Source: Pseudofrankia saprophytica
Lineage (GTDB): Bacteria > Actinomycetota > Actinomycetes > Frankiales > Frankiaceae
Direction: 5' to 3'
DNA length: 64,000 nt
NCBI RefSeq assembly: GCF_000235425.2
Contig: NZ_KI912266.1
Coordinates: 7,246,720 to 7,310,719, forward strand
The translations under genes and the position numbers were made by a program. Numbering within the stretch: the first letter of the stretch is position 1; each line of letters starts with the position of its first letter. Of the stretch, positions 1-64,000 are shown in pieces. The notes beneath the pieces were generated by a model. The model had not been told where the DNA came from, ran no database searches, and saw only the letters and a program-made list of their open reading frames with translations.

Positions 1-1246
1 GGTGGAACTGGCGAATCATCAGCTCCATGTCGGACAGGTGGAACGTGCCCAGCGCGCGGTTGTTCAGCGCCGACCAGGTCGCCTCCACCGTGTTCGTGTC
101 CTGCATCGCGAACTCGATCGTGCTGTCGACCACCAGTTCCTGGCCGAGCCGCTCGGTGACGTTCTTCGGCTCCGGGAAGTAGATGTCGACCTCGTACGAG
201 TGCGTGCCGACCGACTCCGGGATGTACTGGTAGGTGATGTAGTACCCGCGGTGCCACAGCTGGATCGACAGGTTCGGGAACAGCCAGTACTGGTCGTTGC
301 TCCAGTACTGGACGTTGCCCGGGTTGCGCTCCGGGGTCAGGTAGTCGATGTCCTCCGGCAGGTCGTCCGGGCCGAAGATGCCACCGCGGAACAGCCGGTA
401 GACCCAGTCCTGGTCGCGCTGGGCCGGGCCGACGGACCGCGTCCGCTTCTTCAGCGGCGGCGGGCCGGGCACCGAGGTCAGCATGTGCGGGGCGAACAGG
501 TCGTAGTGGTACGAGTCCATCGGCGGGACGAGCTTCTCCGCCTTCGACATGTCGGCGTTGAGGAACCGCCCGTGAACGTACGCCGGGTGGTACCACTCCA
601 ACAGGGCGTCGATCCCGATCTTCCAGTTGCCCTTGATGAGGGTCTTGAAGCCCCAGTGGTTGGTGAACTTCTCGAACGGCCACGCCTCGAGCTCGGTGAC
701 CAGCTTCTCGCCGAGGAAGTCCCGCAGCGTCGGGGCGTCCTGGCTGAAGTTCACGAAGATGAACCCGGCCAGCACCTCGCAGCGCAGCTGCGGCATTCCC
801 AGCCCGTCCTCGGGCAGTGAGTCGAAGAACTGGTCGCGCTTCGTGACGTAGCTGCACTTGCCGTCGAGCCCGTAGCGCCAGCCGTGGTACTTGCACTGGA
901 ACTGGCGGGCGGAGCCCTTGGACTCCTCGCCCGGGTGCTCCTGCCACACGACCTTGTTGCCGCGGTGCGCGCAGACGTTGTGCAGCGCGTAGATCTCGCC
1001 GTCGGTGTGCCGGCTGATCACGATCGAGCCAAGGCCCTTGAACTCGCGGGTGAAGAAGGTGCCGTTGCGCGGCAGCTGCTCGACCCGGCCGACCTTCAGC
1101 CAGGTCCGCCTGAAGATCGCCTCATGCTCAGCCTGGTAGAACTCCTCTGAGATCGAGTCCTCGTAGCTGACTGGCCCGGTACCAAGCTCCGGGTAATCCA
1201 GCGTGTACTTGGCCCGGCCCGTCGCCAGTTTCTCGATGCTGGACAT
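1..1246 (-). CDS. Rieske aromatic ring-hydroxylating oxygenase, alpha subunit (3' end beyond window)
   Basis: The 415 visible codons match the catalytic subunit of Rieske non-haem iron oxygenases, which hydroxylate aromatic or polycyclic substrates using electrons passed through a [2Fe-2S] centre. The Rieske ligands are Cys92-x-His94 and Cys118-x2-His121; the 23-residue gap between them is longer than the usual 15-17. His220 and His225 (in EWYHPAYVH) and probably Asp383 form the mononuclear iron site. The ATG at 1246 is preceded by a purine-rich GGGGGTGGAGAA ribosome site. The CoA-transferase gene lies 176 bp upstream on the same strand, so the two may share a transcript. No reductase or beta subunit is visible. 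The C-terminus is cut by the window edge, so substrate class is not predictable. Confidence 0.9.
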   Translation of the reverse strand, partial: MSSIEKLATGRAKYTLDYPELGTGPVSYEDSISEEFYQAEHEAIFRRTWLKVGRVEQLPRNGTFFTREFKGLGSIVISRHTDGEIYALHNVCAHRGNKVVWQEHPGEESKGSARQFQCKYHGWRYGLDGKCSYVTKRDQFFDSLPEDGLGMPQLRCEVLAGFIFVNFSQDAPTLRDFLGEKLVTELEAWPFEKFTNHWGFKTLIKGNWKIGIDALLEWYHPAYVHGRFLNADMSKAEKLVPPMDSYHYDLFAPHMLTSVPGPPPLKKRTRSVGPAQRDQDWVYRLFRGGIFGPDDLPEDIDYLTPERNPGNVQYWSNDQYWLFPNLSIQLWHRGYYITYQYIPESVGTHSYEVDIYFPEPKNVTERLGQELVVDSTIEFAMQDTNTVEATWSALNNRALGTFHLSDMELMIRQFH

Positions 1247-1422
1247 TTCTCCACCCCCTCCAGGGATGATCTCGGACCGGATGGACTCCGGCACCGATCA
1301 GCGGTGCTGCGAGCTGCGATGCTGTGATGATCAGAATGTGGATGTGGATCTGACGGGGACGGCGCGTGAACGACGCGACGCGACGGCGTCAGGTTGAAGC
1401 AGCCGAGACGTGGCGGGAGCCA

Positions 1423-2613
1423 TCAGACGACGCCGTCCGCGCGCAGCTGGGCGATCTCGTCGGCCGAGCGGCCGAGGATCTGGCCGAGCACCGCGTCGGT
1501 GTGCTCGCCGAGCTCCGGGCCGAGCCAGCGGATCTCGCCCGGGGTCTCGGACAGCGCCGGAATCACTCCCGGCACCGCGAGCGGTCCGATCCGGGACTCC
1601 TCCACCGTGATCGTCCCGCGGTGCTGGTACTGCTCGTCGTCGAAGATGTCGGCGATCGAGTAAAGCTTGCCGGCCGGCACCTCGGCCGCCCGGCAGCGGG
1701 CCACGACCTCGTCGCACGACAGGGAGCCGACCCAGTCGGTAACCAGCTTGTTGACCACGTCGCGGGCCGCCAGCCGGTTCTGCTTCGGCCCGAAGACGTC
1801 GGGGGCGGACAGCTCCGGCCGGCCCATCGCCCGCGCCAGCCTCGCGAACATGTCGTCGTGCGAGCAGGCGATCGCCACGAAGTGGCCGTCGGCGGTCCGG
1901 TAGTGGCTGTGCGGCACGACGTTCACCGTGTCAGCGCCCATCCGCTCCCGGACATAGCCGTTCTTCTGGTAGGCCGGCGCCAATTCGTCCAGCGCCCGGA
2001 AGATCGTCTCGAACAGCGCGATGTCGACGACCTGGCCGCGCCCGGTGGTCTCCCTGGCTCGCAGCGCCATCAGCACCCCGATGACGCCGTACATGCCAGA
2101 CATGTAGTCGGCGAGCGAGGTGGAGCCGGGCGTCACCGGGATGCCGTCCGGCTCGCCGGCGAGATAGGCCAGGCCCGAGAACGCGTGCGCGATGCGGGCG
2201 AAGCCCGGCAGGTCCCGCAGCGGGCCCGACTGCCCGTAGGCGGACACCCGCAGCAGGATCGCGGCGGGGTTGATCTCCTGGATCGCCGGGAAGTCCAGAC
2301 CCAGCTTCTCCATGACGCCAGGCCGGAAGTTCTCGATGACGATGTCGGCCCAGGCGATCAGCTCGCGGAGCAGCTCCCGGCCGCGCGGGTCGGCGAAATT
2401 GATCGTCACCGACCGCTTGTTGCGTGCCTCCGACAGCCAGACGAGCGTGTCGCCACACTCCGTGTCACTGCCGAACCGGCGCAGGTGGTCGCCGACGCCG
2501 GGGCGCTCGACCTTGACGACCTCGGCGCCGAACTCACCCAGCACCGTGGCGCAGAACGGGCCGGCCAGGAAGGTGCCGAGATCGAGGACCTTGACTCCGT
2601 CGAGCGCATGCAT
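1423..2613 (-). CDS. CaiB/BaiF family (type III) CoA-transferase
   Basis: A 396-residue single-domain family III CoA-transferase, which moves CoA between carboxylic acids through a covalent aspartyl intermediate. The start of the fold is recognisable (GVKVLDLGTFLAGPF), and the catalytic aspartate is Asp169 in LADYMSGM, the same number as in formyl-CoA transferase. I chose the ATG at 2613 because it has AGAAGG nine bases upstream and begins right at the conserved domain; a longer reading to 2700 adds a proline-rich tail unlike the family. It is divergent from the LLM gene at 2926 and precedes the Rieske gene, suggesting the oxygenase substrate or product is handled as a CoA thioester. That link is inference. 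Confidence 0.9.
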   Translation of the reverse strand: MHALDGVKVLDLGTFLAGPFCATVLGEFGAEVVKVERPGVGDHLRRFGSDTECGDTLVWLSEARNKRSVTINFADPRGRELLRELIAWADIVIENFRPGVMEKLGLDFPAIQEINPAAILLRVSAYGQSGPLRDLPGFARIAHAFSGLAYLAGEPDGIPVTPGSTSLADYMSGMYGVIGVLMALRARETTGRGQVVDIALFETIFRALDELAPAYQKNGYVRERMGADTVNVVPHSHYRTADGHFVAIACSHDDMFARLARAMGRPELSAPDVFGPKQNRLAARDVVNKLVTDWVGSLSCDEVVARCRAAEVPAGKLYSIADIFDDEQYQHRGTITVEESRIGPLAVPGVIPALSETPGEIRWLGPELGEHTDAVLGQILGRSADEIAQLRADGVV

Positions 2614-2925
2614 GCCGTGGACCTTCTGACGAGACGGGCGGGCGAGATCGAAGATCGGGTTACCGGCCGGATCAGGGTGAGGCGCGGGGACGCCCTCCAC
2701 TCTTCCGGCACCACCCGGGCCGGTCGCGGAGGCGGACCACGGCGCCCGGGCGGGCGCGCCACGAGGGCGGGGCTCCCGTCATCACGCCCTCCAGAAGAAC
2801 GGTCGTCTCTCAGACGAGAATGATCTGCTCGTCTTGATGAGAACGATCAGCGTACGCTGGCGAGAGCGACGTTACCACAAATCGTAGGGCGTCCTATAGT
2901 CCTGCGAGCATCGTATAATCAGGGC
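2614..2925. promoter_or_regulatory. Divergent promoter region with nested inverted repeats
   Basis: This 312-bp gap separates the divergent CoA-transferase and LLM genes. It holds a 7-bp inverted repeat AGACGAG/CTCGTCT with a 9-bp spacer near 2812-2834, a perfect 12-bp palindrome CAGCGTACGCTG at 2848-2859, and an imperfect palindrome TAGGGCGTCCTA at 2885-2896. A perfect TATAAT at 2914-2919 lies seven bases before the ATG at 2926. The spacing places the start of transcription on or next to the start codon. Confidence 0.55.
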
Positions 2926-3894
2926 ATGCCAATGGTCCGTCCGTTCCGCTTCGCCGTCCAGGGCACCAAGGCAGCGTCTGGTACCGCGTGGCGCGACCTG
3001 GCCCGGAAGGCGGAGGACCTCGGGTACTCGACGCTCTTCGTGGCCGACCACTACCTGGGCCCCGGCCCCGTGGCGCGGGCGGCGAGCATGCCGCCGCAGC
3101 ACCTGGCCCCGATCGCCGCGATGACCGCCGCCGCCGCGGTGACCACCTCCCTGCGGGTCGGCTGCCGGGTCTTCTGCGTCGACTACCACGTGCCGGCCGC
3201 GCTGGTGAAGGAGGCGGCGACGATCGACCTGCTGTCCGACGGCCGGCTCGAGTTCGGCATCGGGGCGGGTTGGAACGGGGCCGAGTACGAGGCCATGGGC
3301 CTCACCTTCGCCCCGGCGCCGCGGCGCATCGACAAGCTCGTCGAGGTCGTCGCCCTGGCCAAGGCCCACTGGTCCGGCGAGCCGATCGAGATCAAGGGCG
3401 ACCACGTCAACGTCTCCGGCTACCGCGGCCTGCCGGCGCCCGTGCAGCAGCCGCGCCCGCCGATCATGATCGGCGGCGCCAAGAAGCGTGTGCTCTCGTT
3501 CGCCGCCCGCGAGGCGGACATCGTCAGCATCTCCAACGTGCACTTCACCGCCGTCAACGACGCGGGGCTGACCCCGGCCGAGGAGCTCGCCCGCCGGGTC
3601 GACTACGTCCGGTCGGCCGCGCCCGAGCGCGTGGGCGAGCTCGACATCGAGGGCTCACCGTATTTCTCCGAGATCACCACGGACAAGGCGGCGGTGTTCG
3701 AGAAGCTGGCCGGGTGGATGAAGACCACGCCGGACGTGACCGCCGCGCATCCGAACGTGCTCGTCGGCACCCCCGACGAGGTGGCCGACCAGCTGCTCGC
3801 GCGCCGCGAGGCCTTCGGCATCAACTACGTGACCATCCAGTCCGACCAGCTCGAGAGCTTCGCGCCGATCGCCGCCCAGCTCGCCGGTAAGTAG
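2926..3894 (+). CDS. LLM-class flavin/F420-dependent oxidoreductase (TIGR03621-like)
   Basis: A 322-residue luciferase-like monooxygenase fold protein of the kind that usually binds coenzyme F420 in actinobacteria. Family landmarks are the N-terminal AEDLGYSTLFVADHY strand-helix, the central LSDGRLEFGIGAGW segment, and RPPIMIGGAKKRVL near residue 180. The reaction is a hydride transfer or Baeyer-Villiger-type oxidation, but the substrate cannot be predicted. There is no convincing ribosome site: AGGG ends one base before ATG 2926. A perfect TATAAT lies just upstream, so the mRNA is probably leaderless. ATG 2932 is an alternative start. It heads a likely run with the CitE-like and aldehyde dehydrogenase genes downstream. 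Confidence 0.88.
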   Translation: MPMVRPFRFAVQGTKAASGTAWRDLARKAEDLGYSTLFVADHYLGPGPVARAASMPPQHLAPIAAMTAAAAVTTSLRVGCRVFCVDYHVPAALVKEAATIDLLSDGRLEFGIGAGWNGAEYEAMGLTFAPAPRRIDKLVEVVALAKAHWSGEPIEIKGDHVNVSGYRGLPAPVQQPRPPIMIGGAKKRVLSFAAREADIVSISNVHFTAVNDAGLTPAEELARRVDYVRSAAPERVGELDIEGSPYFSEITTDKAAVFEKLAGWMKTTPDVTAAHPNVLVGTPDEVADQLLARREAFGINYVTIQSDQLESFAPIAAQLAGK

Positions 3895-3952
3895 CCTTCA
3901 GCGCCGACCGGCGGGCAGCCCGACCCGGCCGGCCAGGATCACAGGAGGACCC

Positions 3953-4873
3953 GTGCGCGAACCGCGCGCCCGCCGCTCGGAGCTGGCGACGCCGGCCAGC
4001 AGCGAGAAGATGTGCATGAAGGCCGGCTCGTCCGGGGCCGACCTGGTCTTCCTCGACCTGGAGGACGCCTGCGCGCCGGCCGCGAAGGCGTCCGCCCGAG
4101 GCATCGCCGTCAAGGCGCTCATTGGCCAGGACTGGGGCCACACGGTCCGCGCCGTCCGCGTCAACGGACTGGACACCGAGTGGTGTCACGACGACATCAT
4201 CGAGATCGTCACCGGTGCCCGCGAGGCCGTCGACGTCCTGATCGTGCCCAAGGCGCGCTCGGCCCGCGACGTCTGGTGGGTCGACGTCCTGCTCACCCAG
4301 CTGGAGACCAAGCTCGGCCTGCGCCGGCGGATCGGCCTCGAGGTGCTCATCGAGGAGGCCGAGGGCCTGTCGAACGCGGCCGAGATCGCCAAGGCCAGCC
4401 CCCGGCTGGAGGCCATCATCTTCGGCGCCGGTGACCTGTCGGCGTCGCTGCACGCCCGGGTGAACGGCAACTTCGACCCGCTCGGCGACTACCCCGGCGA
4501 CTTCTGGCACTTCGCCCGCGTGCAGGTGCTCGCGGCGGCCCGTGGCGCCGGCATCGACGCGATCGACGCGCCCTACCCCGCGTACAAGGACCCCGACGGC
4601 TACCGCCGGGCCGCGACGCACGCGAGCCTGCTCGGCTACGACGGCAAGTGGGCGATCCACCCGTCCCAGGTGCCCATCGCGAACGAGGTCTTCGCCCCCA
4701 CGGCGGCGCAGATCGCCGAGGCCCGCGACTCGATCGAGGTCTACCGCGCCTCCGAGCGCGACGGGGTCGGCGCGATCGGGCGCGACGGCCGGCTCGTCGA
4801 CGCCGCCCACATGCGCCTGGCCGCCAACGTGCTGCACCGGGCGTCGCTCGCCGGACTCGTCGACGAGGTCTAG
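3953..4873 (+). CDS. HpcH/HpaI aldolase / CitE-like (malyl-CoA-lyase-type) enzyme
   Basis: A 306-residue TIM-barrel lyase of the CitE/malyl-CoA lyase group. Members cleave or form C-C bonds of beta-hydroxyacyl-CoA or 2-keto-hydroxy acids with a divalent metal. Visible motifs are SGADLVFLDLEDACAP with the metal/substrate-site acidic cluster, VPKARSARDV, IGLEVLIEEAEGL with a catalytic-type Glu, and the C-terminal GYDGKWAIHPSQV segment typical of CitE proteins. The GTG start at 3953 has a strong AGGAGG five bases upstream and lies 58 bp after the LLM stop. It probably releases a two- or three-carbon unit from a CoA ester in the same pathway. Confidence 0.88.
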   Translation: MREPRARRSELATPASSEKMCMKAGSSGADLVFLDLEDACAPAAKASARGIAVKALIGQDWGHTVRAVRVNGLDTEWCHDDIIEIVTGAREAVDVLIVPKARSARDVWWVDVLLTQLETKLGLRRRIGLEVLIEEAEGLSNAAEIAKASPRLEAIIFGAGDLSASLHARVNGNFDPLGDYPGDFWHFARVQVLAAARGAGIDAIDAPYPAYKDPDGYRRAATHASLLGYDGKWAIHPSQVPIANEVFAPTAAQIAEARDSIEVYRASERDGVGAIGRDGRLVDAAHMRLAANVLHRASLAGLVDEV

Positions 4874-5033
4874 ACCACCGGAACCAACCCGCCCCTCAGC
4901 CCAGGGCCGCCAGGCAACCCGACCCGAGCGCAACCGCCGCTTCAGGCCAACCCGACGCACAGTGCAAGAAGGCAGTAGTAAGGCGCCCTACCGCGCGACC
5001 GGCAGCAGGAAGCGAAGGGTAACCGGAGGAACC

Positions 5034-6485
5034 ATGCAGGTTCAGGATCGTCTGTTCATCGGCGGCGAGTGGGTCGCGCCGAGTGGCCCGGACACGTTCG
5101 ACGTCATCTCCCCGGCCACCGAGGAGGTCATCGCCACGATCGCCGAGCCGACCCCGGCCGACGTCGACAAGGCGGTGGCCGCCGCGCGGACGGCGTTCGA
5201 CGAGGGCCCCTGGCCCCGCCTGGACCCGGCGGAGCGGGTCGCGGCCATCCGCCGGCTCGCGGCGCTCTACAAGCCGGGCCGCGCCGAGCTCGCCAGCCTG
5301 ATCACCGCCGAGATGGGCGCGCCGATCAGCTTCGCCAAGGTCGGGCACGTCGCCATCCCGATGTTCATGATGAACGCCTTCGCGGGCATCGCCGAGAACC
5401 TCGTCTGGGAGGAGACGCGTCCCGGCTTCTACGGCCAGGACATCCTGGTGCGCAAGGAGCCGGTCGGCGTCGTCGGCGCGATCGTCCCGTGGAACATGCC
5501 TATGCACCTGACGATCGGCAAGCTGATCCCCGCGCTGCTCGCCGGCTGCTCGGTCGTGCTGAAGCCGTCGCCGGAGACGCCGCTGGACGCGTACTGGCTC
5601 GCCGGCCTGCTGGAGCGGGCCGACATCCCGCCGGGTGTCGTGAGCATCCTGCCCGCCGGGCGGGAGATCGGCGAGTACCTGGTCTCGCACCCGGGGATCG
5701 ACAAGGTCTCGTTCACCGGCTCCACCGCCGCCGGCCGCAAGGTCGCCGCCGCCTGCGGGGCGAACCTCAAGCGGGTCGGCCTGGAGCTGGGCGGCAAGTC
5801 CGCCGCCGTCGTGCTCGACGACGCCGACCCGGCGGCGATGGCCAAGGGCGTCGAGGTCGCCGGCCTGATGAACAGCGGCCAGGCCTGCGTCGCCCAGACC
5901 CGGGTGCTGGTCCCCCGGTCGCGCTACGCCGAGTACGTCGACGCGCTCGCCACCATGGTCTCCTCGCTGCCCACCGGCGACCCGACCGACCCCGCCACCG
6001 CGGTCGGCCCGCTGGTCGCCCAGCGCCAGCAGGAGCGGGTCCGCGGCTACATCGAGCTCGGCCAGAAGGAGGGCGCCCGGCTCGTCGCCGGCGGCGCCGA
6101 CCTGCCCGCCGGCGTCGACCGTGGCTGGTACATCCGGCCGACCCTGTTCGCCGACGTCGACAACTCCATGCGCATCGCGCAGGAGGAGATCTTCGGCCCG
6201 GTCCTGTCCGTCATCCCCTACACCGACGAGGCCGAGGCGGTCCGGATCGCCGACGCGACCGAGTACGGCCTGTCCGGCTCGGTGTGGACGGCGGACGTCG
6301 AGCGCGGCCTCGGGGTCGCCCGGCGGGTGCGCAGCGGCACCTTCGGCGTCAACGAGGCCTACAGCATGGACCCGGCGGCGCCGTTCGGCGGCGTGAAGGC
6401 CTCCGGCATCGGCCGCGAGCTGGGCAAGGAGGGCATCGAGGGCTTCCTCGACTCCAAGTCGATCTCGGTCGCCGCCAGCCGGTAA
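5034..6485 (+). CDS. NAD(P)-dependent aldehyde dehydrogenase
   Basis: A 483-residue, full-length classical aldehyde dehydrogenase that oxidises an aldehyde to the carboxylate. Recognisable parts are VPWNMPMHL with the catalytic Asn, KPSPETPL, the nucleotide-binding FTGSTAAG, LELGGKSA with the general-base Glu, and NSGQACVA with the nucleophilic Cys. The C-terminal PFGGVKASGIGRELG segment is also canonical. ATG 5034 has GGAGGA four bases upstream. A much longer in-frame reading begins inside the CitE gene and is a shadow. It sits third in the LLM-lyase-dehydrogenase run and is followed by a hairpin at 6500-6538, so it probably ends the transcript. Confidence 0.93.
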   Translation: MQVQDRLFIGGEWVAPSGPDTFDVISPATEEVIATIAEPTPADVDKAVAAARTAFDEGPWPRLDPAERVAAIRRLAALYKPGRAELASLITAEMGAPISFAKVGHVAIPMFMMNAFAGIAENLVWEETRPGFYGQDILVRKEPVGVVGAIVPWNMPMHLTIGKLIPALLAGCSVVLKPSPETPLDAYWLAGLLERADIPPGVVSILPAGREIGEYLVSHPGIDKVSFTGSTAAGRKVAAACGANLKRVGLELGGKSAAVVLDDADPAAMAKGVEVAGLMNSGQACVAQTRVLVPRSRYAEYVDALATMVSSLPTGDPTDPATAVGPLVAQRQQERVRGYIELGQKEGARLVAGGADLPAGVDRGWYIRPTLFADVDNSMRIAQEEIFGPVLSVIPYTDEAEAVRIADATEYGLSGSVWTADVERGLGVARRVRSGTFGVNEAYSMDPAAPFGGVKASGIGRELGKEGIEGFLDSKSISVAASR

Positions 6486-6499
6486 CCAGCGCGGCGCCA

Positions 6500-6538
6500 G
6501 ACCACGGCCGGACGGTGCCAGGCCGGCCGGCCGTGGTC
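6500..6538 (+). terminator. Hairpin after aldehyde dehydrogenase gene
   Basis: A perfect 12-bp stem (GACCACGGCCGG paired with CCGGCCGTGGTC) with a 15-base loop starts 15 bases after the stop codon. There is no U-run, which is common for actinobacterial terminators. It separates the dehydrogenase from the P450 gene. Confidence 0.6.
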
Positions 6539-6722
6539 ATCTCGGTCCCGGACGCGTCCCCGGACACGCCTGCCGCGCGGGCGTCGTACGGTAGGTTGGG
6601 ATAGCAGCTTCCGTTAGCCGAGAATGCTGCTCTCAGCACTTTTCAACGCCGTTGCCCCCTCCGACGGCGGAGAAACAGGTCCCGCGCCCGGCCGGCGTCG
6701 CGGTGTTGAAGGGAGCCTTCAG

Positions 6723-8018
6723 GTGGCGAACGACCTCGAGTCGTTGGACTTCTTCCTCGGCAAGGAGCTTGTCGAGGACCCGTACCCGTACTTCGACGAG
6801 CTTCGGTCCAAGTGCCCCGTGCACCGGGAGCCGCACCACAACGTCGTGATGGTCACCGGCTACGACGAAGGCATCGAGGTCCTGCAGGACAGCGAGAACT
6901 TCTCATCGTGCACCTCGGTGACCGGCCCGTTCCCGGGATTCCCGGTACCAATCGAGGGTCGCGACGACGTCGCCGAGCTGATCGCGCAGCATCGCGACTC
7001 GCTCCCGTTCTTCGACCAGCTGCCGACGATGGACCCGCCGCTGCACACCGACCATCGCGCGCTACTGATGAAGATGATCACTCCTAAGCGCCTCCGCGAG
7101 AACGAGGAGTGGATGGGTGTCATCACCGACCGGCTCCTCGACAGCCTTCTGGAGGGCGGCAAGGGCGAGTTCATCGGCGACTTCGCCGGGCCACTGGCCC
7201 TCCTGGTCATCGCCGACCTGCTCGGTGTCCCGGAGGAGGACCACGCCGAGTTCGTCGACCACCTGAACCGGGCCGCCAGCGGCACCATCGGCGGCACCAG
7301 CGGCGAGTCGCTCTCGCACTCCCCGCTGGAGTTCCTCTACGAGAAGTTCAAGGTCTACATCGAGGACCGCCGCAAGGAACCCCGCGGCGACGTGCTCACC
7401 GGGCTCGCGCAGGCGACGTTCCCCGACGGGTCGACGCCCGAGGTGATGGACGCCGTGCGGGTCGCGGCGAACCTGTTCTCGGCCGGCCAGGAGACCACCG
7501 TCCGCCTCGTCAGCACCGCGGGCAAGCTGATCGCCGAGGACCCCGAGCTGCAGGCCAGGCTGCGCGCCGAGCCCGGCCTGATCTCGAACTTCCTCGAGGA
7601 GACGCTGCGGACGGAGAGCCCGATCAAGGGCGACTTCCGGCTCGCCAAGGTGCCGACGACGGTGGGCGGCGTCGACATCCCCGCCGGCGCCACGCTGATG
7701 GTGGTCAACGGCGCGGCCAACCGCGACCCGCGGCACTTCGAGGACGCGGACAAGTTCGACATCAACCGGCCGAACTCCCGCCACCACATCGCGTTCGGCC
7801 GCGGCATCCACACCTGCCCCGGCGCCCCGCTCGCCCGCGCCGAGGCCCGGGTCGCGATCGAGCGGCTGCTGGCCCGCACCAGCGACATCCGCGTCGACGA
7901 GGCCGTCCACGGCCCCGCGGACGCCCGCAAGTACCGGTACCTCCCGACCTTTATCCTGCGCGGCCTCGGGTATCTGAGCCTGGAGTTCACCCCGGCGGAG
8001 AACCCGAGCGAGGCATGA
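6723..8018 (+). CDS. Cytochrome P450
   Basis: A 431-residue bacterial class I P450, a haem monooxygenase that inserts one oxygen atom from O2. It has the I-helix oxygen-binding motif AGQETT near residue 254, the K-helix ExxR (EETLR) and the haem-ligand loop FGRGIHTCPGAPLAR with Cys365. The GTG at 6723 is preferred over an ATG at 6624 because GGGAG lies seven bases before it and the protein then begins like its relatives. It overlaps the ferredoxin gene by four bases (ATGA), so the two are translated together and the ferredoxin is the probable redox partner. It closely resembles the P450 at 36950-38236, sharing PKRLRENEE-like, LLVIADLLGVPEEDH and ATFPDG segments, and the two are probably paralogues. 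Confidence 0.95.
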   Translation: MANDLESLDFFLGKELVEDPYPYFDELRSKCPVHREPHHNVVMVTGYDEGIEVLQDSENFSSCTSVTGPFPGFPVPIEGRDDVAELIAQHRDSLPFFDQLPTMDPPLHTDHRALLMKMITPKRLRENEEWMGVITDRLLDSLLEGGKGEFIGDFAGPLALLVIADLLGVPEEDHAEFVDHLNRAASGTIGGTSGESLSHSPLEFLYEKFKVYIEDRRKEPRGDVLTGLAQATFPDGSTPEVMDAVRVAANLFSAGQETTVRLVSTAGKLIAEDPELQARLRAEPGLISNFLEETLRTESPIKGDFRLAKVPTTVGGVDIPAGATLMVVNGAANRDPRHFEDADKFDINRPNSRHHIAFGRGIHTCPGAPLARAEARVAIERLLARTSDIRVDEAVHGPADARKYRYLPTFILRGLGYLSLEFTPAENPSEA

Positions 8019-8206
8019 TGAAGGTCTTCATCGACGAGGACATCTGCCGTGGGCACGGCGTCTGCGCGGCGGAGTGCCCGGCGGTGTTCGGCATCAGCGA
8101 CGACGGCTACGGCGAGGTCCTGGTGGAAGAGGTGCCGGCGGATCTCGAGGCGGAGGTCCGCAACGTCGCGGGCCACTGCCCCGAGCGCGCCATCACCGTC
8201 GAGTAG
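8015..8206 (+). CDS. P450-partner [3Fe-4S]-type ferredoxin, CxxHxxC variant
   Basis: A 63-residue ferredoxin coupled to the P450 by an ATGA overlap (ATG 8018 is an equally possible start). The cluster motif is CRGHGVC followed by CP and a distal CP (GHCPERAI). A histidine thus occupies the position that in four-iron ferredoxins is cysteine. Actinobacterial P450 ferredoxins with CxxXxxC...CP and a variable central residue are an established group. They pass single electrons from a ferredoxin reductase to the haem. No reductase gene is present in the window. Confidence 0.92.
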   Translation: MMKVFIDEDICRGHGVCAAECPAVFGISDDGYGEVLVEEVPADLEAEVRNVAGHCPERAITVE

Positions 8207-8222
8207 GACGCCGACGCGTCGA

Positions 8223-8256
8223 CGGGCGGTGGTGGGCTCAGGCCCACCACCGCCCG
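8223..8256. terminator. Strong hairpin after the P450-ferredoxin operon
   Basis: Two perfect 15-bp arms (8223-8237 and 8242-8256, GC-rich) with a four-base TCAG loop begin 17 bases after the ferredoxin stop. The gene beyond is convergent, so the hairpin may terminate from both sides. Confidence 0.75.
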
Positions 8257-8379
8257 TTCGTCGTCATCGGCCAGACCACCGAACCACCAGACCGCCGGAC
8301 CACCAGGGTCGCCCAGCCCGACGCCCAGGGCCGGGCCGCCCGTCGGCGCTCTTCGTCGTCTCAGCGGCGGCTCTACGTC

Positions 8380-8670
8380 TCAGAACCCGGTGATGATCGC
8401 CGCGTTGCAGTCCGCGGCGGCCTGGCGCAGCGGGATCGCCTTGGCATAGGCCTCGGACGTGTACCAGGCCTTGGCCTCCTCGACCGAGTCGAACTCGAGG
8501 ATGACCGTCTGGTCGCCGTGCCACTCGCCCTCGAGAACCTCGGTGGCCGGTCCGACGGCGAGCGGCCGCGCGGCGACACCCGCGAACGAGGCCCCCGCGA
8601 GCTTCCCGTACTCGGCCATCCCATCCGGGTCATTGATCGCCTCGGTGAACACGACATACGCCTTCGGCAT
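8380..8670 (-). CDS. DUF1330 family protein
   Basis: A 96-residue protein with the alpha+beta dimeric-barrel look of DUF1330: MPKAYVVFTEAINDPDGMAEY at the start and an AKAWYTSEAYAKAIPLRQ helix before the C-terminal AAIITGF strand. No enzymatic role is firmly established for the family; such small barrels often accompany monooxygenase or degradation operons. ATG 8670 has GGGAG seven bases upstream. It follows the P450-LLM pair on the same strand with a gap of about 100 bp, so it is likely the last gene of that operon. Confidence 0.85.
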   Translation of the reverse strand: MPKAYVVFTEAINDPDGMAEYGKLAGASFAGVAARPLAVGPATEVLEGEWHGDQTVILEFDSVEEAKAWYTSEAYAKAIPLRQAAADCNAAIITGF

Positions 8671-8774
8671 GGCTTTCTCCCTGGATGTCAGCGCAAGATG
8701 TCCCGCGGCGATGCAACCACAGCGCTCCGCCAGACGCAGCCGCCGTCCGGACGACGCGATGGGGCCGGTCACGG

Positions 8775-9680
8775 TCAGGACAGGTACGTCCCACCGAAGG
8801 ATTCGATGAAGTCGAAGGTCTGCTCGCGCGAGGTGGAGTGGCAGGAGATCACCAACCAGGTCACCCCGATCTTCTCCAGCTCCGCCCACTGCTCGCGGTG
8901 CCGGTCGGCGTCCGCCGTCGGCGCCTCGGTGAACGTGGCGTCGTTGTAGGAGGACGTGAAGTCGAGCGGGCCGGGGCGCCCCGCCGCGACGGCCGCGTCC
9001 TTGACCCCCTGGATCAGGGTGGCGAGCTGCTCCCGCGAGGTGATCGCCATCGTCTGGGCGGTCTGGGCCACCTGGGGGCTGGCCATCATCGGCAGCCAGC
9101 CCTGCGCCTTCTCGGCGGCACGGCGCCGGGCACGGCCCGAGTTGCCGCCGACCCAGATCGGGATCGGGTCCTGGACCGGCTTCGGCCGGGCGATGACGTC
9201 GCGGGCGTCGAAGTGCAGGCCCTTGTAGCTGAACGGCTCGCCGCGCCAGTGCAGTGGCAGAACGTCGAGCGCCTCGTCGAACAGGGCGGCCCTTTCCGCC
9301 AGGTCGACGCCGAGGGCGAAGAACTCGGACTTCTGGTAGCCGGTCCCCATGCCGAGGATCAACCTGCCGCCGGAGAGCTTGTCGACGGTCGCGGCAGCCT
9401 TCGCCAGCGTGAAGGGGTTGTGGTAGGGCGCGACGACCAGGTTCGTCATCAGTCGCAGCCGGGTGGTCGCCGCCGCCGCGAAGCCGAGCGCGACGAACGG
9501 GTCGAGGCTCTGGTGCCCGCCCGTCTCCAGCCACCTGGCGCCGGGCACCGGATGTTCGGTGAGCGAGATCGCGTCGAAGCCGGCCTTCTCGGCGGCGGCG
9601 GCGACCTCGTCCAGCGGCCCGGCGTGGAGCATGTCGCGGCTGGTCCCGTTGGTCTCCGGGTAATGCAGGATGAAGCGCAT
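8775..9680 (-). CDS. LLM-class F420-dependent oxidoreductase (TIGR03619-like)
   Basis: A 301-residue luciferase-fold oxidoreductase. Landmarks are AEKAGFDAISLTEHPVPG in the N-terminal part, DKLSGGRLILGMGTGYQKSEFFALGV in the middle, and PIPIWVGGNSGRARRRAAE near residue 190. The fold and motif spacing fit F420-dependent enzymes rather than FMN luciferases, but the cofactor is inferred. ATG 9680 has GGAGGG five bases upstream. Its start lies nine bases after the stop of the P450 gene, so the two are cotranscribed. The pairing suggests sequential oxidation steps on one substrate. Confidence 0.9.
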   Translation of the reverse strand: MRFILHYPETNGTSRDMLHAGPLDEVAAAAEKAGFDAISLTEHPVPGARWLETGGHQSLDPFVALGFAAAATTRLRLMTNLVVAPYHNPFTLAKAAATVDKLSGGRLILGMGTGYQKSEFFALGVDLAERAALFDEALDVLPLHWRGEPFSYKGLHFDARDVIARPKPVQDPIPIWVGGNSGRARRRAAEKAQGWLPMMASPQVAQTAQTMAITSREQLATLIQGVKDAAVAAGRPGPLDFTSSYNDATFTEAPTADADRHREQWAELEKIGVTWLVISCHSTSREQTFDFIESFGGTYLS

Positions 9681-9689
9681 ATAACCCTC

Positions 9690-10904
9690 CTACACCGTGC
9701 GGATCGGCAGACGCATCCAACCGCGCGTCGTGGACGTGTGATCGAGGACCGCGTTGTCGTAGTCGACGTCCCAGTCGGTCCAGCGCCTGAGCACTTCCTC
9801 GAGCACGACGCGGCCCTCGGTGCGGGCCAGCGACGAGCCCATGCAGAAGTGGATCCCGCGGCCGAAGGCGAGGTGCCGCTCCGCCTCCCGGCCGATGTCG
9901 AACGTATCCGGGTCGGGGAAGCGCCGCTCGTCCCGGTTGGCCGAGGCGTTGAGCAGCAGCATGATGCTGCCTTCCGGCACGGTCTGGCCATGCAGGTCGA
10001 CGTCACGGGACAGCACCCGCGCCTGTACCGGCGACGGCGACTCGTAGCGCAGGATCTCCTCGATCGCCTGGTCGACGGTGGACGCGCCGGCGACGATCGC
10101 CCGGCGCTGGTCCGGGTGGTCGGCCAGCAGCTGCCCCGTCCAGCCGATCAGCCGGCGGGTGGTCTCGTTGCCGGCGCCGGCCAGCAGCGCGATGTAGAGG
10201 AGGATCTCGGTGCGGGTCAGCCGGCGGGTCGTCCCCGTCTCGTCGCGGAACTCGACGGTGAGCAGCGTGGTCATCAGGTCGTCCGAGGGGTGGTCGACCC
10301 GCCAGTCGACGTACTCCGCGAAGTCCGCCATCGACGCGCCCAGGTCGGACAGCTTCGGGACCTCGCCCTGAGTGATGTGGTGGCGGGCGTTGCTCCGGTC
10401 GCGCAGCGCCTCCTGGTCGCTCTCCGGGATGCCTAGCAGCATGCCGATCACCCGCATCGGGACGAGCGCGCCCAGGTCGGCGACGAAGTCGAACCCGCCG
10501 GCGCCGACGAACTGGTCCAGCGTGCGCACGGTCAGCTCGCGCACCCGGGGCTCCAGCGCGGCCATCCGCTTCGGCGTGAACACCCGCGACAGCAACGCGC
10601 GGTGCAGGTCGTGGAGCGGCGGGTCCTCGGCCAGGACCATGCCCGGCGGTATCGGCGACCCCGATTTGATCATTTCGAGGACCGAGCCCTTGCCGGAGAT
10701 GTAGGTCCGGTGGTCGACGAGCGCCTCGTCGACGTCATCCCACCGGCTCAGCGCGTAGAAGCCGTGCCTGTCGTTGCGGTAGAGCGGGGCCTCGTCCCGC
10801 ATCCGCCTCCACACGGGGTACGGGTCGCTGTCGATCTCCACGTCGTAGGGGTCGTAGTAGATCCCGCGGTCCGCCGTAGCGCCCGCTAAGCCGAGTTCCG
10901 CCAC
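9690..10904 (-). CDS. Cytochrome P450
   Basis: A 404-residue P450 with the oxygen-binding motif AGAGNETT (the normal acid replaced by Asn-Glu as in many actinobacterial P450s), an EEILRYE K-helix, and the haem loop FGRGIHFCMGSSLAR with Cys354. The start is a GTG at 10904 with TGGAGG seven bases upstream. An open frame continues upstream for another thousand codons but only mirrors the genes on the other strand. It shows less resemblance to the other two P450s here than they show to each other, and has no adjacent ferredoxin. It is the first gene of a P450-LLM-DUF1330 operon and is divergent from the fused CoA-transferase. Confidence 0.94.
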   Translation of the reverse strand: MAELGLAGATADRGIYYDPYDVEIDSDPYPVWRRMRDEAPLYRNDRHGFYALSRWDDVDEALVDHRTYISGKGSVLEMIKSGSPIPPGMVLAEDPPLHDLHRALLSRVFTPKRMAALEPRVRELTVRTLDQFVGAGGFDFVADLGALVPMRVIGMLLGIPESDQEALRDRSNARHHITQGEVPKLSDLGASMADFAEYVDWRVDHPSDDLMTTLLTVEFRDETGTTRRLTRTEILLYIALLAGAGNETTRRLIGWTGQLLADHPDQRRAIVAGASTVDQAIEEILRYESPSPVQARVLSRDVDLHGQTVPEGSIMLLLNASANRDERRFPDPDTFDIGREAERHLAFGRGIHFCMGSSLARTEGRVVLEEVLRRWTDWDVDYDNAVLDHTSTTRGWMRLPIRTV

Positions 10905-11125
10905 GTCTGAACGCCTCCATCCGCCCCGGGGCACCGACCACCGGCCACAGCGGCAGCCAAGCCATATTCGCGGCAGCAGCATGTCACCGATACGAGGGCC
11001 GAGGCAACCGCGGTGGACACCTCCGCCGCGCACCGAGCCATCGCCCACGGCCGCCCACGGCCGCTTCCGGTTGCGGGCGCGCAGGCGAAGGGCAGGTCGC
11101 CTGTTGCGCGCATGCGTACCGGCCG

Positions 11126-11141
11126 ATGAGTATCTACTCAT
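11126..11141. promoter_or_regulatory. Perfect inverted repeat ATGAGTA-TC-TACTCAT
   Basis: A 16-bp dyad with seven perfectly paired bases each side of a TC spacer, in the only AT-rich stretch (11126-11152) of the 294-bp gap between the divergent P450 and double CoA-transferase genes. It lies 58 bp before the CoA-transferase start. The size and symmetry fit a dimeric repressor site. It differs from the TTGTACCG operator found elsewhere. Confidence 0.55.
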
Positions 11142-11198
11142 TAATGATAAATCCGCGGCCTGCCCGGTGCCGGCCGCCGCGAGGCGGAAGGAACGCGG

Positions 11199-13685
11199 AT
11201 GACCACCGAGACGACGGGGCAGGGCCCGCTTGCCGGCATACGGGTTGTCGAGGTCGCCTTCGGTACCAGCGTGGTCGGGGCCGGCCTGGCCGGCAGCCTG
11301 CCGGGTGCGATGCTGCGCGATTTCGGTGCCCAGGTGACCCGGGTCCGCTCGGCCCGCCGGCCGGCGCTCGACACCGGGGTGGAGTTCGCCCGCGTCTGGG
11401 ACCGCGGAAAGGAGATCGTCGAGGTCGACGACGACGCGGACCCCGCGGGCGCGGCGGCGACGGCCGCGGCTCTCGCCAGGTCCGCCGACGTCCTGTTCCT
11501 CACCGGCGCGGAGGAGGCGATCGAGCGCCGCGGGCTGGGCTATCCGGACCTCGCGCGCGCCAACCCGGCCCTGGTGGTGGTCCGCACCCGCCCCAGCTAC
11601 TCCGCACGCGGCGCGCTCGCCGACCTGGAGCTGCTGCTCGCCGCCCGCACCGGGCTGCTCACCCAGATCCGGTGCCACCAGCCGGGCCGCCCCGCCTTCG
11701 CGGACCTCGCGATCGCGAGCGCGGGCGCGGGGCTCACGGCGACGGTCGGGGCGCTCGCCGGGCTCTACGAGCGGGCCGCGACCGGGCGCGGCGGCTGGGC
11801 GGAGACCTCGCTCGCCGACGGCCTGCGCGCCCTGCTCCCCATGATCATCGGCCGGGTCGAGCATCCCTCCCCCACGACGACGCTGCTCTGGAAGGACCAG
11901 GGCCCCAAGGAGAGTCTCGCCTACCGGTGCGCCGACGGCGAGTACATCCAGCTCTGGTTCGGCGCCAAGGGCGCGTACGAGGAGTTCCTCGCGTACCTCG
12001 GCGAGCCCCCAAGCGAACGCGGCTACAACGCCGACCTGATGAGCGGCGCGATGGTCGAGCGCGGCGCCCGCTGGGCCGCGGCGTTCGCCACCCGTCCCCG
12101 CGCCGCCTGGCTCGCCGACCTCGCCGGCCACAACTTCCGCTGCGAGCCGGTGCTGCGCCCCGGTGAGGCGCTCCTGGACGACCACGTGCGCAGCACCGGG
12201 CTGGCCGTCGGCCACGACGACCCCGACCGCGGCCGGATCACCGTCCTCGGCCCGATCGCGCGCGTCATCCCAACGGGCCAAGCCGGCCCGCCCAGCACAG
12301 CCGGCCCGGCCGGCCCGGCCCGGGCCGCTGGCGCGCCCGCGCCCGGCGGCGCTGGCGAGGCGGGTGCCGGGCGGCTGCTGTCCGGTGTGCGGGTGCTCGA
12401 CCTGTCCGCCTACCTCGCCGGGCCGGTCGCGACGGCGGTGCTGGCGGAGCTCGGCGCGGACGTCGTCAAGGTCGAGCCGGTGACCGGTGACATTCACCGG
12501 AACATGGAGCCCATGTTCGCCGCCGGCCAGCGCGGCAAGCGGGCCGTCGCGCTCGACCTGAAGGCGCCCGGCGCGGCGGGCGTCCTCGCGGCGCTCTTCC
12601 GCGACAGCGACGTCGTCCACCACAACGCGCGGGTGGGGCTCGCCGAGCGGCTCGGCTACGACGAGGCCACCGTGCGAGCGGCGAACCCCGACGTCGTCTA
12701 CTGCCACGCGAGCGGCTTCGGCGCGACCGGCCCGCGCGCGAAGCTGCCGGCCAACGACCACCTCATGCAGGCGCTCTCGGGTGTCGAGGGCTCCCAGGGG
12801 GGCGCCGGCCAGCCGCCGACGTTCCTCGTCTGGGGCGCGATCGACTCGGCGAGCGGCTGGGTCGCGGCCTGCGGACTGCTCGCGGGCCTCTACGCGCGCC
12901 GCCGTGACGGCGGCGGGCAGTCCGTCAGCACGTCGCTGCTCGGGGCCGGCCTGATGCTGAAGTCCGGCGCGTTCGTCGTCGGCGCCGGCGACCCGGCCGA
13001 CCCCGGCGCGGGCGGCACAGCCGCCACGGACAGCACAGCCGCCACGGACGGCACAGGCGCCACGGTGATCGCCGGGCCGGCGCTCGACGCCGGCCAGACC
13101 GGCTACGGCGCGGCCTACCGGATCTACCAGGCCGGCGACGGCGGCTGGTTCGCCCTCGCGGTCCCGGACGCGAAGACATGGGGACGCCTGCGCGACGCGG
13201 TCGCGGCCGGCCTGCCCGCGGGGCGGGGGTCGCTGCTCGCGAACCTGCCCGCGACGCCGCCGCCGCTGCGAGCCTGGCCCGGCGAGCGCCAGCCCGCCGA
13301 GGAGATCCTCGAAGCCGCTTTCCATGAGGGCGGCGCGGCGGGCTGGGCGGCCCGGCTGCGCGCCGCCGGCGTGCCGGCCGAGCTGGTCGCCGGGGTGGAC
13401 CGTTCGGGTTTCGTCGCGAACATCGTCGACGACCCCGTGGACCGCGAGCTGGGCCGCACGGTCGCCTTCGACTGGGGAGCGCGCGGCCTGACCGAGCAGC
13501 CCGGGTTCGCCCTGCGCCTGGGGCCCGAGCCCCGCCCCGCCGTCCGGGTCGCGATCCCCGGCCTCGGCGAGCACACCGCCGAGGTCCTCGAGGCCGCCGG
13601 CTTCGACGCGGCCGCCCGCGCCACCCTCGCCGCCGCCGGCGCGATCCCCGTCGAGGCGCCGAGCCCCGTCGGCACGTCCGGCTGA
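11199..13685 (+). CDS. Fused tandem type III CoA-transferase (two CaiB/BaiF domains)
   Basis: This 828-residue protein carries two complete family III CoA-transferase domains, at about residues 10-365 and 393-815. They are joined by an Ala/Gly/Pro-rich linker near residues 362-392. Each half starts with the typical GIRVVEVAFG or GVRVLDLSAYLAGP strand and retains an aspartate where the catalytic residue is expected: FADLAIASAG in the first half and GAIDSASGW in the second. The second half also contains a Thr/Ala-rich insertion near residue 605-625 encoded by an 18-bp tandem repeat. ATG 11199 has GGAAGGAA seven bases upstream. Family members act as intertwined dimers, so this fusion could be a covalent pseudo-dimer; whether both sites work is unknown. 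Confidence 0.88.
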   Translation: MTTETTGQGPLAGIRVVEVAFGTSVVGAGLAGSLPGAMLRDFGAQVTRVRSARRPALDTGVEFARVWDRGKEIVEVDDDADPAGAAATAAALARSADVLFLTGAEEAIERRGLGYPDLARANPALVVVRTRPSYSARGALADLELLLAARTGLLTQIRCHQPGRPAFADLAIASAGAGLTATVGALAGLYERAATGRGGWAETSLADGLRALLPMIIGRVEHPSPTTTLLWKDQGPKESLAYRCADGEYIQLWFGAKGAYEEFLAYLGEPPSERGYNADLMSGAMVERGARWAAAFATRPRAAWLADLAGHNFRCEPVLRPGEALLDDHVRSTGLAVGHDDPDRGRITVLGPIARVIPTGQAGPPSTAGPAGPARAAGAPAPGGAGEAGAGRLLSGVRVLDLSAYLAGPVATAVLAELGADVVKVEPVTGDIHRNMEPMFAAGQRGKRAVALDLKAPGAAGVLAALFRDSDVVHHNARVGLAERLGYDEATVRAANPDVVYCHASGFGATGPRAKLPANDHLMQALSGVEGSQGGAGQPPTFLVWGAIDSASGWVAACGLLAGLYARRRDGGGQSVSTSLLGAGLMLKSGAFVVGAGDPADPGAGGTAATDSTAATDGTGATVIAGPALDAGQTGYGAAYRIYQAGDGGWFALAVPDAKTWGRLRDAVAAGLPAGRGSLLANLPATPPPLRAWPGERQPAEEILEAAFHEGGAAGWAARLRAAGVPAELVAGVDRSGFVANIVDDPVDRELGRTVAFDWGARGLTEQPGFALRLGPEPRPAVRVAIPGLGEHTAEVLEAAGFDAAARATLAAAGAIPVEAPSPVGTSG

Positions 13686-13710
13686 GCCTCCCGGCCGTTC
13701 CTGGGCGGGT

Positions 13711-13880
13711 TCGTGGCCGATGGTCGACTTCGGGGACGCCACCATCGCCCACGCTCCAGATTCGCCGGACGAATCGTGGCCGACCATGGTGTCCCTGAAC
13801 ACCACCGTCGACCACGCTCCAGATCTGCCACCTGGGTCGGCGGCGGTCATCGACCATGATCCAGACTTCGGCGTGCTCTG
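13711..13880. repeat. Degenerate 63-bp tandem repeats in the intergenic gap
   Basis: Two units begin TCGTGGCCGA at 13711 and at 13774 and share ACGCTCCAGA 42 bases in. A third, shorter and weaker copy of the latter part follows (ATCGACCATGATCCAGAC at about 13848). They fill the gap between the CoA-transferase and the TetR gene. No function is evident. Confidence 0.45.
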
Positions 13881-13947
13881 GGTGACCAGTACGGTCCGTG
13901 CGTTCCGCGGTCCGTGCGTTCGCTCGGTTTGAGATACTGACAGGATC

Positions 13948-15333
13948 ATGACGAGCGATCCGACCCGCTCGGTGGGCTGGCCAGCGGAGCGGCCAGCGGA
14001 GCGGGCGCCCACGGTCGGTGCGGACGTGCCCGCGCCGGAGTCGATCGCCCGGCGCGTCCCGTTCGCCAGCAATCCCGCCGTCGGTCAGCGTGGACGGCTC
14101 ACCCAGCAGCGCATCGTGGCGGCGGCGCTGCAGGTGTTCGGTGAGGGCGGCTACCACACCGCCAGCGTCGCCGACCTCGCCAAGCGCGCCGGCTGCTCGC
14201 GGGTGGCGTTCTACCAGTACTTCTCCAGCAAGGAGGACGTGCTTCGCCAGCTGGCCGGGCAGGTCGCCCGCCAGGTCGGCGCCTCCGTCGAGGCGATGGG
14301 GCCACTGACCCCCGACGCGGCGGGCTGGACGACGATCCGCGAGTGGGTGGAACGGTACGCGGACATCTACGAGCACTTCGGCGCGGTGTTCCAGGTCTTC
14401 GAGAGCGCGGCGAGGGAGACGTTGAGCCTCAAGGCGCTCAACGTCCACGCGGCGGCGGCGAACATCGCGCTGATCCGGTCCAGGCTCGTCTCGACCACGC
14501 TGGCCCCGCACGACGCCGACGCGGTGATCGGACTGCTCCTGGGCGCCACGGCCCGCACCTTCTACTCGGCCGAGATCCTGCGCAATGCCGCCCCGCTGGC
14601 GTACCCGCGCACACGGGTCGACGACGCGCTCGCCGACGTCATCCACCGCGCTCTCTTCGGGCTGATTCCCGGCGTGAACGCGCACGGCCGCGGCGCCGAC
14701 GAGGCGCCGTTCATCGACTTCGACCGCCGGGCGGGCGCGGCGCCGACCCGGCGCTCCGCCCTCACCGACACCGCGCGGGCCACCTACGACGCACTGCTCT
14801 CGGCCGGGTACGAGGTCTTCGTCAAGCGCGGGTACCACGGCACCCGCGTCGACGACGTGGCCGCGGCCGCCGGCCTGTCGCACGGCATCTTCTACCGCTA
14901 CTTCGCCAACAAGGCCGACCTCGCGCGCACGCTCGTGCTGGCCGCGATGACGCCGCTGTCCAGCACGCTCGCCGCGATTCCCACGCCACCCGTGCCCGGG
15001 TCGGGAGAGGCCTGGTCGACGGCGGCGCTGCGGGCCTGGCTGCGCACGTACAACGAGACGCAGGTCTCCGAGGCCGGGATCATCAGGATCTGGGTCGACG
15101 CGACGCTGCACGAGGCGGCGCTCGGTACCGACGCGGCCGCGGCCCTCGACTGGGGCCGGCGCCAGCTCGCCCACTTCCTGGCGCCGCGCGGCTTCGGCGA
15201 CGTCGACGCCGAGGCGATCGTGGCGATGGCCCTGCTGGACGTGTTCGGCGGTGGCCACCGCTCGGCGGAGACGCTGGAGGCCGCCGTCCACGTGATCGAG
15301 GGCGGCCTGCTCGGCCAGCAGCGCACGTCCTGA
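13948..15333 (+). CDS. Double TetR-family regulator (two DNA-binding domains in one chain)
   Basis: A 461-residue protein with two TetR N-terminal helix-turn-helix units. The first is at about residues 50-100 (TASVADLAKRAGCSRVAFYQYF) and the second at about 274-325 (TRVDDVAAAAGLSHGIFYRYF), each followed by its own helical ligand domain. Ordinary TetR proteins are about 200 residues and dimerise, so this is a natural tandem. The ATG at 13948 follows a short TGAGATACTGACAGG leader and the first 45 residues are low-complexity. It lies 262 bp downstream of the fused CoA-transferase. Its operator is not identified; the dyad at 11126 is one candidate. Confidence 0.88.
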   Translation: MTSDPTRSVGWPAERPAERAPTVGADVPAPESIARRVPFASNPAVGQRGRLTQQRIVAAALQVFGEGGYHTASVADLAKRAGCSRVAFYQYFSSKEDVLRQLAGQVARQVGASVEAMGPLTPDAAGWTTIREWVERYADIYEHFGAVFQVFESAARETLSLKALNVHAAAANIALIRSRLVSTTLAPHDADAVIGLLLGATARTFYSAEILRNAAPLAYPRTRVDDALADVIHRALFGLIPGVNAHGRGADEAPFIDFDRRAGAAPTRRSALTDTARATYDALLSAGYEVFVKRGYHGTRVDDVAAAAGLSHGIFYRYFANKADLARTLVLAAMTPLSSTLAAIPTPPVPGSGEAWSTAALRAWLRTYNETQVSEAGIIRIWVDATLHEAALGTDAAAALDWGRRQLAHFLAPRGFGDVDAEAIVAMALLDVFGGGHRSAETLEAAVHVIEGGLLGQQRTS

Positions 15334-15526
15334 CCGGCGGGCACGTCCCTGGCCTCATCGCCGAACCAGACTCATCGCCCCCAGCCGGCCGAGCCACTCG
15401 CCGCCGGGACCGACCTGCGCCCCATACGGAGACCGCCGGGCCGGCGCCGCGTCATCGACGCGGCGCCAGCCCGGCGCGGTGGTCCCTGTCTTCCGGAGCC
15501 AGCTTCCAGCCTCCGGCAGTCGACGT

Positions 15527-15562
15527 CCGGCTTCCGGAAGCCGGCTTCGGCTTCCGGAAGGC
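15527..15562. terminator. GC palindromes in a convergent gap
   Basis: A perfect 18-bp palindrome CCGGCTTCCGGAAGCCGG at 15527-15544 is followed by a second copy of its core, GGCTTCCGGAAGGC, at 15549. It lies between the convergent TetR and amidohydrolase genes and could stop transcription in both directions. The repeated CTTCCGGAAG core could also be a protein-binding site. Confidence 0.45.
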
Positions 15563-15579
15563 GCGCGGTCCCGCCGCGG

Positions 15580-16788
15580 TCAGACGCCGGCGGGGCTTTC
15601 GAGCCTGGCCGGGTAGCCCAGGAGCTTGGCCATGTTGCCGCCCATGAACTTGGCGACCCGCTCCTCGTCGGGGATGTAGGCCAGCAGGTCCTCGGCGTAC
15701 TTGGCCGGCTCGGCCAGGCCCTCCGGGTGCGGGTAGTCGGACCCGAACAGGACATGCTCCTCGCCGAGCAGCTCGGCGAGCTCGGCGTAGTTCTCCTCCC
15801 AGAAGGGGGAGATGTAGATGCAGCGGCGGATGGCCTCGATCGGGTTCTCCGGGAAGTCCTGCGGCATCTTCTTGTAGAGGTCCTTCATGGCCTTCAGCAA
15901 CGGCGCCACCCAGGCCGCGCCGTTCTCGATGACCGCGACCTTCAGGTCCGGGAACCGGGTAAGCGCGCCGTGGCAGGCAAGGGCCGCCACGGAGTCCTCG
16001 ATCGGGCGCCACGCGGACAGCATGCGGAACGCCTGCGGCTGGAACGGCAGGAACTCGCTGTTGTTGCCGTACCAGTCGTTGGTGTACCGCTCATAGCCCG
16101 AGTCGGACGAGTGCATGCCGACGACCAGGTTGTTGTCGACGATCTTCTGCCACACCGGGTCGAACTCGGGGAAGCCGAAGGACCGCGAGCCGCGGAAGCC
16201 CGGCACGGGCGCGGGCCGGATCAGCACGACCTTGGCGCCGCGCTCGATCACCCAGTCCAGCTCCTCGAGGGCCTTGTCCACGATCGGCAGGGTGATGACC
16301 GGCGTGGTGAAGATGCGGTCCTCGTAGTTGAACTGCCACGTCTCGTAGATCCACTCGTTGAGCGAGTGGATCACGGCGTGAATCAGATCCGGGTCGTCGC
16401 GCATGCGCTCCTCGACCAGGCTGGCGAGGGTCGGGAACAGCAGCGTGCGGTTGACGCCCTGCTCGTTCATGAGCTCCAGGCGCGCGGCCGGGTCACGGAA
16501 GGCGGGAAGTGCCCTGATCGGCGCGCCGAAGATCTCCCGGCGGCTCTTACCGTCCGGATTTCCCTTGCGGTAGTACTCCTCCTGGGCACCGGGGCGCGCG
16601 ACCACATCGAACGTCGGGTTCGGAATGTAGTTCGAGATCTGCCCCCGCACGACGATCTTCGTGCGGCCGTTCACGTCGACGTAGTCGATGGCGCCCTTGT
16701 ACCTGTCGGGCAGGTACTTGGTGAGTGCATCGCGCGTCTCGTACAGGTGGTTGTCCGCGTCGAACACAGGGAACCTGGCACTGGTCAT
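15580..16788 (-). CDS. Amidohydrolase-2 family metal-dependent hydrolase/decarboxylase
   Basis: A 402-residue TIM-barrel protein of the amidohydrolase-2 group (PF04909), which includes ACMS and gamma-resorcylate decarboxylases. Metal-site landmarks are FDADNHLYE at the N-terminus, VGMHSSDSGYERY near residue 220, and the C-terminal FGSDYPHPEG with the catalytic-type Asp. Many actinobacterial members of this subfamily occur in aromatic or steroid degradation clusters without an assigned reaction. ATG 16788 has a GGTCGGAAC stretch before it, a weak ribosome site. It resembles in plan the amidohydrolase at 43253-44503 and could act on a ring-cleavage or carboxylated intermediate. Confidence 0.88.
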   Translation of the reverse strand: MTSARFPVFDADNHLYETRDALTKYLPDRYKGAIDYVDVNGRTKIVVRGQISNYIPNPTFDVVARPGAQEEYYRKGNPDGKSRREIFGAPIRALPAFRDPAARLELMNEQGVNRTLLFPTLASLVEERMRDDPDLIHAVIHSLNEWIYETWQFNYEDRIFTTPVITLPIVDKALEELDWVIERGAKVVLIRPAPVPGFRGSRSFGFPEFDPVWQKIVDNNLVVGMHSSDSGYERYTNDWYGNNSEFLPFQPQAFRMLSAWRPIEDSVAALACHGALTRFPDLKVAVIENGAAWVAPLLKAMKDLYKKMPQDFPENPIEAIRRCIYISPFWEENYAELAELLGEEHVLFGSDYPHPEGLAEPAKYAEDLLAYIPDEERVAKFMGGNMAKLLGYPARLESPAGV

Positions 16789-16956
16789 GTTCCGACCATA
16801 GGCCGTTTCTAACACTCGCGTCAACAGGCCGCTGGCAGCACGGCCGGCGCGGGAATCACGACGCGGTCGGCCGAGCCATGGGCGCGGGCATACCCCTTCG
16901 GCGGCAGCCAACACCGCCCGCGCCGGAGCCTCCGACGCGCTCGAACGGGGCTCGGC

Positions 16957-17490
16957 TCAGGAGTCGGCGCGCAGGCCGCGGAACAGCTCGTAGGAGGGGT
17001 CGGCGGTGTCGCGGCTGCCGCCGCCGGGCAGCCGGGCCGACGCCGGGCGGTCCTGCTCGTCGAAGTCCAGGACCCAGACGCGGTGGTCGATCGCCCACCG
17101 GCCGCCCCGGCGCGACCAACGGTCCAGGTACCGGCCGACGTAGAGCTCCTCGGTGAAGCCACCGGCCACGGCGGTCCGAAGGCGCACCGTGACGTATGAC
17201 TCGCTGACCGCGCGGTCGCCCTGGACCTCGATCCCGACGGTCGCGATCTGGTGGGAGTGCGCCGAGCGCCGGAGATGGTTACGCGAGACCTGGTCCACGA
17301 AGTCACGGCCCGCGCCCTGGAACACCGACGCGCCGTAGTCCGCTGTGCCGTCCTCGTGCCAGACGGCGTATCCCAGCTCGTCGTCGCGACGGTCCATCGC
17401 GCGGCAGTAGTTGTGCAGCTGCTGGCGAATCGCCTCGCGCGCCGCGAGGTCCGCCAGCGCCGCCAGCGTCTGGTCCTCCGTGCCGCTCAC
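16957..17490 (-). CDS. SnoaL/NTF2-like protein (ring-hydroxylating beta-subunit-like fold)
   Basis: A 177-residue protein of the NTF2-like superfamily: an N-terminal helix with REAIRQQLHNYCRAMDRRDDELGYAVWHEDGTADYG followed by strands ending in RWAIDHRVWVLDFDEQ. Such proteins act as isomerases, dehydratases or small hydrolases on hydrophobic substrates, and the His/Asp pattern near residue 40-50 fits a catalytic pocket. The GTG at 17490 begins the recognisable domain, but its ribosome site (GGAGAG) is 15 bases away, so the start is uncertain. It is divergent from the LLM gene at 17638 across an inverted repeat. Confidence 0.8.
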   Translation of the reverse strand: MSGTEDQTLAALADLAAREAIRQQLHNYCRAMDRRDDELGYAVWHEDGTADYGASVFQGAGRDFVDQVSRNHLRRSAHSHQIATVGIEVQGDRAVSESYVTVRLRTAVAGGFTEELYVGRYLDRWSRRGGRWAIDHRVWVLDFDEQDRPASARLPGGGSRDTADPSYELFRGLRADS

Positions 17491-17522
17491 CGTCGTGTGA
17501 CCGCTCTCCGCTCGACGTGGAC

Positions 17523-17552
17523 CATATAGTGCACGGCCAGGTGCATCATATG
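17523..17552. promoter_or_regulatory. Long inverted repeat in the NTF2/LLM divergent promoter
   Basis: Arms CATATAGTGCAC and GTGCATCATATG (10 of 12 positions complementary) flank a six-base GGCCAG spacer. It lies 33 bp from the NTF2-like GTG and 86 bp from the LLM ATG, where it could control both. It does not match the TTGTACCG operator. Confidence 0.6.
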
Positions 17553-17637
17553 AACCGTCGACCAGGGTCGCCGGAGCTCGGACACGCCGCCCCGGCGACC
17601 GCGACGGGCCCGAGTGAGGACTACGGAGGCTATCCGG

Positions 17638-18525
17638 ATGAGGCTCGGCGTCACCTTCCCGCAGAACGAGCTGGCCGGCGATCCGGACGCGCTCCGGCAG
17701 TTCGCGATGGCCGCCGAGCAGCTCGGGTACGACCATCTGCTGCTGTACGACCACGTCGTCGGCGCCGTCCACGGCGTGGACCGGCAGCCACCGTTGCCGG
17801 AGCGCTCCTATGACGAGAAGGACCCGTTCCACGACCCGCTGGTCGCCTTCGGCTACCTCGCCGCGGTCACCCGGCGGATCGAGCTCGTCACCGGGATCCT
17901 GATCCTCCCGCAGCGCCAGACGGCCCTGGTCGCCCGGCAGGCGGCCGACGTCGATCTGTTCTCCGGCGGGCGGCTGCGACTCGGCGTCGGCATCGGCTAC
18001 AACCCGGTCGAGTACCACGCGCTCGGAGCGGATTGGTCCACCCGCGGCCGCCGGCTCGACGAGCAGATCCCCTACCTTCGCCGGCTGTGGTCCGGCGAGC
18101 CCCATCAGTTCAGCGGCCAGTTCGACCAGATCGACCGCGCCGCCCTGTGTCCACCACCGAACGGGCCGATCCCCATCTGGCTCGGCGGCTCGTCCGAGGC
18201 CGCGTTCCGCCGCGCGGCCCGCCTCGCCGACGGGTTCATCTTCGGCTACGGACTACGCGAGGATGCCACCCTCGCCTGGCAGCGGGTCCAGGAGCTGCTG
18301 CGCGCGCAGGGCCGCGCTCCGGAGGACTTCCGGGCGTTGTTCAACCTGCTGCCGAGCGAGCCGGGCAGCTGGCTCGGGCAGACGGTGGCGGCCCTCCCGC
18401 GGCTGCGCGACGCCGGCGCGACCGACGTCGCCGTGACCAGCGCCCGCAACGGGCTGACCACCCTCGACCAGCACCTCGACTTCATCGCCGAGATGAAGCA
18501 GCGAGCCGACGCCGCCCTCGGCTAG
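17638..18525 (+). CDS. LLM-class F420-dependent oxidoreductase
   Basis: A 295-residue luciferase-fold enzyme, with AEQLGYDHLLLYDHVVG in the N-terminal region, DLFSGGRLRLGVGIGYNPVEYHALG at about residue 105, and PIPIWLGGSSEAAFRRAARLADGF near 180. These fit the TIGR03619-like F420 group. ATG 17638 has GGAGG eight bases upstream, better than an ATG 24 bases earlier. It is the third such enzyme within 16 kb. The divergent partner encodes an NTF2-like protein, and the pair probably handle a common intermediate. Confidence 0.9.
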   Translation: MRLGVTFPQNELAGDPDALRQFAMAAEQLGYDHLLLYDHVVGAVHGVDRQPPLPERSYDEKDPFHDPLVAFGYLAAVTRRIELVTGILILPQRQTALVARQAADVDLFSGGRLRLGVGIGYNPVEYHALGADWSTRGRRLDEQIPYLRRLWSGEPHQFSGQFDQIDRAALCPPPNGPIPIWLGGSSEAAFRRAARLADGFIFGYGLREDATLAWQRVQELLRAQGRAPEDFRALFNLLPSEPGSWLGQTVAALPRLRDAGATDVAVTSARNGLTTLDQHLDFIAEMKQRADAALG

Positions 18526-18555
18526 TCGACGGCCGCCAGGGTCGCCCCCCACCCA

Positions 18556-18630
18556 TGATCGCTGTGAGCGCGCCCCGGTGGTCGCGGACAGGCCCACATC
18601 GTGACCACGGCGGGGCACAAACGGCGATCA
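18556..18630. repeat. 75-bp imperfect palindromic element, copy 1
   Basis: It starts and ends with TGATC/GATCA and folds on itself (TGATCGC... with ...GCGATCA; GGTGGTC with GACCAC). An element of identical length and similar sequence is at 26071-26145, and a looser relative at 49766-49842. It lies between convergent genes and could also act as a terminator. Confidence 0.65.
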
Positions 18631-18691
18631 CGCGCGGGATCGAGCGGGCGAACCCCGGCGGGTCCGGAAGTGCGGGACGTAGTCGACGGCG

Positions 18692-19723
18692 CTACTCGTA
18701 GAAGTGGGCCAGGAAGTGCGTCGACCAGTCCAGGGGATCGCGGGGCACGTAGTAGCCGGTCTCGTCCTGGATGGCCGCCCAGTTGGCGGCGACGTCGTCG
18801 ACGTCGACCTTGGCCGGGTCGGGGTTGAGGTAGCCCTCCGTGACACCGACGAAGAGCCGCGAGAATCGGCCCCCGCCCGCCAGGTACACCTCACCGCTGA
18901 CGCCGCACTCCTCGTGCGCCAGGTAGGCGACCATGGGGGCGACGGCGGCCGCGCTCAGGTCCGGGACGGCGCGGAATCCCTCGGTCAGCGGGGCGCTGCC
19001 GGGCGGGGCGGCGTCCGCCGGCGCATCGCCCGTCGACGCGGCGCTGGTCGCGGGGGTGTCCGCCGGGGCGCTGTCGGCCGGGGTGCCGTCGGCGGGGGCG
19101 CTGGACGCGGGCTTGTTGGCAAGCCGGGTCATCGCGTTCGGGCCGATGACGTTGATCCGGATGTTCTGCTTGCCGGCCGCCGCGGTCATGCTTCGCGCCA
19201 TGCCGATCATGGATGCCTTCGACGTCGCGTAGCCGAGGTTGTCCGCGAGCCCGAACATGCCGATCGACGTCGTCAGCACGATGCGCCCGTAGCCCTGCTC
19301 CACCATGTGCGGCCACGCCGCGCGCACGGTGTTGAACGAGCCCTTCACGTGCACGTCCAGGTGCGCCTCGAGATTGGCGAGGTCGATGTCCGGAAGGCCC
19401 GCCCACACCATGTTCCCGGCATTGTTGATCAGGACGTCGATGCGTCCGAACTCGCCGATGGCGGCGTCCACGACCGACTGGCCGCCCTCGACGGTCGACA
19501 CGTCGCTGAAGTTCGCGATCGCGGTGCCACCGGCGGCACGGATCCCGTCGACGACCCTGTTCGCCGGCGCGGCATTGGCCCCGACGCCCGTCGACGAGCC
19601 GCCTAGGTCGTTCACGACCACCTTGGCCCCGAGCTGGGCCAGCAGGACCGCGTAGGCCCGTCCGATGCCACGGCCGGCACCCGTCACCGCCGCGACCCGT
19701 CCGTCGAAGGAGATCCTGCTCAT
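18692..19723 (-). CDS. SDR-family dehydrogenase with a low-complexity insertion
   Basis: A 343-residue short-chain dehydrogenase related to the MFE-2/17-beta-HSD4 type 3-hydroxyacyl-CoA dehydrogenases. It has TGAGRGIG for NAD(P) binding, the NDLGGS segment typical of that group, NNAG, a catalytic Ser in LTTSIGMFG and the YATSK pair. Residues about 204-246, after NVIGPNAMTRLANK, are a run of Ala, Pro, Ser, Asp and Thr not found in normal SDRs and sit where the substrate lid should be. The ATG at 19723 has GGAAGG eleven bases upstream. It is divergent from an NTF2-like gene with a TTGTACCG operator between them. A beta-oxidation role is likely. Confidence 0.88.
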   Translation of the reverse strand: MSRISFDGRVAAVTGAGRGIGRAYAVLLAQLGAKVVVNDLGGSSTGVGANAAPANRVVDGIRAAGGTAIANFSDVSTVEGGQSVVDAAIGEFGRIDVLINNAGNMVWAGLPDIDLANLEAHLDVHVKGSFNTVRAAWPHMVEQGYGRIVLTTSIGMFGLADNLGYATSKASMIGMARSMTAAAGKQNIRINVIGPNAMTRLANKPASSAPADGTPADSAPADTPATSAASTGDAPADAAPPGSAPLTEGFRAVPDLSAAAVAPMVAYLAHEECGVSGEVYLAGGGRFSRLFVGVTEGYLNPDPAKVDVDDVAANWAAIQDETGYYVPRDPLDWSTHFLAHFYE

Positions 19724-19788
19724 CAGGGTGGCACCCTTCCTCTCCACGGCGGGCGCCCGCACCAGGGCGGACGCGACGCTAGGCTTCC

Positions 19789-19805
19789 TTGTACCGATCG
19801 GTCAA
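19789..19805. promoter_or_regulatory. TTGTACCG-type operator, site 1
   Basis: TTGTACCGATCGGTCAA lies between the divergent SDR (start 19723) and NTF2-like (start 19825) genes, 20 bp before the latter. It matches the consensus TTGTACCGNNCGGTCMA fully. Confidence 0.72.
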
Positions 19806-19824
19806 CTTACTCCGGAGGAGCCGC

Positions 19825-20217
19825 ATGAGCGCCGACTATGCCGATGCCGTCGCACGGATCAGCGACACCATCGCGGCGTACGCGCAGGCCGTGGACGACG
19901 CCCGCACCGAGGACGTCGTCGCCACCTTCCTGCCCGACGGGTCGGCGTCCTTCCCCGGCTCGGAGGTGCTGCACGGCCACGACGCGATCCGCGCGACGTA
20001 CTCCAAGCTGACGCCGGGGGTGCCCCAGCGGCACGTCGTGCTGAACATCCACGTGACCGACTTCGACGGCGAGTCGGCCAGCGCGACGAGCGACCTGCTC
20101 TTCCTGGTCAAGGCCGAGAAGGGCTGGAGGGTCCAGCTCGTCGGCCGCTACACCGACCGCCTGCGGGCGAGCGGCGAGGCGTGGCTGTTCGCGAGCCGTG
20201 AGCTGGTCTTCGTCTGA
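19825..20217 (+). CDS. SnoaL/NTF2-like small protein
   Basis: A 130-residue single-domain NTF2-like protein: an N-terminal helix AVARISDTIAAYAQAVDDARTEDVVATFLPDGSASFPGSE, then HGHDAIRATYSKL and a beta-sheet ending in GWRVQLVGRYTDRL. The family covers ketosteroid-isomerase-like enzymes and dehydratases. ATG 19825 follows GGAGGAG with good spacing. The operator at 19789 suggests control with the divergent SDR. A perfect 19-bp-stem hairpin follows the gene. The actual substrate is unknown. Confidence 0.85.
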   Translation: MSADYADAVARISDTIAAYAQAVDDARTEDVVATFLPDGSASFPGSEVLHGHDAIRATYSKLTPGVPQRHVVLNIHVTDFDGESASATSDLLFLVKAEKGWRVQLVGRYTDRLRASGEAWLFASRELVFV

Positions 20218-20229
20218 GCGGAGAAGCCC

Positions 20230-20276
20230 GCGCCCGGAGGCACCGTGCGAGGAACAGGCACGGTGCCTCCGGGCGC
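20230..20276. terminator. Perfect 19-bp-stem bidirectional terminator
   Basis: Arms 20230-20248 and 20258-20276 are perfectly complementary around a nine-base GAGGAACAG loop. It lies 12 bases after the NTF2-like stop and 21 bases beyond the convergent monooxygenase stop, so it can serve both genes. Confidence 0.85.
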
Positions 20277-20297
20277 AGGGCAAGGAAGCCGGCTCGG

Positions 20298-21881
20298 TCA
20301 GCCAAGGAAGCCCGAGTAGCCGCTCTCGACCGTCTTCTCCATCACCCGCAGCAATGCCGGCCGGCCAGCCGGGTTCAGCAGGAAACGCCGTGGCTTGCCC
20401 TCCACGTTCGTCCCGTAGTACTGGCCGTGCTCGACGAAGGTGGAGAACGGCAGGGCCTTCGCCATCGTGGCGGCCCATCTCTCCTCGGTCTCGAGCGGGA
20501 CCTCGATGCGGTCCTGGCCGCGCTCGCGCGCGCGGCAGATCAGGTCGGCGACGAAGTCGACCTGATCACCGCCATAGCGCGGGTTGTTGCCCGCGGCGCC
20601 GTGCGGGCCACCCGGGAAGAAGAAGTTCGGGAAGCGGTGGCACATCAGGCCCAGGAAGGTGCGCGGGCCGTCCGCCCAGTACTCGTTCAGGGTCAGTCCG
20701 TCCACACCGCGGATGCCCATGCCCAGCATCGCGCCGGTGGCGAAGTCGAACCCGGTCGCCCAGACGATGATGTCGAACTCGCGCAGCCCGTCCGCCGTCT
20801 CGATGCCGGCCTCGGTGAGCCGGACGAACGGGTGGCGGCGCGTCGAGACCAGTTCGACGTTCGGCCGGTTGAACATCTCGTAGTAGTCGGTGACGAACGG
20901 CGGCCGCAGCGAGCCGTACCCGAGGTCCGGGATGAGCAGATCCGCGACCGCCTGGTCGGCGACGATCCCGCGGATCTTCTCCTCGATGAAGTCGCAGAAC
21001 TCCTTGTTCGCCTTGGGGTCCAGCATCATGTCTTCGTAGTTGCTGTTCATCTTGGCGAACCCGGGGCTGTTCCAGATCCGCTCGTAGAACTCCCAGCGCT
21101 GGTCCTTCGCGTCATCGAAGGTCTTGCGGCCCGACGGCTCGTGCAGGAAGCCCGCGACCGAGACGGCGAGCGTGCTCCTGATCTTCTCGAAGCTCGCCTT
21201 GAGCTCGGCCTGCTGCTCGGCGGAGATCGGGTGGTTGTTGAGCGGCGTACACCACGTCGGCGTGCGCTGGTACAGCGTCAGCGACGCCGCCTGCTCGGCG
21301 ATGACCGGCGCGACCTGCACCCCGGAGGAGCCGGTGCCGACCACGGCCACGCGTTTGCCGGTGAAGTCGACGGCCGTCGCCGGCCACCGGCCGGTGTGGT
21401 ACTGCTCGCCGGCGAACGTCGCGCGCCCGGGCACGTCCGGGTACTGCGGCACCGAGAGCACACCCGTCGTACTGACCAGGTAGGTGGAGCGGACTACATG
21501 CCCGTCCGCGGTCCGCGTCGTCCAGGTCCGCGAGCCCTCGTCCCACTCCGCGGCGTCGACCTTGCTGCCGAATCGGATGAGGCGGCGAAGGTCGAACCGG
21601 TCGACCACGTGGTTGATGTAGCGCTCGGTCTCCGGCTGGCCGGCGAACTCCTCGCTCCACTCCCACTCATGCCAGAGCTCCTCCGAGAAGAGGTAGCCGT
21701 AGGTGTAGCTCTCGGAGTCGAAGCGGCACCCGGGGTAGCGGTTCCAGTACCAGGTACCGCCCACGCCGTCGCCCTGCTCGAGCAGTTGCACGGAGTACCC
21801 GTCACGCTGCGCGCGGTAGAGCTGGTTGATTCCGAGGATGCCCGCGCCCACGATGACGATGTCGACGTCTGCTTTTCCCAT
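20298..21881 (-). CDS. Flavin-dependent Baeyer-Villiger-type monooxygenase
   Basis: A 527-residue NADPH/FAD monooxygenase that inserts oxygen next to a ketone to give an ester or lactone. Two Rossmann motifs are present (VGAGILG near the N-terminus and VGTGSSG near residue 180). The BVMO fingerprint FxGxxxHxxxWP appears as FAGEQYHTGRWP just before the second. WYWNRYPGCRFDSES, ATGFDFATG and the C-terminal GGPHGAAGNNPR also match cyclohexanone-monooxygenase relatives. ATG 21881 has GGGAG five bases upstream. Two TTGTACCG operators lie in the divergent promoter shared with the acyl-CoA synthetase gene. Together with the cyclase-type hydrolase at 32240, it points to oxidative opening of a saturated ring ketone. 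Confidence 0.93.
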   Translation of the reverse strand: MGKADVDIVIVGAGILGINQLYRAQRDGYSVQLLEQGDGVGGTWYWNRYPGCRFDSESYTYGYLFSEELWHEWEWSEEFAGQPETERYINHVVDRFDLRRLIRFGSKVDAAEWDEGSRTWTTRTADGHVVRSTYLVSTTGVLSVPQYPDVPGRATFAGEQYHTGRWPATAVDFTGKRVAVVGTGSSGVQVAPVIAEQAASLTLYQRTPTWCTPLNNHPISAEQQAELKASFEKIRSTLAVSVAGFLHEPSGRKTFDDAKDQRWEFYERIWNSPGFAKMNSNYEDMMLDPKANKEFCDFIEEKIRGIVADQAVADLLIPDLGYGSLRPPFVTDYYEMFNRPNVELVSTRRHPFVRLTEAGIETADGLREFDIIVWATGFDFATGAMLGMGIRGVDGLTLNEYWADGPRTFLGLMCHRFPNFFFPGGPHGAAGNNPRYGGDQVDFVADLICRARERGQDRIEVPLETEERWAATMAKALPFSTFVEHGQYYGTNVEGKPRRFLLNPAGRPALLRVMEKTVESGYSGFLG

Positions 21882-21966
21882 GTCTCCCACATCGGTCGCG
21901 ATCACATCGGTCGCGGCGGTACACCCATAGATCTTTTTGCGCCGAGATTCCCTGCGTCTAGATCTT

Positions 21967-21983
21967 TTGTACCGACCGGTCCA
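21967..21983. promoter_or_regulatory. TTGTACCG-type operator, site 2
   Basis: TTGTACCGACCGGTCCA, identical to site 6 on the opposite strand at 43211. It is 86 bp upstream of the BVMO start. Confidence 0.72.
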
Positions 21984-22127
21984 GAGATTCATGAAGCTAT
22001 CCCGACGCCCTCTGGAGCGTCAAGGCGACGAAGTTCCCGGCCGAACGGGCCAGGTGGGCCCCGCCTGGCCCGGGACACCGCGGGCACCCGTTGAACCGGC
22101 CGGGAGATCCGGCTACCGTCACGCTGT

Positions 22128-22144
22128 TTGTACCGGCCGGTCCA
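22128..22144. promoter_or_regulatory. TTGTACCG-type operator, site 3
   Basis: TTGTACCGGCCGGTCCA, differing from site 2 by one spacer base. It is 85 bp upstream of the acyl-CoA synthetase start. Confidence 0.72.
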
Positions 22145-22228
22145 GAGGCCAGAGGACGCGCGAAAATGATCTACTTCCGCGTACCCGGAGGCCGCTGTCC
22201 CCGAGATCGCTAGGTGGAGGCAGGCTCG

Positions 22229-23755
22229 ATGAGCGCTCCGGACATGAACTGGGTCGGCGTCCTCGCCCACCACGCGGACCGCGCTCCGGAGAAGCCCTTC
22301 GCCGTCTATGAGGGCGACACCGTCACCTACCGGCACGCCCTCGAGCGCACGACCGCCGTGGCCGCCGGCCTGCGGGCCCGCGGGATCGGCGCGGGCGACG
22401 TCGTCGCCCTGCTCGCCTACAACAGCGTCGACTTCCTGACGACGATCTTCGCGGCGAACTATCTCGGCGCGGCCGTCATGCCGCTCAACTGGCGGCTCGC
22501 GGCGGCGGAGCTGGAGTACATCCTCGACCACGCCCAGGCGCGCGCGCTCGTGGTGGACCAGGAGCTGGTCGCGCTCGCGACCGACGCGACCAAGCGGCTG
22601 CCCGCCCTGGCGCGCGTCGCCATCGCGGCGGCGGCCCCCGACGGATGGGAACGCTTCGCCGACCTCGCCGACGGCTCGGCGCCGCCGGCCGAGCGCGCCC
22701 CGGCAGCCGGCGACGACATCCAGCGGCTCATGTACACCTCGGGCACGACCGGACGCCCCAAGGGCGTGATGATCACCCACGCCAACCTCGCGTGGAAGAA
22801 CTACGCCCACATCACCGAGTTCGGCTTCACCGCCGCGGACATCGGCCTCGCCTGCGGCCCGCTGTACCACGTCGGCGCCCTCGACCTGGTGACCACGTCG
22901 ATCATCGCGGCGGGCGGGACGACCCATGTTCACCAGACCTTCGACGCCGCCCGCGTGGTCGACGACATCGAACGGTCACGGATCACCGTCGTGTGGATGG
23001 CCCCGGCGATGGTCCGCGCGGTCCTCGACCTGCCGGGCGTCGACGGACGCGACCTGTCGTCGGTCCGCGTGCTGATCGGCGGCGGCGAGAAGATGCCGCT
23101 CCCGCTCATCGACCGCATCCAGAAGGTCTTCCCGTCGGCGTGGTTCGCCGACGCCTACGGCCTCACCGAGACGGTCTCCGGCGACACCTTCCTCGACGCC
23201 GGCAGCATCCGCGCCAAGCGCGGCAGCGTCGGCCGGGAATGCCTGTACCTGGAGCTCGACATCTGGGACGAGGACGGGCGGAGGCTGCCCGCCGGCGAGG
23301 CCGGCGAGATCGTGCTGCGCGGGCCGAAGGTCTTCAAGGGCTACTGGCGGGACCCCGAGGCGACCGACCGCGCCTTCGCCGGCGGCTGGTTCCACACCGG
23401 CGACATCGGCGTGCGCGACGAGGACGGCTACGTCTTCATCGTCGACCGCCTCAAGGACATGATCCTCTCCGGCGGGGAGAACATCGCCGGCTCCGAGGTC
23501 GAGCGCGTCCTCTACGAGCACCCGGCGGTGCTCGAGGCCGCCGTCGTCGGCCGCCCCGACGAGAAGTGGGGCGAGGTCCCGGTCGCCTTCGTCGCTCCCA
23601 GGCCGGGTGTTTCGGTGACCGCGGACGAGCTCGTCGAGCACTGCCGCGGCAGCCTCGCGAAGTTCAAGGTGCCGAAGGCGGTCACCTTCATCGACGCCCT
23701 CCCCCGCAACCCCTCGGGCAAAATCCTCAAGCGCGAGCTGCGCGGACAGCTGTAA
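22229..23755 (+). CDS. Acyl-CoA synthetase (AMP-forming ligase)
   Basis: A 508-residue adenylate-forming enzyme that activates a carboxylic acid with ATP and joins it to CoA. All core motifs are intact: the phosphate-binding MYTSGTTGRPKGVM near residue 170, YGLTE near 310, the hinge region IVDRLKDMILSGGENI near 410, and the catalytic lysine in RNPSGKILKREL at the C-terminus. ATG 22229 has GGAGG eight bases upstream. An operator at 22128 places it under the same control as the divergent Baeyer-Villiger enzyme. The length and motif style fit the FadD/long-chain or aromatic acid groups; the substrate cannot be told. Confidence 0.94.
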   Translation: MSAPDMNWVGVLAHHADRAPEKPFAVYEGDTVTYRHALERTTAVAAGLRARGIGAGDVVALLAYNSVDFLTTIFAANYLGAAVMPLNWRLAAAELEYILDHAQARALVVDQELVALATDATKRLPALARVAIAAAAPDGWERFADLADGSAPPAERAPAAGDDIQRLMYTSGTTGRPKGVMITHANLAWKNYAHITEFGFTAADIGLACGPLYHVGALDLVTTSIIAAGGTTHVHQTFDAARVVDDIERSRITVVWMAPAMVRAVLDLPGVDGRDLSSVRVLIGGGEKMPLPLIDRIQKVFPSAWFADAYGLTETVSGDTFLDAGSIRAKRGSVGRECLYLELDIWDEDGRRLPAGEAGEIVLRGPKVFKGYWRDPEATDRAFAGGWFHTGDIGVRDEDGYVFIVDRLKDMILSGGENIAGSEVERVLYEHPAVLEAAVVGRPDEKWGEVPVAFVAPRPGVSVTADELVEHCRGSLAKFKVPKAVTFIDALPRNPSGKILKRELRGQL

Positions 23756-23903
23756 CGGCGGTCGCGGGGAGCCGTCGCATGGCGCGCCGTCGCAGGACGA
23801 GCCCGTCGCGCGCTGGTCCTCGGTGTTCCGGCCCGGCGCGATGGCCAGCGGGGCCGCGGGACGACGTGCCGGACCGAGAAACCAGCGGGGTACGGTCCTT
23901 GGC

Positions 23904-24404
23904 ATGGAGTCGCTTCCGCGCCCACCGGCCCTGCGGGTGATGCACGCGAACACCGCCGGGGAACGCGAGATCCTGGAGGCGTTCCTGGACTTCTACCGGG
24001 ACGTCGTCGCGCACAAGGCGCTGGGCGTCGGCGACCAGGAGGCCAGCCGGCGGCTCGTACCGTCGGCCACCACGCTCGCGGGCCTGGTGCGGCACCTGAC
24101 CACGGTGGAGCGCAACTGGTTCCACCGGCTGACGGGCGAGGACCCGGACCTGCCCGAGAACTCGTGGGAACTTACCGACACCGACCTGCTGGACACGCTG
24201 CTGAAGGACTACGACCGGGCCTGCGCCGCGTCCCGCGCGGCGGCGGCCGGGTTCGCGCTGGACGACGTCGTGCCGCACCCGGACGCGGGCGAGGTGTCGG
24301 TGCGCTGGATCTACGTCCACATGATCGAGGAGACCGCCCGCCACGCGGGCCACGCCGACATCCTGCGCGAGCTCACCGACGGCACCACCGGCGTCCTCGG
24401 CTGA
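23904..24404 (+). CDS. DinB/DUF664-family protein
   Basis: A 166-residue four-helix-bundle protein of the DinB superfamily. The metal-binding histidines can be seen in TLAGLVRHLTTVERNWFHRL (residues about 55-75) and in the C-terminal HMIEETARHAGHADILRE. Some relatives are mycothiol- or bacillithiol-dependent transferases, but most actinobacterial DUF664 proteins have no assigned reaction. ATG 23904 is preceded by a weak GGTCCTTGGC leader; an in-frame extension to 23823 is repetitive and less likely. It lies 148 bp after the synthetase and closes the catabolic block. Confidence 0.8.
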   Translation: MESLPRPPALRVMHANTAGEREILEAFLDFYRDVVAHKALGVGDQEASRRLVPSATTLAGLVRHLTTVERNWFHRLTGEDPDLPENSWELTDTDLLDTLLKDYDRACAASRAAAAGFALDDVVPHPDAGEVSVRWIYVHMIEETARHAGHADILRELTDGTTGVLG

Positions 24405-24695
24405 CCCGTCGCCCGTCAGCCGACGACGAACGCGACAGGCCGCGTCGGACGCTCACACGCTGATCGCCTGGCCGGCCGGACACCCGCCTTTCTGGGTCGA
24501 CGACGAGATCACCGAGGTCGACTGCGCCCGGGCGAAACGCACCATCGAGAACACGCCCACCTTCATCTGGTCGTGTCGCCGACCTTGTGGCCGGTCAGGT
24601 GGCGGCCCAGCGAAGCCAGCGGTGTGAGGTATCGCCGGGAGCCACCGGGATGAGCAACGGCAGTGAGATCGGCTCCGTCCACAGGACCCTTGCGA
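24405..24695. other. Gap with no recognisable gene
   Basis: About 290 bp between the DinB gene and the next open frame. A short open stretch on the plus strand (about 24460-24575, reading WPAGHPPFWVDDEIT and on to TFIW) looks like a gene fragment but I cannot assign it. No hairpin or promoter stands out. Confidence 0.3.
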
Positions 24696-24796
24696 GTGTC
24701 GGAAGATGTCAAGGTGACCTCAGTGGACGCGCTTGACGAGGTGCTACGAGGCATCGTCCGGGTGCGGGTAACCGAGGGTGGTGTTTCCGGGATCGG

Positions 24797-25597
24797 GTGC
24801 TGGGTGACCGTGTCGTGCTGGACATGGCCGATCCGGCGGCACTGCGCTTGCTCCGTGGTGCCCTGGCTGTAGATCAGACCACCGACGGGTACTGCATGTG
24901 TGCCGGGGAGCTTGCTTTCGAGTTCTTCGACGGGAGCGGTTGGCGTATCGCCGTCGTGGGTTTTCATCACGGCGCCTCGCTGCGCTGGCAGGGATGGGAT
25001 GGCGACGTCCGGCTGCGTGACGGTGGCCGGGTGTTGCACTGGCTCGCCGACCACGGCGTTGTCGATCCGCTGGCGCGGGCGGCGAAGCGGCAACGCGCAC
25101 GTCAGGAGGCACAACTCGCTCAGGAACGCTGGAAGACCGCGGCGCCCGCCGCCGTACGTGACCTTGTGGATCTGGCGGTGGCCGCCAGTGGCTCCAGTGG
25201 AGTCCTTCCACGGAGCGTGTGCAGCCTGGTCGGCCGGCGTCTCGCGGAGGCCATCCCAGACCGGGTCGAACGAGCTGCCGCCCTGCTGATCTGGTACGGC
25301 TCAGGGACGGGACGCTGTTCCGGCTACCCGGTACACGAAGCGCTGCCGGCATCCGCTCTCAGCGATACGCCGATCGGTGATCTCGTTGAGGCCCTGCAGC
25401 TTTTTCCCACCGACGCTCGAATTGTGGCCGGTGCCGTGCGGCATCTCTGCAGCTGGAAGAGCCGCACCCATCAGGCGCGGGACATCACTCGACTGTCGCC
25501 TGAGCTGCGGGCACGACTGCTTGCTGTGGCGTGCGAATCGGGCGACGACGACAAGCATCGCCGCGCAGAGCGGTGGCTGGGTGTTTACGCGGGGTGA
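24797..25597 (+). CDS. Hypothetical protein, probably 5'-frameshifted
   Basis: A 266-residue frame with no family I recognise. Its N-terminal half has GYCMCAGELAFEFFDGSGWRIAVVGFHHG and its C-terminal half is a helical, leucine- and arginine-rich segment. The frame opens at a GTG at 24797 with a poor ribosome site. Just upstream, in the neighbouring frame from a GTG at 24696, an open reading (VSEDVKVTSVDALDEVL...VSGIG) runs straight into it. Adding one G in the GGGTG at about 24796 would give VSGIGVLGDRVVLD without a break. The gene is therefore probably a one-base deletion mutant, or the sequence has an error there; the intact protein would start at 24696. Confidence 0.5.
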   Translation: MLGDRVVLDMADPAALRLLRGALAVDQTTDGYCMCAGELAFEFFDGSGWRIAVVGFHHGASLRWQGWDGDVRLRDGGRVLHWLADHGVVDPLARAAKRQRARQEAQLAQERWKTAAPAAVRDLVDLAVAASGSSGVLPRSVCSLVGRRLAEAIPDRVERAAALLIWYGSGTGRCSGYPVHEALPASALSDTPIGDLVEALQLFPTDARIVAGAVRHLCSWKSRTHQARDITRLSPELRARLLAVACESGDDDKHRRAERWLGVYAG

Positions 25598-25760
25598 CAG
25601 CCGCGCGGCACAAAGTTAGCCCGCATTTGTTGGCACGACAGAAAATACGCCTGCCACGCGAGTCGGCGCGGCACCACAGGTGACCGAGCATTCTTGTCAG
25701 CGGGTAAGACCATAGTTTGGGTGCGACCGACTGTGACCGCGACATGGATCTCCGATGATT

Positions 25761-25990
25761 TTAGAATGGACACGAATCTCCATCGGTCGACCGCCGTTCA
25801 CCGTTGACCCTGCGCACGGTCGAGGGCATGTCTGCATAGATGATGGCACCACTATTTCTGTCTTCGGTGGAAAGTAGGCCCTCTTCCTCGTTTGTATTGG
25901 TGTCGACCCGATACGTCCGGCCGGCGGGACTCGTCCAGATGAAGACGCCTGATTCTGGCTGGTCCAGCGTCCAGCCACCTCGATGGTCAA
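25761..25990 (-). pseudogene. 3' remnant of a DUF222/HNH (13E12-type) gene
   Basis: In one minus-strand frame the sequence reads GGWTLDQPESGVFIWTSPAG and continues RTYRVDTNTNEEEG before a short tail and stop. This is the tail that normally follows the HHH of the HNH motif in DUF222 proteins. No start or body precedes it. The DUF222 gene at 31669 lacks precisely this part, in the same orientation, so the two may be halves of one gene. Confidence 0.6.
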
Positions 25991-26070
25991 GGCCTTCATT
26001 TGTGGCGTGGCGCAGAGGACCGGGACGCGCGAGCTCCCGCCTGCGGCCCCCGACGGTGGGGCCCGCGGCT

Positions 26071-26145
26071 TGATCGCTGTTTGTGCACTCGGGTGGTCGC
26101 GATCTGGCCCCGCAGGCAACCACGGCAGGGCACAAACCGAGATCA
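26071..26145. repeat. 75-bp imperfect palindromic element, copy 2
   Basis: Exactly as long as copy 1 at 18556 and aligned without gaps, with the ends TGATCGCTGT and GAGATCA and shared internal GGTGGTCGCG and ACCACGGC.GGGCACAAAC. The two halves are imperfectly complementary. Confidence 0.65.
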
Positions 26146-26233
26146 CCGAGCGGCTGGCGCGTCGGGCCGGAGCGTTCGCCGTCACAGAACTGCGGAGTGA
26201 CTTCTCCGTGTGATCGGCTGGTGGGGAAATCGG

Positions 26234-26390
26234 AGCAGCGCGCCAACGGCACCCAGGATCCGCCCGATCGCCGGGCCGTTCATGATCTGGTGGGATTTTC
26301 GGAGTCCCAGCTCCGAAAATCCCACCAGATCATCGACTGCCATCGGTGGCCACGGCTGGCGGCAGGCTCATCACCGTTCACCGTCAACAC
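26234..26390. repeat. Hairpin-bearing interspersed element, copy A
   Basis: The centre is a perfect inverted repeat with 23-bp arms at 26282-26304 and 26311-26333 and a TCCCAG loop; arm ends read ATGATCTGGTGGG. The same arms occur at 58383-58434. Flanks are also shared: AGCAGCGCGCCA about 45 bp to the left and GGTGGCCAC/GGCAGGCT to the right, in inverted orientation in the second copy. It looks like a small non-coding mobile element. The borders are approximate. Confidence 0.75.
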
Positions 26391-26550
26391 CAGCCAACCC
26401 GGCGGGGCACATGGATATTCTGCCTAGTTGCTGAGGCCTGGGTCGATCTCCCGACCGCTGGCGGATCAAGCGTCTCTGCTCGGACGCCCTTCCTTACAAA
26501 ATCGTTCCTGCCCGTCCACCGCCACCCGCGCTCGTCTACCGGTTGAGATT

Positions 26551-27153
26551 TCAAAGCCCAAGCGAGTGCCTGGATAGCCAGGCTCGGTATTGCACCTTCA
26601 GGGCGTCTCGTCGCTCTCGTGTTGGGAGGATGACGTCGGCGCCGCCGTCGTAGGGGTGATACAGCCACCCGAGGTCGATCGGCGCGAGGATCACATTTGC
26701 GAGTTCGTCGTTTGCGACAGCCCTCAGCACGGCGTCGATCGCGCCCTGCCGCCAGGGCATCACCTCGGCATAGAGCTGGGTGTAGCTACGCCACTCGGGG
26801 GCTTCGTCCGGCTCCTCCAGCACGGTTCGCCAGTGCCACGCCCTCGGGGCGATCTGCGAGCGTGTCGGCCAGACCGGAGAACCGGGTTCCACGTTCTCTG
26901 TCCACTCGCTGGTCACGACCAGGAGGTCGGGCCCTGGAGCGAGCGCCGACAGCACGGTGTAGTGCCGGCGAAGCACGATGGCGTACTCGGTCTCGTCGGT
27001 GGGGTACCGCTTCGACTCGGGAAGGCTGTGGAACCTCACCCATCGGTCCGGGTATCGGTCGCGCAGCCAGTGCGCGACCGGAGGACACTCGGGCCACCGC
27101 CGCTCCCACGACTGCGTCAAGGTCGACGCGGTCAGCACCTGGTTCGCCCCCAT
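26551..27153 (-). CDS. DUF3885-like protein
   Basis: A 200-residue protein with the pattern of DUF3885: SWERRWPECPPVAHWLRD near the start, RFHSLPESKRYP followed by EYAIVLRRHYTVLSAL, and near the end WLYHPYDGGADVIL. No function is established for the family. I chose the ATG at 27153 because it overlaps the stop codon of the upstream gene as TGATG and begins the recognisable domain; the frame continues upstream only as a shadow. The two genes are therefore translationally coupled. Confidence 0.72.
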   Translation of the reverse strand: MGANQVLTASTLTQSWERRWPECPPVAHWLRDRYPDRWVRFHSLPESKRYPTDETEYAIVLRRHYTVLSALAPGPDLLVVTSEWTENVEPGSPVWPTRSQIAPRAWHWRTVLEEPDEAPEWRSYTQLYAEVMPWRQGAIDAVLRAVANDELANVILAPIDLGWLYHPYDGGADVILPTRERRDALKVQYRAWLSRHSLGL

Positions 27154-27716
27154 CAAGCCGTCATGCCGCGCCTGGAGGGCGCCGTGTTGGCGCCGAATGC
27201 CGCATGGAATTGCTCGCGGCACGCCTGCTGAACGACCGCCCGAATTTGATCATCGGCTGGGAGTCGCGGGAACTTCCATTCGTCGGCGAGGAGGTAAAGC
27301 CGACCCAGTGGCAGGCTGGTGACTGCCTCATCAGGGTAGGGGTCGACCATCCTGTCGTTATCGGCCATCTCGTGGATCTTGTCGAGGACCCATTGCTCGG
27401 TCGCGCGTCCCTGGACGTGTAGTTCGGCGATGGTGGTAAAGGTGGTCATGGCGGTCGCGCATTTCCGGCCGCGCTCCGCGGTGTCGAGATCGGACCGGTC
27501 CAAGCCGCAGTCGCCCAGGGCTGCTTCGAGCAGGTCGTGAACGGCGCCAAGGTCGCGTCCGCTGAGCCCCGCGAGCTCGGCAAGGGCTTCGCCGTCGTAG
27601 CCAGCGACCAGCCAGTGCGCCGCCCACAGCGGGATCGGCTCCACCGGCACTGTGCCCAGGACCCACCAGGCGGCGACAAGCCGCGGCGACGGAGGTTGGT
27701 CCGGCCAGTCATCCAC
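27153..27716 (-). CDS. Hypothetical protein coupled to DUF3885 gene
   Basis: A 187-residue protein I do not recognise. It is tryptophan-rich near the N-terminus (LVAAWWVLGTVPVEPIPLWAAHWLV), then helical, and ends in DDQIRAVVQQACREQFHAAFG. The frame is open to 27833, but the GTG at 27716 starts the well-behaved part; the ribosome site is weak. Its stop overlaps the ATG of the DUF3885 gene by one base. Directly upstream is a 35-bp sequence repeated at 30255. Confidence 0.6.
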   Translation of the reverse strand: MDDWPDQPPSPRLVAAWWVLGTVPVEPIPLWAAHWLVAGYDGEALAELAGLSGRDLGAVHDLLEAALGDCGLDRSDLDTAERGRKCATAMTTFTTIAELHVQGRATEQWVLDKIHEMADNDRMVDPYPDEAVTSLPLGRLYLLADEWKFPRLPADDQIRAVVQQACREQFHAAFGANTAPSRRGMTA

Positions 27717-27793
27717 GCCCGCATCATCCCGACGCTCGCCGTGCCCGTCGCGCCCATTACCCACGACGGCGGACCCGCGACCACGGCCCACCT

Positions 27794-27828
27794 CTGCACG
27801 ACTGCAGGAAATGACACCCTCGACCCTG
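27794..27828. repeat. 35-bp direct repeat, copy A
   Basis: It begins CTGCACGA and ends GAAATGACACCCTCGACCCTG. It is 30 of 35 bases identical to 30255-30289 in the same orientation. The copies are 2.46 kb apart and flank the TPR fragment and the sigma-factor operon. Confidence 0.65.
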
Positions 27829-27929
27829 GTCAAGGGTCACATTTGTGAAGATCGACATATGACGCTGACCTGCACGTTCTTGCCGGCCTGAGGTCGGGGA
27901 GTCCTACTTCTGATCGTTTGCCAGCGCAG

Positions 27930-28096
27930 CACCGGACGTTGACCTGGGGGTTCGGGTGGTTGTCGCCGAGGATCCGGCGGCGGCGGGTGAGGGTGTCCTC
28001 GGCCAGTGCTCGGGCGGCGGCGTGGTTGCCAGCCTCGGCCAACCGGATGGCGAGGGTGTGGGCGCCGGACAGCCGCCCGGCAAACCGCACCCACAC
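27930..28096 (-). pseudogene. Fragment of a tetratricopeptide-repeat gene
   Basis: The minus strand reads HTLAIRLAEAGNHAAARAL and continues AEDTLTRRRRILGDNHPN, one complete kinesin-light-chain-type TPR unit as seen in actinobacterial NB-ARC/TPR proteins. Nothing on either side continues the repeat array and no start codon fits. It is a leftover fragment lying just upstream of the sigma-factor gene. Confidence 0.6.
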
Positions 28097-28195
28097 TCGC
28101 CGGTGCTCATAGTGGGACGGCCTGGGCGCGTTTCGGACGGCGGAATGGGACCCGCGAGCGACGCGAGCCAGGAAACACAGAGACCGGAGGCGAGG

Positions 28196-28819
28196 GTGCG
28201 TGCGGATGACAAACGATCATTCGAGGCGTTCATGGGAGAGGCGGCCGGCCGGCTTCTCCTGACCGCTGTGCTGCTGTCAGGTGGCGACCGGGCCGCTGGT
28301 GAGGACCTGCTGCAGTCCGCGTTTGAGAAGGTGCTGCGGCACTGGCCCAGGATCGCCGACGACCAGCCCGAGGCCTACGTCCGCCGAGCCCTGGTCAACG
28401 GGGCCACGTCCCGATGGCGACGGCTGCGCGCCCGGGTCACCGAGGTGCCGCTGCTCGTCGACGGCGCGTGGACCGTCGATCCGGCCGAGGCGGGCACGGA
28501 TCACGCCGACCGGCTAACCGTCCGCGACGGCCTGATCCGCGCCCTGCGCGCCCTCCCGCCGAAGCAACGAGCCGTCATCGTGCTCCGCTACGTCGACGAC
28601 CTGCCCGAAGGCGACGTCGCCGCCGTGCTCGGCTGCTCGATCGGCACCGTCCGCGCCCAGGCTCACCGCGGCCTGTTGCGGCTCCGCAGCAGCGAGCACC
28701 TCGCCGGCCTAGGCCCCTATGCCCCGCGCCCGCAGGCCGTGGCGACGCCGACCGCCGACATCCTGACCAACGGGCGCTCTAAGTCTGTCGCCGTCACTGC
28801 CGAGGGGGAGAACTGGTGA
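28196..28819 (+). CDS. ECF-type RNA polymerase sigma factor (SigE family)
   Basis: A 207-residue extracytoplasmic-function sigma factor. Region 2 is seen as GEDLLQSAFEKVLRHWPRI (residues about 36-55) and region 4 as LPPKQRAVIVLRYVDDLPEGDVAAVLGCSIGTVRAQAHRG (about 120-160). The length and the style of region 4 match the SigE-like sigma-70 group of actinobacteria. The GTG start at 28196 has GGAGG five bases upstream. The stop overlaps the next start as GTGA, so the sigma factor and the membrane protein are coupled, the usual arrangement of a sigma/anti-sigma pair. Confidence 0.88.
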   Translation: MRADDKRSFEAFMGEAAGRLLLTAVLLSGGDRAAGEDLLQSAFEKVLRHWPRIADDQPEAYVRRALVNGATSRWRRLRARVTEVPLLVDGAWTVDPAEAGTDHADRLTVRDGLIRALRALPPKQRAVIVLRYVDDLPEGDVAAVLGCSIGTVRAQAHRGLLRLRSSEHLAGLGPYAPRPQAVATPTADILTNGRSKSVAVTAEGENW

Positions 28820-29979
28820 ACCGGATCGACGACACCGACCTGCTCGCCCACCTGCGTGCCCTGCGCACCGACCCGCCGCCGGGCGGCATCCCGCCGACGT
28901 TCGGCCCGGCCGTCCACGCGCGCGCCCGCCGGCACCGCTCCCGTGGCCGGCTCGCCGCGGTCGCCGCCGTCGTTGCTGTGATCGTCGCCGGTTTCGCGAT
29001 CCCCGTCGGCCTGCGCACCGGCTTCACGATCACCCCCGCCCGGACCGTCGACCCCGCGCGGCCCCCCCTCCCGTGGGCCTACGGCGGCCTGACGACCAAC
29101 TGGCTACCCGCGGGCAGCGTCCACGTCGGCGATGACCACGGCTTCGCCACCCCGGCGTTCGCCGCTCGGGGGCCGGTCCCGCAGGGCCCGGACGGCTGGA
29201 TCAGCAACCAGTCCTGGACCTACAACAGCGCGTTCGTGCGCCCCGACGGCGGGCAGACCGCCATGATCACCGTCACCGTCGACTGGCTGCCCGACGCCGA
29301 CGGCTACACCGTCGACAACCTACGAGCCTACTTCCCCGCTGCGACCGGCACCACGGTCGCCGGCCAGCCCGCCCTCCAGGTCGGCGACGGCGTCACCCCC
29401 AGCGATCCGAGAGCCCTGGCCAGCGAGCCCCCGCTGCCCGGCGGCGACGGTACCAACGCCCGCTATCAGGGCGCCCTCTACTGGCAGGCCGGCCCGCACG
29501 GCCCGACGCTCGGCGTCATCGTCAGCGACGTCGTCCCCGTCGACTGGGCCGAGGTGCGCGCGATCGCCGCCGGGCTGCGCCCCGGCACCCGGCCCGGCGC
29601 GGTCGGCGAGGCCGACACGGCAGCGATCCGCGCCGTCGTCGCGGCCGCGTTCACCCCGACCACCCCGGACGACCAGTGGGTCGCCGCCGTCCAGGACGGG
29701 CAGGCACTGCTCGCCACCCGCCGGAAGATCCTCACCGACTATCCCGGCTTCGCCGCGACGCTGAAGATTACCGTCAGCCAGCCGGCAAGCGTCGACGCGA
29801 CCCACGCCACGATCGAGACCGAACTGACCTTCACCGAGCCGAAGCACCCGATCAGCCCGGGCCGCATATCGGACTACGTGACCGACACCATGGTCCGCAC
29901 CGGTTCCGGCTGGCAGGTCAGCGGCGCCAGCTTTTGTGCCGCGTTCCGAACCATCAGCCTGCTCGAACAGTGTCCCTGA
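28816..29979 (+). CDS. Membrane-anchored protein, probable anti-sigma partner
   Basis: A 387-residue protein with a 45-residue cytoplasmic N-terminus (DDTDLLAHLRALRTDPPPGG), one membrane helix at about residues 46-66, and a large outside domain of about 320 residues. No zinc-finger HxxxCxxC anti-sigma motif is visible. The role rests on the four-base overlap with the sigma gene and on topology. The outer domain could sense a ligand or wall stress; I see no known fold in it. The GTG start at 28816 lies within the sigma stop region. A canonical terminator follows at 29994. Confidence 0.7.
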   Translation: MNRIDDTDLLAHLRALRTDPPPGGIPPTFGPAVHARARRHRSRGRLAAVAAVVAVIVAGFAIPVGLRTGFTITPARTVDPARPPLPWAYGGLTTNWLPAGSVHVGDDHGFATPAFAARGPVPQGPDGWISNQSWTYNSAFVRPDGGQTAMITVTVDWLPDADGYTVDNLRAYFPAATGTTVAGQPALQVGDGVTPSDPRALASEPPLPGGDGTNARYQGALYWQAGPHGPTLGVIVSDVVPVDWAEVRAIAAGLRPGTRPGAVGEADTAAIRAVVAAAFTPTTPDDQWVAAVQDGQALLATRRKILTDYPGFAATLKITVSQPASVDATHATIETELTFTEPKHPISPGRISDYVTDTMVRTGSGWQVSGASFCAAFRTISLLEQCP

Positions 29980-31669
29980 AGCCGTGACCACACGGCGGCC
30001 CACCGGTCTCCCGACCGGTGGGCCGCCTGTCTTTTCCGCGAAGCTGCGCCGGCCCCATGCTGCGCGAGATTCTCCCGCGGCGGCGTCCATCGGGAGTGTC
30101 TCGTGATCGGTTCCGCCGTCGTCCTCCGGCGCCCGGTCTAATCTGCCGGCTGGGTTTAGAGAGTCGGGATGCGCTTCGTGACTGGTCGCAGGCCGTGACT
30201 GCTCTGGAATCACGCCAGTCGGCCGCAACGGCCGAGACGACCTGCGACCCCCGCCTGCACGAACGCGAGAAATGACACCCCCGACCCTGTTTGGCCGAAT
30301 GGTGATGGCGACACAACAGGCCAAGGTTGTCGAGTGCGGTTCGACCGCCCGTGGCGTGAGCGACCGTATGATCGATATCGCAGCAGGTAGCGGGCATTCC
30401 GCAGCCGGGAAAGACACATCGGGTGTCCCGATGTCGGATGAGCCGGGCAAGCGCCGGGGTCGGAATCCGCCGGTGTCCGAGGTCCAGGACAGTGCCGGTG
30501 TCCGGGTCGGTCAGGACACGGCGCCAGTTCGCGTCAGCGGCCAGCATCCGGCCGACCGTGGCCGGGATCGGGCCATGGCCGACGAGTTCGGCGGGGTTGT
30601 CGTCCAGCCCAGCGAGGGTGCCGACGGCAGCGATGACCTGAATCTCGACCTTCACCAACTCGCGGCGGTTACCCAACAGCAACGCAGCGAGAACGTCCGC
30701 GCGCCGGGCGTCGATCGGCCGCCTGTCGCCGTCGGCACGGGCATCGGCTTTCGCGATCCGGTCGATCCGCTCGAAGATCGCGTGTGCGTCGTGGGCCGCC
30801 AACGTCGCCGACAGCAGACCCATGCCGTCTTCAAGAGCCTGTACGGCGACGCCACGCTGAGCGTGCGCTTCCTTGCGCCGCCGCGCGGCGGCGTCCGGAT
30901 CGATCCGAGCGACCATCCGGTGCAGCTTGCGGCGCCACTGCGACGGCGACTTCAACCGGCCGCCGGCCAGCATCTGCGCCTCGACGGTGGCTCGTTGCCC
31001 GTCGGACAGCGCCTGGGTGACGTCGTGCAGCGCGAGCAGCCGAGGGTAGTCCAGCTGGCCCGACGTCAACGCGTCGAGCGCGTCGGGCACCTGATGGGCG
31101 ATATCCCAGGCCCGCGCGAGCCGGCCGGAAGCGGTGCGGGGCGACTGACCCAGCTCGGCGGCGAGGAACTCCGAATAGGGCCCACCGCTCTCGTCGCCGT
31201 CGTCGGAAGGCGCCGGCCGAAGCCTGGCCAGGTGGACCTGCGCCCGGATCGTCAAGCCCTGCAGACGGGAGGCCAGCCGGACAAGCTCCACCACCAGGTC
31301 AAACGCCGCTTCCTCGGCGCAGCCCGCCAGCCCGGCCGGCATGGCCTCCAGGGCGGTATCCGCCTGGGCGAGCCACCTCAACGGTCCACCTTCAGGCCCC
31401 GCGGCAGAAGACACCGCGTCCAGAGACACCGCGCCCGGCTCTTCCGTCGCGGTGACGGGCATCTGAGCGGCGGCGATCGGGCGGGAGGGGCGCGCCGCTG
31501 ATCGGGACAACGGCCGCCGTGGCGCCGGCGAACTGAACCCAGACGGTCTGGAACCGGTGGGTCGGAGGGAAGGTCCGGACCAGCTGCCCCTGCGCGGCCC
31601 AGCGGTATCCGCGGGACCCGCCTGTGGGTCGGGCGACGACGGAGCATGGCCGCCATGCATATCGAACAT
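29954..31669 (-). CDS. DUF222/HNH-endonuclease protein with replaced 3' end
   Basis: A 571-residue frame of the 13E12 repeat/DUF222 family. A disordered N-terminal stretch of about 95 residues is followed by the DUF222 helical domain (LVRLASRLQGLTIRAQVHLARL, SGRLARAWDIAHQVPDAL) and the HNH motif CVFPGC...CDIDHTVAHATGG...LCRHHHSAKQ near residue 455. Natural family members then continue with a GW.L.QP tail and stop. Here the frame runs instead through about 110 residues of arginine-rich, unrelated sequence, starting exactly at the 35-bp repeat at 30255-30289, and overlaps the sigma-operon terminator. The gene is probably broken at about 30290. Such proteins are common in actinobacterial accessory DNA and their role is unknown. 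Confidence 0.75.
   Translation of the reverse strand: MFDMHGGHAPSSPDPQAGPADTAGPRRGSWSGPSLRPTGSRPSGFSSPAPRRPLSRSAARPSRPIAAAQMPVTATEEPGAVSLDAVSSAAGPEGGPLRWLAQADTALEAMPAGLAGCAEEAAFDLVVELVRLASRLQGLTIRAQVHLARLRPAPSDDGDESGGPYSEFLAAELGQSPRTASGRLARAWDIAHQVPDALDALTSGQLDYPRLLALHDVTQALSDGQRATVEAQMLAGGRLKSPSQWRRKLHRMVARIDPDAAARRRKEAHAQRGVAVQALEDGMGLLSATLAAHDAHAIFERIDRIAKADARADGDRRPIDARRADVLAALLLGNRRELVKVEIQVIAAVGTLAGLDDNPAELVGHGPIPATVGRMLAADANWRRVLTDPDTGTVLDLGHRRIPTPALARLIRHRDTRCVFPGCGMPATCCDIDHTVAHATGGRTALDNLGLLCRHHHSAKQGRGCHFSRSCRRGSQVVSAVAADWRDSRAVTACDQSRSASRLSKPSRQIRPGAGGRRRNRSRDTPDGRRRGRISRSMGPAQLRGKDRRPTGRETGGPPCGHGFRDTVRAG
29994..30033 (+). terminator. Rho-independent terminator of the sigma operon
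   Basis: Perfect 14-bp arms (29994-30007 and 30014-30027) around a CTCCCG loop, followed by TGTCTTTT. It is the clearest intrinsic terminator in the window. It lies inside the nominal 3' extension of the opposing DUF222 frame, which argues that this extension is not real coding sequence. Confidence 0.88.
30255..30289. repeat. 35-bp direct repeat, copy B
   Basis: It begins CTGCACGA and ends GAAATGACACCCCCGACCCTG, with five differences from copy A. Its right edge coincides with the point where the DUF222 gene loses homology to its family, as expected for the end of an inserted segment. Confidence 0.65.
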
Positions 31670-32239
31670 GGGTTCATGGTAGCTCGGAGGAGGGGGAAAT
31701 CAACCGCGCCGGAATTCGGGCCAGGCACGGTCGGCGGCGTCGGACCAGCCATTCCGGCCGCCCTCCCCAGTTTAGATGGAGGGGGCAACCGGACCGCACT
31801 AACTGGATTTACCCGGAAGACGCGGTTACCGCTTCCCGCACGTTCGACGACACGGAAAAGGAAACGCAACCGCGACTTTCGTGAATCACAGCTGCAAGCG
31901 ATCCAACCGGGCCGTCAGTATCACCGTCCGGGCCAGACGACGGAAACCCCTGCCAGACCAGGCGGCGATGCGGACGCCCAGCATCCGCACGCATGGGATC
32001 ACGAACATGATGGGCATGCCGGATGAAGGATGTTCCCGGCCGCCACCGCCGCCTTACCGAAGAGATGACCGACCACGACGACGGCACGGGCGACCCACCG
32101 GTGAGCGTGCGCGCTCACGCGGACCACAGGACAACCGGGCGCCTGGCCTGGTTGCCAGCGCGGGTTAGTCACCTGTGACCGTCGCCGCCGCCGGTCCCCG
32201 CGTGAGGAAGGCCCACGCGGGTTCCATCACCGGTTTTGC
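31670..32239. other. Gap between accessory patch and cyclase gene
   Basis: 570 bp without a convincing gene. Short frames exist on both strands but lack ribosome sites and codon bias. I see no clear terminator, operator or repeat here. Confidence 0.4.
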
Positions 32240-33289
32240 CTACACCGTCGCTATGGGGGTCAGCGGGCCGCCGGCGGCGCCGGGGAGGCGTAGGGGCGGG
32301 GCGGTGAGCAGGAAGCTGGTGCGGTTGTTCTCGCGGAGCCAGGCGGCCAGGTCGTGGAGGTACCAGAGCTCACCGAGCGGGATGCCGAGCTTGAACAGGC
32401 ACAGCTCGTGGATCGGCAGCAGGGTGTGCGGCTCGCGGCTCGCGGGCGCGAAACCCTCGACGGCGTAGTTGTCGGCGATGAGCGCCGACAGCCCGGAGTC
32501 GAGGATCCACTGCAGGATCCCGTCGTCCTGCGCGTCGAGGTAGGGGTACATCGCCTGGATACGAGACTCGTCGGGCTTGCCGTTCCACTCCAGGATCTTG
32601 GTGGCATACCCGGTGTGGAGGATCACCATGTCGCCGGGGCGGATCTCCACCTTGTCGGCGTCGATGATCTCGCGCAGCGTCTTCCAGCTGACCCCGGTCC
32701 ACTCCTCGGTGTTCCCGAGATGGTGAGCGATGTCGATCAGCACGGCGCGACCCTGCACGCCGTGCGCGGCCATGTGCTCCAGGCCGAGGTGCCGGGCGAA
32801 GCTGAGGCTGCCGCTGCCGTCGCCCTTGGCGTCCTCCTGCGGCCCGATCACGTCCTCGTCAGGCCGGAAACCGTTGTAGTAGACCGGCTCCTCGACCCCG
32901 TCGCCGTCCGCGTCGAAGAGCGCGCCCTGGTGAACCAGCGCGTCCCACTGCGTGGAGTACTGCAACCAGAGCGTCACCAGGTCGTCGGACCAGACGTCGG
33001 TGAACGAGTAGTGCAGCCGATCCCGCCCGACCACGTTGTAGAAGACGTCGGGCTTGTGCTTCAGGTCCTCCGTGGGCCGCAGGATCGGCGGGTAGCGGCG
33101 CTGGTTGAGCGAGCTGCCACCAGGGAGGTCCAGCGGGAGGCTCAGCGAGAACGAACGGCCGGCGGAGATCTCGCGGACGCCCTCGAGCACCTTCTCCGGC
33201 GTGATCATGTTGACGCGGCCGAGCTCGTCGTCGTCGCCCCAGTCGCCCCAGTTCGAGTCCTGCGGACGCTGCTTCCAGCGCTTTGCCAC
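32240..33289 (-). CDS. Cyclase-family metal hydrolase (PF04199, kynurenine-formamidase-like)
   Basis: A 349-residue member of the cyclase family, whose members hydrolyse amides, lactones or cyclic intermediates with a bound divalent metal. The metal-site segment appears as YSTQWDALVHQG near residue 112, a variant of HxGTHxDxPxH also seen in other actinobacterial members. GRAVLIDIAHHLG and GDMVILHTGYAT are further landmarks. The GTG at 33289 has GAGGAGGAAC directly upstream. It is divergent from a TetR gene with a TTGTACCG operator at 33341. A lactone-opening step after the Baeyer-Villiger monooxygenase would fit, but this is inference. Confidence 0.9.
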   Translation of the reverse strand: MAKRWKQRPQDSNWGDWGDDDELGRVNMITPEKVLEGVREISAGRSFSLSLPLDLPGGSSLNQRRYPPILRPTEDLKHKPDVFYNVVGRDRLHYSFTDVWSDDLVTLWLQYSTQWDALVHQGALFDADGDGVEEPVYYNGFRPDEDVIGPQEDAKGDGSGSLSFARHLGLEHMAAHGVQGRAVLIDIAHHLGNTEEWTGVSWKTLREIIDADKVEIRPGDMVILHTGYATKILEWNGKPDESRIQAMYPYLDAQDDGILQWILDSGLSALIADNYAVEGFAPASREPHTLLPIHELCLFKLGIPLGELWYLHDLAAWLRENNRTSFLLTAPPLRLPGAAGGPLTPIATV

Positions 33290-33340
33290 TGTTCCTCCTC
33301 AGGACCGGGACGGCCACCCGCCCAGCGAACCTAGCCAGTC

Positions 33341-33357
33341 TTGTACCGAGCGGTCAA
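33341..33357. promoter_or_regulatory. TTGTACCG-type operator, site 4
   Basis: TTGTACCGAGCGGTCAA lies 52 bp before the cyclase start and 184 bp before the TetR start. It fits autoregulation of the TetR gene together with repression of the cyclase. Confidence 0.74.
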
Positions 33358-33540
33358 CGATTTGACGGCCGCGTATCCTGACCGGCGGGGAGACGTACGC
33401 AGCGGCACGGGACACGGCCTCCGGCGGCACAGGCCAGCGCCTGACCAGAACTCCTGACCTCAAACGGCACCGGCCCGCACCTGACCGCCAACGACACAGC
33501 CAACGACACAGCTGAGCCGAACGGAGCGACCGCGAAGGCC

Positions 33541-34254
33541 ATGACGGAGGTCATTGTTCGGCGCAGCGCCAAGTGGGAGCTGCGCCGCCAGGCGATCATC
33601 GACACGTCCGCGCACGTCTTCGCCCAGCGGGGGTTCCACGGCACCAGCACGGCCGAACTCTGCGAAGCCAACCAGGTCGGCAAGGGCGCGCTTTACTACT
33701 ACATCGGCTCCAAGGAGCAGCTGCTCGTCGCGATCCACGACCGGGTGATGGACGAGGTGATGGTCGGCGCCGACAGGGCGGCGAGCTCGGAGGGCACTCC
33801 GCCCGAGCAGCTCGCCCAGCTCGGCGCCGAACTCCTCGACGTCATCCACCGCTATCCCGACCACGTCTGGGTCTTCCTGCACGAGTTCCCCGCGCTCACC
33901 GGTGAGAACGCCGAGACGTTCCGGCAGCGGCGCCGGGAATACGAGATGCGCGTCGAGGACATCTTCGAGGCGGGCCAGCGCACCGGCCACTTTCGCGACA
34001 TCGACCCGCCGATGGCGGCGAAGGCGTGGCTGGGCATGCACAACTACACCTACCTGTGGCTGCGCCCGGGCGGGCGCGTCGGCGTGCTCGACCTCGCCGC
34101 ACAGTACGCCGACATCTTCGTCCGCGGCATCTCCGCCGCACCGCCGTCCGCCGGCACCGTCACCAGGCCGCCGACGGACGTGGCCGGTACGCCGGCGCCG
34201 GCGGTCCCCTCGGCGCGGACGGGCGCGAAGAAGCGGCGTCAGGGCACCGCGTAG
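33541..34254 (+). CDS. TetR-family regulator, candidate master regulator of the TTGTACCG regulon
   Basis: A 237-residue single-domain TetR protein. The helix-turn-helix is at about residues 16-62 (AIIDTSAHVFAQRGFHGTSTAELCEANQVGKGALYYYIGSKEQLL split here for reading: AHVFAQRGFHGT, then TAELCEANQVGKGALYYYI). The C-terminal domain resembles the KstR2/FadR-like ligand-binding type with HRYPDHVWVFLHEFPAL, and the last 35 residues are disordered and basic. ATG 33541 has GACCGCGAAGGCC upstream, a weak ribosome site. The operator at 33341 lies in its own promoter region, and the same site occurs at five other promoters nearby. In the family, such proteins usually repress and release DNA on binding an acyl-CoA. 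Confidence 0.87.
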   Translation: MTEVIVRRSAKWELRRQAIIDTSAHVFAQRGFHGTSTAELCEANQVGKGALYYYIGSKEQLLVAIHDRVMDEVMVGADRAASSEGTPPEQLAQLGAELLDVIHRYPDHVWVFLHEFPALTGENAETFRQRRREYEMRVEDIFEAGQRTGHFRDIDPPMAAKAWLGMHNYTYLWLRPGGRVGVLDLAAQYADIFVRGISAAPPSAGTVTRPPTDVAGTPAPAVPSARTGAKKRRQGTA

Positions 34255-34302
34255 CCCAGTAGGCGGCTACGGCTCGGGGAGCCGGCTACGGGCGGGAGCC
34301 GG

Positions 34303-35076
34303 CTACGGCGCGGCGTAACCGCCGTCGACGACGATCGCCGACCCTGTGGTCCACCGTGACGCGTCGCTCGCCAGGTAGGAGTAGGCACCGACCAGGTCGT
34401 CGGCCGCGCCGAGGCCGAGCGGGTGCTTCGCCGCGATCGCGTCGATCGCGTTCTGGGGCAGCTCCGTGTGCATTCCGGAGAGGAACGTGCCGGGGCAGAC
34501 CGCGTTCACCCGGATGCCGTCGCGGGCGTACTCGACGGCGGCGACCTTGGCGAGGTGGATCACGCCGGCCTTGGTGACGCAGTACGGCGCCGAGTGCGAC
34601 CACGCGGTGATGCCCGCCACCGACGCCGTCAGGATGATCGACCCGCTGCCCTGCTTACGCATGGGTCCCACGGCGGCATGGATGGCGTTGACGGCGCCCA
34701 GCACGTTGACCCGGAACGACCGGTCCCAGTCCGCGGTCGTCAGGTTGTGGATGCGCCCGTTCTGCGCGAGCACGCCGGCGTTGCTGATGAGGACGTCGAG
34801 CCGGCCGAAACGTTCCACCGCCAGGCGCACGACGGCCTCGACCTGTGCCAGGTCGCTGACGTCGGCGACGGCGGTCTCCGGCTTCGCGTCGCCACCCTCG
34901 ATGCCCTCCGCCGTCGCTGCCAGCGCCGCCTCGCTGACATCGGCCAGGACGAGGTCGGTGCCGGGCTCGGCCGCGAACGTGCGCGCCAGGGCTGAACCGA
35001 GGGTGCCGCCCGCGCCGAGCAGCACCACCACGCGTCGCCCGGAAGGGCTTGGTCGACCGGACTGCTGATCGGACAT
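34303..35076 (-). CDS. SDR-family dehydrogenase
   Basis: A 257-residue classical short-chain dehydrogenase: GAGGTLGSALA for cofactor binding (a slight variant of TGxxxGxG), ADVSD, SNAG in place of NNAG, catalytic Ser in LTASVAGI and YCVTK. ATG 35076 lies 13 bp after the stop of the preceding SDR, with AGGTCAG upstream. It is the last gene of the six-gene minus-strand operon that starts with the fused E1 gene. It probably oxidises a 3-hydroxyacyl-CoA or ring alcohol. Confidence 0.91.
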   Translation of the reverse strand: MSDQQSGRPSPSGRRVVVLLGAGGTLGSALARTFAAEPGTDLVLADVSEAALAATAEGIEGGDAKPETAVADVSDLAQVEAVVRLAVERFGRLDVLISNAGVLAQNGRIHNLTTADWDRSFRVNVLGAVNAIHAAVGPMRKQGSGSIILTASVAGITAWSHSAPYCVTKAGVIHLAKVAAVEYARDGIRVNAVCPGTFLSGMHTELPQNAIDAIAAKHPLGLGAADDLVGAYSYLASDASRWTTGSAIVVDGGYAAP

Positions 35077-35089
35077 CTGACCTGACCTT

Positions 35090-35869
35090 TTACTTGAGTA
35101 GGTAGCCGCCATCGACAGTGAGGACGGCTCCGGTGAGGAAATCGGCGGCGGCGGAGGCCAGGAACAGGTAGGCCCCGGCCAGCTCGCCGGGCCGGCCCCA
35201 GCGTTGCAACGCCGTGTGGTCCAGGATGGACCGCTCGAGGCGGTCGTTGCTCTTCCAACCGGCGGCGAGCGGTGAGTCGAACCAGCCGGGGGCGACCACG
35301 TTCGCGGTAATTCCCCTCGATGCGAGGTCCAGCGCCAGCGCCTTCGCCATGCCCACCAGCCCGGCCTTGGACGCGCTGTAGGCCGCCAGGCCGCGCGCCG
35401 GCCGCTCCCCCAGCACGGACCCGGTGAAGATCAGGCGTCCACCCGTGGTCATCACCCGCGCGGCGGCGCGGGCGCCCAGGAAGGCCCCCGTGAGATTGAC
35501 GTCGAGGACGTCGCGCCACACGTCCGGGTCGGTCTTCAACGGACCGGCGACGACCGGGGAGATGCCGGCGTTGCAGATCCAGGCGTCGACGCCGCCCCAG
35601 GCCGCCACCGTGCCGTCGGCCACCGCCTCGTTGAACGCGGCGTCGCGCACGTCACCGTCGAACAGCAGGACCGGGCCGGGCAGGGTGTCGGCGACCGTCT
35701 TCAGGTCGCGTTCGGTGCGCGCGACCAGGGCGACGCTCGCGCCGGCCCGGGAGAACGCGTGCGCGAGCAGCTCCCCAAGCCCCCGGCCGGCGCCGGTCAG
35801 CACCACGCGTTTACCGCGGACGTCGCCGACGGTCGGAAACGTCGGCGGGATCTCGATCCGGTCACTCAT
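35090..35869 (-). CDS. SDR-family dehydrogenase
   Basis: A 259-residue classical SDR with TGAGRGLGELL, GDVRD, CNAGI, catalytic Ser in FTGSVLGE and the YSASK pair, ending in the typical TVDGGYLL. I chose ATG 35869 because GTGGAG is six bases upstream and it overlaps the hydratase stop as ATGA; a GTG four codons earlier is possible. Two SDR genes in tandem within one operon suggest two alcohol oxidations in the same pathway. Confidence 0.92.
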   Translation of the reverse strand: MSDRIEIPPTFPTVGDVRGKRVVLTGAGRGLGELLAHAFSRAGASVALVARTERDLKTVADTLPGPVLLFDGDVRDAAFNEAVADGTVAAWGGVDAWICNAGISPVVAGPLKTDPDVWRDVLDVNLTGAFLGARAAARVMTTGGRLIFTGSVLGERPARGLAAYSASKAGLVGMAKALALDLASRGITANVVAPGWFDSPLAAGWKSNDRLERSILDHTALQRWGRPGELAGAYLFLASAAADFLTGAVLTVDGGYLLK

Positions 35870-36723
35870 CGCCCACTCCACCGCGGCGAGCGCTTCTCGA
35901 TGAACGCCGCCAATCCTTCCTTCGTGTCCTCGGAATCGAGCAGCCGCCTGAACTCCTGGTCGGACATCGCTCGCAGCGTGTCATCGTCAGTGGTCGCGGC
36001 GGCGCGCACGATGCGGCGGCTGGCCCGCACCGCCAGCGGCGCGGCCGCGGCGATCTGTTCGGCCAGCCGCAGCGCCTCCGTGAGCGCCTCGCCGGGCTCG
36101 ACGAGCCGGCTGACCAGGCCCAGCGCGAACGCACGCGTCGCCTCGATCGGCTCGCCGGTGAGGATCGCGTCCAGGGCGGCTGCCTGGCCGATCGCCCGCG
36201 GCAGCCGGAACAGGCCTCCGGAGGAGGCGACGAGGTTGCGCTTCACCTCGGCGAGCCCGAAGGCCGAGCGGGTGCTGGCCACGACCAGGTCGGCGGCCAG
36301 GACGATTTCCAGCCCCCCGGCGGTGGCCAGGCCGTCGACCGCGACGACCACCGGTTTGGCGCGCTCGCGGAACACGAAACCCGCGAACCCGCCGCGGGCG
36401 GTCATGAGCGTGTCGAGCTGCCCGGCCTCGATCGCCTTGAGGTCCGCGCCGGCGCAGAACACCGGGCGCGCCTGCCCAGCGGAGTTGGCGCACAGCACGC
36501 CCACCCAGACGTCCGGGTCGTTCTCCAGGGCGTCGATCGCCGATTCCAGCCCGACCGCGACGTCGTGGTTGACGGCGTTGCGCGCCGCGGGCCGGTTCAG
36601 GGTGATCACCGCGACGTGGTCGGAGACCTCGTAGCGGACAGCCTCGGAAACGGCGCCAGACTCGGACCCGGCGCCAGAGACAGCGCCAGAGGCGGCGCCA
36701 GGCGAGGCGTCAGCGTCAGACAT
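35866..36723 (-). CDS. Enoyl-CoA hydratase/isomerase
   Basis: A 285-residue crotonase-family protein. The oxyanion-hole region is FCAGADLKAIEAG (about residue 90) and the second active-site segment DGLATAGGLEIVLAADLVVAS, where the usual catalytic Glu positions are only partly conserved, so it could be an isomerase or another crotonase activity rather than a hydratase. The first 28 residues are an Ala/Gly/Ser-rich tail encoded by repeats of a GCGCCAG motif, not seen in the family. Its start overlaps the ferredoxin stop by eight bases and its stop overlaps the next SDR start by four. Confidence 0.9.
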   Translation of the reverse strand: MSDADASPGAASGAVSGAGSESGAVSEAVRYEVSDHVAVITLNRPAARNAVNHDVAVGLESAIDALENDPDVWVGVLCANSAGQARPVFCAGADLKAIEAGQLDTLMTARGGFAGFVFRERAKPVVVAVDGLATAGGLEIVLAADLVVASTRSAFGLAEVKRNLVASSGGLFRLPRAIGQAAALDAILTGEPIEATRAFALGLVSRLVEPGEALTEALRLAEQIAAAAPLAVRASRRIVRAAATTDDDTLRAMSDQEFRRLLDSEDTKEGLAAFIEKRSPRWSGR

Positions 36724-36910
36724 CGACGACCGAGATCGCCTGCGTCGGGCAGCCGGTGACAGCGCTGACGAGCTCAGCCGCCGTGTTGCCGTCGGGGTCG
36801 ACGACGATCGCGATCGCGTCGTCGTCCTGGGCGAAGGTACTCGGCGCGTAGATCAGGCACTGACCGGACCCCATGCACAGGTCACGATCAATCCGTATCT
36901 CATGAGCCAC
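36716..36910 (-). CDS. P450-partner ferredoxin, CxxSxxC variant
   Basis: A 64-residue ferredoxin with CMGSGQC followed by a distal CP (GCPTQAI). A serine occupies the variable central position that is histidine in the ferredoxin at 8015, and the usual third nearby cysteine is missing (LIYAPSTF). The expected cluster is [3Fe-4S], ligated by the remaining cysteines. The GTG start at 36910 has AGGAG six bases upstream and lies 39 bp after the P450 stop, so this ferredoxin most likely serves that P450. Confidence 0.9.
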   Translation of the reverse strand: MAHEIRIDRDLCMGSGQCLIYAPSTFAQDDDAIAIVVDPDGNTAAELVSAVTGCPTQAISVVDV

Positions 36911-36949
36911 GTTGGCTCCTCCACTCGCAGCATCTCGGGCTCACTGGTC

Positions 36950-38236
36950 TCACGCGACGGGAGTCAGCTCCACGTGCAGGCTCATCAGGCCGTGGAACAG
37001 GTAGGTGGGCATGTACTCGTAACGCCGCGCGTCAGCCGGGCCGTGGAACTCCTCGGAAATCTTGATCGCGGACGTGCGGTCGAAGAGCCGCTCCAGGACG
37101 ACGCGCACCTCGGACCGGGCCAGCGGAGCGCCGGGGCAGGTGTGCACGCCGTGCCCGAACGCCAGGTGCCGGCGCGCGTTCGGGCGCTCCAGCCACAGCG
37201 CGTCCGGGTTCTCGAACTGGCGCGGGTCCCGGCCGGTCGCGCCGCCGACCAGCGACACGACGGTCCCCGCGGGCAGGTCCACGCCGCCGAGGGTGGTCGA
37301 CTTGCGCACCAGCCGGAACATGCTCTTGATCGGCCCCTGGAGGCGCAGCGCCTCCTCGACGAAGCGCGGGATGAGGGAACGGTCCTCCCGAAGCTGCCGC
37401 TGCAGGTCCGGGCTGTCCCCGAGCAGCTGCAGGCACGCGCCGAGCAGCCGGACCGTGGTCTCCTGGCCAGCGGCGAACAGGTTGGCCCCGATCCGGGCGA
37501 CGTCGATCAGGTCCGGGGTGGTCCCGTCCGGGAAGGTCGCCTGCGCCATGCCGGTGAGGACGTCGCCCTGGGGGCTGCTCCGGCGGGCCCCGATGCGGTC
37601 GATGAAGTAGTCGTAGAGCGGGTCCAGGGTGTGGTGCCCCATCGACTGCTTCTCATCGGTGCCACCGGGCAGGACGCCGATCCCGGTCTTCTCCAGCAGC
37701 ATCTGGTGGTCCTCTTCGGGGACCCCCAGCAGGTCGGCGATGACCAGCAGCGTGTAGGGCTGGGCGAAGTCCTCGATGAACTCGCAGGTGCCCATCGCGA
37801 GGATCGTGTCCAGCTGGCGGTCGGCCAGCCGCCACATGAACTCCTCGTTCTCCTTGAGGCGCTTGGGCGTGATCAGCCCCATCAGGATGGAACGGTGAGC
37901 GGTGTGCTTCGGCGGGTCGAAGGTGACGAGCTGGTCGCTCTGCGGCAGCACGTCCCGGTGCGCCTCGATCAGCTCGGAGATGTCGTCGCCCTGCCCCTTG
38001 ATCTCGACGGGGAAGGCCGGCCGCGGCCCGGCGATGAGGTTGCACGAGGAGAACGTGTCGGGGTCGCGGAAGACCGCCAGCGCCTCCTCCCAGCCGGCGA
38101 CCATGGCGACGCCGTACTTCGGCTCGATCCAGACCGGACGGTCGGCCAGCAGGAAGTTGAAGTACGCCCACGGGTCGACCGCGATCTCCTGGTCGCGGAA
38201 GAAGTTCGCCGTGCTGAGGTCGGTCAGTTCCGTCAT
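36950..38236 (-). CDS. Cytochrome P450
   Basis: A 428-residue P450 with AGQETT in the I-helix, EEALR as ExxR, and FGHGVHTCPGAPLAR with the haem ligand Cys367. Large parts match the P450 at 6723-8018 (ITPKRLKENEEFMW, YTLLVIADLLGVPEEDH, AQATFPDGTTP), so the two are close paralogues that may act on related substrates. ATG 38236 is 157 bp downstream of the fused E1 gene and 39 bp upstream of the ferredoxin. No operator lies in the 157-bp gap, so it is probably transcribed from the promoter at about 40.5 kb. Confidence 0.95.
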   Translation of the reverse strand: MTELTDLSTANFFRDQEIAVDPWAYFNFLLADRPVWIEPKYGVAMVAGWEEALAVFRDPDTFSSCNLIAGPRPAFPVEIKGQGDDISELIEAHRDVLPQSDQLVTFDPPKHTAHRSILMGLITPKRLKENEEFMWRLADRQLDTILAMGTCEFIEDFAQPYTLLVIADLLGVPEEDHQMLLEKTGIGVLPGGTDEKQSMGHHTLDPLYDYFIDRIGARRSSPQGDVLTGMAQATFPDGTTPDLIDVARIGANLFAAGQETTVRLLGACLQLLGDSPDLQRQLREDRSLIPRFVEEALRLQGPIKSMFRLVRKSTTLGGVDLPAGTVVSLVGGATGRDPRQFENPDALWLERPNARRHLAFGHGVHTCPGAPLARSEVRVVLERLFDRTSAIKISEEFHGPADARRYEYMPTYLFHGLMSLHVELTPVA

Positions 38237-38393
38237 CTGGCTGCTCCGGTTCGGTCGCGCCTGGCGCCGGGTCGCGCTCGGCGTTCGGCAGTGCTCGGCG
38301 TTGGGTCCTGCTCGACGTTCGGGTGCGCGCGGGCCGCGCGGCGCGCACGCGTCACGCTGCGCGTCGGTTCGGCGGGCGGCTCGCTCATACGGT

Positions 38394-40412
38394 CTACGCG
38401 CTGGCCGACTCGCGCACCGCGGCGGCGATCCGCTCGACGTCCGGCAGCCAGGCGCGTTCGAGCGACGGCGCGTACGGCGCCGGGGTCGGCTCCGCGCCCA
38501 CCCGGATCACCGGGGCGTCCAGCGTCCAGAAGCCCTCGCGCACCGCCGCCGCGGCCAGCTCCGCGCCCACGCCGAACGGCGTCACCGCCTCGTGCGCGAT
38601 GACGAGCCGGTTGGTCTTCGCCAGCGACCCGAGGACCGTCTCGTAGTCCAGCGGCGCGATCGTGCGCAGGTCGATGACCTCGACGCTGATCCCCTCGCCG
38701 GCCAGCTGCTCGGCGGCGGTGAGGCAGTTGTGCACCATCTTCGAGTAGGACACCAGCGTGACGTCCGTGCCCTCGCGGCGGATGGCGGCCTTGCCAAGCG
38801 GTATCAGCGCGTCGGACGCGGGGCGCGGCCCCTTGCGCCCATAGAGCAGCCGGTGCTCGATGAAGACCACGGGGTTGGGGTCACGGATCGCGCTGCGCAG
38901 CAGGCCGTAGGTGTCCGCCGGCGTGGACGGCATGACGACCGTGAGCCCCGGGATGTGCGCGAGCAGGGCCTCGAGGCTCTGCGAGTGCTGTGCGCCGGAC
39001 GAGCGCCCCGCCCCGAACTGGGTGCGGACGACCAGCGGCAGACTCGCCGCGCCGCCCGTCATGAAGCGCATCTTCGCGGCCTGGTTCATGATCTGGTCGA
39101 GGCAGACGCCGATGAAGTCGAGGTACATGACCTCGACCACCGGCCGCAGGCCGGCCATGGCCGCGCCGACGGCGACGCCGATGACCGCGCTCTCGGAGAT
39201 CGGCGTGTCGCGCACCCGGCCGGGGTACTTCGCCGCCAGCCCCCGGGTCAGGCCGAAGACGTTGCCGCCGGCGCCGACGTCGATGCCGGCGACGAACACG
39301 TCGGGGTCGCTGCCCAGCTCGAGGTCCAGCGCGTCGTGCACCGCGTCCATCGTCCGGAAGATCTCGCCGGTCGGCTCGGGCGGCTCCGCGACGGCCTCGC
39401 GCGGGCTGGTGACGTAGTGGTACAGCGTCGCCGGGTCGGGCTCGGGCGCGGCGGACGCCGTCGCCACCGCCTTCTCGATCAGCTCGTCGACGTCCCGGTC
39501 GATCGTCGCGACCTGCTCCGGCTCCATCCGCCGCGCGAGCACGAGCAGCGGATCGCCGATCTTGGCGGTGTCGACCTCGGTGGCGTCCCGGTATCGCTCC
39601 GGGTCGCCCTCGTAGTGACCGTGCCAGCGGTAGGTCTCGGCCTCCAGCAGAACCGGCCCTGCGCCGGCCCGAAGGTCACGGACCAGCCGCGACGTCGTCT
39701 GCGCCACCGCGAGGACGTCGTTGCCGTCGACGTGCGCGTAGCCGATGCCATAGCCGCGGGCCCGGTCGGCCAGCGACGCGCGGTGCTGGTCGGCCTCGGG
39801 CGAGAACTCGGCGTAGTGGTTGTTCTCGCACAGGAAGATCACCGGCAGGTCCCAGACGGCGGCCAGGTTCACGGCCTCGTGGAACATGCCCTGCCCCACC
39901 GCGCCGTCCCCGAAGAAGGCGACGACGACGCCGCCGGCCGAACCGCCAGCGCCAGCGCCAGCCGAACCGTCACCCGCGCCGCCGGCCGCGCGCAGCCGCG
40001 CGGCGATGGCGGCGCCGGCGGCGATCGGCAGCCCCGCCGCGACGATGCCGTTCGCGCCGAAGATGCCCTTGCGCGGGTCGGCGATGTGCATCGAGCCGCC
40101 GCGGCCGCGGTTCGTCCCCGTCTCGCGCCCCATCAGCTCGGCGAACATCTCGGTGACGTCGAGGCCTTTGGCGATGCAGTGGCCGTGGCCGCGGTGCGTG
40201 GACGTGATCACGTCCCGGTCGTCGAGCGGCCAGCAGGCCCCGACCGCGGTCGCCTCCTGGCCGATGGACAGGTGCAGGAAGCCGGGGATCTGGCTGTCGC
40301 GATAGAGCACCGACGCCCGTTCCTCGAAGCGCCGGATCAGGCGCATCCGCCGGTAAAGCTCACCCAGCGTCGCCGCATCGGTGCCGATCTCTTCCACGTC
40401 GGTGGACGTCAA
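38394..40412 (-). CDS. Fused alpha-beta E1 subunit of a 2-oxoacid/acetoin dehydrogenase
   Basis: A 672-residue thiamine-diphosphate enzyme in which the E1 alpha and beta chains are one polypeptide. The alpha part has LSIGQEATAVG, STHRGHGHCIAKG and the cofactor motif GDGAVGQG...ENN at about 168-194. The beta part begins near residue 350 (IFRTMDAVHDALDLEL) and includes RDTPISESAVIGVAVGAAMAGLRPV. A Gly/Ala/Ser-rich insertion sits at about 141-161 just before the cofactor motif. No E2 or E3 gene is nearby. The likely start is TTG 40412 behind GGAAGGAAGG; GTG 40397 lacks a ribosome site. It opens the six-gene operon and is divergent from the acyl-CoA dehydrogenase. Confidence 0.86.
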   Translation of the reverse strand: MTSTDVEEIGTDAATLGELYRRMRLIRRFEERASVLYRDSQIPGFLHLSIGQEATAVGACWPLDDRDVITSTHRGHGHCIAKGLDVTEMFAELMGRETGTNRGRGGSMHIADPRKGIFGANGIVAAGLPIAAGAAIAARLRAAGGAGDGSAGAGAGGSAGGVVVAFFGDGAVGQGMFHEAVNLAAVWDLPVIFLCENNHYAEFSPEADQHRASLADRARGYGIGYAHVDGNDVLAVAQTTSRLVRDLRAGAGPVLLEAETYRWHGHYEGDPERYRDATEVDTAKIGDPLLVLARRMEPEQVATIDRDVDELIEKAVATASAAPEPDPATLYHYVTSPREAVAEPPEPTGEIFRTMDAVHDALDLELGSDPDVFVAGIDVGAGGNVFGLTRGLAAKYPGRVRDTPISESAVIGVAVGAAMAGLRPVVEVMYLDFIGVCLDQIMNQAAKMRFMTGGAASLPLVVRTQFGAGRSSGAQHSQSLEALLAHIPGLTVVMPSTPADTYGLLRSAIRDPNPVVFIEHRLLYGRKGPRPASDALIPLGKAAIRREGTDVTLVSYSKMVHNCLTAAEQLAGEGISVEVIDLRTIAPLDYETVLGSLAKTNRLVIAHEAVTPFGVGAELAAAAVREGFWTLDAPVIRVGAEPTPAPYAPSLERAWLPDVERIAAAVRESASA

Positions 40413-40532
40413 CGCCTGCAGCCTTCCTTCCAGCCTGTGCCCCGCTGGCCCGCACCCGGCCTCGGTGGCCTGGCCGTACCCGGCCAACGGTGACCTGGCC
40501 CGCACCTGGCCCGCGGCAGCGCGGCAGGCCGC

Positions 40533-40576
40533 TTGACATCGGGCGACAACGCGACATTCTTGTACCGCTCGTTCCA
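40533..40576. promoter_or_regulatory. TTGTACCG-type operator, site 5, with a TTGACA element
   Basis: TTGTACCGCTCGTTCCA at 40560-40576 has one mismatch to the consensus. A TTGACA -35 sequence at 40533-40538 lies about 17 bases before a weak -10 (ACATTCT), so the operator overlaps the expected transcription start of the acyl-CoA dehydrogenase, whose ATG is 33 bp further on. The divergent E1 operon starts at 40412. Confidence 0.7.
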
Positions 40577-40608
40577 AAAATGCAACCCTTCGTCGACGGG
40601 AAGCGGCC

Positions 40609-41766
40609 ATGGACTTCGATCTCCCCGAGGAGACGCTCGCCCTCCAGCGCGTGTGCCGCGAGTTCGCGGCCAAGGAGATCGAGCCGCACGCCGCCGACTG
40701 GAGCGAGCGTGAGTACTTCCCCGCCGAGATCTTCCCCAGGTTCGCCGAGCTGGGGATCATGGGCATGCTCATCGACGAGGAGTACGGCGGCGCGGACGCC
40801 GGCTATGTCACCTACGTCGCCGTGATGGAGGCCATCGGCGGCGCCGACCAGTCGATCGCCGCCGCGTGGAACGCCCACTCGACGATCGCGTCGCTGCCGC
40901 TCGCCGCCTTCGGCACCCACGAGCAGAAGAAGCGCTGGCTCGTCCCGCTGGCCACCGGCACGCACCTCGGCGCGTTCGGACTCACCGAGCCGACCGCCGG
41001 CTCCGACGCCGCGTCCATCCGCACGAGCGCGGTGCGGGACGGGAACGGGTGGCGGATCAACGGCACCAAGATGTTCATCACCAACGCCGGCACACCGATC
41101 AGCCTCGGCGTCACCATCCTCGCGACGACCGGCACCTCGCCCGACGGCAAGAAGCGCTTCGGCACGTTCTTCATCCCGGACGGCACGCCGGGGTACTCCA
41201 AGGGAAACGCGCTGCGCAAGCTGGGCTGGCACGCGATGGACACCCGCGAGCTCATCTTCACCGACTGCTGGATCCCCGACGACCACCTGATCGGCGAGGA
41301 GGGGAACGGCCTGCGTCAGTTCCTGGAGGTCCTCGACGCCGGGCGCATCAGCGTGGCGGCGCTCGGGCTCTCCCTCGCGCAGGCCGCCCTCGACCTGGCG
41401 CTGCGGCACGCGAACGAGCGTGAGCAGTTCGGCAGCAAGCTCTCCCGGTTCCAGGCCATCGGCCACAAGCTCGCCGACATGGCCACCGAGGTCGAGGCCG
41501 CCCGCGCGCTGGTGTACCGCGCCGCGTGGCTCGGCGACCGGGGCCGGCCGTTCGCCAAGGAGGCGGCGATGGCCAAGCTCTACACCTCCGAGGTCGCCAA
41601 CCGCGCGGCCAGCGCGAGCGTGCAGATCCACGGCGGCTACGGCTACGTGCGCGAGTCCGCGATCTCCCGGTTCTACGCGGACGCGAAGGTCCTGGAGATC
41701 GGCGAGGGCACCAGCGAGATCCAGCGCAACGTCATCGCACGGCACCTCACGAAACGCACGCCGTGA
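40609..41766 (+). CDS. Acyl-CoA dehydrogenase
   Basis: A 385-residue FAD enzyme that introduces a trans-2 double bond into an acyl-CoA. The segments LTEPTAGSDAASI (FAD/substrate binding), FITNAG, GFGLSLAQAALDLAL-like helix, QIHGGYGYVRE and EIGEGTSEIQRN are all typical. The catalytic base is Glu366 before GTSEI, as in short- and medium-chain enzymes. ATG 40609 has GACGGGAAGCGGCC upstream. It heads the operon with the EthD and zinc-less dehydrogenase genes and is controlled from the operator at 40560. Confidence 0.95.
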   Translation: MDFDLPEETLALQRVCREFAAKEIEPHAADWSEREYFPAEIFPRFAELGIMGMLIDEEYGGADAGYVTYVAVMEAIGGADQSIAAAWNAHSTIASLPLAAFGTHEQKKRWLVPLATGTHLGAFGLTEPTAGSDAASIRTSAVRDGNGWRINGTKMFITNAGTPISLGVTILATTGTSPDGKKRFGTFFIPDGTPGYSKGNALRKLGWHAMDTRELIFTDCWIPDDHLIGEEGNGLRQFLEVLDAGRISVAALGLSLAQAALDLALRHANEREQFGSKLSRFQAIGHKLADMATEVEAARALVYRAAWLGDRGRPFAKEAAMAKLYTSEVANRAASASVQIHGGYGYVRESAISRFYADAKVLEIGEGTSEIQRNVIARHLTKRTP

Positions 41767-41803
41767 CGGCCGAGACGGACGCCGCGACGGCCCGGCCCGC
41801 ACG

Positions 41804-42163
41804 ATGATCAAGATCGTCGCGCTCATCAAGCGCCGGCCGGACCTGACACTCGGCGAGTTCCGGGAGTACTACGAGCACCGGCACGCGCCGCTCTTCCACC
41901 GCGTGATCCCGGCCGAGGTGGCGGACGCGATCATCCACTACGTGCAGAACCACACGGTCGTGCTCGGCCGCGGCACCACCGAGACGGCGTACGACTGCGT
42001 GACCGAGATCGGGTTCCGCGACCGCGCCGGGCTCACGACCTGGAACCGCTGGTACCTCGGCGACGAGGGCCGGGTGCTGCGCGACGACGAGGAGAACTTC
42101 ATGGACAAGAGCAGGCGGTACGTGCTCGTCACCGAGGAGTCCAACCTCGGGGTCGGCCGCTGA
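41804..42163 (+). CDS. EthD-domain protein
   Basis: A 119-residue dimeric alpha+beta barrel protein of the EthD group: MIKIVALIKRRPDLTLGEFREYYEHRHAPLFHRVIP at the start and a C-terminal ENFMDKSRRYVLVTEE. EthD was first found with the ether-degrading P450 system, and relatives appear in many monooxygenase clusters, some as decarboxylases or cyclases. The start lies 37 bp after the dehydrogenase stop, with no clear ribosome site. The stop shares a base with the next ATG (TGATG). Confidence 0.85.
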   Translation: MIKIVALIKRRPDLTLGEFREYYEHRHAPLFHRVIPAEVADAIIHYVQNHTVVLGRGTTETAYDCVTEIGFRDRAGLTTWNRWYLGDEGRVLRDDEENFMDKSRRYVLVTEESNLGVGR

Positions 42164-43131
42164 TGCTGGCCGCGACGATCACCGCGGCCGACCAGGCCGA
42201 CCCGCTGTCGGGACTGCGCGTCGGCGACCACCCGGAGCCGGCCGTTCCCGAGGGCTGGAGCCTCGTCGAGGTCAGGGCCGCGTCGCTGAACTACCACGAC
42301 ATCCTGTCGCTGCGCGGGCACGGGCCCAGGAACGCGCCGTTCCCGCGCGTGCTCGGCTCGGACGTGGCCGGCGTCGACGAGGCCGGCAACGAGGTCCTGG
42401 TGCACGCGCTGGTGGGCGACCCCGCCTGGACGGGCGACGAGGTGCTCGACCCGAGGATCTCGATGCTGTCGGACTTCCACGACGGCGGGCTGGCCGAGTT
42501 CGTCGCCGTGCCGTCCCGCAACCTGGTGGCCAAGCCGGCCGAGCTGTCGTTCGAGGAGGCGGCCTGCCTGCCCACGGCCTGGCTGACGGCCTACCGGATG
42601 CTGTTCGTCCTGGCCGGCGCCACCGAGGGCACGACGGTGCTCATGCAGGGCGCCGGCGGCGGCGTGGCGACCGCAGTGATCATGTTGGGCCGCGCGGCCG
42701 GCGTGCGCGTCTGGGTCACCGGGCGGTCCGAGGCGAAGCGCTCCCGCGCCGTCGCGCTCGGCGCGGCCGCGGCGTTCGAGCCGGGCGCGCGGCTCCCGGA
42801 ACGGGTCGACGTGGTCATCGAGACCGTGGGGGCGGCCACCTGGGCGCACTCGATGAAGGCCGTTCGTCCCGGCGGCACGATCGTCGTCGCCGGCATGACG
42901 TCCGGGACGAACCCGCCCCTGGACATCGAGCGGCTGTACCTGGCCAACCTGCGGATCGTCGGCACCACCATGGGATCCCGCCACGATCTCGAAGGGCTCG
43001 TGAAGATGATCGTGGACCACGGCCTGCGGCCCCCGATCCACGAGGTCATCCCGCTCGCCGACACCCGGGCCGGCTTCCAGGCCATGGTGGACGGCGACGT
43101 CTTCGGCAAGGTGGTCGCCCGACCCAAGTAG
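42163..43131 (+). CDS. Zinc-less MDR-family alcohol dehydrogenase/quinone reductase
   Basis: A 322-residue medium-chain dehydrogenase/reductase. SLNYHDILSLRGHGP and PRVLGSDVAGV mark the catalytic domain, and VLMQGAGGGVATAVIMLGRAAG the NAD(P) Rossmann fold. The structural four-cysteine zinc lobe is absent, as in quinone reductase and 2-enoyl-reductase types. A role as an enoyl or ketone reductase is plausible. Translationally coupled to the EthD gene by TGATG. It closes the three-gene operon. Confidence 0.9.
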   Translation: MLAATITAADQADPLSGLRVGDHPEPAVPEGWSLVEVRAASLNYHDILSLRGHGPRNAPFPRVLGSDVAGVDEAGNEVLVHALVGDPAWTGDEVLDPRISMLSDFHDGGLAEFVAVPSRNLVAKPAELSFEEAACLPTAWLTAYRMLFVLAGATEGTTVLMQGAGGGVATAVIMLGRAAGVRVWVTGRSEAKRSRAVALGAAAAFEPGARLPERVDVVIETVGAATWAHSMKAVRPGGTIVVAGMTSGTNPPLDIERLYLANLRIVGTTMGSRHDLEGLVKMIVDHGLRPPIHEVIPLADTRAGFQAMVDGDVFGKVVARPK

Positions 43132-43176
43132 GTCACCGGAGTAGGCCGCCGACAGATACTTTGAAATCAAACGGTA

Positions 43177-43227
43177 TTGACTCAATACATCCGGGCGAGA
43201 TAGACACTGATGGACCGGTCGGTACAA
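43177..43227 (+). promoter_or_regulatory. TTGTACCG-type operator, site 6, with promoter
   Basis: The reverse-oriented site TGGACCGGTCGGTACAA is at 43211-43227. A candidate promoter TTGACT (43177-43182) and TAGACA (43201-43206) with 18-bp spacing precedes it, so the operator covers the transcription start of the amidohydrolase gene. Confidence 0.72.
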
Positions 43228-43252
43228 GCCGATCATGAACGGATGGTGTGGC

Positions 43253-44503
43253 ATGTCCAAGGATTTCGTTGTCTCCGCCGATGGGCACATCCTCGAGCCG
43301 ATCGACCTCTTCAAGACCCGCATGCCGGTCCACCTGCGTGACCGCGCGGTCTGGGAGGAGGACATCGAGCTCGAGGAGCCGCTGGTCGAGGGTGGGGCGA
43401 AGGTCTTCCGTCGCCTGCACACGCCCGGCTTCGAGGGCTGGACGGTCTCCCGCTACCGGCAGACCTCGGGGCGCACGCCCGACGGCGACCCGGAGACGAT
43501 CATCGAGGACCTGACGGCCGACGGCGTCGACGCCTGCGTGATGCACCCGAACCTGTCGATCTTCGGGCTGTACTCCGACGACCACGAGCTGTCGATCGAG
43601 CACGCCCGGGTCTACAACGGCTACCTCATCGAGCGCTTCCTGCCATACCGGGACCGCATCGCCCCGACCTGCCCGATCCCGCTCACCGACATCGACGACG
43701 CCGTCGCCGAGATCGAGCGGGTGACCAGCGCCGGCTTCAAGGCCCTGTTGCTGCCCGGCATCCCGCCGACGACGTACTGGGACCCGGCGCTCGACCGGGT
43801 CTGGGACGCGGCCCGCGCCGCCGGCGCGCAGATCTTCTTCCACACCCAGACCGGTGGCGTGAAGATGAAGAACCCGTCGTCCTCGACGATGCGGGTCGTC
43901 AAGGAGAACGCCCGGCAGGTGAACCAGCCGGTGACCGCGAAGTCCGCCGCCGAGCGGCTCTACACCCAGTCGGTCCTGTCGACGCTCACGCCGCAGAAGG
44001 TGATCTGCGACCTGATCGGCGCCGGCGTGGCCGAGCGGTACCCCGAGCTGCACTTCAACCTGATCGAGTTCAACGCGCACTGGCTGTCCTCGCTCGTCGG
44101 CGCCATGGACAAGGCGTGGACCACCGGCATCGGCCAGGACACCGACTGGTGGATCGGCTCCTGGAACGACGAGGCCCCGCCGACCCTCGAGGGCCAGGAC
44201 ACGATGGCGCGGATCTTCCTGCTCAACGAGAAGTGGCCCTACCCGCTCATGCCGAGCGAGTACGTGCAGCGCCAGTTCCACGTCTCGTTCTCCGACGACC
44301 TGGCCGCGGTCGCCGCCCGGCACATCACCGGCGTGAGCTCGATCATCTGGGGCAACGACTACCCGCACGCCGAGGGCACGTTCCGGGGCAGCCAGGAGCT
44401 GCTCGCCCAGCAGTTCGCCGGCGTCCCGGACGCGGAGCGCAAGGCGATCGTCGGCGGCACGCTCGCCGACGTGATGGGCTTCAAGCAGCCCGCGACAGTC
44501 TGA
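43253..44503 (+). CDS. Amidohydrolase-2 family metal-dependent hydrolase/decarboxylase
   Basis: A 416-residue relative of the enzyme at 15580. VSADGHILEPIDLF is the N-terminal metal-site segment, QIFFHTQTGG contains the barrel histidine, and the C-terminal IIWGNDYPHAEG has the Asp-Tyr-Pro-His signature. It may decarboxylate or hydrolyse a ring product. ATG 43253 follows a weak GGATGG; ATG 43235, only eight bases after the operator, would require a leaderless transcript. The MarR gene follows 21 bp downstream and MhpB overlaps that, so these three form one operon under the operator at 43211. Confidence 0.88.
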   Translation: MSKDFVVSADGHILEPIDLFKTRMPVHLRDRAVWEEDIELEEPLVEGGAKVFRRLHTPGFEGWTVSRYRQTSGRTPDGDPETIIEDLTADGVDACVMHPNLSIFGLYSDDHELSIEHARVYNGYLIERFLPYRDRIAPTCPIPLTDIDDAVAEIERVTSAGFKALLLPGIPPTTYWDPALDRVWDAARAAGAQIFFHTQTGGVKMKNPSSSTMRVVKENARQVNQPVTAKSAAERLYTQSVLSTLTPQKVICDLIGAGVAERYPELHFNLIEFNAHWLSSLVGAMDKAWTTGIGQDTDWWIGSWNDEAPPTLEGQDTMARIFLLNEKWPYPLMPSEYVQRQFHVSFSDDLAAVAARHITGVSSIIWGNDYPHAEGTFRGSQELLAQQFAGVPDAERKAIVGGTLADVMGFKQPATV

Positions 44504-44524
44504 GCCGAGACGAGCCGAACTGAC

Positions 44525-45082
44525 GTGCCCAAGCAATGGAACCGCGATCCGATCCAGGCCGCGTACGACCTGTGGGTCGACAAGGGCTGGGACGACACCG
44601 CCGACGGCATGATCGCGGTTACCTCACTGCTGCGGGTACACCAGCTCCTCATGGCGCGCGCCGACGAGATCCTCGCTCCCGTCGAGCTGTCGTTCGCGCG
44701 CTATGAGGTGCTCGTCGTCCTGTACTTCAACGAGGACGCGGTGCCGCTGTCGTACCTCGCGAAGGCACTGCAGCTGCACCAGGCGAGCATCACGAACCTC
44801 GTCAACAAGCTGGAGAAGCAGGGCTACCTGGAGCGGCGGCCGCATCCGTCGGACCGTCGGGTCACTCTCGCCCAGGCCACCCGCACCGGCCGGGCCCGCA
44901 CCCGCACCGCCATCCGGCGGCTGAACTCCGAGCTGTTCTCCCAGCTCGGGCTTACCACCGAGGAGACGCGAGCGCTGGTCTCGGTCTTCGCGAAGATGCG
45001 CCACGCCTGGGGAGACGCCCAGGAGGACGGAGGAACCGATGCCGCTGGCGCTCTGCTGCATGTCGCACAGTCCCCTGCTTGA
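44525..45082 (+). CDS. MarR-family regulator
   Basis: A 185-residue winged-helix regulator: SLLRVHQLLMARADEIL, then the DNA-binding LSYLAKALQLHQASITNLVNKLEKQGYLERRPHPSDRRVTL at residues about 75-120. MarR proteins usually respond to phenolic or aromatic ligands and control aromatic catabolism. GTG 44525 lies 21 bp after the amidohydrolase stop with no strong ribosome site. Its last 44 bases overlap the extradiol dioxygenase gene, so the regulator and the ring-cleaving enzyme are made together. Confidence 0.89.
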   Translation: MPKQWNRDPIQAAYDLWVDKGWDDTADGMIAVTSLLRVHQLLMARADEILAPVELSFARYEVLVVLYFNEDAVPLSYLAKALQLHQASITNLVNKLEKQGYLERRPHPSDRRVTLAQATRTGRARTRTAIRRLNSELFSQLGLTTEETRALVSVFAKMRHAWGDAQEDGGTDAAGALLHVAQSPA

Positions 45083-45977
45083 CATCACCACGCAGCGCCC
45101 GGAGCTGGAGGCGGACGTGGCGGGGGCACTCGGCGCGGCCCGCGACTTCGCCGCCGCCGTCGACCCCGACGTCGTCGTCATCTTCGTGCCGGACCACTTC
45201 AACGGGTTCTTCTACCGGCAGCTGCCGCCGTTCTGCCTGGGCGTCGCCGCCAGGGCGATCGGCGACTACTCCAGCCTCGCCGGGGACCTGGCGGTGCCGA
45301 CCGGGCTCGCGCGCGAGCTCGCCGGCGCCGTCCTCGACGCGGGCGTAGACCTGTCGATCTCGCACCGGATGGAGGTCGACCACTCCACCGCGCAGCCGCT
45401 GCGTGAGCTCTTCGGCGCCCTGGACGCGCGACCGGTCATCCCGGTCTTCATCAACGCGGCCGCGCCGCCGCTCGGGCCGTTGTCGCGGTCGCGGGCGCTG
45501 GGCACGGCGATCGGGCGGTTCTTCGCGGCCCGCGACGAGCGGGTGCTGTTCGTCGGCTCGGGCGGTATCTCGCATGACCCGCCGGTGCCCGCGCTCGACA
45601 CCGCTCCCGCACCCGTGGCCGAGCGGCTCGTCTCCGGTCGCCCGCTCACCGCCGAGGAGGCGGAGCGCAAGCACATCGGCGCCGCCGCCGAGGGCGAGCG
45701 GCTGGCCGCCGGGACGAGCGACCGGCTGCCGCTGACCCCGGACTGGGACGAGGCGTTCCTCGACCTGCTCGGGGCGGGCAAGCTCACCGAGCTCGACGGC
45801 TGGAGCAACAACGAGGTCGGTGCCCACGGCGGGGGCGCGCACGAGATCCGCACCTGGATCGCCGCCTACGCGGCGCTGGCCGTCGCCGGACCGTACGAGG
45901 TCGGCTACCGCTACTACCGCGCGATCCCCGAGTACATCGCCGGCTTCGCCGTGACCACCGCGCTGCCCACCGGCTGA
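45039..45977 (+). CDS. mhpB: Class III extradiol catechol dioxygenase, MhpB type
   Basis: A 312-residue non-haem iron(II) dioxygenase that cleaves a catechol ring beside the hydroxyls, as in 2,3-dihydroxyphenylpropionate 1,2-dioxygenase. It matches E. coli MhpB along its whole length (CMSHSPLL, VIFVPDHFNGFFYRQLPPFCLG, VDHSTAQPL, GSGGISHDPPVP, HEIRTWIAA). The two histidines known as catalytic acid and base in MhpB fall at the same numbers here, His115 and His179. ATG 45039 has GGAGGAACC upstream and lies within the MarR gene. Downstream pathway enzymes are encoded at 60866-64000. The natural catechol may be larger than dihydroxyphenylpropionate. Confidence 0.92.
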   Translation: MPLALCCMSHSPLLDITTQRPELEADVAGALGAARDFAAAVDPDVVVIFVPDHFNGFFYRQLPPFCLGVAARAIGDYSSLAGDLAVPTGLARELAGAVLDAGVDLSISHRMEVDHSTAQPLRELFGALDARPVIPVFINAAAPPLGPLSRSRALGTAIGRFFAARDERVLFVGSGGISHDPPVPALDTAPAPVAERLVSGRPLTAEEAERKHIGAAAEGERLAAGTSDRLPLTPDWDEAFLDLLGAGKLTELDGWSNNEVGAHGGGAHEIRTWIAAYAALAVAGPYEVGYRYYRAIPEYIAGFAVTTALPTG

Positions 45978-45999
45978 GCTGACGGCCAGGCTGACGAGC

Positions 46000-46141
46000 C
46001 CTTGCCTCGGTCCGACCACCAAAGGTAATCTCCGTCTGCTGCACTATTAGAACGGGACCGTGCATTATCTGCACAAGCAGATGCCGCGCAGGATCTCCCA
46101 CGAGATCTCGTGTGCAGGGTCCGCGGCAGTAGGGGCGTGCG
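46000..46141. promoter_or_regulatory. Promoter region with dyads before the flavoprotein gene
   Basis: It holds GTGCA-TTATC-TGCAC (46061-46075 region), a flanking CTGCAC repeat, and a perfect 14-bp palindrome CACGAGATCTCGTG at 46099-46112, 30 bp before the ATG. The TGCACTAT segment resembles part of the inverted repeat at 17523. Confidence 0.45.
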
Positions 46142-47827
46142 ATGCACAACAGATACGACGTCGTGGTTCTCGGCTCGGGCGCGGCGGGGCTGACCGCCGC
46201 GCTCGCCGCGGCGGTCGAGGGTGCTGCGCGCGTCGCCGTCTTCGAGAAGGCCGAGCTGGTCGGCGGCACGACCGCCCTGTCCGGCGGGACCGTCTGGATC
46301 CCCGGCAACCAGCCCGCCCGCGAGCTGGGCGTCGAGGACTCGCTGGCGCGGGGCCGCGAATACCTGGCCAGCCTGTCCAACGGGATGATCCTGCCGGAGC
46401 TCGCCGAGGCGCTGGTCGACGGCGGTCCCGAGTACGTCGACTTCATCCACCAGCACACCGAGTTACGGTTCCAGCTCGTCGAGGGCTATCCCGACTACCA
46501 CCCCGAGCGGCCGGGCGGCCTGCCCGGCGGCGGGCGGTCGATCGAGGTCGGCCTCGTCAGCCTGGCCGACCTCGGCGAGTGGGCGGACCGCATCGCCGGC
46601 ACCCCGAGCCGGCTGCTCATCCGGGAGACGCCGCTCGGCGGCGGCACCGGAGTGCTCCCGGCCGGCGAGCTCGCGAGGCGCGACCAGGCGGGCGCCGAAG
46701 GGCTCGGCCGCGGCCTCGTCGCGGGCCTGCTGGGGGCCTGCCTGCGCCACGGGGTCGAGGTCTTCACCGGCTCCCGCGGGCTGCGGCTGCTGACCACCGA
46801 CGGCGCCGTCACCGGCGTCGAGATCCAGACTCCCGCGGGTGTCCAAGCGGTCTCGGCCGGCGCGGTCGTGCTCGCCACCGGCGGCTTCGAGTACGACCCG
46901 GCGCTGGTCCGCGACTTCCTGCGGGGGCCGCTCACCCGGCCGCTCGGGGCGCCGACGAACACCGGTGACGGGCTGCGGATGGCGATGCGCGTCGGCGCCC
47001 AGCTCGGCAACATGCGCGAGGCCTGGTGGGCGCCGGCGGTGAGCTTCCCCGGCCTGCGCCGCGACGGCGGCGCGAACGGGCTGCTCGCCTCGCGCGAGCG
47101 GGCGCTGCCCGGGTCGGTCATGGTGAACGGGTACGGCCGCCGGTTCGCGAACGAGGCCGCCAACTACAACGCCTTCGGCGGCGCCTTCCACGAGCTGGAC
47201 GCGTCCCGTTTCGAGTACCCGAACCTGCCCAGCTACCTGATCTTCGATCAGTCGACGGTCGACCGCTTCGGCGTCCTGGGCGGCGCACCCGGCGCCGCGG
47301 TGCCGGCGTGGGTGACCCGCGCGGACACCCTCGGCGAACTGGCGGGAAGCCTCGGCCTGCCGGCCGAGCAGGTCGAGACGACCGTCGCGGCGTTCAACGA
47401 GCAGGCCCGCGCCGGTGTCGACCCCGACTTCGGCCGCGGCGAGAGCGCGTTCGACCGGTTTCCCGGCGGCCGCACGACGCTGGACCCCGACTCGACCCAC
47501 TCGACGCTGGGACCGGTCGAGACCGCGCCCTTCTACGGCGTCCGGGTCGAGTCGTCCCTGCTCGGCACGAAGGGCGGCCCACGCACGGACGGCGCGGGCC
47601 GCGTCCTGGACGTCGATGGCGACGTGATCGGCGGGCTCTACGCCGCCGGCAACGTCATGGCGAACCCCACCGGCATGGTCTACGGCGGCGCCGGCGCGAC
47701 GCTGGCGGTCGCCGGGGTGTGGGGCCGAAATGCCGGCCGCGCCGCCGTGCGCGACCGCGCCGTAGTTCCCATGCGCAACCGCGCCGTTGTTCCCAGCGGC
47801 GCGACCGACTCTGTCGGCACTGGCTGA
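46142..47827 (+). CDS. FAD-dependent 3-ketosteroid-1-dehydrogenase-like flavoprotein
   Basis: A 561-residue FAD-binding-2 family protein with VVLGSGAAGLTAALAAA at the N-terminus, GGTTALSGGTVWIPGN, and the C-terminal GLYAAGNVMANPTGMVYGGAGATL typical of 3-ketosteroid delta-1-dehydrogenases and fumarate-reductase-like oxidoreductases. It would desaturate a cyclic ketone or reduce an enone. The last 35 residues contain a repeated RAVVP motif and seem an added tail. ATG 46142 has AGTAGGGGCG upstream. It lies 164 bp after MhpB and 28 bp before the FMO gene, with which it is probably cotranscribed. Confidence 0.9.
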   Translation: MHNRYDVVVLGSGAAGLTAALAAAVEGAARVAVFEKAELVGGTTALSGGTVWIPGNQPARELGVEDSLARGREYLASLSNGMILPELAEALVDGGPEYVDFIHQHTELRFQLVEGYPDYHPERPGGLPGGGRSIEVGLVSLADLGEWADRIAGTPSRLLIRETPLGGGTGVLPAGELARRDQAGAEGLGRGLVAGLLGACLRHGVEVFTGSRGLRLLTTDGAVTGVEIQTPAGVQAVSAGAVVLATGGFEYDPALVRDFLRGPLTRPLGAPTNTGDGLRMAMRVGAQLGNMREAWWAPAVSFPGLRRDGGANGLLASRERALPGSVMVNGYGRRFANEAANYNAFGGAFHELDASRFEYPNLPSYLIFDQSTVDRFGVLGGAPGAAVPAWVTRADTLGELAGSLGLPAEQVETTVAAFNEQARAGVDPDFGRGESAFDRFPGGRTTLDPDSTHSTLGPVETAPFYGVRVESSLLGTKGGPRTDGAGRVLDVDGDVIGGLYAAGNVMANPTGMVYGGAGATLAVAGVWGRNAGRAAVRDRAVVPMRNRAVVPSGATDSVGTG

Positions 47828-47855
47828 GATCGGCACTGGCTGAGTAGGAGAGACG

Positions 47856-49676
47856 ATGACGCAGACGGTTGACCGCGCCTTCGGGGAGGTCACGGCGCAG
47901 GAAGCCGCGCAGATCTTCGCCGGCTGGGTGTCCGACCTGGCGACGGCGGTGCGGGACGGTTCCGAGCCCGCGCTGTCGGACCTGTTCGCCGAGGACGCGA
48001 CCTGGCGCGACTTCATGGCCTTCCCCTGGGACTTCCATCACACCGTCGGGCGGGACGAGACGGTGCCGCGGTTCCTGGAGCTCGCCAAGGAATGGCGCGC
48101 CGCCGACTTCGCGCCCAGCGGGGAGCAGGCGCCCGTCGTCTCCGACGCCGGCATCAACGCCTTCTTCGACTTCACCACCTCCGACCGCGTCGACCGCGCA
48201 TACGTCCTGCTCGTCGCGAACGGGGAGAAGTTCCGCGCGATGACCCTGCAGACGCAGGTCATCGGCCTGGCCGACCACCCGGAGCGGATCCGGCACCACC
48301 GCAAGGAGGGGAAGGTCTACGGCATCGTCGAGGGCCGCACCCGGTGGACGAAGGACCGCGCCCGGGAGGCCGCCTTCGAGGGCGAGGACCCGGCGGTGCT
48401 GGTGCTCGGCGCGGGCCACAACGGCCTGGCGATCGCGGCACGCCTCGGTGCCCTCGACGTCCCGACGCTCGTCATCGACAAGGACGCCCGCGTCGGTGAC
48501 CAGTGGCGGCGGCGCTACGCGTCGCTCGCGCTGCACAGCACCGTCTACGGCGACCACCTGCCGTACATGTCGCTGCCGCCGAACTGGCCCGCGCACACCC
48601 CGAAGGACAAGTTCGCGGACTTCATCGAGTCCTACGCGACGCTGATGGACATCAACGTCTGGACGTCCACCACCTTCCTGCGGGGCCGGTACGACGAACA
48701 GACGCAGCGCTGGTCCATCCACGTCCGGCGCGGCGACGGGTCGATCCAGGAGCTGCGGCCGCGGCACTTCGTCGTCGCGGGCGGCATGTTCGGCGCTCCG
48801 AGGGTTCCCCAGATCAAGGGACTGGAGACCTACCAGGGCATCTGGACGCACTCGGACGAGTTCCAGAACGGCGCCGACTTCCCCGGCAAGAAGGTCCTCG
48901 TCGTCGGCGCCGCCGTGTCCGGCCACGAGCTCGCCCACGACCTCTACGAGCACGGCGCCGACGTCACCATGGTCCAGCGCGGCGCGACCTACGTCGTCAC
49001 CTACGAGTCGTACCACCGCTACTGGTCGACGCTGTTCACCGAGGACATGCCGTACACCCCGGACTTCGCCGACCAGATGACCTACTCGCTGCCCAACGTG
49101 CGGGTGGACGAGCTGAACAAACGGCTGGTGAAGGAGGCCGCCGCCGCCGACCGCCCGCTGCTCGACCGGCTCGAGGCCCAGGGCTTCAAGCTCGAGTGGG
49201 GACCCGACGGCACCGGCATCATCGGCGCGCACATGTCCGGCCGGGACGCCTACCAGATCGACATCGGCGCCTCCGAACTGATCGCCGACGGCCGGGTGAA
49301 GCTCAAACAGGGCGTCGAACTGGCCGAGATCAACGGCAAGACGGTCACCTTCACCGACGGCTCGACCATGGACGACGTCGAGCTCATCGTCTTCGCGACC
49401 GGCTACCACCAGTTCTGGGGCCACCTGCAGCCCGTCCTCGGCGCGGCCGCCGAGAAGATCGACAAGGCCTACGGCCGCGCCGCCGACGGCGAGTACGCCA
49501 ACACCTGGCGCCGCTCCGCCCAGCCCGGCCTCTGGTTCGGCACCGGCTTCATCCGGATGGCCCGCTTCTACACCCGCTTCATGGCCCTGCTCATCAAGGC
49601 CATCGAGGAGGGCATCGAACCAGTCGACCCGGAGACGGAGAGCCGACCGGCTCCGGACGGGTCAACCGCGACCTGA
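47856..49676 (+). CDS. NTF2-domain/flavin monooxygenase fusion
   Basis: A 606-residue protein. Residues about 10-140 look like an NTF2/SnoaL domain (AQIFAGWVSDLATAVRDG, LFAEDATWRDFMAF). Then a flavin monooxygenase follows with VLVLGAGHNGLAIAARLG for FAD, the FMO fingerprint YQGIWTHSDEF and VLVVGAAVSGHELAHDL for NADPH, and IVFATGYHQF. This combined architecture is found in a group of actinobacterial and proteobacterial oxidoreductases. ATG 47856 follows GTAGGAGAGACG. It could hydroxylate or ring-expand a ketone produced by the flavoprotein encoded just upstream. Confidence 0.9.
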   Translation: MTQTVDRAFGEVTAQEAAQIFAGWVSDLATAVRDGSEPALSDLFAEDATWRDFMAFPWDFHHTVGRDETVPRFLELAKEWRAADFAPSGEQAPVVSDAGINAFFDFTTSDRVDRAYVLLVANGEKFRAMTLQTQVIGLADHPERIRHHRKEGKVYGIVEGRTRWTKDRAREAAFEGEDPAVLVLGAGHNGLAIAARLGALDVPTLVIDKDARVGDQWRRRYASLALHSTVYGDHLPYMSLPPNWPAHTPKDKFADFIESYATLMDINVWTSTTFLRGRYDEQTQRWSIHVRRGDGSIQELRPRHFVVAGGMFGAPRVPQIKGLETYQGIWTHSDEFQNGADFPGKKVLVVGAAVSGHELAHDLYEHGADVTMVQRGATYVVTYESYHRYWSTLFTEDMPYTPDFADQMTYSLPNVRVDELNKRLVKEAAAADRPLLDRLEAQGFKLEWGPDGTGIIGAHMSGRDAYQIDIGASELIADGRVKLKQGVELAEINGKTVTFTDGSTMDDVELIVFATGYHQFWGHLQPVLGAAAEKIDKAYGRAADGEYANTWRRSAQPGLWFGTGFIRMARFYTRFMALLIKAIEEGIEPVDPETESRPAPDGSTAT

Positions 49677-49765
49677 CGGCGAAACCATTCCGGCAGCCAA
49701 GGCCATCCTGACGGGTAGGCCCGTCCTGACGGCCGAAACGTCGGCCTCGCACCGCGGCAGCCGTA

Positions 49766-49842
49766 GTGATCATCAGGACCGTGTCGCCGTGGTCGTGTTC
49801 CAGCCCCGAACCCGACCACGGCGACACGTAAGTCACGATCAC
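49766..49842. repeat. Palindromic element with 16-bp perfect stem
   Basis: Arms 49780-49795 and 49813-49828 are perfectly complementary (CGTGTCGCCGTGGTCG) around 17 bases. Eight bases outside each arm is GTGATC/GATCAC. The layout and the 77-bp length recall the 75-bp elements at 18556 and 26071. It lies between the FMO and esterase genes and may end the FMO transcript. Confidence 0.6.
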
Positions 49843-49862
49843 CCACCGACGGGAGGACACCC

Positions 49863-50891
49863 GTGTCTGAGGACTCCGTGCCCGCAGATGCCGCCCCGGT
49901 GGGGCCGCCGGAGCCTGCCATCGACGTGAACGCGCGCGTGGAGCCCGGGACCGTGGTGGTCCTCGACCGGCTGGCCCGCTGGGACCTGACCTCGGTCGAC
50001 ACGATCCGCACCTCCTACGGGGCGGTCGCCGCTCCCCCGGCGCCGCCGAAACCACAGGTCACCCGGCTCGACGAGAAGATCCCCGGCGTCGACGGCCGTC
50101 CCGACGTGACGGTGCGCTGGTACCGCCCGGCCGGCTCCGACCCCGGTCCCGGGAGCGCCCCGCTTCCCTGCCTGCTCTGGCTGCATGGCGGCGCCTACAT
50201 CATGGGCAACCTGGACGAGAACGACGACCGCCTCGACCGGATGGTGATCGAGCTCGGCTGCGCGGTCGTCTCGGTCGACTGGCGGCTGGCCCCGGAGCAC
50301 CCGTACCCGGAGGGTCTGGACGACGCCGAGACGGTCTGGCGCCGGCTCGTCGAGGACCCGGCGGCGTACGGCGTCGACCCGGAACGCCTGGTGATCGGCG
50401 GCGCGAGCGCCGGCGCCGGCGTGGCCGCCGGGCTCTGCCTGCGGCTGCGCGAGACCGGCCAGGCACAGCCTGCGCTGCAGCTGCTCATCTACCCGATGCT
50501 CGACGACCGCGAGCTCACCCCGTCGATCCGCGCGATCGAGGATCCGGGCCACTGGGGCCTCTGGCACCTGCGCGCCAATCGGCTGTCCTGGGAGGCGTAC
50601 CTGGGCGGCCTCGCGGGCGACGACGTCCCGCCGACCGCGGCGCCGTCCCGCGCGACCGACCTCTCGGGCCTCGCTCCCGCCTTCCTGAGCATCGGCGACG
50701 TCGACGCCTTCCTCGACGAGAACCTCGACTACGCGGCCCGGCTGTCCCGTGCCGGCGTCCCGACCGAGCTGCACGTCTACCCCGGCGTCATCCACGGCGG
50801 CTTCGGCGCCATCCCCCGCACCCCCCGCACCGCCCAGCTCCTGCGCGACGTCTACGCCGCCCTGGCAGCCGCCTTCACCGCTGCGGAGTAG
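49863..50891 (+). CDS. Alpha/beta hydrolase, hormone-sensitive-lipase-type esterase
   Basis: A 342-residue carboxylesterase. It has the oxyanion-hole HGGAY, the nucleophile elbow GASAGAG with the catalytic Ser, the acid in LSIGDVDAFLDEN and the His in PGVIHGG, the typical HSL triad. VDWRLAPEHPYP is also characteristic. It could hydrolyse the ester formed by a Baeyer-Villiger step. The GTG start at 49863 has GGGAGG six bases upstream. It is the last gene of the catabolic block. Confidence 0.92.
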   Translation: MSEDSVPADAAPVGPPEPAIDVNARVEPGTVVVLDRLARWDLTSVDTIRTSYGAVAAPPAPPKPQVTRLDEKIPGVDGRPDVTVRWYRPAGSDPGPGSAPLPCLLWLHGGAYIMGNLDENDDRLDRMVIELGCAVVSVDWRLAPEHPYPEGLDDAETVWRRLVEDPAAYGVDPERLVIGGASAGAGVAAGLCLRLRETGQAQPALQLLIYPMLDDRELTPSIRAIEDPGHWGLWHLRANRLSWEAYLGGLAGDDVPPTAAPSRATDLSGLAPAFLSIGDVDAFLDENLDYAARLSRAGVPTELHVYPGVIHGGFGAIPRTPRTAQLLRDVYAALAAAFTAAE

Positions 50892-51166
50892 TGCCGACCC
50901 ACGGAGAAGGTCAGGTCGCCGATGACAGCCAGGTACAGGCGTGTCCCGTGATCGGCGTTTCCGGCAGTTTTGACAGATCAGTAGGTCTCGGCGGACGGCC
51001 AGCGGTCACGGAAGGTGATCGCCACGGCGTCGATCACGGGCTTCCAGCGGACGGCCCACCGGGCGCGGCCGGTCCCGGTCGGGCTTATCACCAGCATGCG
51101 CGGCAATCGGGCCGCCTCTGATCCGATTCTGGGCATCGAAGGTCTCGGCGTCCAGATTGGAGAAAA

Positions 51167-51571
51167 TTATCCTTTGCCGGATCGTCGGCGGGCCATCCGG
51201 ATGCGCTCGAGTTCCTTGGCGTTCCGCATCTCGACCACCTGACCAACCAAAAAGACAACTACCCCGACCATCACTATTGGCAGACCAACAACGAAAGCGT
51301 CGGAGCTGGCGCTTTCCTTGCGATGCGCCATCTCATCGTAATCGGCCCTGCTGGTCGATCCGTTGTAGGTAACGATACACGTATCACCGCGATTCATGAG
51401 TTTGCCGTCGCAGGTGACCGGGGAGTTCTGATCAGCCTGACTCTTGAGGCCGATCGCGATGAAAAAGAGCCCAAGAAGTACGATACCCACGGCGAGCATC
51501 TTGATGGGAGAACGTTCCTTGGTTCTAATTTCCGCCCCCTCGATGCTGACCGACCGGTAGCCCATGATCAT
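51167..51571 (-). CDS. Small two-helix membrane protein
   Basis: A 134-residue protein with membrane helices at about residues 24-43 (MLAVGIVLLGLFFIAIGL) and 94-115 (AFVVGLPIVMVGVVVFLVGQVV). Between them is an external loop with CDGKLMNRGDTC, probably a disulfide loop. It is a conserved-hypothetical type in actinobacteria; I know no function. ATG 51571 or 51565 are possible starts, neither with a clear ribosome site. The DNA is less GC-rich than the flanking catabolic genes. Confidence 0.65.
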   Translation of the reverse strand: MIMGYRSVSIEGAEIRTKERSPIKMLAVGIVLLGLFFIAIGLKSQADQNSPVTCDGKLMNRGDTCIVTYNGSTSRADYDEMAHRKESASSDAFVVGLPIVMVGVVVFLVGQVVEMRNAKELERIRMARRRSGKG

Positions 51572-51784
51572 ACCGGGCCGGCAGAGTGGGCGGGTGGGGA
51601 ACGGGCTCGACGAATGCCCGAGCCTCGGGCGTCCTGACCCGGCCCGACGCCCAGGGCGGCGAGTCGACCGAGGCTCAGGTAAGCGTCTACGGGCCCTTGG
51701 CCGCAAATCCTGACCCCGCGGCCGGCGGACCGCTGACGCATGTCTGGACGGCGGCTCCAGCTCGAAGGACGCTGGCAATGACAC

Positions 51785-52120
51785 GTGGTGCCGTGCCCGT
51801 TCCGGCAGGTGATTCATGCGAACAGCGATGGTTGGCGTCGCCCTGGCCGAGGCCGCGGGGCACTCTTCGCACGGAGGCGCGGCCCGGTTCGTGGATTCCT
51901 CGTGCTGTTGGCGGCGGCCTCGGTGGCTTTCTTGGGCGGCCTGGGCCGGGACGTGACCTCCACGTGGGGGTGGTGGTGGGCCACCGCATGGCTGCTGTCC
52001 GGAGGCGCCATCGCGCTGCTGTCGGTCGACGTCGCCTTCTGGTATCTGGTCGTCTCCGTCGAGATCGCGCCGGATGCCCGGGTGCTGTACGCGGACAACG
52101 ACCCAATCGTGTTGGCGTAG
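51785..52120 (+). CDS. Possible small membrane protein
   Basis: A 111-residue frame with two hydrophobic stretches (FLVLLAAASVAFLGGLG and ATAWLLSGGAIALLSVDVAFWYLVV) after an arginine-rich start. The topology looks protein-like, but there is no good ribosome site before GTG 51785 and no recognisable family. The decayed IS lies 100 bp downstream. Confidence 0.35.
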   Translation: MVPCPFRQVIHANSDGWRRPGRGRGALFARRRGPVRGFLVLLAAASVAFLGGLGRDVTSTWGWWWATAWLLSGGAIALLSVDVAFWYLVVSVEIAPDARVLYADNDPIVLA

Positions 52121-52223
52121 GTTGCGCGTCTCACCAGGAGCTTTTCTCAGTCAGGCCAGGTTCTGGTCCAACCCCGCGTCGCACATGGCGCACCGCTTGG
52201 CCGCAGTACACCGGAGGTCACGC

Positions 52224-53218
52224 CGCCTAGATGAGTAAGTCCGAAGTCTGGTCAGTGGTCGTAGGCGATCAGGGAGCGGGTGATGGGTGCGGCGGTCTTG
52301 TTGTTGTGCCAGATCGCCGCGGCCATCGCCAACAGTCGCTGGGCGACCCGGACCCCGACGCCCTCGGGCGTGCGTCCGCCAGTTGTTCCAGGTCGAGCTG
52401 CCCTTTGAGGGTGTCGTTGATCGACTCCATAAGCTGGCGGACTTTCTTGAGCATCGGTTCGCCGGGACGGATGTCCTCGTCCTTGCGGTGGGGGCGAAGC
52501 AGAGGTCGATGTCTCGCTCGCGAGGGCCTTCTCGAGATCCTTCGAGGCGAGTCCCTTATCGGCGATCAGCAGGATCCGGCCCCGCCCGGTGATCAGGGCG
52601 GCGTCGCGGTCGAGCATCGCGGCGAGGACCTCACGTTCCCCGATCTTCGGGGTGGCCAGTGCCCACAGGATCGGCATGCCGGTCGGGGTGCAGACCAGGT
52701 AGAGCTTGAGTCCCCAGTAGAACCGCGAGTGCGACGCGCAGTAGCCGTAGCCGGCCAAGCCAGCCAGTTGCGACCGCTGCACGGTCGGGCGGGACATCCC
52801 GCAGGGAACCGGAGTCGCGTCCGTGATCCAGTGGTTGTCGAACCAGAAGTCGCTGTCCGCGGCAACCGTCCGGATCACATCCTTGACCAGGGGCAACGCC
52901 GCCCTCAGTCGCCGGTTGTAGCCGGACTGGACCGGCAGGTAGGGAAGCCTCCCCGCCAGATGCTTACGGGCGTGGCGCAACCAGCGCGCCTCCGAGCGGT
53001 GACCGAGCAACGCCTGAGCGACCGCGAGACAGACGAGTTCGGAGTCGCTCAGCCTCGGTGGCCGCCCGGCCCGCCGCCTCGCTCCAATCCGGTCATCGAT
53101 CTTCACGTACAGTGCGGTCAAGAGGGTCTCCATGCCTTGCGTCACAACTCGACCTTGGAGGCCCTCTCTCCATGCCCGGCCACAGCCCGCCCAGAGTTAG
53201 GACTTACTCGTCTAGGCG
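52224..53218. mobile_element. Decayed IS982-family insertion sequence
   Basis: About 995 bp bounded by inverted repeats CGCCTAGAYGAGTAAGTCC at 52224-52242 and 53200-53218 (one mismatch), enclosing one transposase frame on the minus strand. A target duplication is not obvious. It abuts a truncated epimerase gene. Confidence 0.75.
52252..53145 (-). pseudogene. IS982-type transposase with two compensating frameshifts
   Basis: A 297-codon frame related to IS982-family DDE transposases (DFWFDNHWITDATPVPCG, YWGLKLYLVCTPTGMP, ILLIADKGLASKDLE). From about 52515 the correct protein moves to another frame (LLRPHRKDEDIRPG, then VRQLMESINDTLKGQLDLEQ) and returns near 52378 to the first (GRTPEGVGVRVAQRLLAMAA AIWHN). 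The middle quarter, which would contain the last acidic catalytic residue, is therefore mistranslated. The element is probably inactive. Confidence 0.75.
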
Positions 53219-53343
53219 TGGCCCGCCGGGCGTCAAGCGCGAAAGCACGCGAGGTCCTGGGCTGGCCGCCCCAGCCGATCGAGGAGACGATCCTGGACAC
53301 CGCGGCCAGCCTGGCCGACCTGGGCCTGCTCCGAGACGCGTAG
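53218..53343 (+). pseudogene. 3' end of an NAD-dependent epimerase/dehydratase gene
   Basis: 42 codons reading SSAKAREVLGWPPQP then IEETILDTAASLADLGLL and a stop, the characteristic C-terminal tail of extended SDR epimerases. It begins at the right end of the IS and no body of the gene lies on the other side, so insertion was followed by deletion of the rest. Confidence 0.65.
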
Positions 53344-53351
53344 CCGGCCCT

Positions 53352-56300
53352 TCATCCGGTTGCCACGCCGGTCTGCGTCTCGAGATCGGCCAGGAACCTC
53401 TCGGCGCGGCGGGCGAAGAGGTGGGCCCCCCGTTCGCCGGATCGCACCCGGGCTTCGGCGGCGGCGGCTCGTACGACGTCGACGGGTTCGCCGCGGGCGT
53501 GCAGCAGGCGCGCGCGCAGCAACAGGAGAAGTCCTTCGGCATAGCGCTGGCCGTGGGCCCTGATGGCCTGGTCGGCCCGGTCGAGGGCGGTCGCGGCCTT
53601 GTCGGGCATCTCGGCTGCCAGCCACATCTCGGCGATCAGTCCGTACCAGTAGGCGAGGCCCCATCGTGGCGGGTCGTCCAGGGTCGCGGCCAGGAGATGT
53701 TCGGCCTTGGCCGCGTTGCCGGCCGGGTCGTCGCCGGTGAGGGCACGGGCCCAGTACCAGTCCAGCCGTATGTAGGCTTCCTGCGCGACGCCGGGAAGGT
53801 CGGCGTCGGCCGCGACCCACCGCTCGGTCGCGTGCATCGCCCAGGCCGCGTCACCGGCCATCGAGGCGGCCATGGTTTGGTAGCGGGTCCAGCCCGACAT
53901 CTCAAAGGTGTCTCCCTCGGCCTGGTACACCGTGCCGAGCAGGGACCGCGCCGTCTCGACATCGCCCTGCAGCGCGGTGATCACGGCCAGATAACCGAAC
54001 CACTCGTCCGGGATCCGCCAACGCCCGAGGTCGTGGCGGCGTCGAATCGGGGCACCCCCGACCTGGCCGGCGAGGTGATACAGGCTTTCCTGAGCCGGCC
54101 CTGGGTGCGGGTCGGCCGAGTTCGCGAGCAGCGAGGCAACGCCGTCCACAGTCGTATGACCTAGCCAGCTGAAACACTGATACGCCGAGCCGATGTCGCC
54201 GATGTCCCAATTGTGCAGGCCCCAGGCCTGCCGGCCGTACGCCTGGATGATCGGGTCCGCGGACGCCTGGCCTTGCTCATGCAGCCGGCGAGCCCACATC
54301 CCACGGTCTTTCTCGGTGTTGACGTAGGCCCCGGTCATTCGAAAAAAGAGAAACTCGGCGGCGGCCGTCTCGCGGCCGAGTTTGCCGGCAAGATATGCGC
54401 CCCGTTCCAACAGATCGTACGTCGAGCCACCCATTCCCGGGGGCTCGACGGCGAGGAGGTTGTGCAGCGACAGGACGGACAGTTCCAGCTCCAGCAGCCC
54501 TGCCGTCCGGGCGATCTGGACGGCCGATTCCAGGTTCCGATAGGCGGCTGCGAACGCGAGCTTGGTCGCCGCGCGGCGACCGGCGCGCGCCAGTGCCTTC
54601 GCGGTGCGCCCCGGGTCGGCCAGGGGACCGGCGCCCCGCAGGTGGTAGGCGAGGCGTTCGGCGACGGACTCGTCGTCCGCATGGATGTCTTCGAGGGCGT
54701 CGGCGACGCGCAGATGCAGCTGGACGGCCTGCTGCCGCGCAGTGGTCTCGGTGACCGACTCGCGGACCAGGTCGTGCGCGAAGCGCCACGAGAAAGGGTC
54801 TTCCGGCTTGGTCTCCAGGAGACCGAGTGCTTGCAGCGGTTCGAGGCGTTCGAGGCAGTCCGCGATGTCGACGCCGATCGCGCGGGCGAGCAGGTCGAGG
54901 CCCACGTCGCGGCCGATGACCGCGGCGATGCGCAGCAGGCCGTGAGCGCTGTCGTCGAGACCGGTCATCCGATCACGGACGACGTCTCGCACGGTGCCCG
55001 GCACTCCGGTCCGTGGCGATGCGCCGCCGTCGCCGAGCGAGCCGCCGTCGCCGAGCAGCCGGGACAGCTCCTGGACGAAGAACGGATTGCCAGCGGTGCG
55101 GACATGGATGTCGCGGGCGACCTCGGCACCGGGATCGTGGCCGGTTTCGCGGCGGATGAGCTCGGTCACGTCGGTCAAGCCGAGCGGGCCGAGCCGGATC
55201 CTGCGGTGGCCGGGCTGCCGGCTGGCCTCAGCCAGCACCCGCGACAGGCTGGAGCCGGGTGTGGGTGCGCGATCGCGCAGCGCACCGATGATCACCGTGC
55301 CGGCCGGCAGGCGGCCCGCCAGGTGGCCGAACAGCTGGAGCGAGGCGGCATCGGCCCACTGCAGGTCATCGACGATCAGCAGCATGGGCCGTGGCGCCGA
55401 GGCCTGCCCGACGACGGTGACGACCTGCTCGAACAGACGGAACTGCGCACCGCTGTCGAGAATCGCCGGCGCGGCCGCATAATCGTCGTCTCGCGATTCG
55501 AGGAGGTCGCCGACCTCACTGGCGAGCCACTTCTCCCGCAACGGCGCGGGCAGGCTGTCGAGAATCGGGCGGAGCGTCTGTTCCCAGGGCCACATCGACG
55601 GTGTTCCGTCGCCTTCCAGACACGAACCCCACACGACCAGCGCGCCCCGCCGGCTCGCTTCGGTGGCGATCTCTCGCACCAGGCGGGTCTTGCCCACGCC
55701 CGGCTCGCCTTCGACGATGCGGAGCGCTGGGCTGCCGGTGAATGCCATCTCGACGGATTGGCGCAGTAGGGCGAGTTCCTCGGCTCGGCCGACCAGCCCA
55801 GCTGCCGTTCGCACCGACGCGCCGTCACCCCCACCGTCCGTACGCGCCACGAGCGGCGACGCCGAGGGCTGCGACAGCACTCGCAGGTGTGCGGCTTGCA
55901 GTTCCGGGCCAGGATCGATACCGAGCTCGTCGGCAAGGCGGGCGCGGACCTCGCGGAACAACGACGTTGCCTCCGCCTGACGTCCCGCCGCCCCGAGGGT
56001 GGAGATGAGGCTGGTCTGGACGGGTTCGTGGAACGGCGCCATCGATGCGGCCAGCTGCAACGCCGTCAGCACCCGTGCCGGTCGGCGCAGCGACACGGCC
56101 AGTTCGGCCGCTTCAGTGCACGCGGCGTAGAACTCGTCGTCGATGGCGGCGAAGATCGGCAGCGCGGTTGACCTGTGCGTGAAACCGTCGCCCGCACGGC
56201 CCCGCCAGAGGCCGAGCGATTCAACATAGCGATCGAGCGCCAATTCAAGGCGTTGCTGTGCGAGGGCCTCCTTGGCCGTCTCGACGAGTTCCCGGAAGGT

Positions 56301-56678
56301 GACGAGATCAAGGGTGCCGGGGGCTGCGGTGAACAGGTAGGCGTTTCCGCGGCGGTGCAGGTAGGAACCGTTTGTACGGGCGGGGACCGCGGGTTCGAGC
56401 AGTCGCCGCAACGCGCCGACGTATTTATGGATGACGTTGAGCGCACTGCCGGGGACCTCGTCGTCCCAGATCAGGTCCATCAGCTCGCTCGTGCTGACCG
56501 GCCTGCCCACCCGGGCCAGCAGCAAGGCCAGCAGATAAGCCTGTTGCCGGGGACCGGCATTCACTTCGACACCGTCGCACCACACCCGCAACGGACCAAG
56601 GACCTGAAGGCGTACGAGAGTCCCACCGGCCAGCCGATCTTCGTTGCCCGGCCGGACAGGATGAACGGGCAGGGCCAC
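53352..56678 (-). CDS. SARP-type regulator with AAA ATPase domain
   Basis: A 1108-residue transcriptional regulator of the AfsR/SARP kind. A winged-helix DNA-binding domain at about residues 15-100 (RPVSTSELMDLIWDDEVPGS) is followed by a BTAD helical domain to about 245. An ATPase module carries Walker A GEPGVGKTRLV near 330 and Walker B MLLIVDDLQWAD. A long TPR-like helical C-terminus follows. Such proteins activate specialised-metabolism genes, but no biosynthetic cluster is visible here. GTG 56678 has GGGAG six bases upstream; the frame stays open to ATG 56732, which would add an N-terminal repeat LSFHNLSFH. Confidence 0.9.
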   Translation of the reverse strand: MALPVHPVRPGNEDRLAGGTLVRLQVLGPLRVWCDGVEVNAGPRQQAYLLALLLARVGRPVSTSELMDLIWDDEVPGSALNVIHKYVGALRRLLEPAVPARTNGSYLHRRGNAYLFTAAPGTLDLVTFRELVETAKEALAQQRLELALDRYVESLGLWRGRAGDGFTHRSTALPIFAAIDDEFYAACTEAAELAVSLRRPARVLTALQLAASMAPFHEPVQTSLISTLGAAGRQAEATSLFREVRARLADELGIDPGPELQAAHLRVLSQPSASPLVARTDGGGDGASVRTAAGLVGRAEELALLRQSVEMAFTGSPALRIVEGEPGVGKTRLVREIATEASRRGALVVWGSCLEGDGTPSMWPWEQTLRPILDSLPAPLREKWLASEVGDLLESRDDDYAAAPAILDSGAQFRLFEQVVTVVGQASAPRPMLLIVDDLQWADAASLQLFGHLAGRLPAGTVIIGALRDRAPTPGSSLSRVLAEASRQPGHRRIRLGPLGLTDVTELIRRETGHDPGAEVARDIHVRTAGNPFFVQELSRLLGDGGSLGDGGASPRTGVPGTVRDVVRDRMTGLDDSAHGLLRIAAVIGRDVGLDLLARAIGVDIADCLERLEPLQALGLLETKPEDPFSWRFAHDLVRESVTETTARQQAVQLHLRVADALEDIHADDESVAERLAYHLRGAGPLADPGRTAKALARAGRRAATKLAFAAAYRNLESAVQIARTAGLLELELSVLSLHNLLAVEPPGMGGSTYDLLERGAYLAGKLGRETAAAEFLFFRMTGAYVNTEKDRGMWARRLHEQGQASADPIIQAYGRQAWGLHNWDIGDIGSAYQCFSWLGHTTVDGVASLLANSADPHPGPAQESLYHLAGQVGGAPIRRRHDLGRWRIPDEWFGYLAVITALQGDVETARSLLGTVYQAEGDTFEMSGWTRYQTMAASMAGDAAWAMHATERWVAADADLPGVAQEAYIRLDWYWARALTGDDPAGNAAKAEHLLAATLDDPPRWGLAYWYGLIAEMWLAAEMPDKAATALDRADQAIRAHGQRYAEGLLLLLRARLLHARGEPVDVVRAAAAEARVRSGERGAHLFARRAERFLADLETQTGVATG

Positions 56679-56690
56679 GCCGACTCCCGG

Positions 56691-56720
56691 GTGAAACGAC
56701 AGATTGTGAAACGACAGATT
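56691..56720. repeat. Tandem 15-bp direct repeat upstream of the SARP gene
   Basis: GTGAAACGACAGATT occurs twice head-to-tail (56691-56705 and 56706-56720), 13 bp before the GTG start on the minus strand. SARP proteins bind short direct repeats, so this may be a control site. If the longer start is used it is coding. Confidence 0.6.
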
Positions 56721-56732
56721 GCCAGCTAACAA

Positions 56733-57078
56733 GCCGCCAATATCATCATCTTAGCAGTACGAAATCTGCCAGGTCCACAGTCGATGTCGCTTGCGTCGTT
56801 TGATCGGCGGCGCGATGATCCCGGCGCCCTAGCCAGCCGCGCTCGTCGAGGCCGAGATCCCTGCACGGAGGACCGTCCAACCTGACCTTCCTCGACGAGG
56901 ACCTTTGTCTACCCGGTAGCGTTCGCGCCGAACCCGCCTGTCTCATCTAATCTTGGCAGGTAGGGACGGCCCCGTCGTCCGCCGATCCGCCCGGGCGCGC
57001 CGCTGAGAGGTGACGGCGGCTCGGACTCGGTGGCGGTCGTTCGGAGTCGGCAGCAGGCCCACGGTGGTCAGAACGCTG
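56733..57078. other. SARP upstream gap
   Basis: About 345 bp between the SARP gene and the next minus-strand gene. It contains an AT-rich patch at 56730-56770 with a possible minus-strand -10 (TAAGAT). No gene or clear dyad was seen in the rest. Confidence 0.35.
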
Positions 57079-57519
57079 TCACAGGGCCATCCGGCAGTAC
57101 AGATGGTCACCCGCTGAGTGCGCCCGGCTGGCCAGGGCGGCCAGCTGGAGTAGCACCGCCAGTGCGCCTTCAGGGGTGAGACCCGGGTGCCCGTAGTCGT
57201 CCGACCAGGCGAACGCGAGCTCGGGCAGATCTTCGGGAACCACCGCGGCCAAGGCGTCACGCAGGCTGTCCGTCACGGTCACGACCCACTGTCCCTCGTC
57301 ATCCGGCGACGAAATCAACTGGCAGAAACGGGGTCGGTGTCTTACCTCTTCATGGGTGCAGCCGGTCAGGACGGCTTCCAAGCTGCCCACCGCGAGATGC
57401 GGGTCGAGGTTCTTGAGATCGAGCGCGTCAAACAACACCGGGTCCGGTCCGCCCAGCTGATCCAGCACCCGAAGAGCTGTCGCGTCATCGGGAGCCGAGA
57501 AGTAGTCGTCCAGAGGCAC
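57079..57519 (-). CDS. Conserved hypothetical protein
   Basis: A 146-residue protein starting PLDDYFSAPDDATALRVLDQ and ending in AHSAGDHLYCRMAL. I recognise the pattern as an actinobacterial conserved hypothetical type with no assigned role. The GTG at 57519 starts the conserved part; the frame upstream mirrors the other strand. It is divergent from an amber-interrupted gene at 57764. Confidence 0.65.
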   Translation of the reverse strand: MPLDDYFSAPDDATALRVLDQLGGPDPVLFDALDLKNLDPHLAVGSLEAVLTGCTHEEVRHRPRFCQLISSPDDEGQWVVTVTDSLRDALAAVVPEDLPELAFAWSDDYGHPGLTPEGALAVLLQLAALASRAHSAGDHLYCRMAL

Positions 57520-57763
57520 CGACCAATCCTGGCACCAGACCGATCCCCGGAGTGGATCTCTGCCAGCCCGAGACCGCGTCTCCTTCAACGGTCGGCTGTG
57601 GAGCCGTTCTCGCGTGTGCAACCCAGGGGTGGTACCGATCGTGCTGGCGAAGGCCCGGCGCGCCAGCCCGCCAACGCCGTTCCTGCCGCCAATCGGAGGA
57701 CGCCGCACGAGTTGAATGCTCGTGGGTGCCACCGAACCGAACTGCCTGGCTAGAGTCCGATCC

Positions 57764-58192
57764 GTGCGCACTGTGTTCGCCTTCCCGGCGGGTAAGCGAG
57801 CAGAGACCATCGCCTTACTCGATCGACTCCTGAACCAGCAACGCCATCCGTGGACGCTGGACGGCAACCTCTACATCAACATCGATGACGAGCAGACTGG
57901 ACACCTCTTCATCGACTGGTAGCCCGACGACGTCGCCGTCGTCGAAGGGGCTGTCGGATACCACCCCACCTGGGCCGTGACGATCGACATCTCCAGCCGA
58001 ATCGACGGCACCGCCGAGGTCCACAAGATGATCTCACTACTACTACTTGACCACGGCGGCGTGGCGGTGGACGACTACTCCGCCCACCCCTGGACCCAGC
58101 AGGAGATCCAGTCTGGCGCCGTGATCGACGGCCTGCGTTTCTTCGACTTCCGAACCTGCCACGAGCTCAACCGCGAACCCGGCCGCTCCTGA
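57764..58192 (+). pseudogene. Hypothetical gene interrupted by an in-frame amber codon
   Basis: From GTG 57764 the frame reads RTVFAFPAGKRAETIALLD and on to HLFIDW, then TAG at 57920. The same frame continues at once with PDDVAVVEGAVGYHPTWAVTID and runs to a stop at 58192 without another break. The two parts together form a believable 142-residue protein. A GAG-to-TAG change is the simplest explanation. The family is unknown to me. Confidence 0.7.
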
Positions 58193-59054
58193 GGAAAACC
58201 CGCAGGTCGTAGTCGCCGCCAACGCGCAGGTGGAGGCCTTGCCCAAAATCGAGGGTGGCGTTTGGTGTGGTTGCGCAGACCAAGTGTTGATCTCTACCAC
58301 ACCAGGCCGCTTCTTCCCGATTGAAGAGCGCTGCGTTGACCATGACAAGCCTGCCGGCAGCGGTGGCCACCCTGAACAGTCGATGATCTGGTGGGATTTT
58401 CGGAGCCGGGACTCCGAAAATCCCACCAGATCATGAACGGCCCAACGATCTGGTGAGATCTTGAGTGGGGCTGGCGCGCTGCTACCGGTTCATGTTCCGG
58501 CCTGACCAGCAATCGCGCGCGTGTCGCGATCTTCGCGACGAGGGAGTCGCCGGTACGGCGCTGCCCGTGCGGGAGCTTGGCCAGTTCTGACGAGCCGAAC
58601 CGGGTGACCAGACCATCTTTGGGAGGTGCAGGTCCGCCGTCACGACGGGCCAGCTGCTGGACGTGTCACGCGGGGCAAGGGCCGCGCTTCCGCCGACCGC
58701 GCGAATCCGGCACCCAGTCGATCTGGTCGTCGCTGAAGCCAAGACTCGCTGTCGCGTCGCCTCGTCAGCGCTGTCCCGTGTCTTTCCGTTGGTGTTCAGT
58801 GGTCTGACGACCGCTCGCGGCACTTCACGCTCCGACGGCGGATCGTTCGGCGGCCAGGTGTCTCGCGGGCAAATACCGGGGTCAGGTGGTACGCCGGAAA
58901 GCCAAGCGCTGACGGTCTTCCCGACGCCGGCTAGGGCGAGGTCGGGCTGCTCGGCCTGCCGCGCCAAGTGCCACAGCCGAGTGCTATAAGTGTCATCTCT
59001 GCGGCGTACCGTAAATATCGGGCGCCCATTTTTAGGTGGGGCGGTCAACGGCCA
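58193..59054. other. Gap with hairpin element and no confident gene
   Basis: About 860 bp. It contains the second hairpin-bearing element (about 58330-58480). A 188-codon minus-strand frame at 58482-59048 lacks a ribosome site and a recognisable domain, so I do not call it. Confidence 0.5.
58330..58480. repeat. Hairpin-bearing interspersed element, copy B
   Basis: Perfect 23-bp arms at 58383-58405 and 58412-58434, identical to copy A at 26282, with a six-base CCGGGA loop. The flanking homology is inverted relative to copy A, with GGTGGCCAC on the left and GGCGCGCTGCT on the right. A partial extra copy of the arm (CGATCTGGTGAGATC) lies at 58446. Confidence 0.75.
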
Positions 59055-59972
59055 ATGGTCGAGTTCGAGAGGGCGTCAGAACCAGACGAGGGCGACGCGA
59101 CGCGCCTTGCCTCGCCGCCTGGTCGGCCCGGGCCCCGGCAGGATCCTCCCGCTGAGCCCACCGGCCCTCGGCGGCACGATCTCGGCTCGGGCGTCCGCCT
59201 CGGCGACGGCTCGCGACCGTCCAGGCGCAGGCGACTCGCCCTGTCGACCGCCGGGACCGTGACGTCGCTGGTCCTGCTGGCCGGCGTCGGCATGACGCTG
59301 ACCTCCTGTAGCCAGGACGCCGAACTGACCTCGTCAGAGGTCCCGGCGACCACGCCCGCCGAGTCCCTTGCTTCCACCACGGCCACGGACCCCGGTACTG
59401 CCCCGGCCCCAAGCACGGCCCCCTCATCGAGCGCGGCCTCGGCCCCAAGCGCTGTCCCGACGACAAGGGCTGTCCCGACCCGACGCGTTACCCCCACCCC
59501 CCGCGCGACCCGGCCAGCCGTCGCCGCCGCGGCCACCCCGAGCAGGGCCAGGCCGACCACGGCCGCCGCGGCCGCTCCCAACCAGCCACAACCGCGGCCG
59601 ACCACCGCCGCCGCGGCAGCCGCGGCCGCCCCAGCCGCGCCCAACCAGCCACAGCCACAGCCGACCACGGCCGCTCCAGCGGCCGCCGCCAACCAGCCAC
59701 AACCGCAGCCGACCACCGCCGCCGCGGCAGCCGCCCCCAGCCAGCCACCGCCACCGCCGACCACCGCCGCCCCTGCCGGCGGATCGCAGCCGTCACTCGG
59801 AGGCTTCGTGTCAAGTTGCATCAACGTCGGCGGCAACAGCCCGGACTGGTGCAACTGCGTCCTGGCGGGTCTTCAGCAGCGGTACTCCGCGGCGGCGTGG
59901 GCGGCGTTGTCGACCAGGGAGGCGCAGGACGCCACCGTGGCCGCCGCGGGGAGCTGCTCGCAGTACTACTAG
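59055..59972 (+). CDS. Membrane-anchored or lipoprotein-like protein with Pro/Ala repeats
   Basis: A 305-residue protein: an acidic-then-arginine-rich start of 60 residues, a hydrophobic segment at 61-84 ending in LTSC (Cys85, lipobox-like but with an unusually long N-region), and a 170-residue Ala/Pro/Thr spacer. The spacer contains four to five units of NQPQPxPTTAAAAA. A compact C-terminal domain of about 55 residues has four cysteines (SSCINVGG, WCNCVLAGLQQRYS, GSCSQYY). The layout fits a wall-spanning surface protein. ATG 59055 has GGTGGGGCGG upstream. Earlier in-frame starts are less likely. Confidence 0.75.
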   Translation: MVEFERASEPDEGDATRLASPPGRPGPRQDPPAEPTGPRRHDLGSGVRLGDGSRPSRRRRLALSTAGTVTSLVLLAGVGMTLTSCSQDAELTSSEVPATTPAESLASTTATDPGTAPAPSTAPSSSAASAPSAVPTTRAVPTRRVTPTPRATRPAVAAAATPSRARPTTAAAAAPNQPQPRPTTAAAAAAAAPAAPNQPQPQPTTAAPAAAANQPQPQPTTAAAAAAPSQPPPPPTTAAPAGGSQPSLGGFVSSCINVGGNSPDWCNCVLAGLQQRYSAAAWAALSTREAQDATVAAAGSCSQYY

Positions 59973-60090
59973 TAGCCGGCGGTCGTCCCACCTGGGACGA
60001 CCGCCGACCGCCGACCGCCGAGGCGGGGGCGGTTCCGCGATCTCGACAGGGGCGTTCCTTGGGCGGGCGGTGGTCGCGGGCCGCCCCGGC

Positions 60091-60813
60091 TCACGCCTGG
60101 CGGCGTAGCGAGTGGGCGACCTTGTCGGCGGCGCGGCGCATCTCCGGGCCGGCGGCCTCCGCGACGTCCTCGCGGTAGGTGATGAGGTTCAGGCAGGCGC
60201 GGGTCGTGGTCCCGGTCATCGGGATCCAGGCCGCGACGGCGTACTGGCCGGCCTCGACCTCCGCGTGACTGCGGGCGAAGCCGCGATCGCGCGCCACCGC
60301 GACCTCCTCGGGCTCGCCCACGGCGGGCGGGTCGGACGCCAGGATGGCGTAGCCGGCCGCGCCCAGGGTGAGCGGTGTGCGCATGCCCGGCCGGAAGGCC
60401 AGGTGGTGCGACGCCGTCGTCGGCTCCGTCATCGCGATCGCGACCGCGTCCTCGCCCTGCGCGACGAAGAGCATGACCGTCGACTGCAGCCGGTCGGCGA
60501 GCGACCGCATGACCGGGCCGGTCGCGTCGCGCAGGGTGGGCAGGAACGCCTCGGCCAGGGTCGCGAGGCGGGCGCCCGGGATGTAGGTGCCCTCGCTGCT
60601 GCGGGCGGCGAGGTCGAAGTCGACCAGGGTCTGCAGCACCCGGTAGGCGATCGACCGGTGCACGCCGAGCATGTCGCCGACCTGCTGCACGGTCATCCCC
60701 TGCTTTGAGTCGGCGATCGCGAGCAGCACCCGCAGCCCCCTGGCCAGGGTCTGGTTCCCGTCGCGCACCTTGCTCGGCGTGCTCGCCGTCAACTCCGGCA
60801 CGCTGTTCAGCAT
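60091..60813 (-). CDS. IclR-family regulator
   Basis: A 240-residue protein with an N-terminal winged helix (ARGLRVLLAIADSKQGMTVQQVGDMLGVHRSIAYRVLQTLVDFDL, here abbreviated as positions 24-70) and a C-terminal effector domain (HLAFRPGMRTPLTLGAAGYAIL near 135). IclR proteins control aromatic-acid catabolic operons in many actinobacteria. It lies 52 bp after the aldolase gene on the same strand, so it may be the last gene of the meta-cleavage operon and regulate it. Confidence 0.9.
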   Translation of the reverse strand: MLNSVPELTASTPSKVRDGNQTLARGLRVLLAIADSKQGMTVQQVGDMLGVHRSIAYRVLQTLVDFDLAARSSEGTYIPGARLATLAEAFLPTLRDATGPVMRSLADRLQSTVMLFVAQGEDAVAIAMTEPTTASHHLAFRPGMRTPLTLGAAGYAILASDPPAVGEPEEVAVARDRGFARSHAEVEAGQYAVAAWIPMTGTTTRACLNLITYREDVAEAAGPEMRRAADKVAHSLRRQA

Positions 60814-60865
60814 AGTTTCGGCCGCGGCGCCGCCCTGCCGGCGCGCGCTGTGACGATGCCGATGC

Positions 60866-61918
60866 TCAGGATGCCCGGGCCTGCAGGGTGAGCGCGATGT
60901 CGGTGAGCATGTCCTCCTGGCCGCCGACGAGCTTGCGCCGGCCGGCCTCCAGGAGGATCTCGCGGGCGTCCACCCCGTACGTCGCCGCGGCGATCTCGGC
61001 GTGGCGCAGGAAGCTGCCGTACACCCCGGCGTAGCCGATGGTCAGCGTCTCACGGTCGACGCGCACCGGCCGGTCCTGCAGCGGGCGGACGATGTCCTCC
61101 GCGGCGTCCTGCAGCGCGAACAGGTCGCAGCCGGTCTCCCAGCCCAGGATGTTCGCCACCGCGATCAACGCCTCGATCGGGGCGTTGCCGGCCCCGGCGC
61201 CGAGGCCGGTCAGCGAGGCGTCGACCCGGAAGGCGCCCTCCTCCACGGCGGCCACCGAGTTCGCGACCGCGAGCGAGAGGTTCTCGTGCGCGTGGATGCC
61301 GATCTGCGTGTCGGGCCGCAGCGCCTCGCGGTAGGCACGGACCCGCTCACGGATGTCGTTGACCGTGAGCCGCCCGCTGGAGTCGGTGATGTAGACGCAG
61401 TGCGCGCCGTAGGACTCCATCAGCAGCGCCTGCTCGGCCAGCTCCTTCGAGCCGATCATGTGCGCCATCATGAGGAAGCCCGAGACGTCCATGCCGAGGT
61501 TGCGGGCCTCGGCGATGTGCTGCGCGGCCACGTCGGCCTCGGTGCAGTGCGTGGCGATCCGGACCGAGCGGACGCCCATGTCGTGGGCGCGGCGCAGGTC
61601 GTGGATCGTGCCGACGCCGGGGAGCAGCAGCGTGGTGAGGACGGCGTCCTTCACGTGCGCGGCGGCCGCCTCGATCCACTCCCAGTCGGTGTTGCTGCCC
61701 GGGCCGTAGTTCAGGCTCGCGCCGCCGAGGCCGTCGCCGTGCGCGATCTCGATCGCGCCGACGCCAGCGGCCTCGAGGTTGTCGACGATGCGGCCGACCA
61801 GCTCCGGCGTGATCCGGTGCCGGAGCGCGTGCATGCCGTCCCGCAGCGTCACGTCCTGGATGTAGGGCTTCGCGGTGGGGGCCGGCGTCGTGGTGCCGGT
61901 AGTCGCGGAGTCAGTCAT
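60866..61918 (-). CDS. mhpE: 4-hydroxy-2-oxovalerate aldolase
   Basis: A 350-residue DmpG/HsaF/MhpE-type aldolase that splits 4-hydroxy-2-oxoacids into pyruvate and an aldehyde. It has [13 protein letters not shown] with the metal-binding Asp and catalytic Arg/His, [16 protein letters not shown], and the metal-binding [13 protein letters not shown]. The aldehyde is normally channelled to the partner dehydrogenase. ATG 61918 overlaps the dehydrogenase stop as TGATG, consistent with the obligate complex of the two enzymes. Confidence 0.96.
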
Positions 61919-62856
61919 CACGCCGCCGCCTTCGCGCGCTGGGCAATCCGTTCCGCCACGCGCATCGCGGCGGAGGTCATGATGTCGAGGTTGCCCGCGT
62001 AGGCGGGCAGGTAGTGGGCCGCGCCCTCGACCTCCAGGAACACGGAGACCTTGGTGTCGACCGGCCCGGCGCCCGCGGGCAGCAGGGTCGCCACCTCGGC
62101 CGGGTCGACGGGCGTGAACTGGACCTTCTGCACGAGCCGGTAGCCCGGGACGTAGGTCGCCACCGAGGCGACCATCTCCTCGATCGAGGCCCGCACCCGC
62201 TCGTGGTCGGCGCCGCCGATGAGGCACAGGACGGTGTCGCGCATGATGAGCGGCGGCTCGGCCGGGTTGAGGATGATGATCGCCTTGCCGCGCCGGGCCT
62301 TGCCGACCTGCTCGATGCCGTGCGCGGTGGTCTCGGTGAACTCGTCGATGTTGGCCCGGGTCCCCGGCCCGGCCGACTTCGACGAGACCGAGGCGACGAT
62401 CTCGGCGTAGGGCACCTCGGTCACCCGGGACACCGCCGCCACGATCGGGATCGTGGCCTGGCCACCGCAGGTGACCATGTTGATGTTCGGGGCGTCGAGG
62501 TGGTCCTCGAAGTTCACCGCGGGGATCACGAAGGGGCCGATCGCGGCCGGGGTGAGGTCGACGAGGCGCAGGTTGTAGGGCTCCAGCAGCTTGGCGTTCG
62601 CGATGTGCGCGCCGGCGCTGGTGGCGTCGAGGACGATCTCCACCTCGCCGAACTCGGGCATCTTGATCAGCCCGGCCACGCCCTCGGCCGTCGTGGCGAC
62701 GCCGAGGCGGCCCGCGCGGGCGAGGCCGTCCGAGTTCGGGTCGATGCCGACCATCGCGACCACGCGCAGGTTCGTCGACCCACGCAGAATCTTGATCATC
62801 AGGTCGGTGCCGATGTTGCCGGAGCCGACGATCGCGACCCCCGTCTTCTCCGTCAT
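61918..62856 (-). CDS. mhpF: Acetaldehyde (or propanal) dehydrogenase, acylating
   Basis: A 312-residue CoA-acylating aldehyde dehydrogenase. [15 protein letters not shown] binds NAD, and Cys130 in MVTCGGQAT is the nucleophile. [13 protein letters not shown] and the C-terminal [17 protein letters not shown] are characteristic of the MhpF/DmpF/HsaG group. It converts the aldehyde from the aldolase to acyl-CoA. Starts and stops overlap both neighbours (ATGA with the hydratase, TGATG with the aldolase). Confidence 0.96.
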
Positions 62857-63653
62857 CCCTCGTCCTTTCTTGAGAACCGGGCCGTCACCGCGCCGAGCGG
62901 CGCGATGTCGGCGACGAAGACGTCGCCGGGCGAGACGGAGACCATTGGGCCGAGCGCACCCGAGAGGACGAGGTCGCCCGCGCGCAGCGGCGTCCCGACC
63001 TCGATCAGGGTCGCGGCGAGCCAGGCCAGCGCGTTCAGCGGGTCACCCAGGCAGTCGCGGCCGGTGCCGGTCGAGACGACCTCGTCGCCGCGGCGCATCG
63101 TCATCGTCACGTCGATGGGCGCCACCTCGTCGAGCGGCGTTCCCGCCGCGCCGACCACGAAGACGCCGGAGGACGCGTTGTCGGCGACCGTGTCGGTGAT
63201 GCCGATCTTCCAGTCCGCGATCCGGCTGTCCACGATCTCCAGCGCGGGAAACGCCAGCTCCACCGCGGCGCGGACCGCCGCCGGGTCGGAGGCGTCGTCG
63301 ATGTCGCGCCCGAGCAGGAAGGCGACCTCCGCCTCGGCCTTCGGCTGCAACAGCCGGCCGACGGGGATCAGCTCGCCGTCGGCGTAGCTCATGTCGTCGA
63401 ACAGGACGCCGAAGTCGGGCCGGTCGACGCCGATCTGGGTCTGCACCGCGACCGACGTGAGGCCGATCTTGCGCCCGATGATCCGCGCCCCCGCCGCGAG
63501 CCGGCGCTCGGTGAGCCGCCGCTGCACCTGGTAGCCGGCGTCGATGTCGCCGGCGGGGACCAGGTCGGTGATCGGGGCGCAGGGGATGCCGGACGCGGTC
63601 GCGAGCTCCAGCCGGTCGGCGGCGGCCTCGACGGACGTCGTGGTGGCGGTCAT
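62853..63653 (-). CDS. mhpD: 2-keto-4-pentenoate hydratase
   Basis: A 266-residue hydratase of the MhpD/DmpE/HsaE group, which adds water to 2-hydroxypenta-2,4-dienoate to give 4-hydroxy-2-oxovalerate. [23 protein letters not shown] and [13 protein letters not shown] (metal-binding acidic residues) are clear, as is [28 protein letters not shown] 63653 overlaps the upstream hydrolase gene by four bases and its stop overlaps the dehydrogenase by four. Confidence 0.95.
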
Positions 63654-64000
63654 CGGTCCCGCCCCAGGAAGCTGTCCCGCCCGAGGAACTCCAGCGCGAT
63701 CGTGTCGAACTCCTCCTGCTGCTCCCACTGGGGCCAGTGGCCGGCGTTCTTGATGAGGCGGAACTCCCCGGCTGGGATGCGCTCGGCCATGTCGAGGCCG
63801 GCCTTCGCCGGGCCGGAGGGGTCGTCGCTGGTCCAGACCACCAGCGTCGGCGCGGTGATCGCGGCCAGCTCCTCGTCGGCGACGAGGTTGCGGCGGCGGA
63901 CCTCCGGGTCCTGCAGGCAAAGGATGTGTCGCATCGACTCGGCGAAGCCGGGCCGGCTGTAGACGCCACGGCGGATCGCGACGAGCTCGTCGGTGACCGA
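63650..64000 (-). CDS. Meta-cleavage-product hydrolase (alpha/beta hydrolase, MhpC/HsaD-like), 5' end beyond window
   Basis: The last 116 codons of an alpha/beta hydrolase: PTLVVWTSDDPSGP with the catalytic acid region and NAGHWPQWEQQEEFD with the catalytic His. Its position first in a hydrolase-hydratase-dehydrogenase-aldolase operon and the NAGHW motif mark it as the C-C bond hydrolase acting on ring-fission products. The nucleophile elbow lies outside the window. The gene overlaps the hydratase gene as ATGA. Confidence 0.85.
   Translation of the reverse strand, partial: SVTDELVAIRRGVYSRPGFAESMRHILCLQDPEVRRRNLVADEELAAITAPTLVVWTSDDPSGPAKAGLDMAERIPAGEFRLIKNAGHWPQWEQQEEFDTIALEFLGRDSFLGRDR

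Follow-up and report, generated by a model that had tools for sequence, protein, structure and literature searches.

Could two TetR repressors fused into one natural chain work as a single asymmetric repressor? The question is raised by a gene in the window, the 64,000-nt stretch of Pseudofrankia saprophytica DNA that we analyzed (NZ_KI912266.1, 7,246,720 to 7,310,719, forward strand). A first-pass annotation had proposed that this gene encodes two full TetR units in one frame and that the product could be an obligate pseudo-heterodimer reading an asymmetric operator or sensing two ligands.

Proteins of this kind, called double TFRs, form a subfamily that is termed infrequent in PMC11667970, with 204 putative members cited in Actinomycetes. 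The parts of that paper dealing with Mce3R (Rv1963c; PDB 9b7y), the double TFR of Mycobacterium tuberculosis, describe how the two units of a single chain together make up an asymmetric TetR, which has one ligand cavity and binds a non-palindromic 25-bp site (cryo-EM and EMSA). The isolated first half assembles into homodimers or homotetramers without operator binding (PMC11667970). Mce3R motifs are also described as not classically palindromic in part of PMC4482099, and the excerpted text of PMC3511530 brings up Mce3R solely for its distance to a neighbor. The idea of the first-pass annotation has, therefore, already been demonstrated for another double TFR. Because Mce3R is the sole double TFR with both a structure and an operator in the literature searched, general principles of DNA recognition by these proteins are lacking. 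With a further example whose short operator can be predicted across a genome, one could ask which half of the protein reads which half-site; it would also bear on the ligand sensed by the shared cavity and on the reason for retaining the fusion. What is new here is such a candidate operator, TGACR-N4-YGTTAG; the double TFR class itself is already known.

Two Conserved TetR Units in One Chain

The gene is a single frame of 461 codons with zero internal stops (Table 1). Pfam TetR_N (PF00440) is found twice in its product (104.1 bits vs. a cut-off of 24), and the local alignment of unit 1 with unit 2, which spans both the helix-turn-helix and the ligand domain, scores 151, compared with a mean of 34.3 (s.d. 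5.6, maximum 58) for 300 shuffles. The nearest named relatives are proteins of Pseudofrankia sp. BMG5.36 (91% identical) and P. asymbiotica (86%), followed by those of Frankia nepalensis (82%) and Frankia sp. AgB1.9 (78%). We aligned eight members (alignment A1; 38–91% identity to the window protein), among them a 72% identical paralogue from the same genome and a protein from an Acidimicrobiales metagenome-assembled genome (MAG). Both TetR units are present in all eight, and so, without variation, are the helix-turn-helix cores AGCSRxxFYQYFSSK (unit 1) and AGxSHGxFYRYFxNK (unit 2).

These results bear out the first-pass view of two full TetR units in one frame, and the homologues that it had called for show the same architecture. 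The two objections that it had raised, a helix-turn-helix degenerate in homologues and a missed stop between the halves, find no support in this alignment, since every member keeps both units and both cores are invariant. The protein is thus a double TFR, with two complete units in one frame and both helix-turn-helices intact and conserved. Two shortened copies in relatives speak against both halves being needed in every case: one of 204 aa consists of the second unit alone (L025), and in the other, residues 27–127 are matched and a stop follows (L074).

Table 1. Positions in the window of the double-TFR gene, its parts, the proposed target gene and the candidate operator.
Feature	Position	Strand	Basis
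Double-TFR gene, 461 aa	13948..15333	+	Open frame; two TetR_N matches; open in 8 aligned members
TetR unit 1, residues 43-237	14074..14658	+	Model helices; EthR-like, VIA Z up to 14.1
Helix-turn-helix 1, residues 74-91	14167..14220	+	Model helices 74-81 and 85-91; invariant core
Linker, residues 238-273	14659..14766	+	Mostly low-confidence prediction; pLDDT <50 at 248-270
TetR unit 2, residues 274-455	14767..15312	+	Model helices; DesT, aq_1058 and others, VIA Z ~11.5-12
Helix-turn-helix 2, residues 301-318	14848..14901	+	Model helices 301-307 and 312-318; invariant core
Amidohydrolase gene (Amidohydro_2), proposed target	15580..16788	-	Pfam; PtmU3-/DitZ-like; start codon checked
Candidate operator TGACGCGAGTGTTAG in amidohydrolase promoter	16809..16823	-	Sole window copy at <=1 mismatch; block conserved 5/5

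Predicted Structure and Comparison with Mce3R

A monomer structure prediction, as suggested in the first pass, gave two helical units at residues ~43–237 and ~274–455 (AlphaFold2 with an input of six sequences; pLDDT 77.3, pTM 0.75). The top Foldseek match to this model was Mce3R (E 2e-7, 425 columns, TM-score 0.48/0.55, rmsd 9.4). With VIA-align, the model and Mce3R were superposed over 354 residues (Z 22.0, rmsd 6.3), and among the 50 matches listed, Mce3R was the sole whole-chain one, the others aligning over fewer than 200 residues. A model of the Acidimicrobiales homologue, which is 38% identical to the window protein, behaved similarly (pLDDT 76.3; Z 19.7, rmsd 6.7 and 353 residues against Mce3R) and is not independent because it was built from the same six sequences. 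For neither model did the VIA-align matches listed include a double TFR other than Mce3R. Both models are of medium quality (pLDDT 77 and 76), and their superpositions on Mce3R do not come below an rmsd of 6.

The window protein resembles Mce3R in having two unlike TetR units per chain, in having an asymmetric candidate operator where that of Mce3R is non-palindromic, and in its lipid/steroid-like catabolic setting. On the other hand, the two are only 14% identical in the structural alignment, and their sequence similarity is mainly helix-turn-helix-sized. The Mce3R sites are 25 bp long, whereas the candidate motif here has 14–15 bp; Mce3R regulates the mce3 operon, whereas the genes proposed here encode an amidohydrolase and monooxygenases, and no mce genes are found among the neighbors that were annotated. 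EthR, FadR, DesT and FasR, which have the fold of each unit of the window protein, are single-unit chains that work as homodimers. Engineered single-chain Tet repressors (PMC1797012) likewise join two TetR domains in one chain; these are artificial and derived from Tn10 TetR, whereas the window protein is natural and its units have diverged.

Double TFRs in This Genome and Beyond

How common are such fusions? Among the 150 of 391 TetR_N candidates scored in the 9.98-Mb genome, at least three open frames with two TetR_N units were seen by eye, namely the window gene, the paralogue at 7797883-7799253 and another double at ~745566-746360. The third double (L080:7138-8388, 416 aa) lies beside a P450 gene; its matches include KstR2-type chains as well as Mce3R, the KstR2-type ones being better. 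At E <= 1e-30, the family profile is positive in 3 of 396 genomes sampled across the phylum; within the order of G468, 13 of 248 genomes are positive at E <= 1e-60.

We built a tree of 53 units. Eighteen double proteins contribute a cluster of first units (support 93/72) and a separate cluster of second units (95/84), the latter also taking in two single-unit proteins, and the third double of the genome falls apart from these 18. The tree carries long-branch warnings; L027 and duplicate orthologue entries were left out of it, and Mce3R is absent from it. We read this grouping of first and second units as the trace of a single ancient fusion, with the third double representing a different lineage. 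A second class of Actinomycetota likewise has members of the lineage of the window protein.

Neighboring Genes and the Amidohydrolase

The genes around the double TFR encode a P450, a DUF1330 protein, LLM oxidoreductases, a CoA-transferase and an Amidohydro_2 protein, together with an SDR, a SnoaL protein, a flavin monooxygenase and an acyl-CoA ligase. The amidohydrolase gene adjoins the double TFR at four orthologous loci (L021, L022, L023 and L073) and is also adjacent at the paralogue locus, where its product is 54% identical. L089 retains the order CoA-transferase, double TFR, P450, and an amidohydrolase gene lies a few kb off. The double TFRs of L026 and L090 are each divergent from an Amidohydro_2 gene of distant similarity (23–25%).

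Chains resembling the amidohydrolase (searched with 15583-16749, which is short of the first 13 codons) include the TIM-barrel hydrolase 4dzi, PtmU3 and DitZ. The last two names belong to diterpenoid metabolism, whence our guess that the substrate is terpenoid-like. The CoA-transferase family III gene at 11199-13685 is itself a two-unit fusion (two PF02515 stretches), and the double TFR of L089 likewise has a long CoA-transferase-containing frame ahead of it.

A Candidate Operator in the Amidohydrolase Promoter

When the syntenic gaps were aligned, a block in the amidohydrolase promoter was found to be kept in 5/5 cases and to recur before the amidohydrolase gene of the paralogue. A first version of the motif, RTGTTAGRAACGRYC, was superseded once L089, L090 and L026 had been read, and the resulting reduced candidate motif, TGACR-N4-YGTTAG, is TetR-sized, nearly palindromic (TGACR vs. 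TAACA) and asymmetric in the same way each time. Its exact form, TGACRNNRSTGTTAG, has two copies in the whole genome, compared with 0 for the reversed control, and each lies in the promoter of an amidohydrolase gene that neighbors one of the two paralogous double TFRs.

The first-pass annotation had directed attention to the gap at 10905-11198 and to the upstream region of the regulator gene as targets. Neither choice gains support: at <=1 mismatch, the sole copy of the motif in the window is the one at 16809-16823. The gap contains instead a perfect palindrome, ATGAGTA-TC-TACTCAT (11126-11141), between the P450 and CoA-transferase genes, whose arms are conserved in 3/3 relatives and which is probably the operator of another, symmetric regulator. 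As an operator of the double TFR, it was set aside because it is symmetric and its gap lacks the candidate motif.

We then counted TGACRNNRSTGTTAG in 22 chosen genomes, a set in which seven of the eight full-length carriers had supplied the pattern. All eight genomes with a full-length member have it (23 sites, reversed control 2), with 13 of these 23 sites upstream of an Amidohydro_2 gene. The genome with a shortened copy has two sites (G002; control 1), with a site at L104 beside an apparent transposase gene, and two genomes with distant doubles (G012 and G029) have one each; the remaining 11, including G008 with a distant double, have 0 (control 11). Across the phylum sample, at least one exact copy occurs in 37 of 393 other genomes, with a maximum of two each, and the three carriers have 2, 3 and 7 sites.

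The site is also present in the gap between regulator and amidohydrolase in L026 and L090. Its orientation was read from 16 amidohydrolase upstream regions, which were mostly fetched by the motif, so that the 15/16 with a site are a biased count used for orientation only: the site is sense in seven and antisense in eight, with one of these having both. The two orientations relative to the amidohydrolase genes argue that it is not a mere promoter box. In the L125 amidohydrolase region, a symmetric TGAC form takes the place of the asymmetric one.

The Motif Tracks the Regulator in New Genomes

For an out-of-sample comparison, new loci were drawn by the protein profile alone, which yielded 15 loci in 11 new genomes (the match contains a stop in L128 and starts at profile position 70 in L126). 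The exact motif is present in 10 of the 11 new carriers (24 sites, reversed control 2) and in 1 of the 20 non-carriers among those listed (one site, reversed control 5), a contrast with a Fisher p of 2.6e-6. Without five previously searched non-carriers, which had no sites, p is 2.1e-5; by genus, it is 1.8e-5, and with both changes, it is 1.0e-4. One carrier genome, G664, lacks the exact motif throughout. The 24 new sites include 11 near the start of an Amidohydro_2 homologue (three of them distant, ~23%), three near that of a flavin monooxygenase gene, two near that of a P450 gene and one near that of an SDR gene, and seven stand before no gene similar to those of the window. Across genomes, the motif tracks the regulator and often lies before pathway genes.

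Within 1.5 kb on each side of the 15 new regulators, the exact form occurs at three loci and a loose asymmetric form at eight, seven of these eight sites being directly upstream of the regulator. A symmetric TGAC form occurs at two of the 15 loci, a symmetric TAAC form at none and the reversed control at none; at 7 of the 15, the asymmetric site is not found within this distance. In the other class of Actinomycetota, this position directly before the regulator implies autoregulation.

Could TGACR-N4-YGTTAG instead be owned by another regulator of the same pathway, with the double TFR reading elsewhere, for example, in its own promoter region? Because regulator and pathway co-occur, a different regulator could be the one that uses the site. 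Moreover, in Pseudofrankia and Frankia, the upstream region of the regulator lacks the site and has a short conserved block before the start codon instead, and in this strain, three unique direct repeats are found upstream of the regulator. Ownership by another regulator is nonetheless unlikely in our judgment, in view of the seven loci at which the site directly precedes the double TFR, its presence between regulator and amidohydrolase in L026 and L090, and the position of the sole two copies of this genome beside its two double TFRs.

A Probable Pseudo-Heterodimer on an Asymmetric Candidate Site

We consider it likely that the protein is a double-TFR repressor that works as an intrachain pseudo-heterodimer, with TGACR-N4-YGTTAG as its candidate operator in two amidohydrolase promoters. 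The Mce3R precedent, the whole-chain model match and the conserved asymmetric candidate operator all support this reading. We infer that the two unlike TetR units of one chain would pair with each other, as in Mce3R, and that their two different recognition helices would read one asymmetric near-palindrome, in this genome at the promoters of the two amidohydrolase genes beside the paralogous double TFRs. Occupancy of the -35/spacer region would shut off transcription until the repressor is released by a pathway intermediate bound in the shared cavity; this ligand is plausibly an acid of the terpenoid type or its CoA ester. Of the first-pass proposal, then, the obligate pseudo-heterodimer on an asymmetric operator gains support, and the sensing of two ligands does not, as Mce3R shows one shared cavity and nothing tested here favors two.

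The half-sites may be divided such that unit 2 (SHG type) reads TGAC and unit 1 (CSR type) reads CTAAC, perhaps; the clue from single-unit SHG-type TFRs amounts to just two palindromic sites among 30 TetR-like frames. No homodimer can fit an asymmetric site at both of its halves, which bears on the retention of the fusion. The proposal also provides a regulon for an uncharacterized amidohydrolase/monooxygenase/P450 pathway. Does the protein then stand for a lineage separate from that of Mce3R, with a fixed pair of unlike helix-turn-helices, a fixed asymmetric TGACR-N4-YGTTAG, one half-site per unit and a terpenoid-like catabolic regulon across two classes of Actinomycetota? We rate the chances of this as even.

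Two chains might, alternatively, pair in parallel to give two symmetric heads, two palindromic operators and possibly two ligands. The low-confidence linker of ~36 residues would allow this, and the isolated first half of Mce3R does self-associate, as described in part of PMC11667970; those assemblies, however, bound no operator, the model is predicted to pair like the single chain of Mce3R, and the symmetric form CTAACANNNNTGTTAG is missing from 7/8 carrier genomes, which together make parallel pairing decidedly improbable. That one unit is a passenger and a single helix-turn-helix does the work, as the shortened copies L025 and L074 might suggest, is hardly credible when 8/8 members of A1 keep both units with invariant cores and the two-unit profile found 15 further loci.

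Other Sequence Elements

Upstream of the double-TFR gene, the direct repeat TCGMCCAYGMTCCAGA occurs at 13745, 13808 and 13850, and these are its only three copies in the whole genome (control 0). In the upstream regions of orthologues, it has no match at <=4 mismatches; a single match with four mismatches lies upstream of the paralogue, and L021 and L022 have in common, by eye, just the shorter ACACGCTCCAG. These repeats are not conserved in relatives, and we do not favor them as an operator.

A near-palindrome, TTGTACCGRYCGGTC, is common to the SDR/SnoaL gap (19763-19824) and the flavin monooxygenase/acyl-CoA ligase gap (21993-22213). The motif GTACCGRYCGGTC drawn from these two gaps was set aside as weak, with 15 copies in the genome compared with 8 for the reversed control.

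Finally, -10-like boxes are seen near 13930-13950 for the double TFR and 16780-16800 for the amidohydrolase, so near the start codons that both transcripts may be leaderless.
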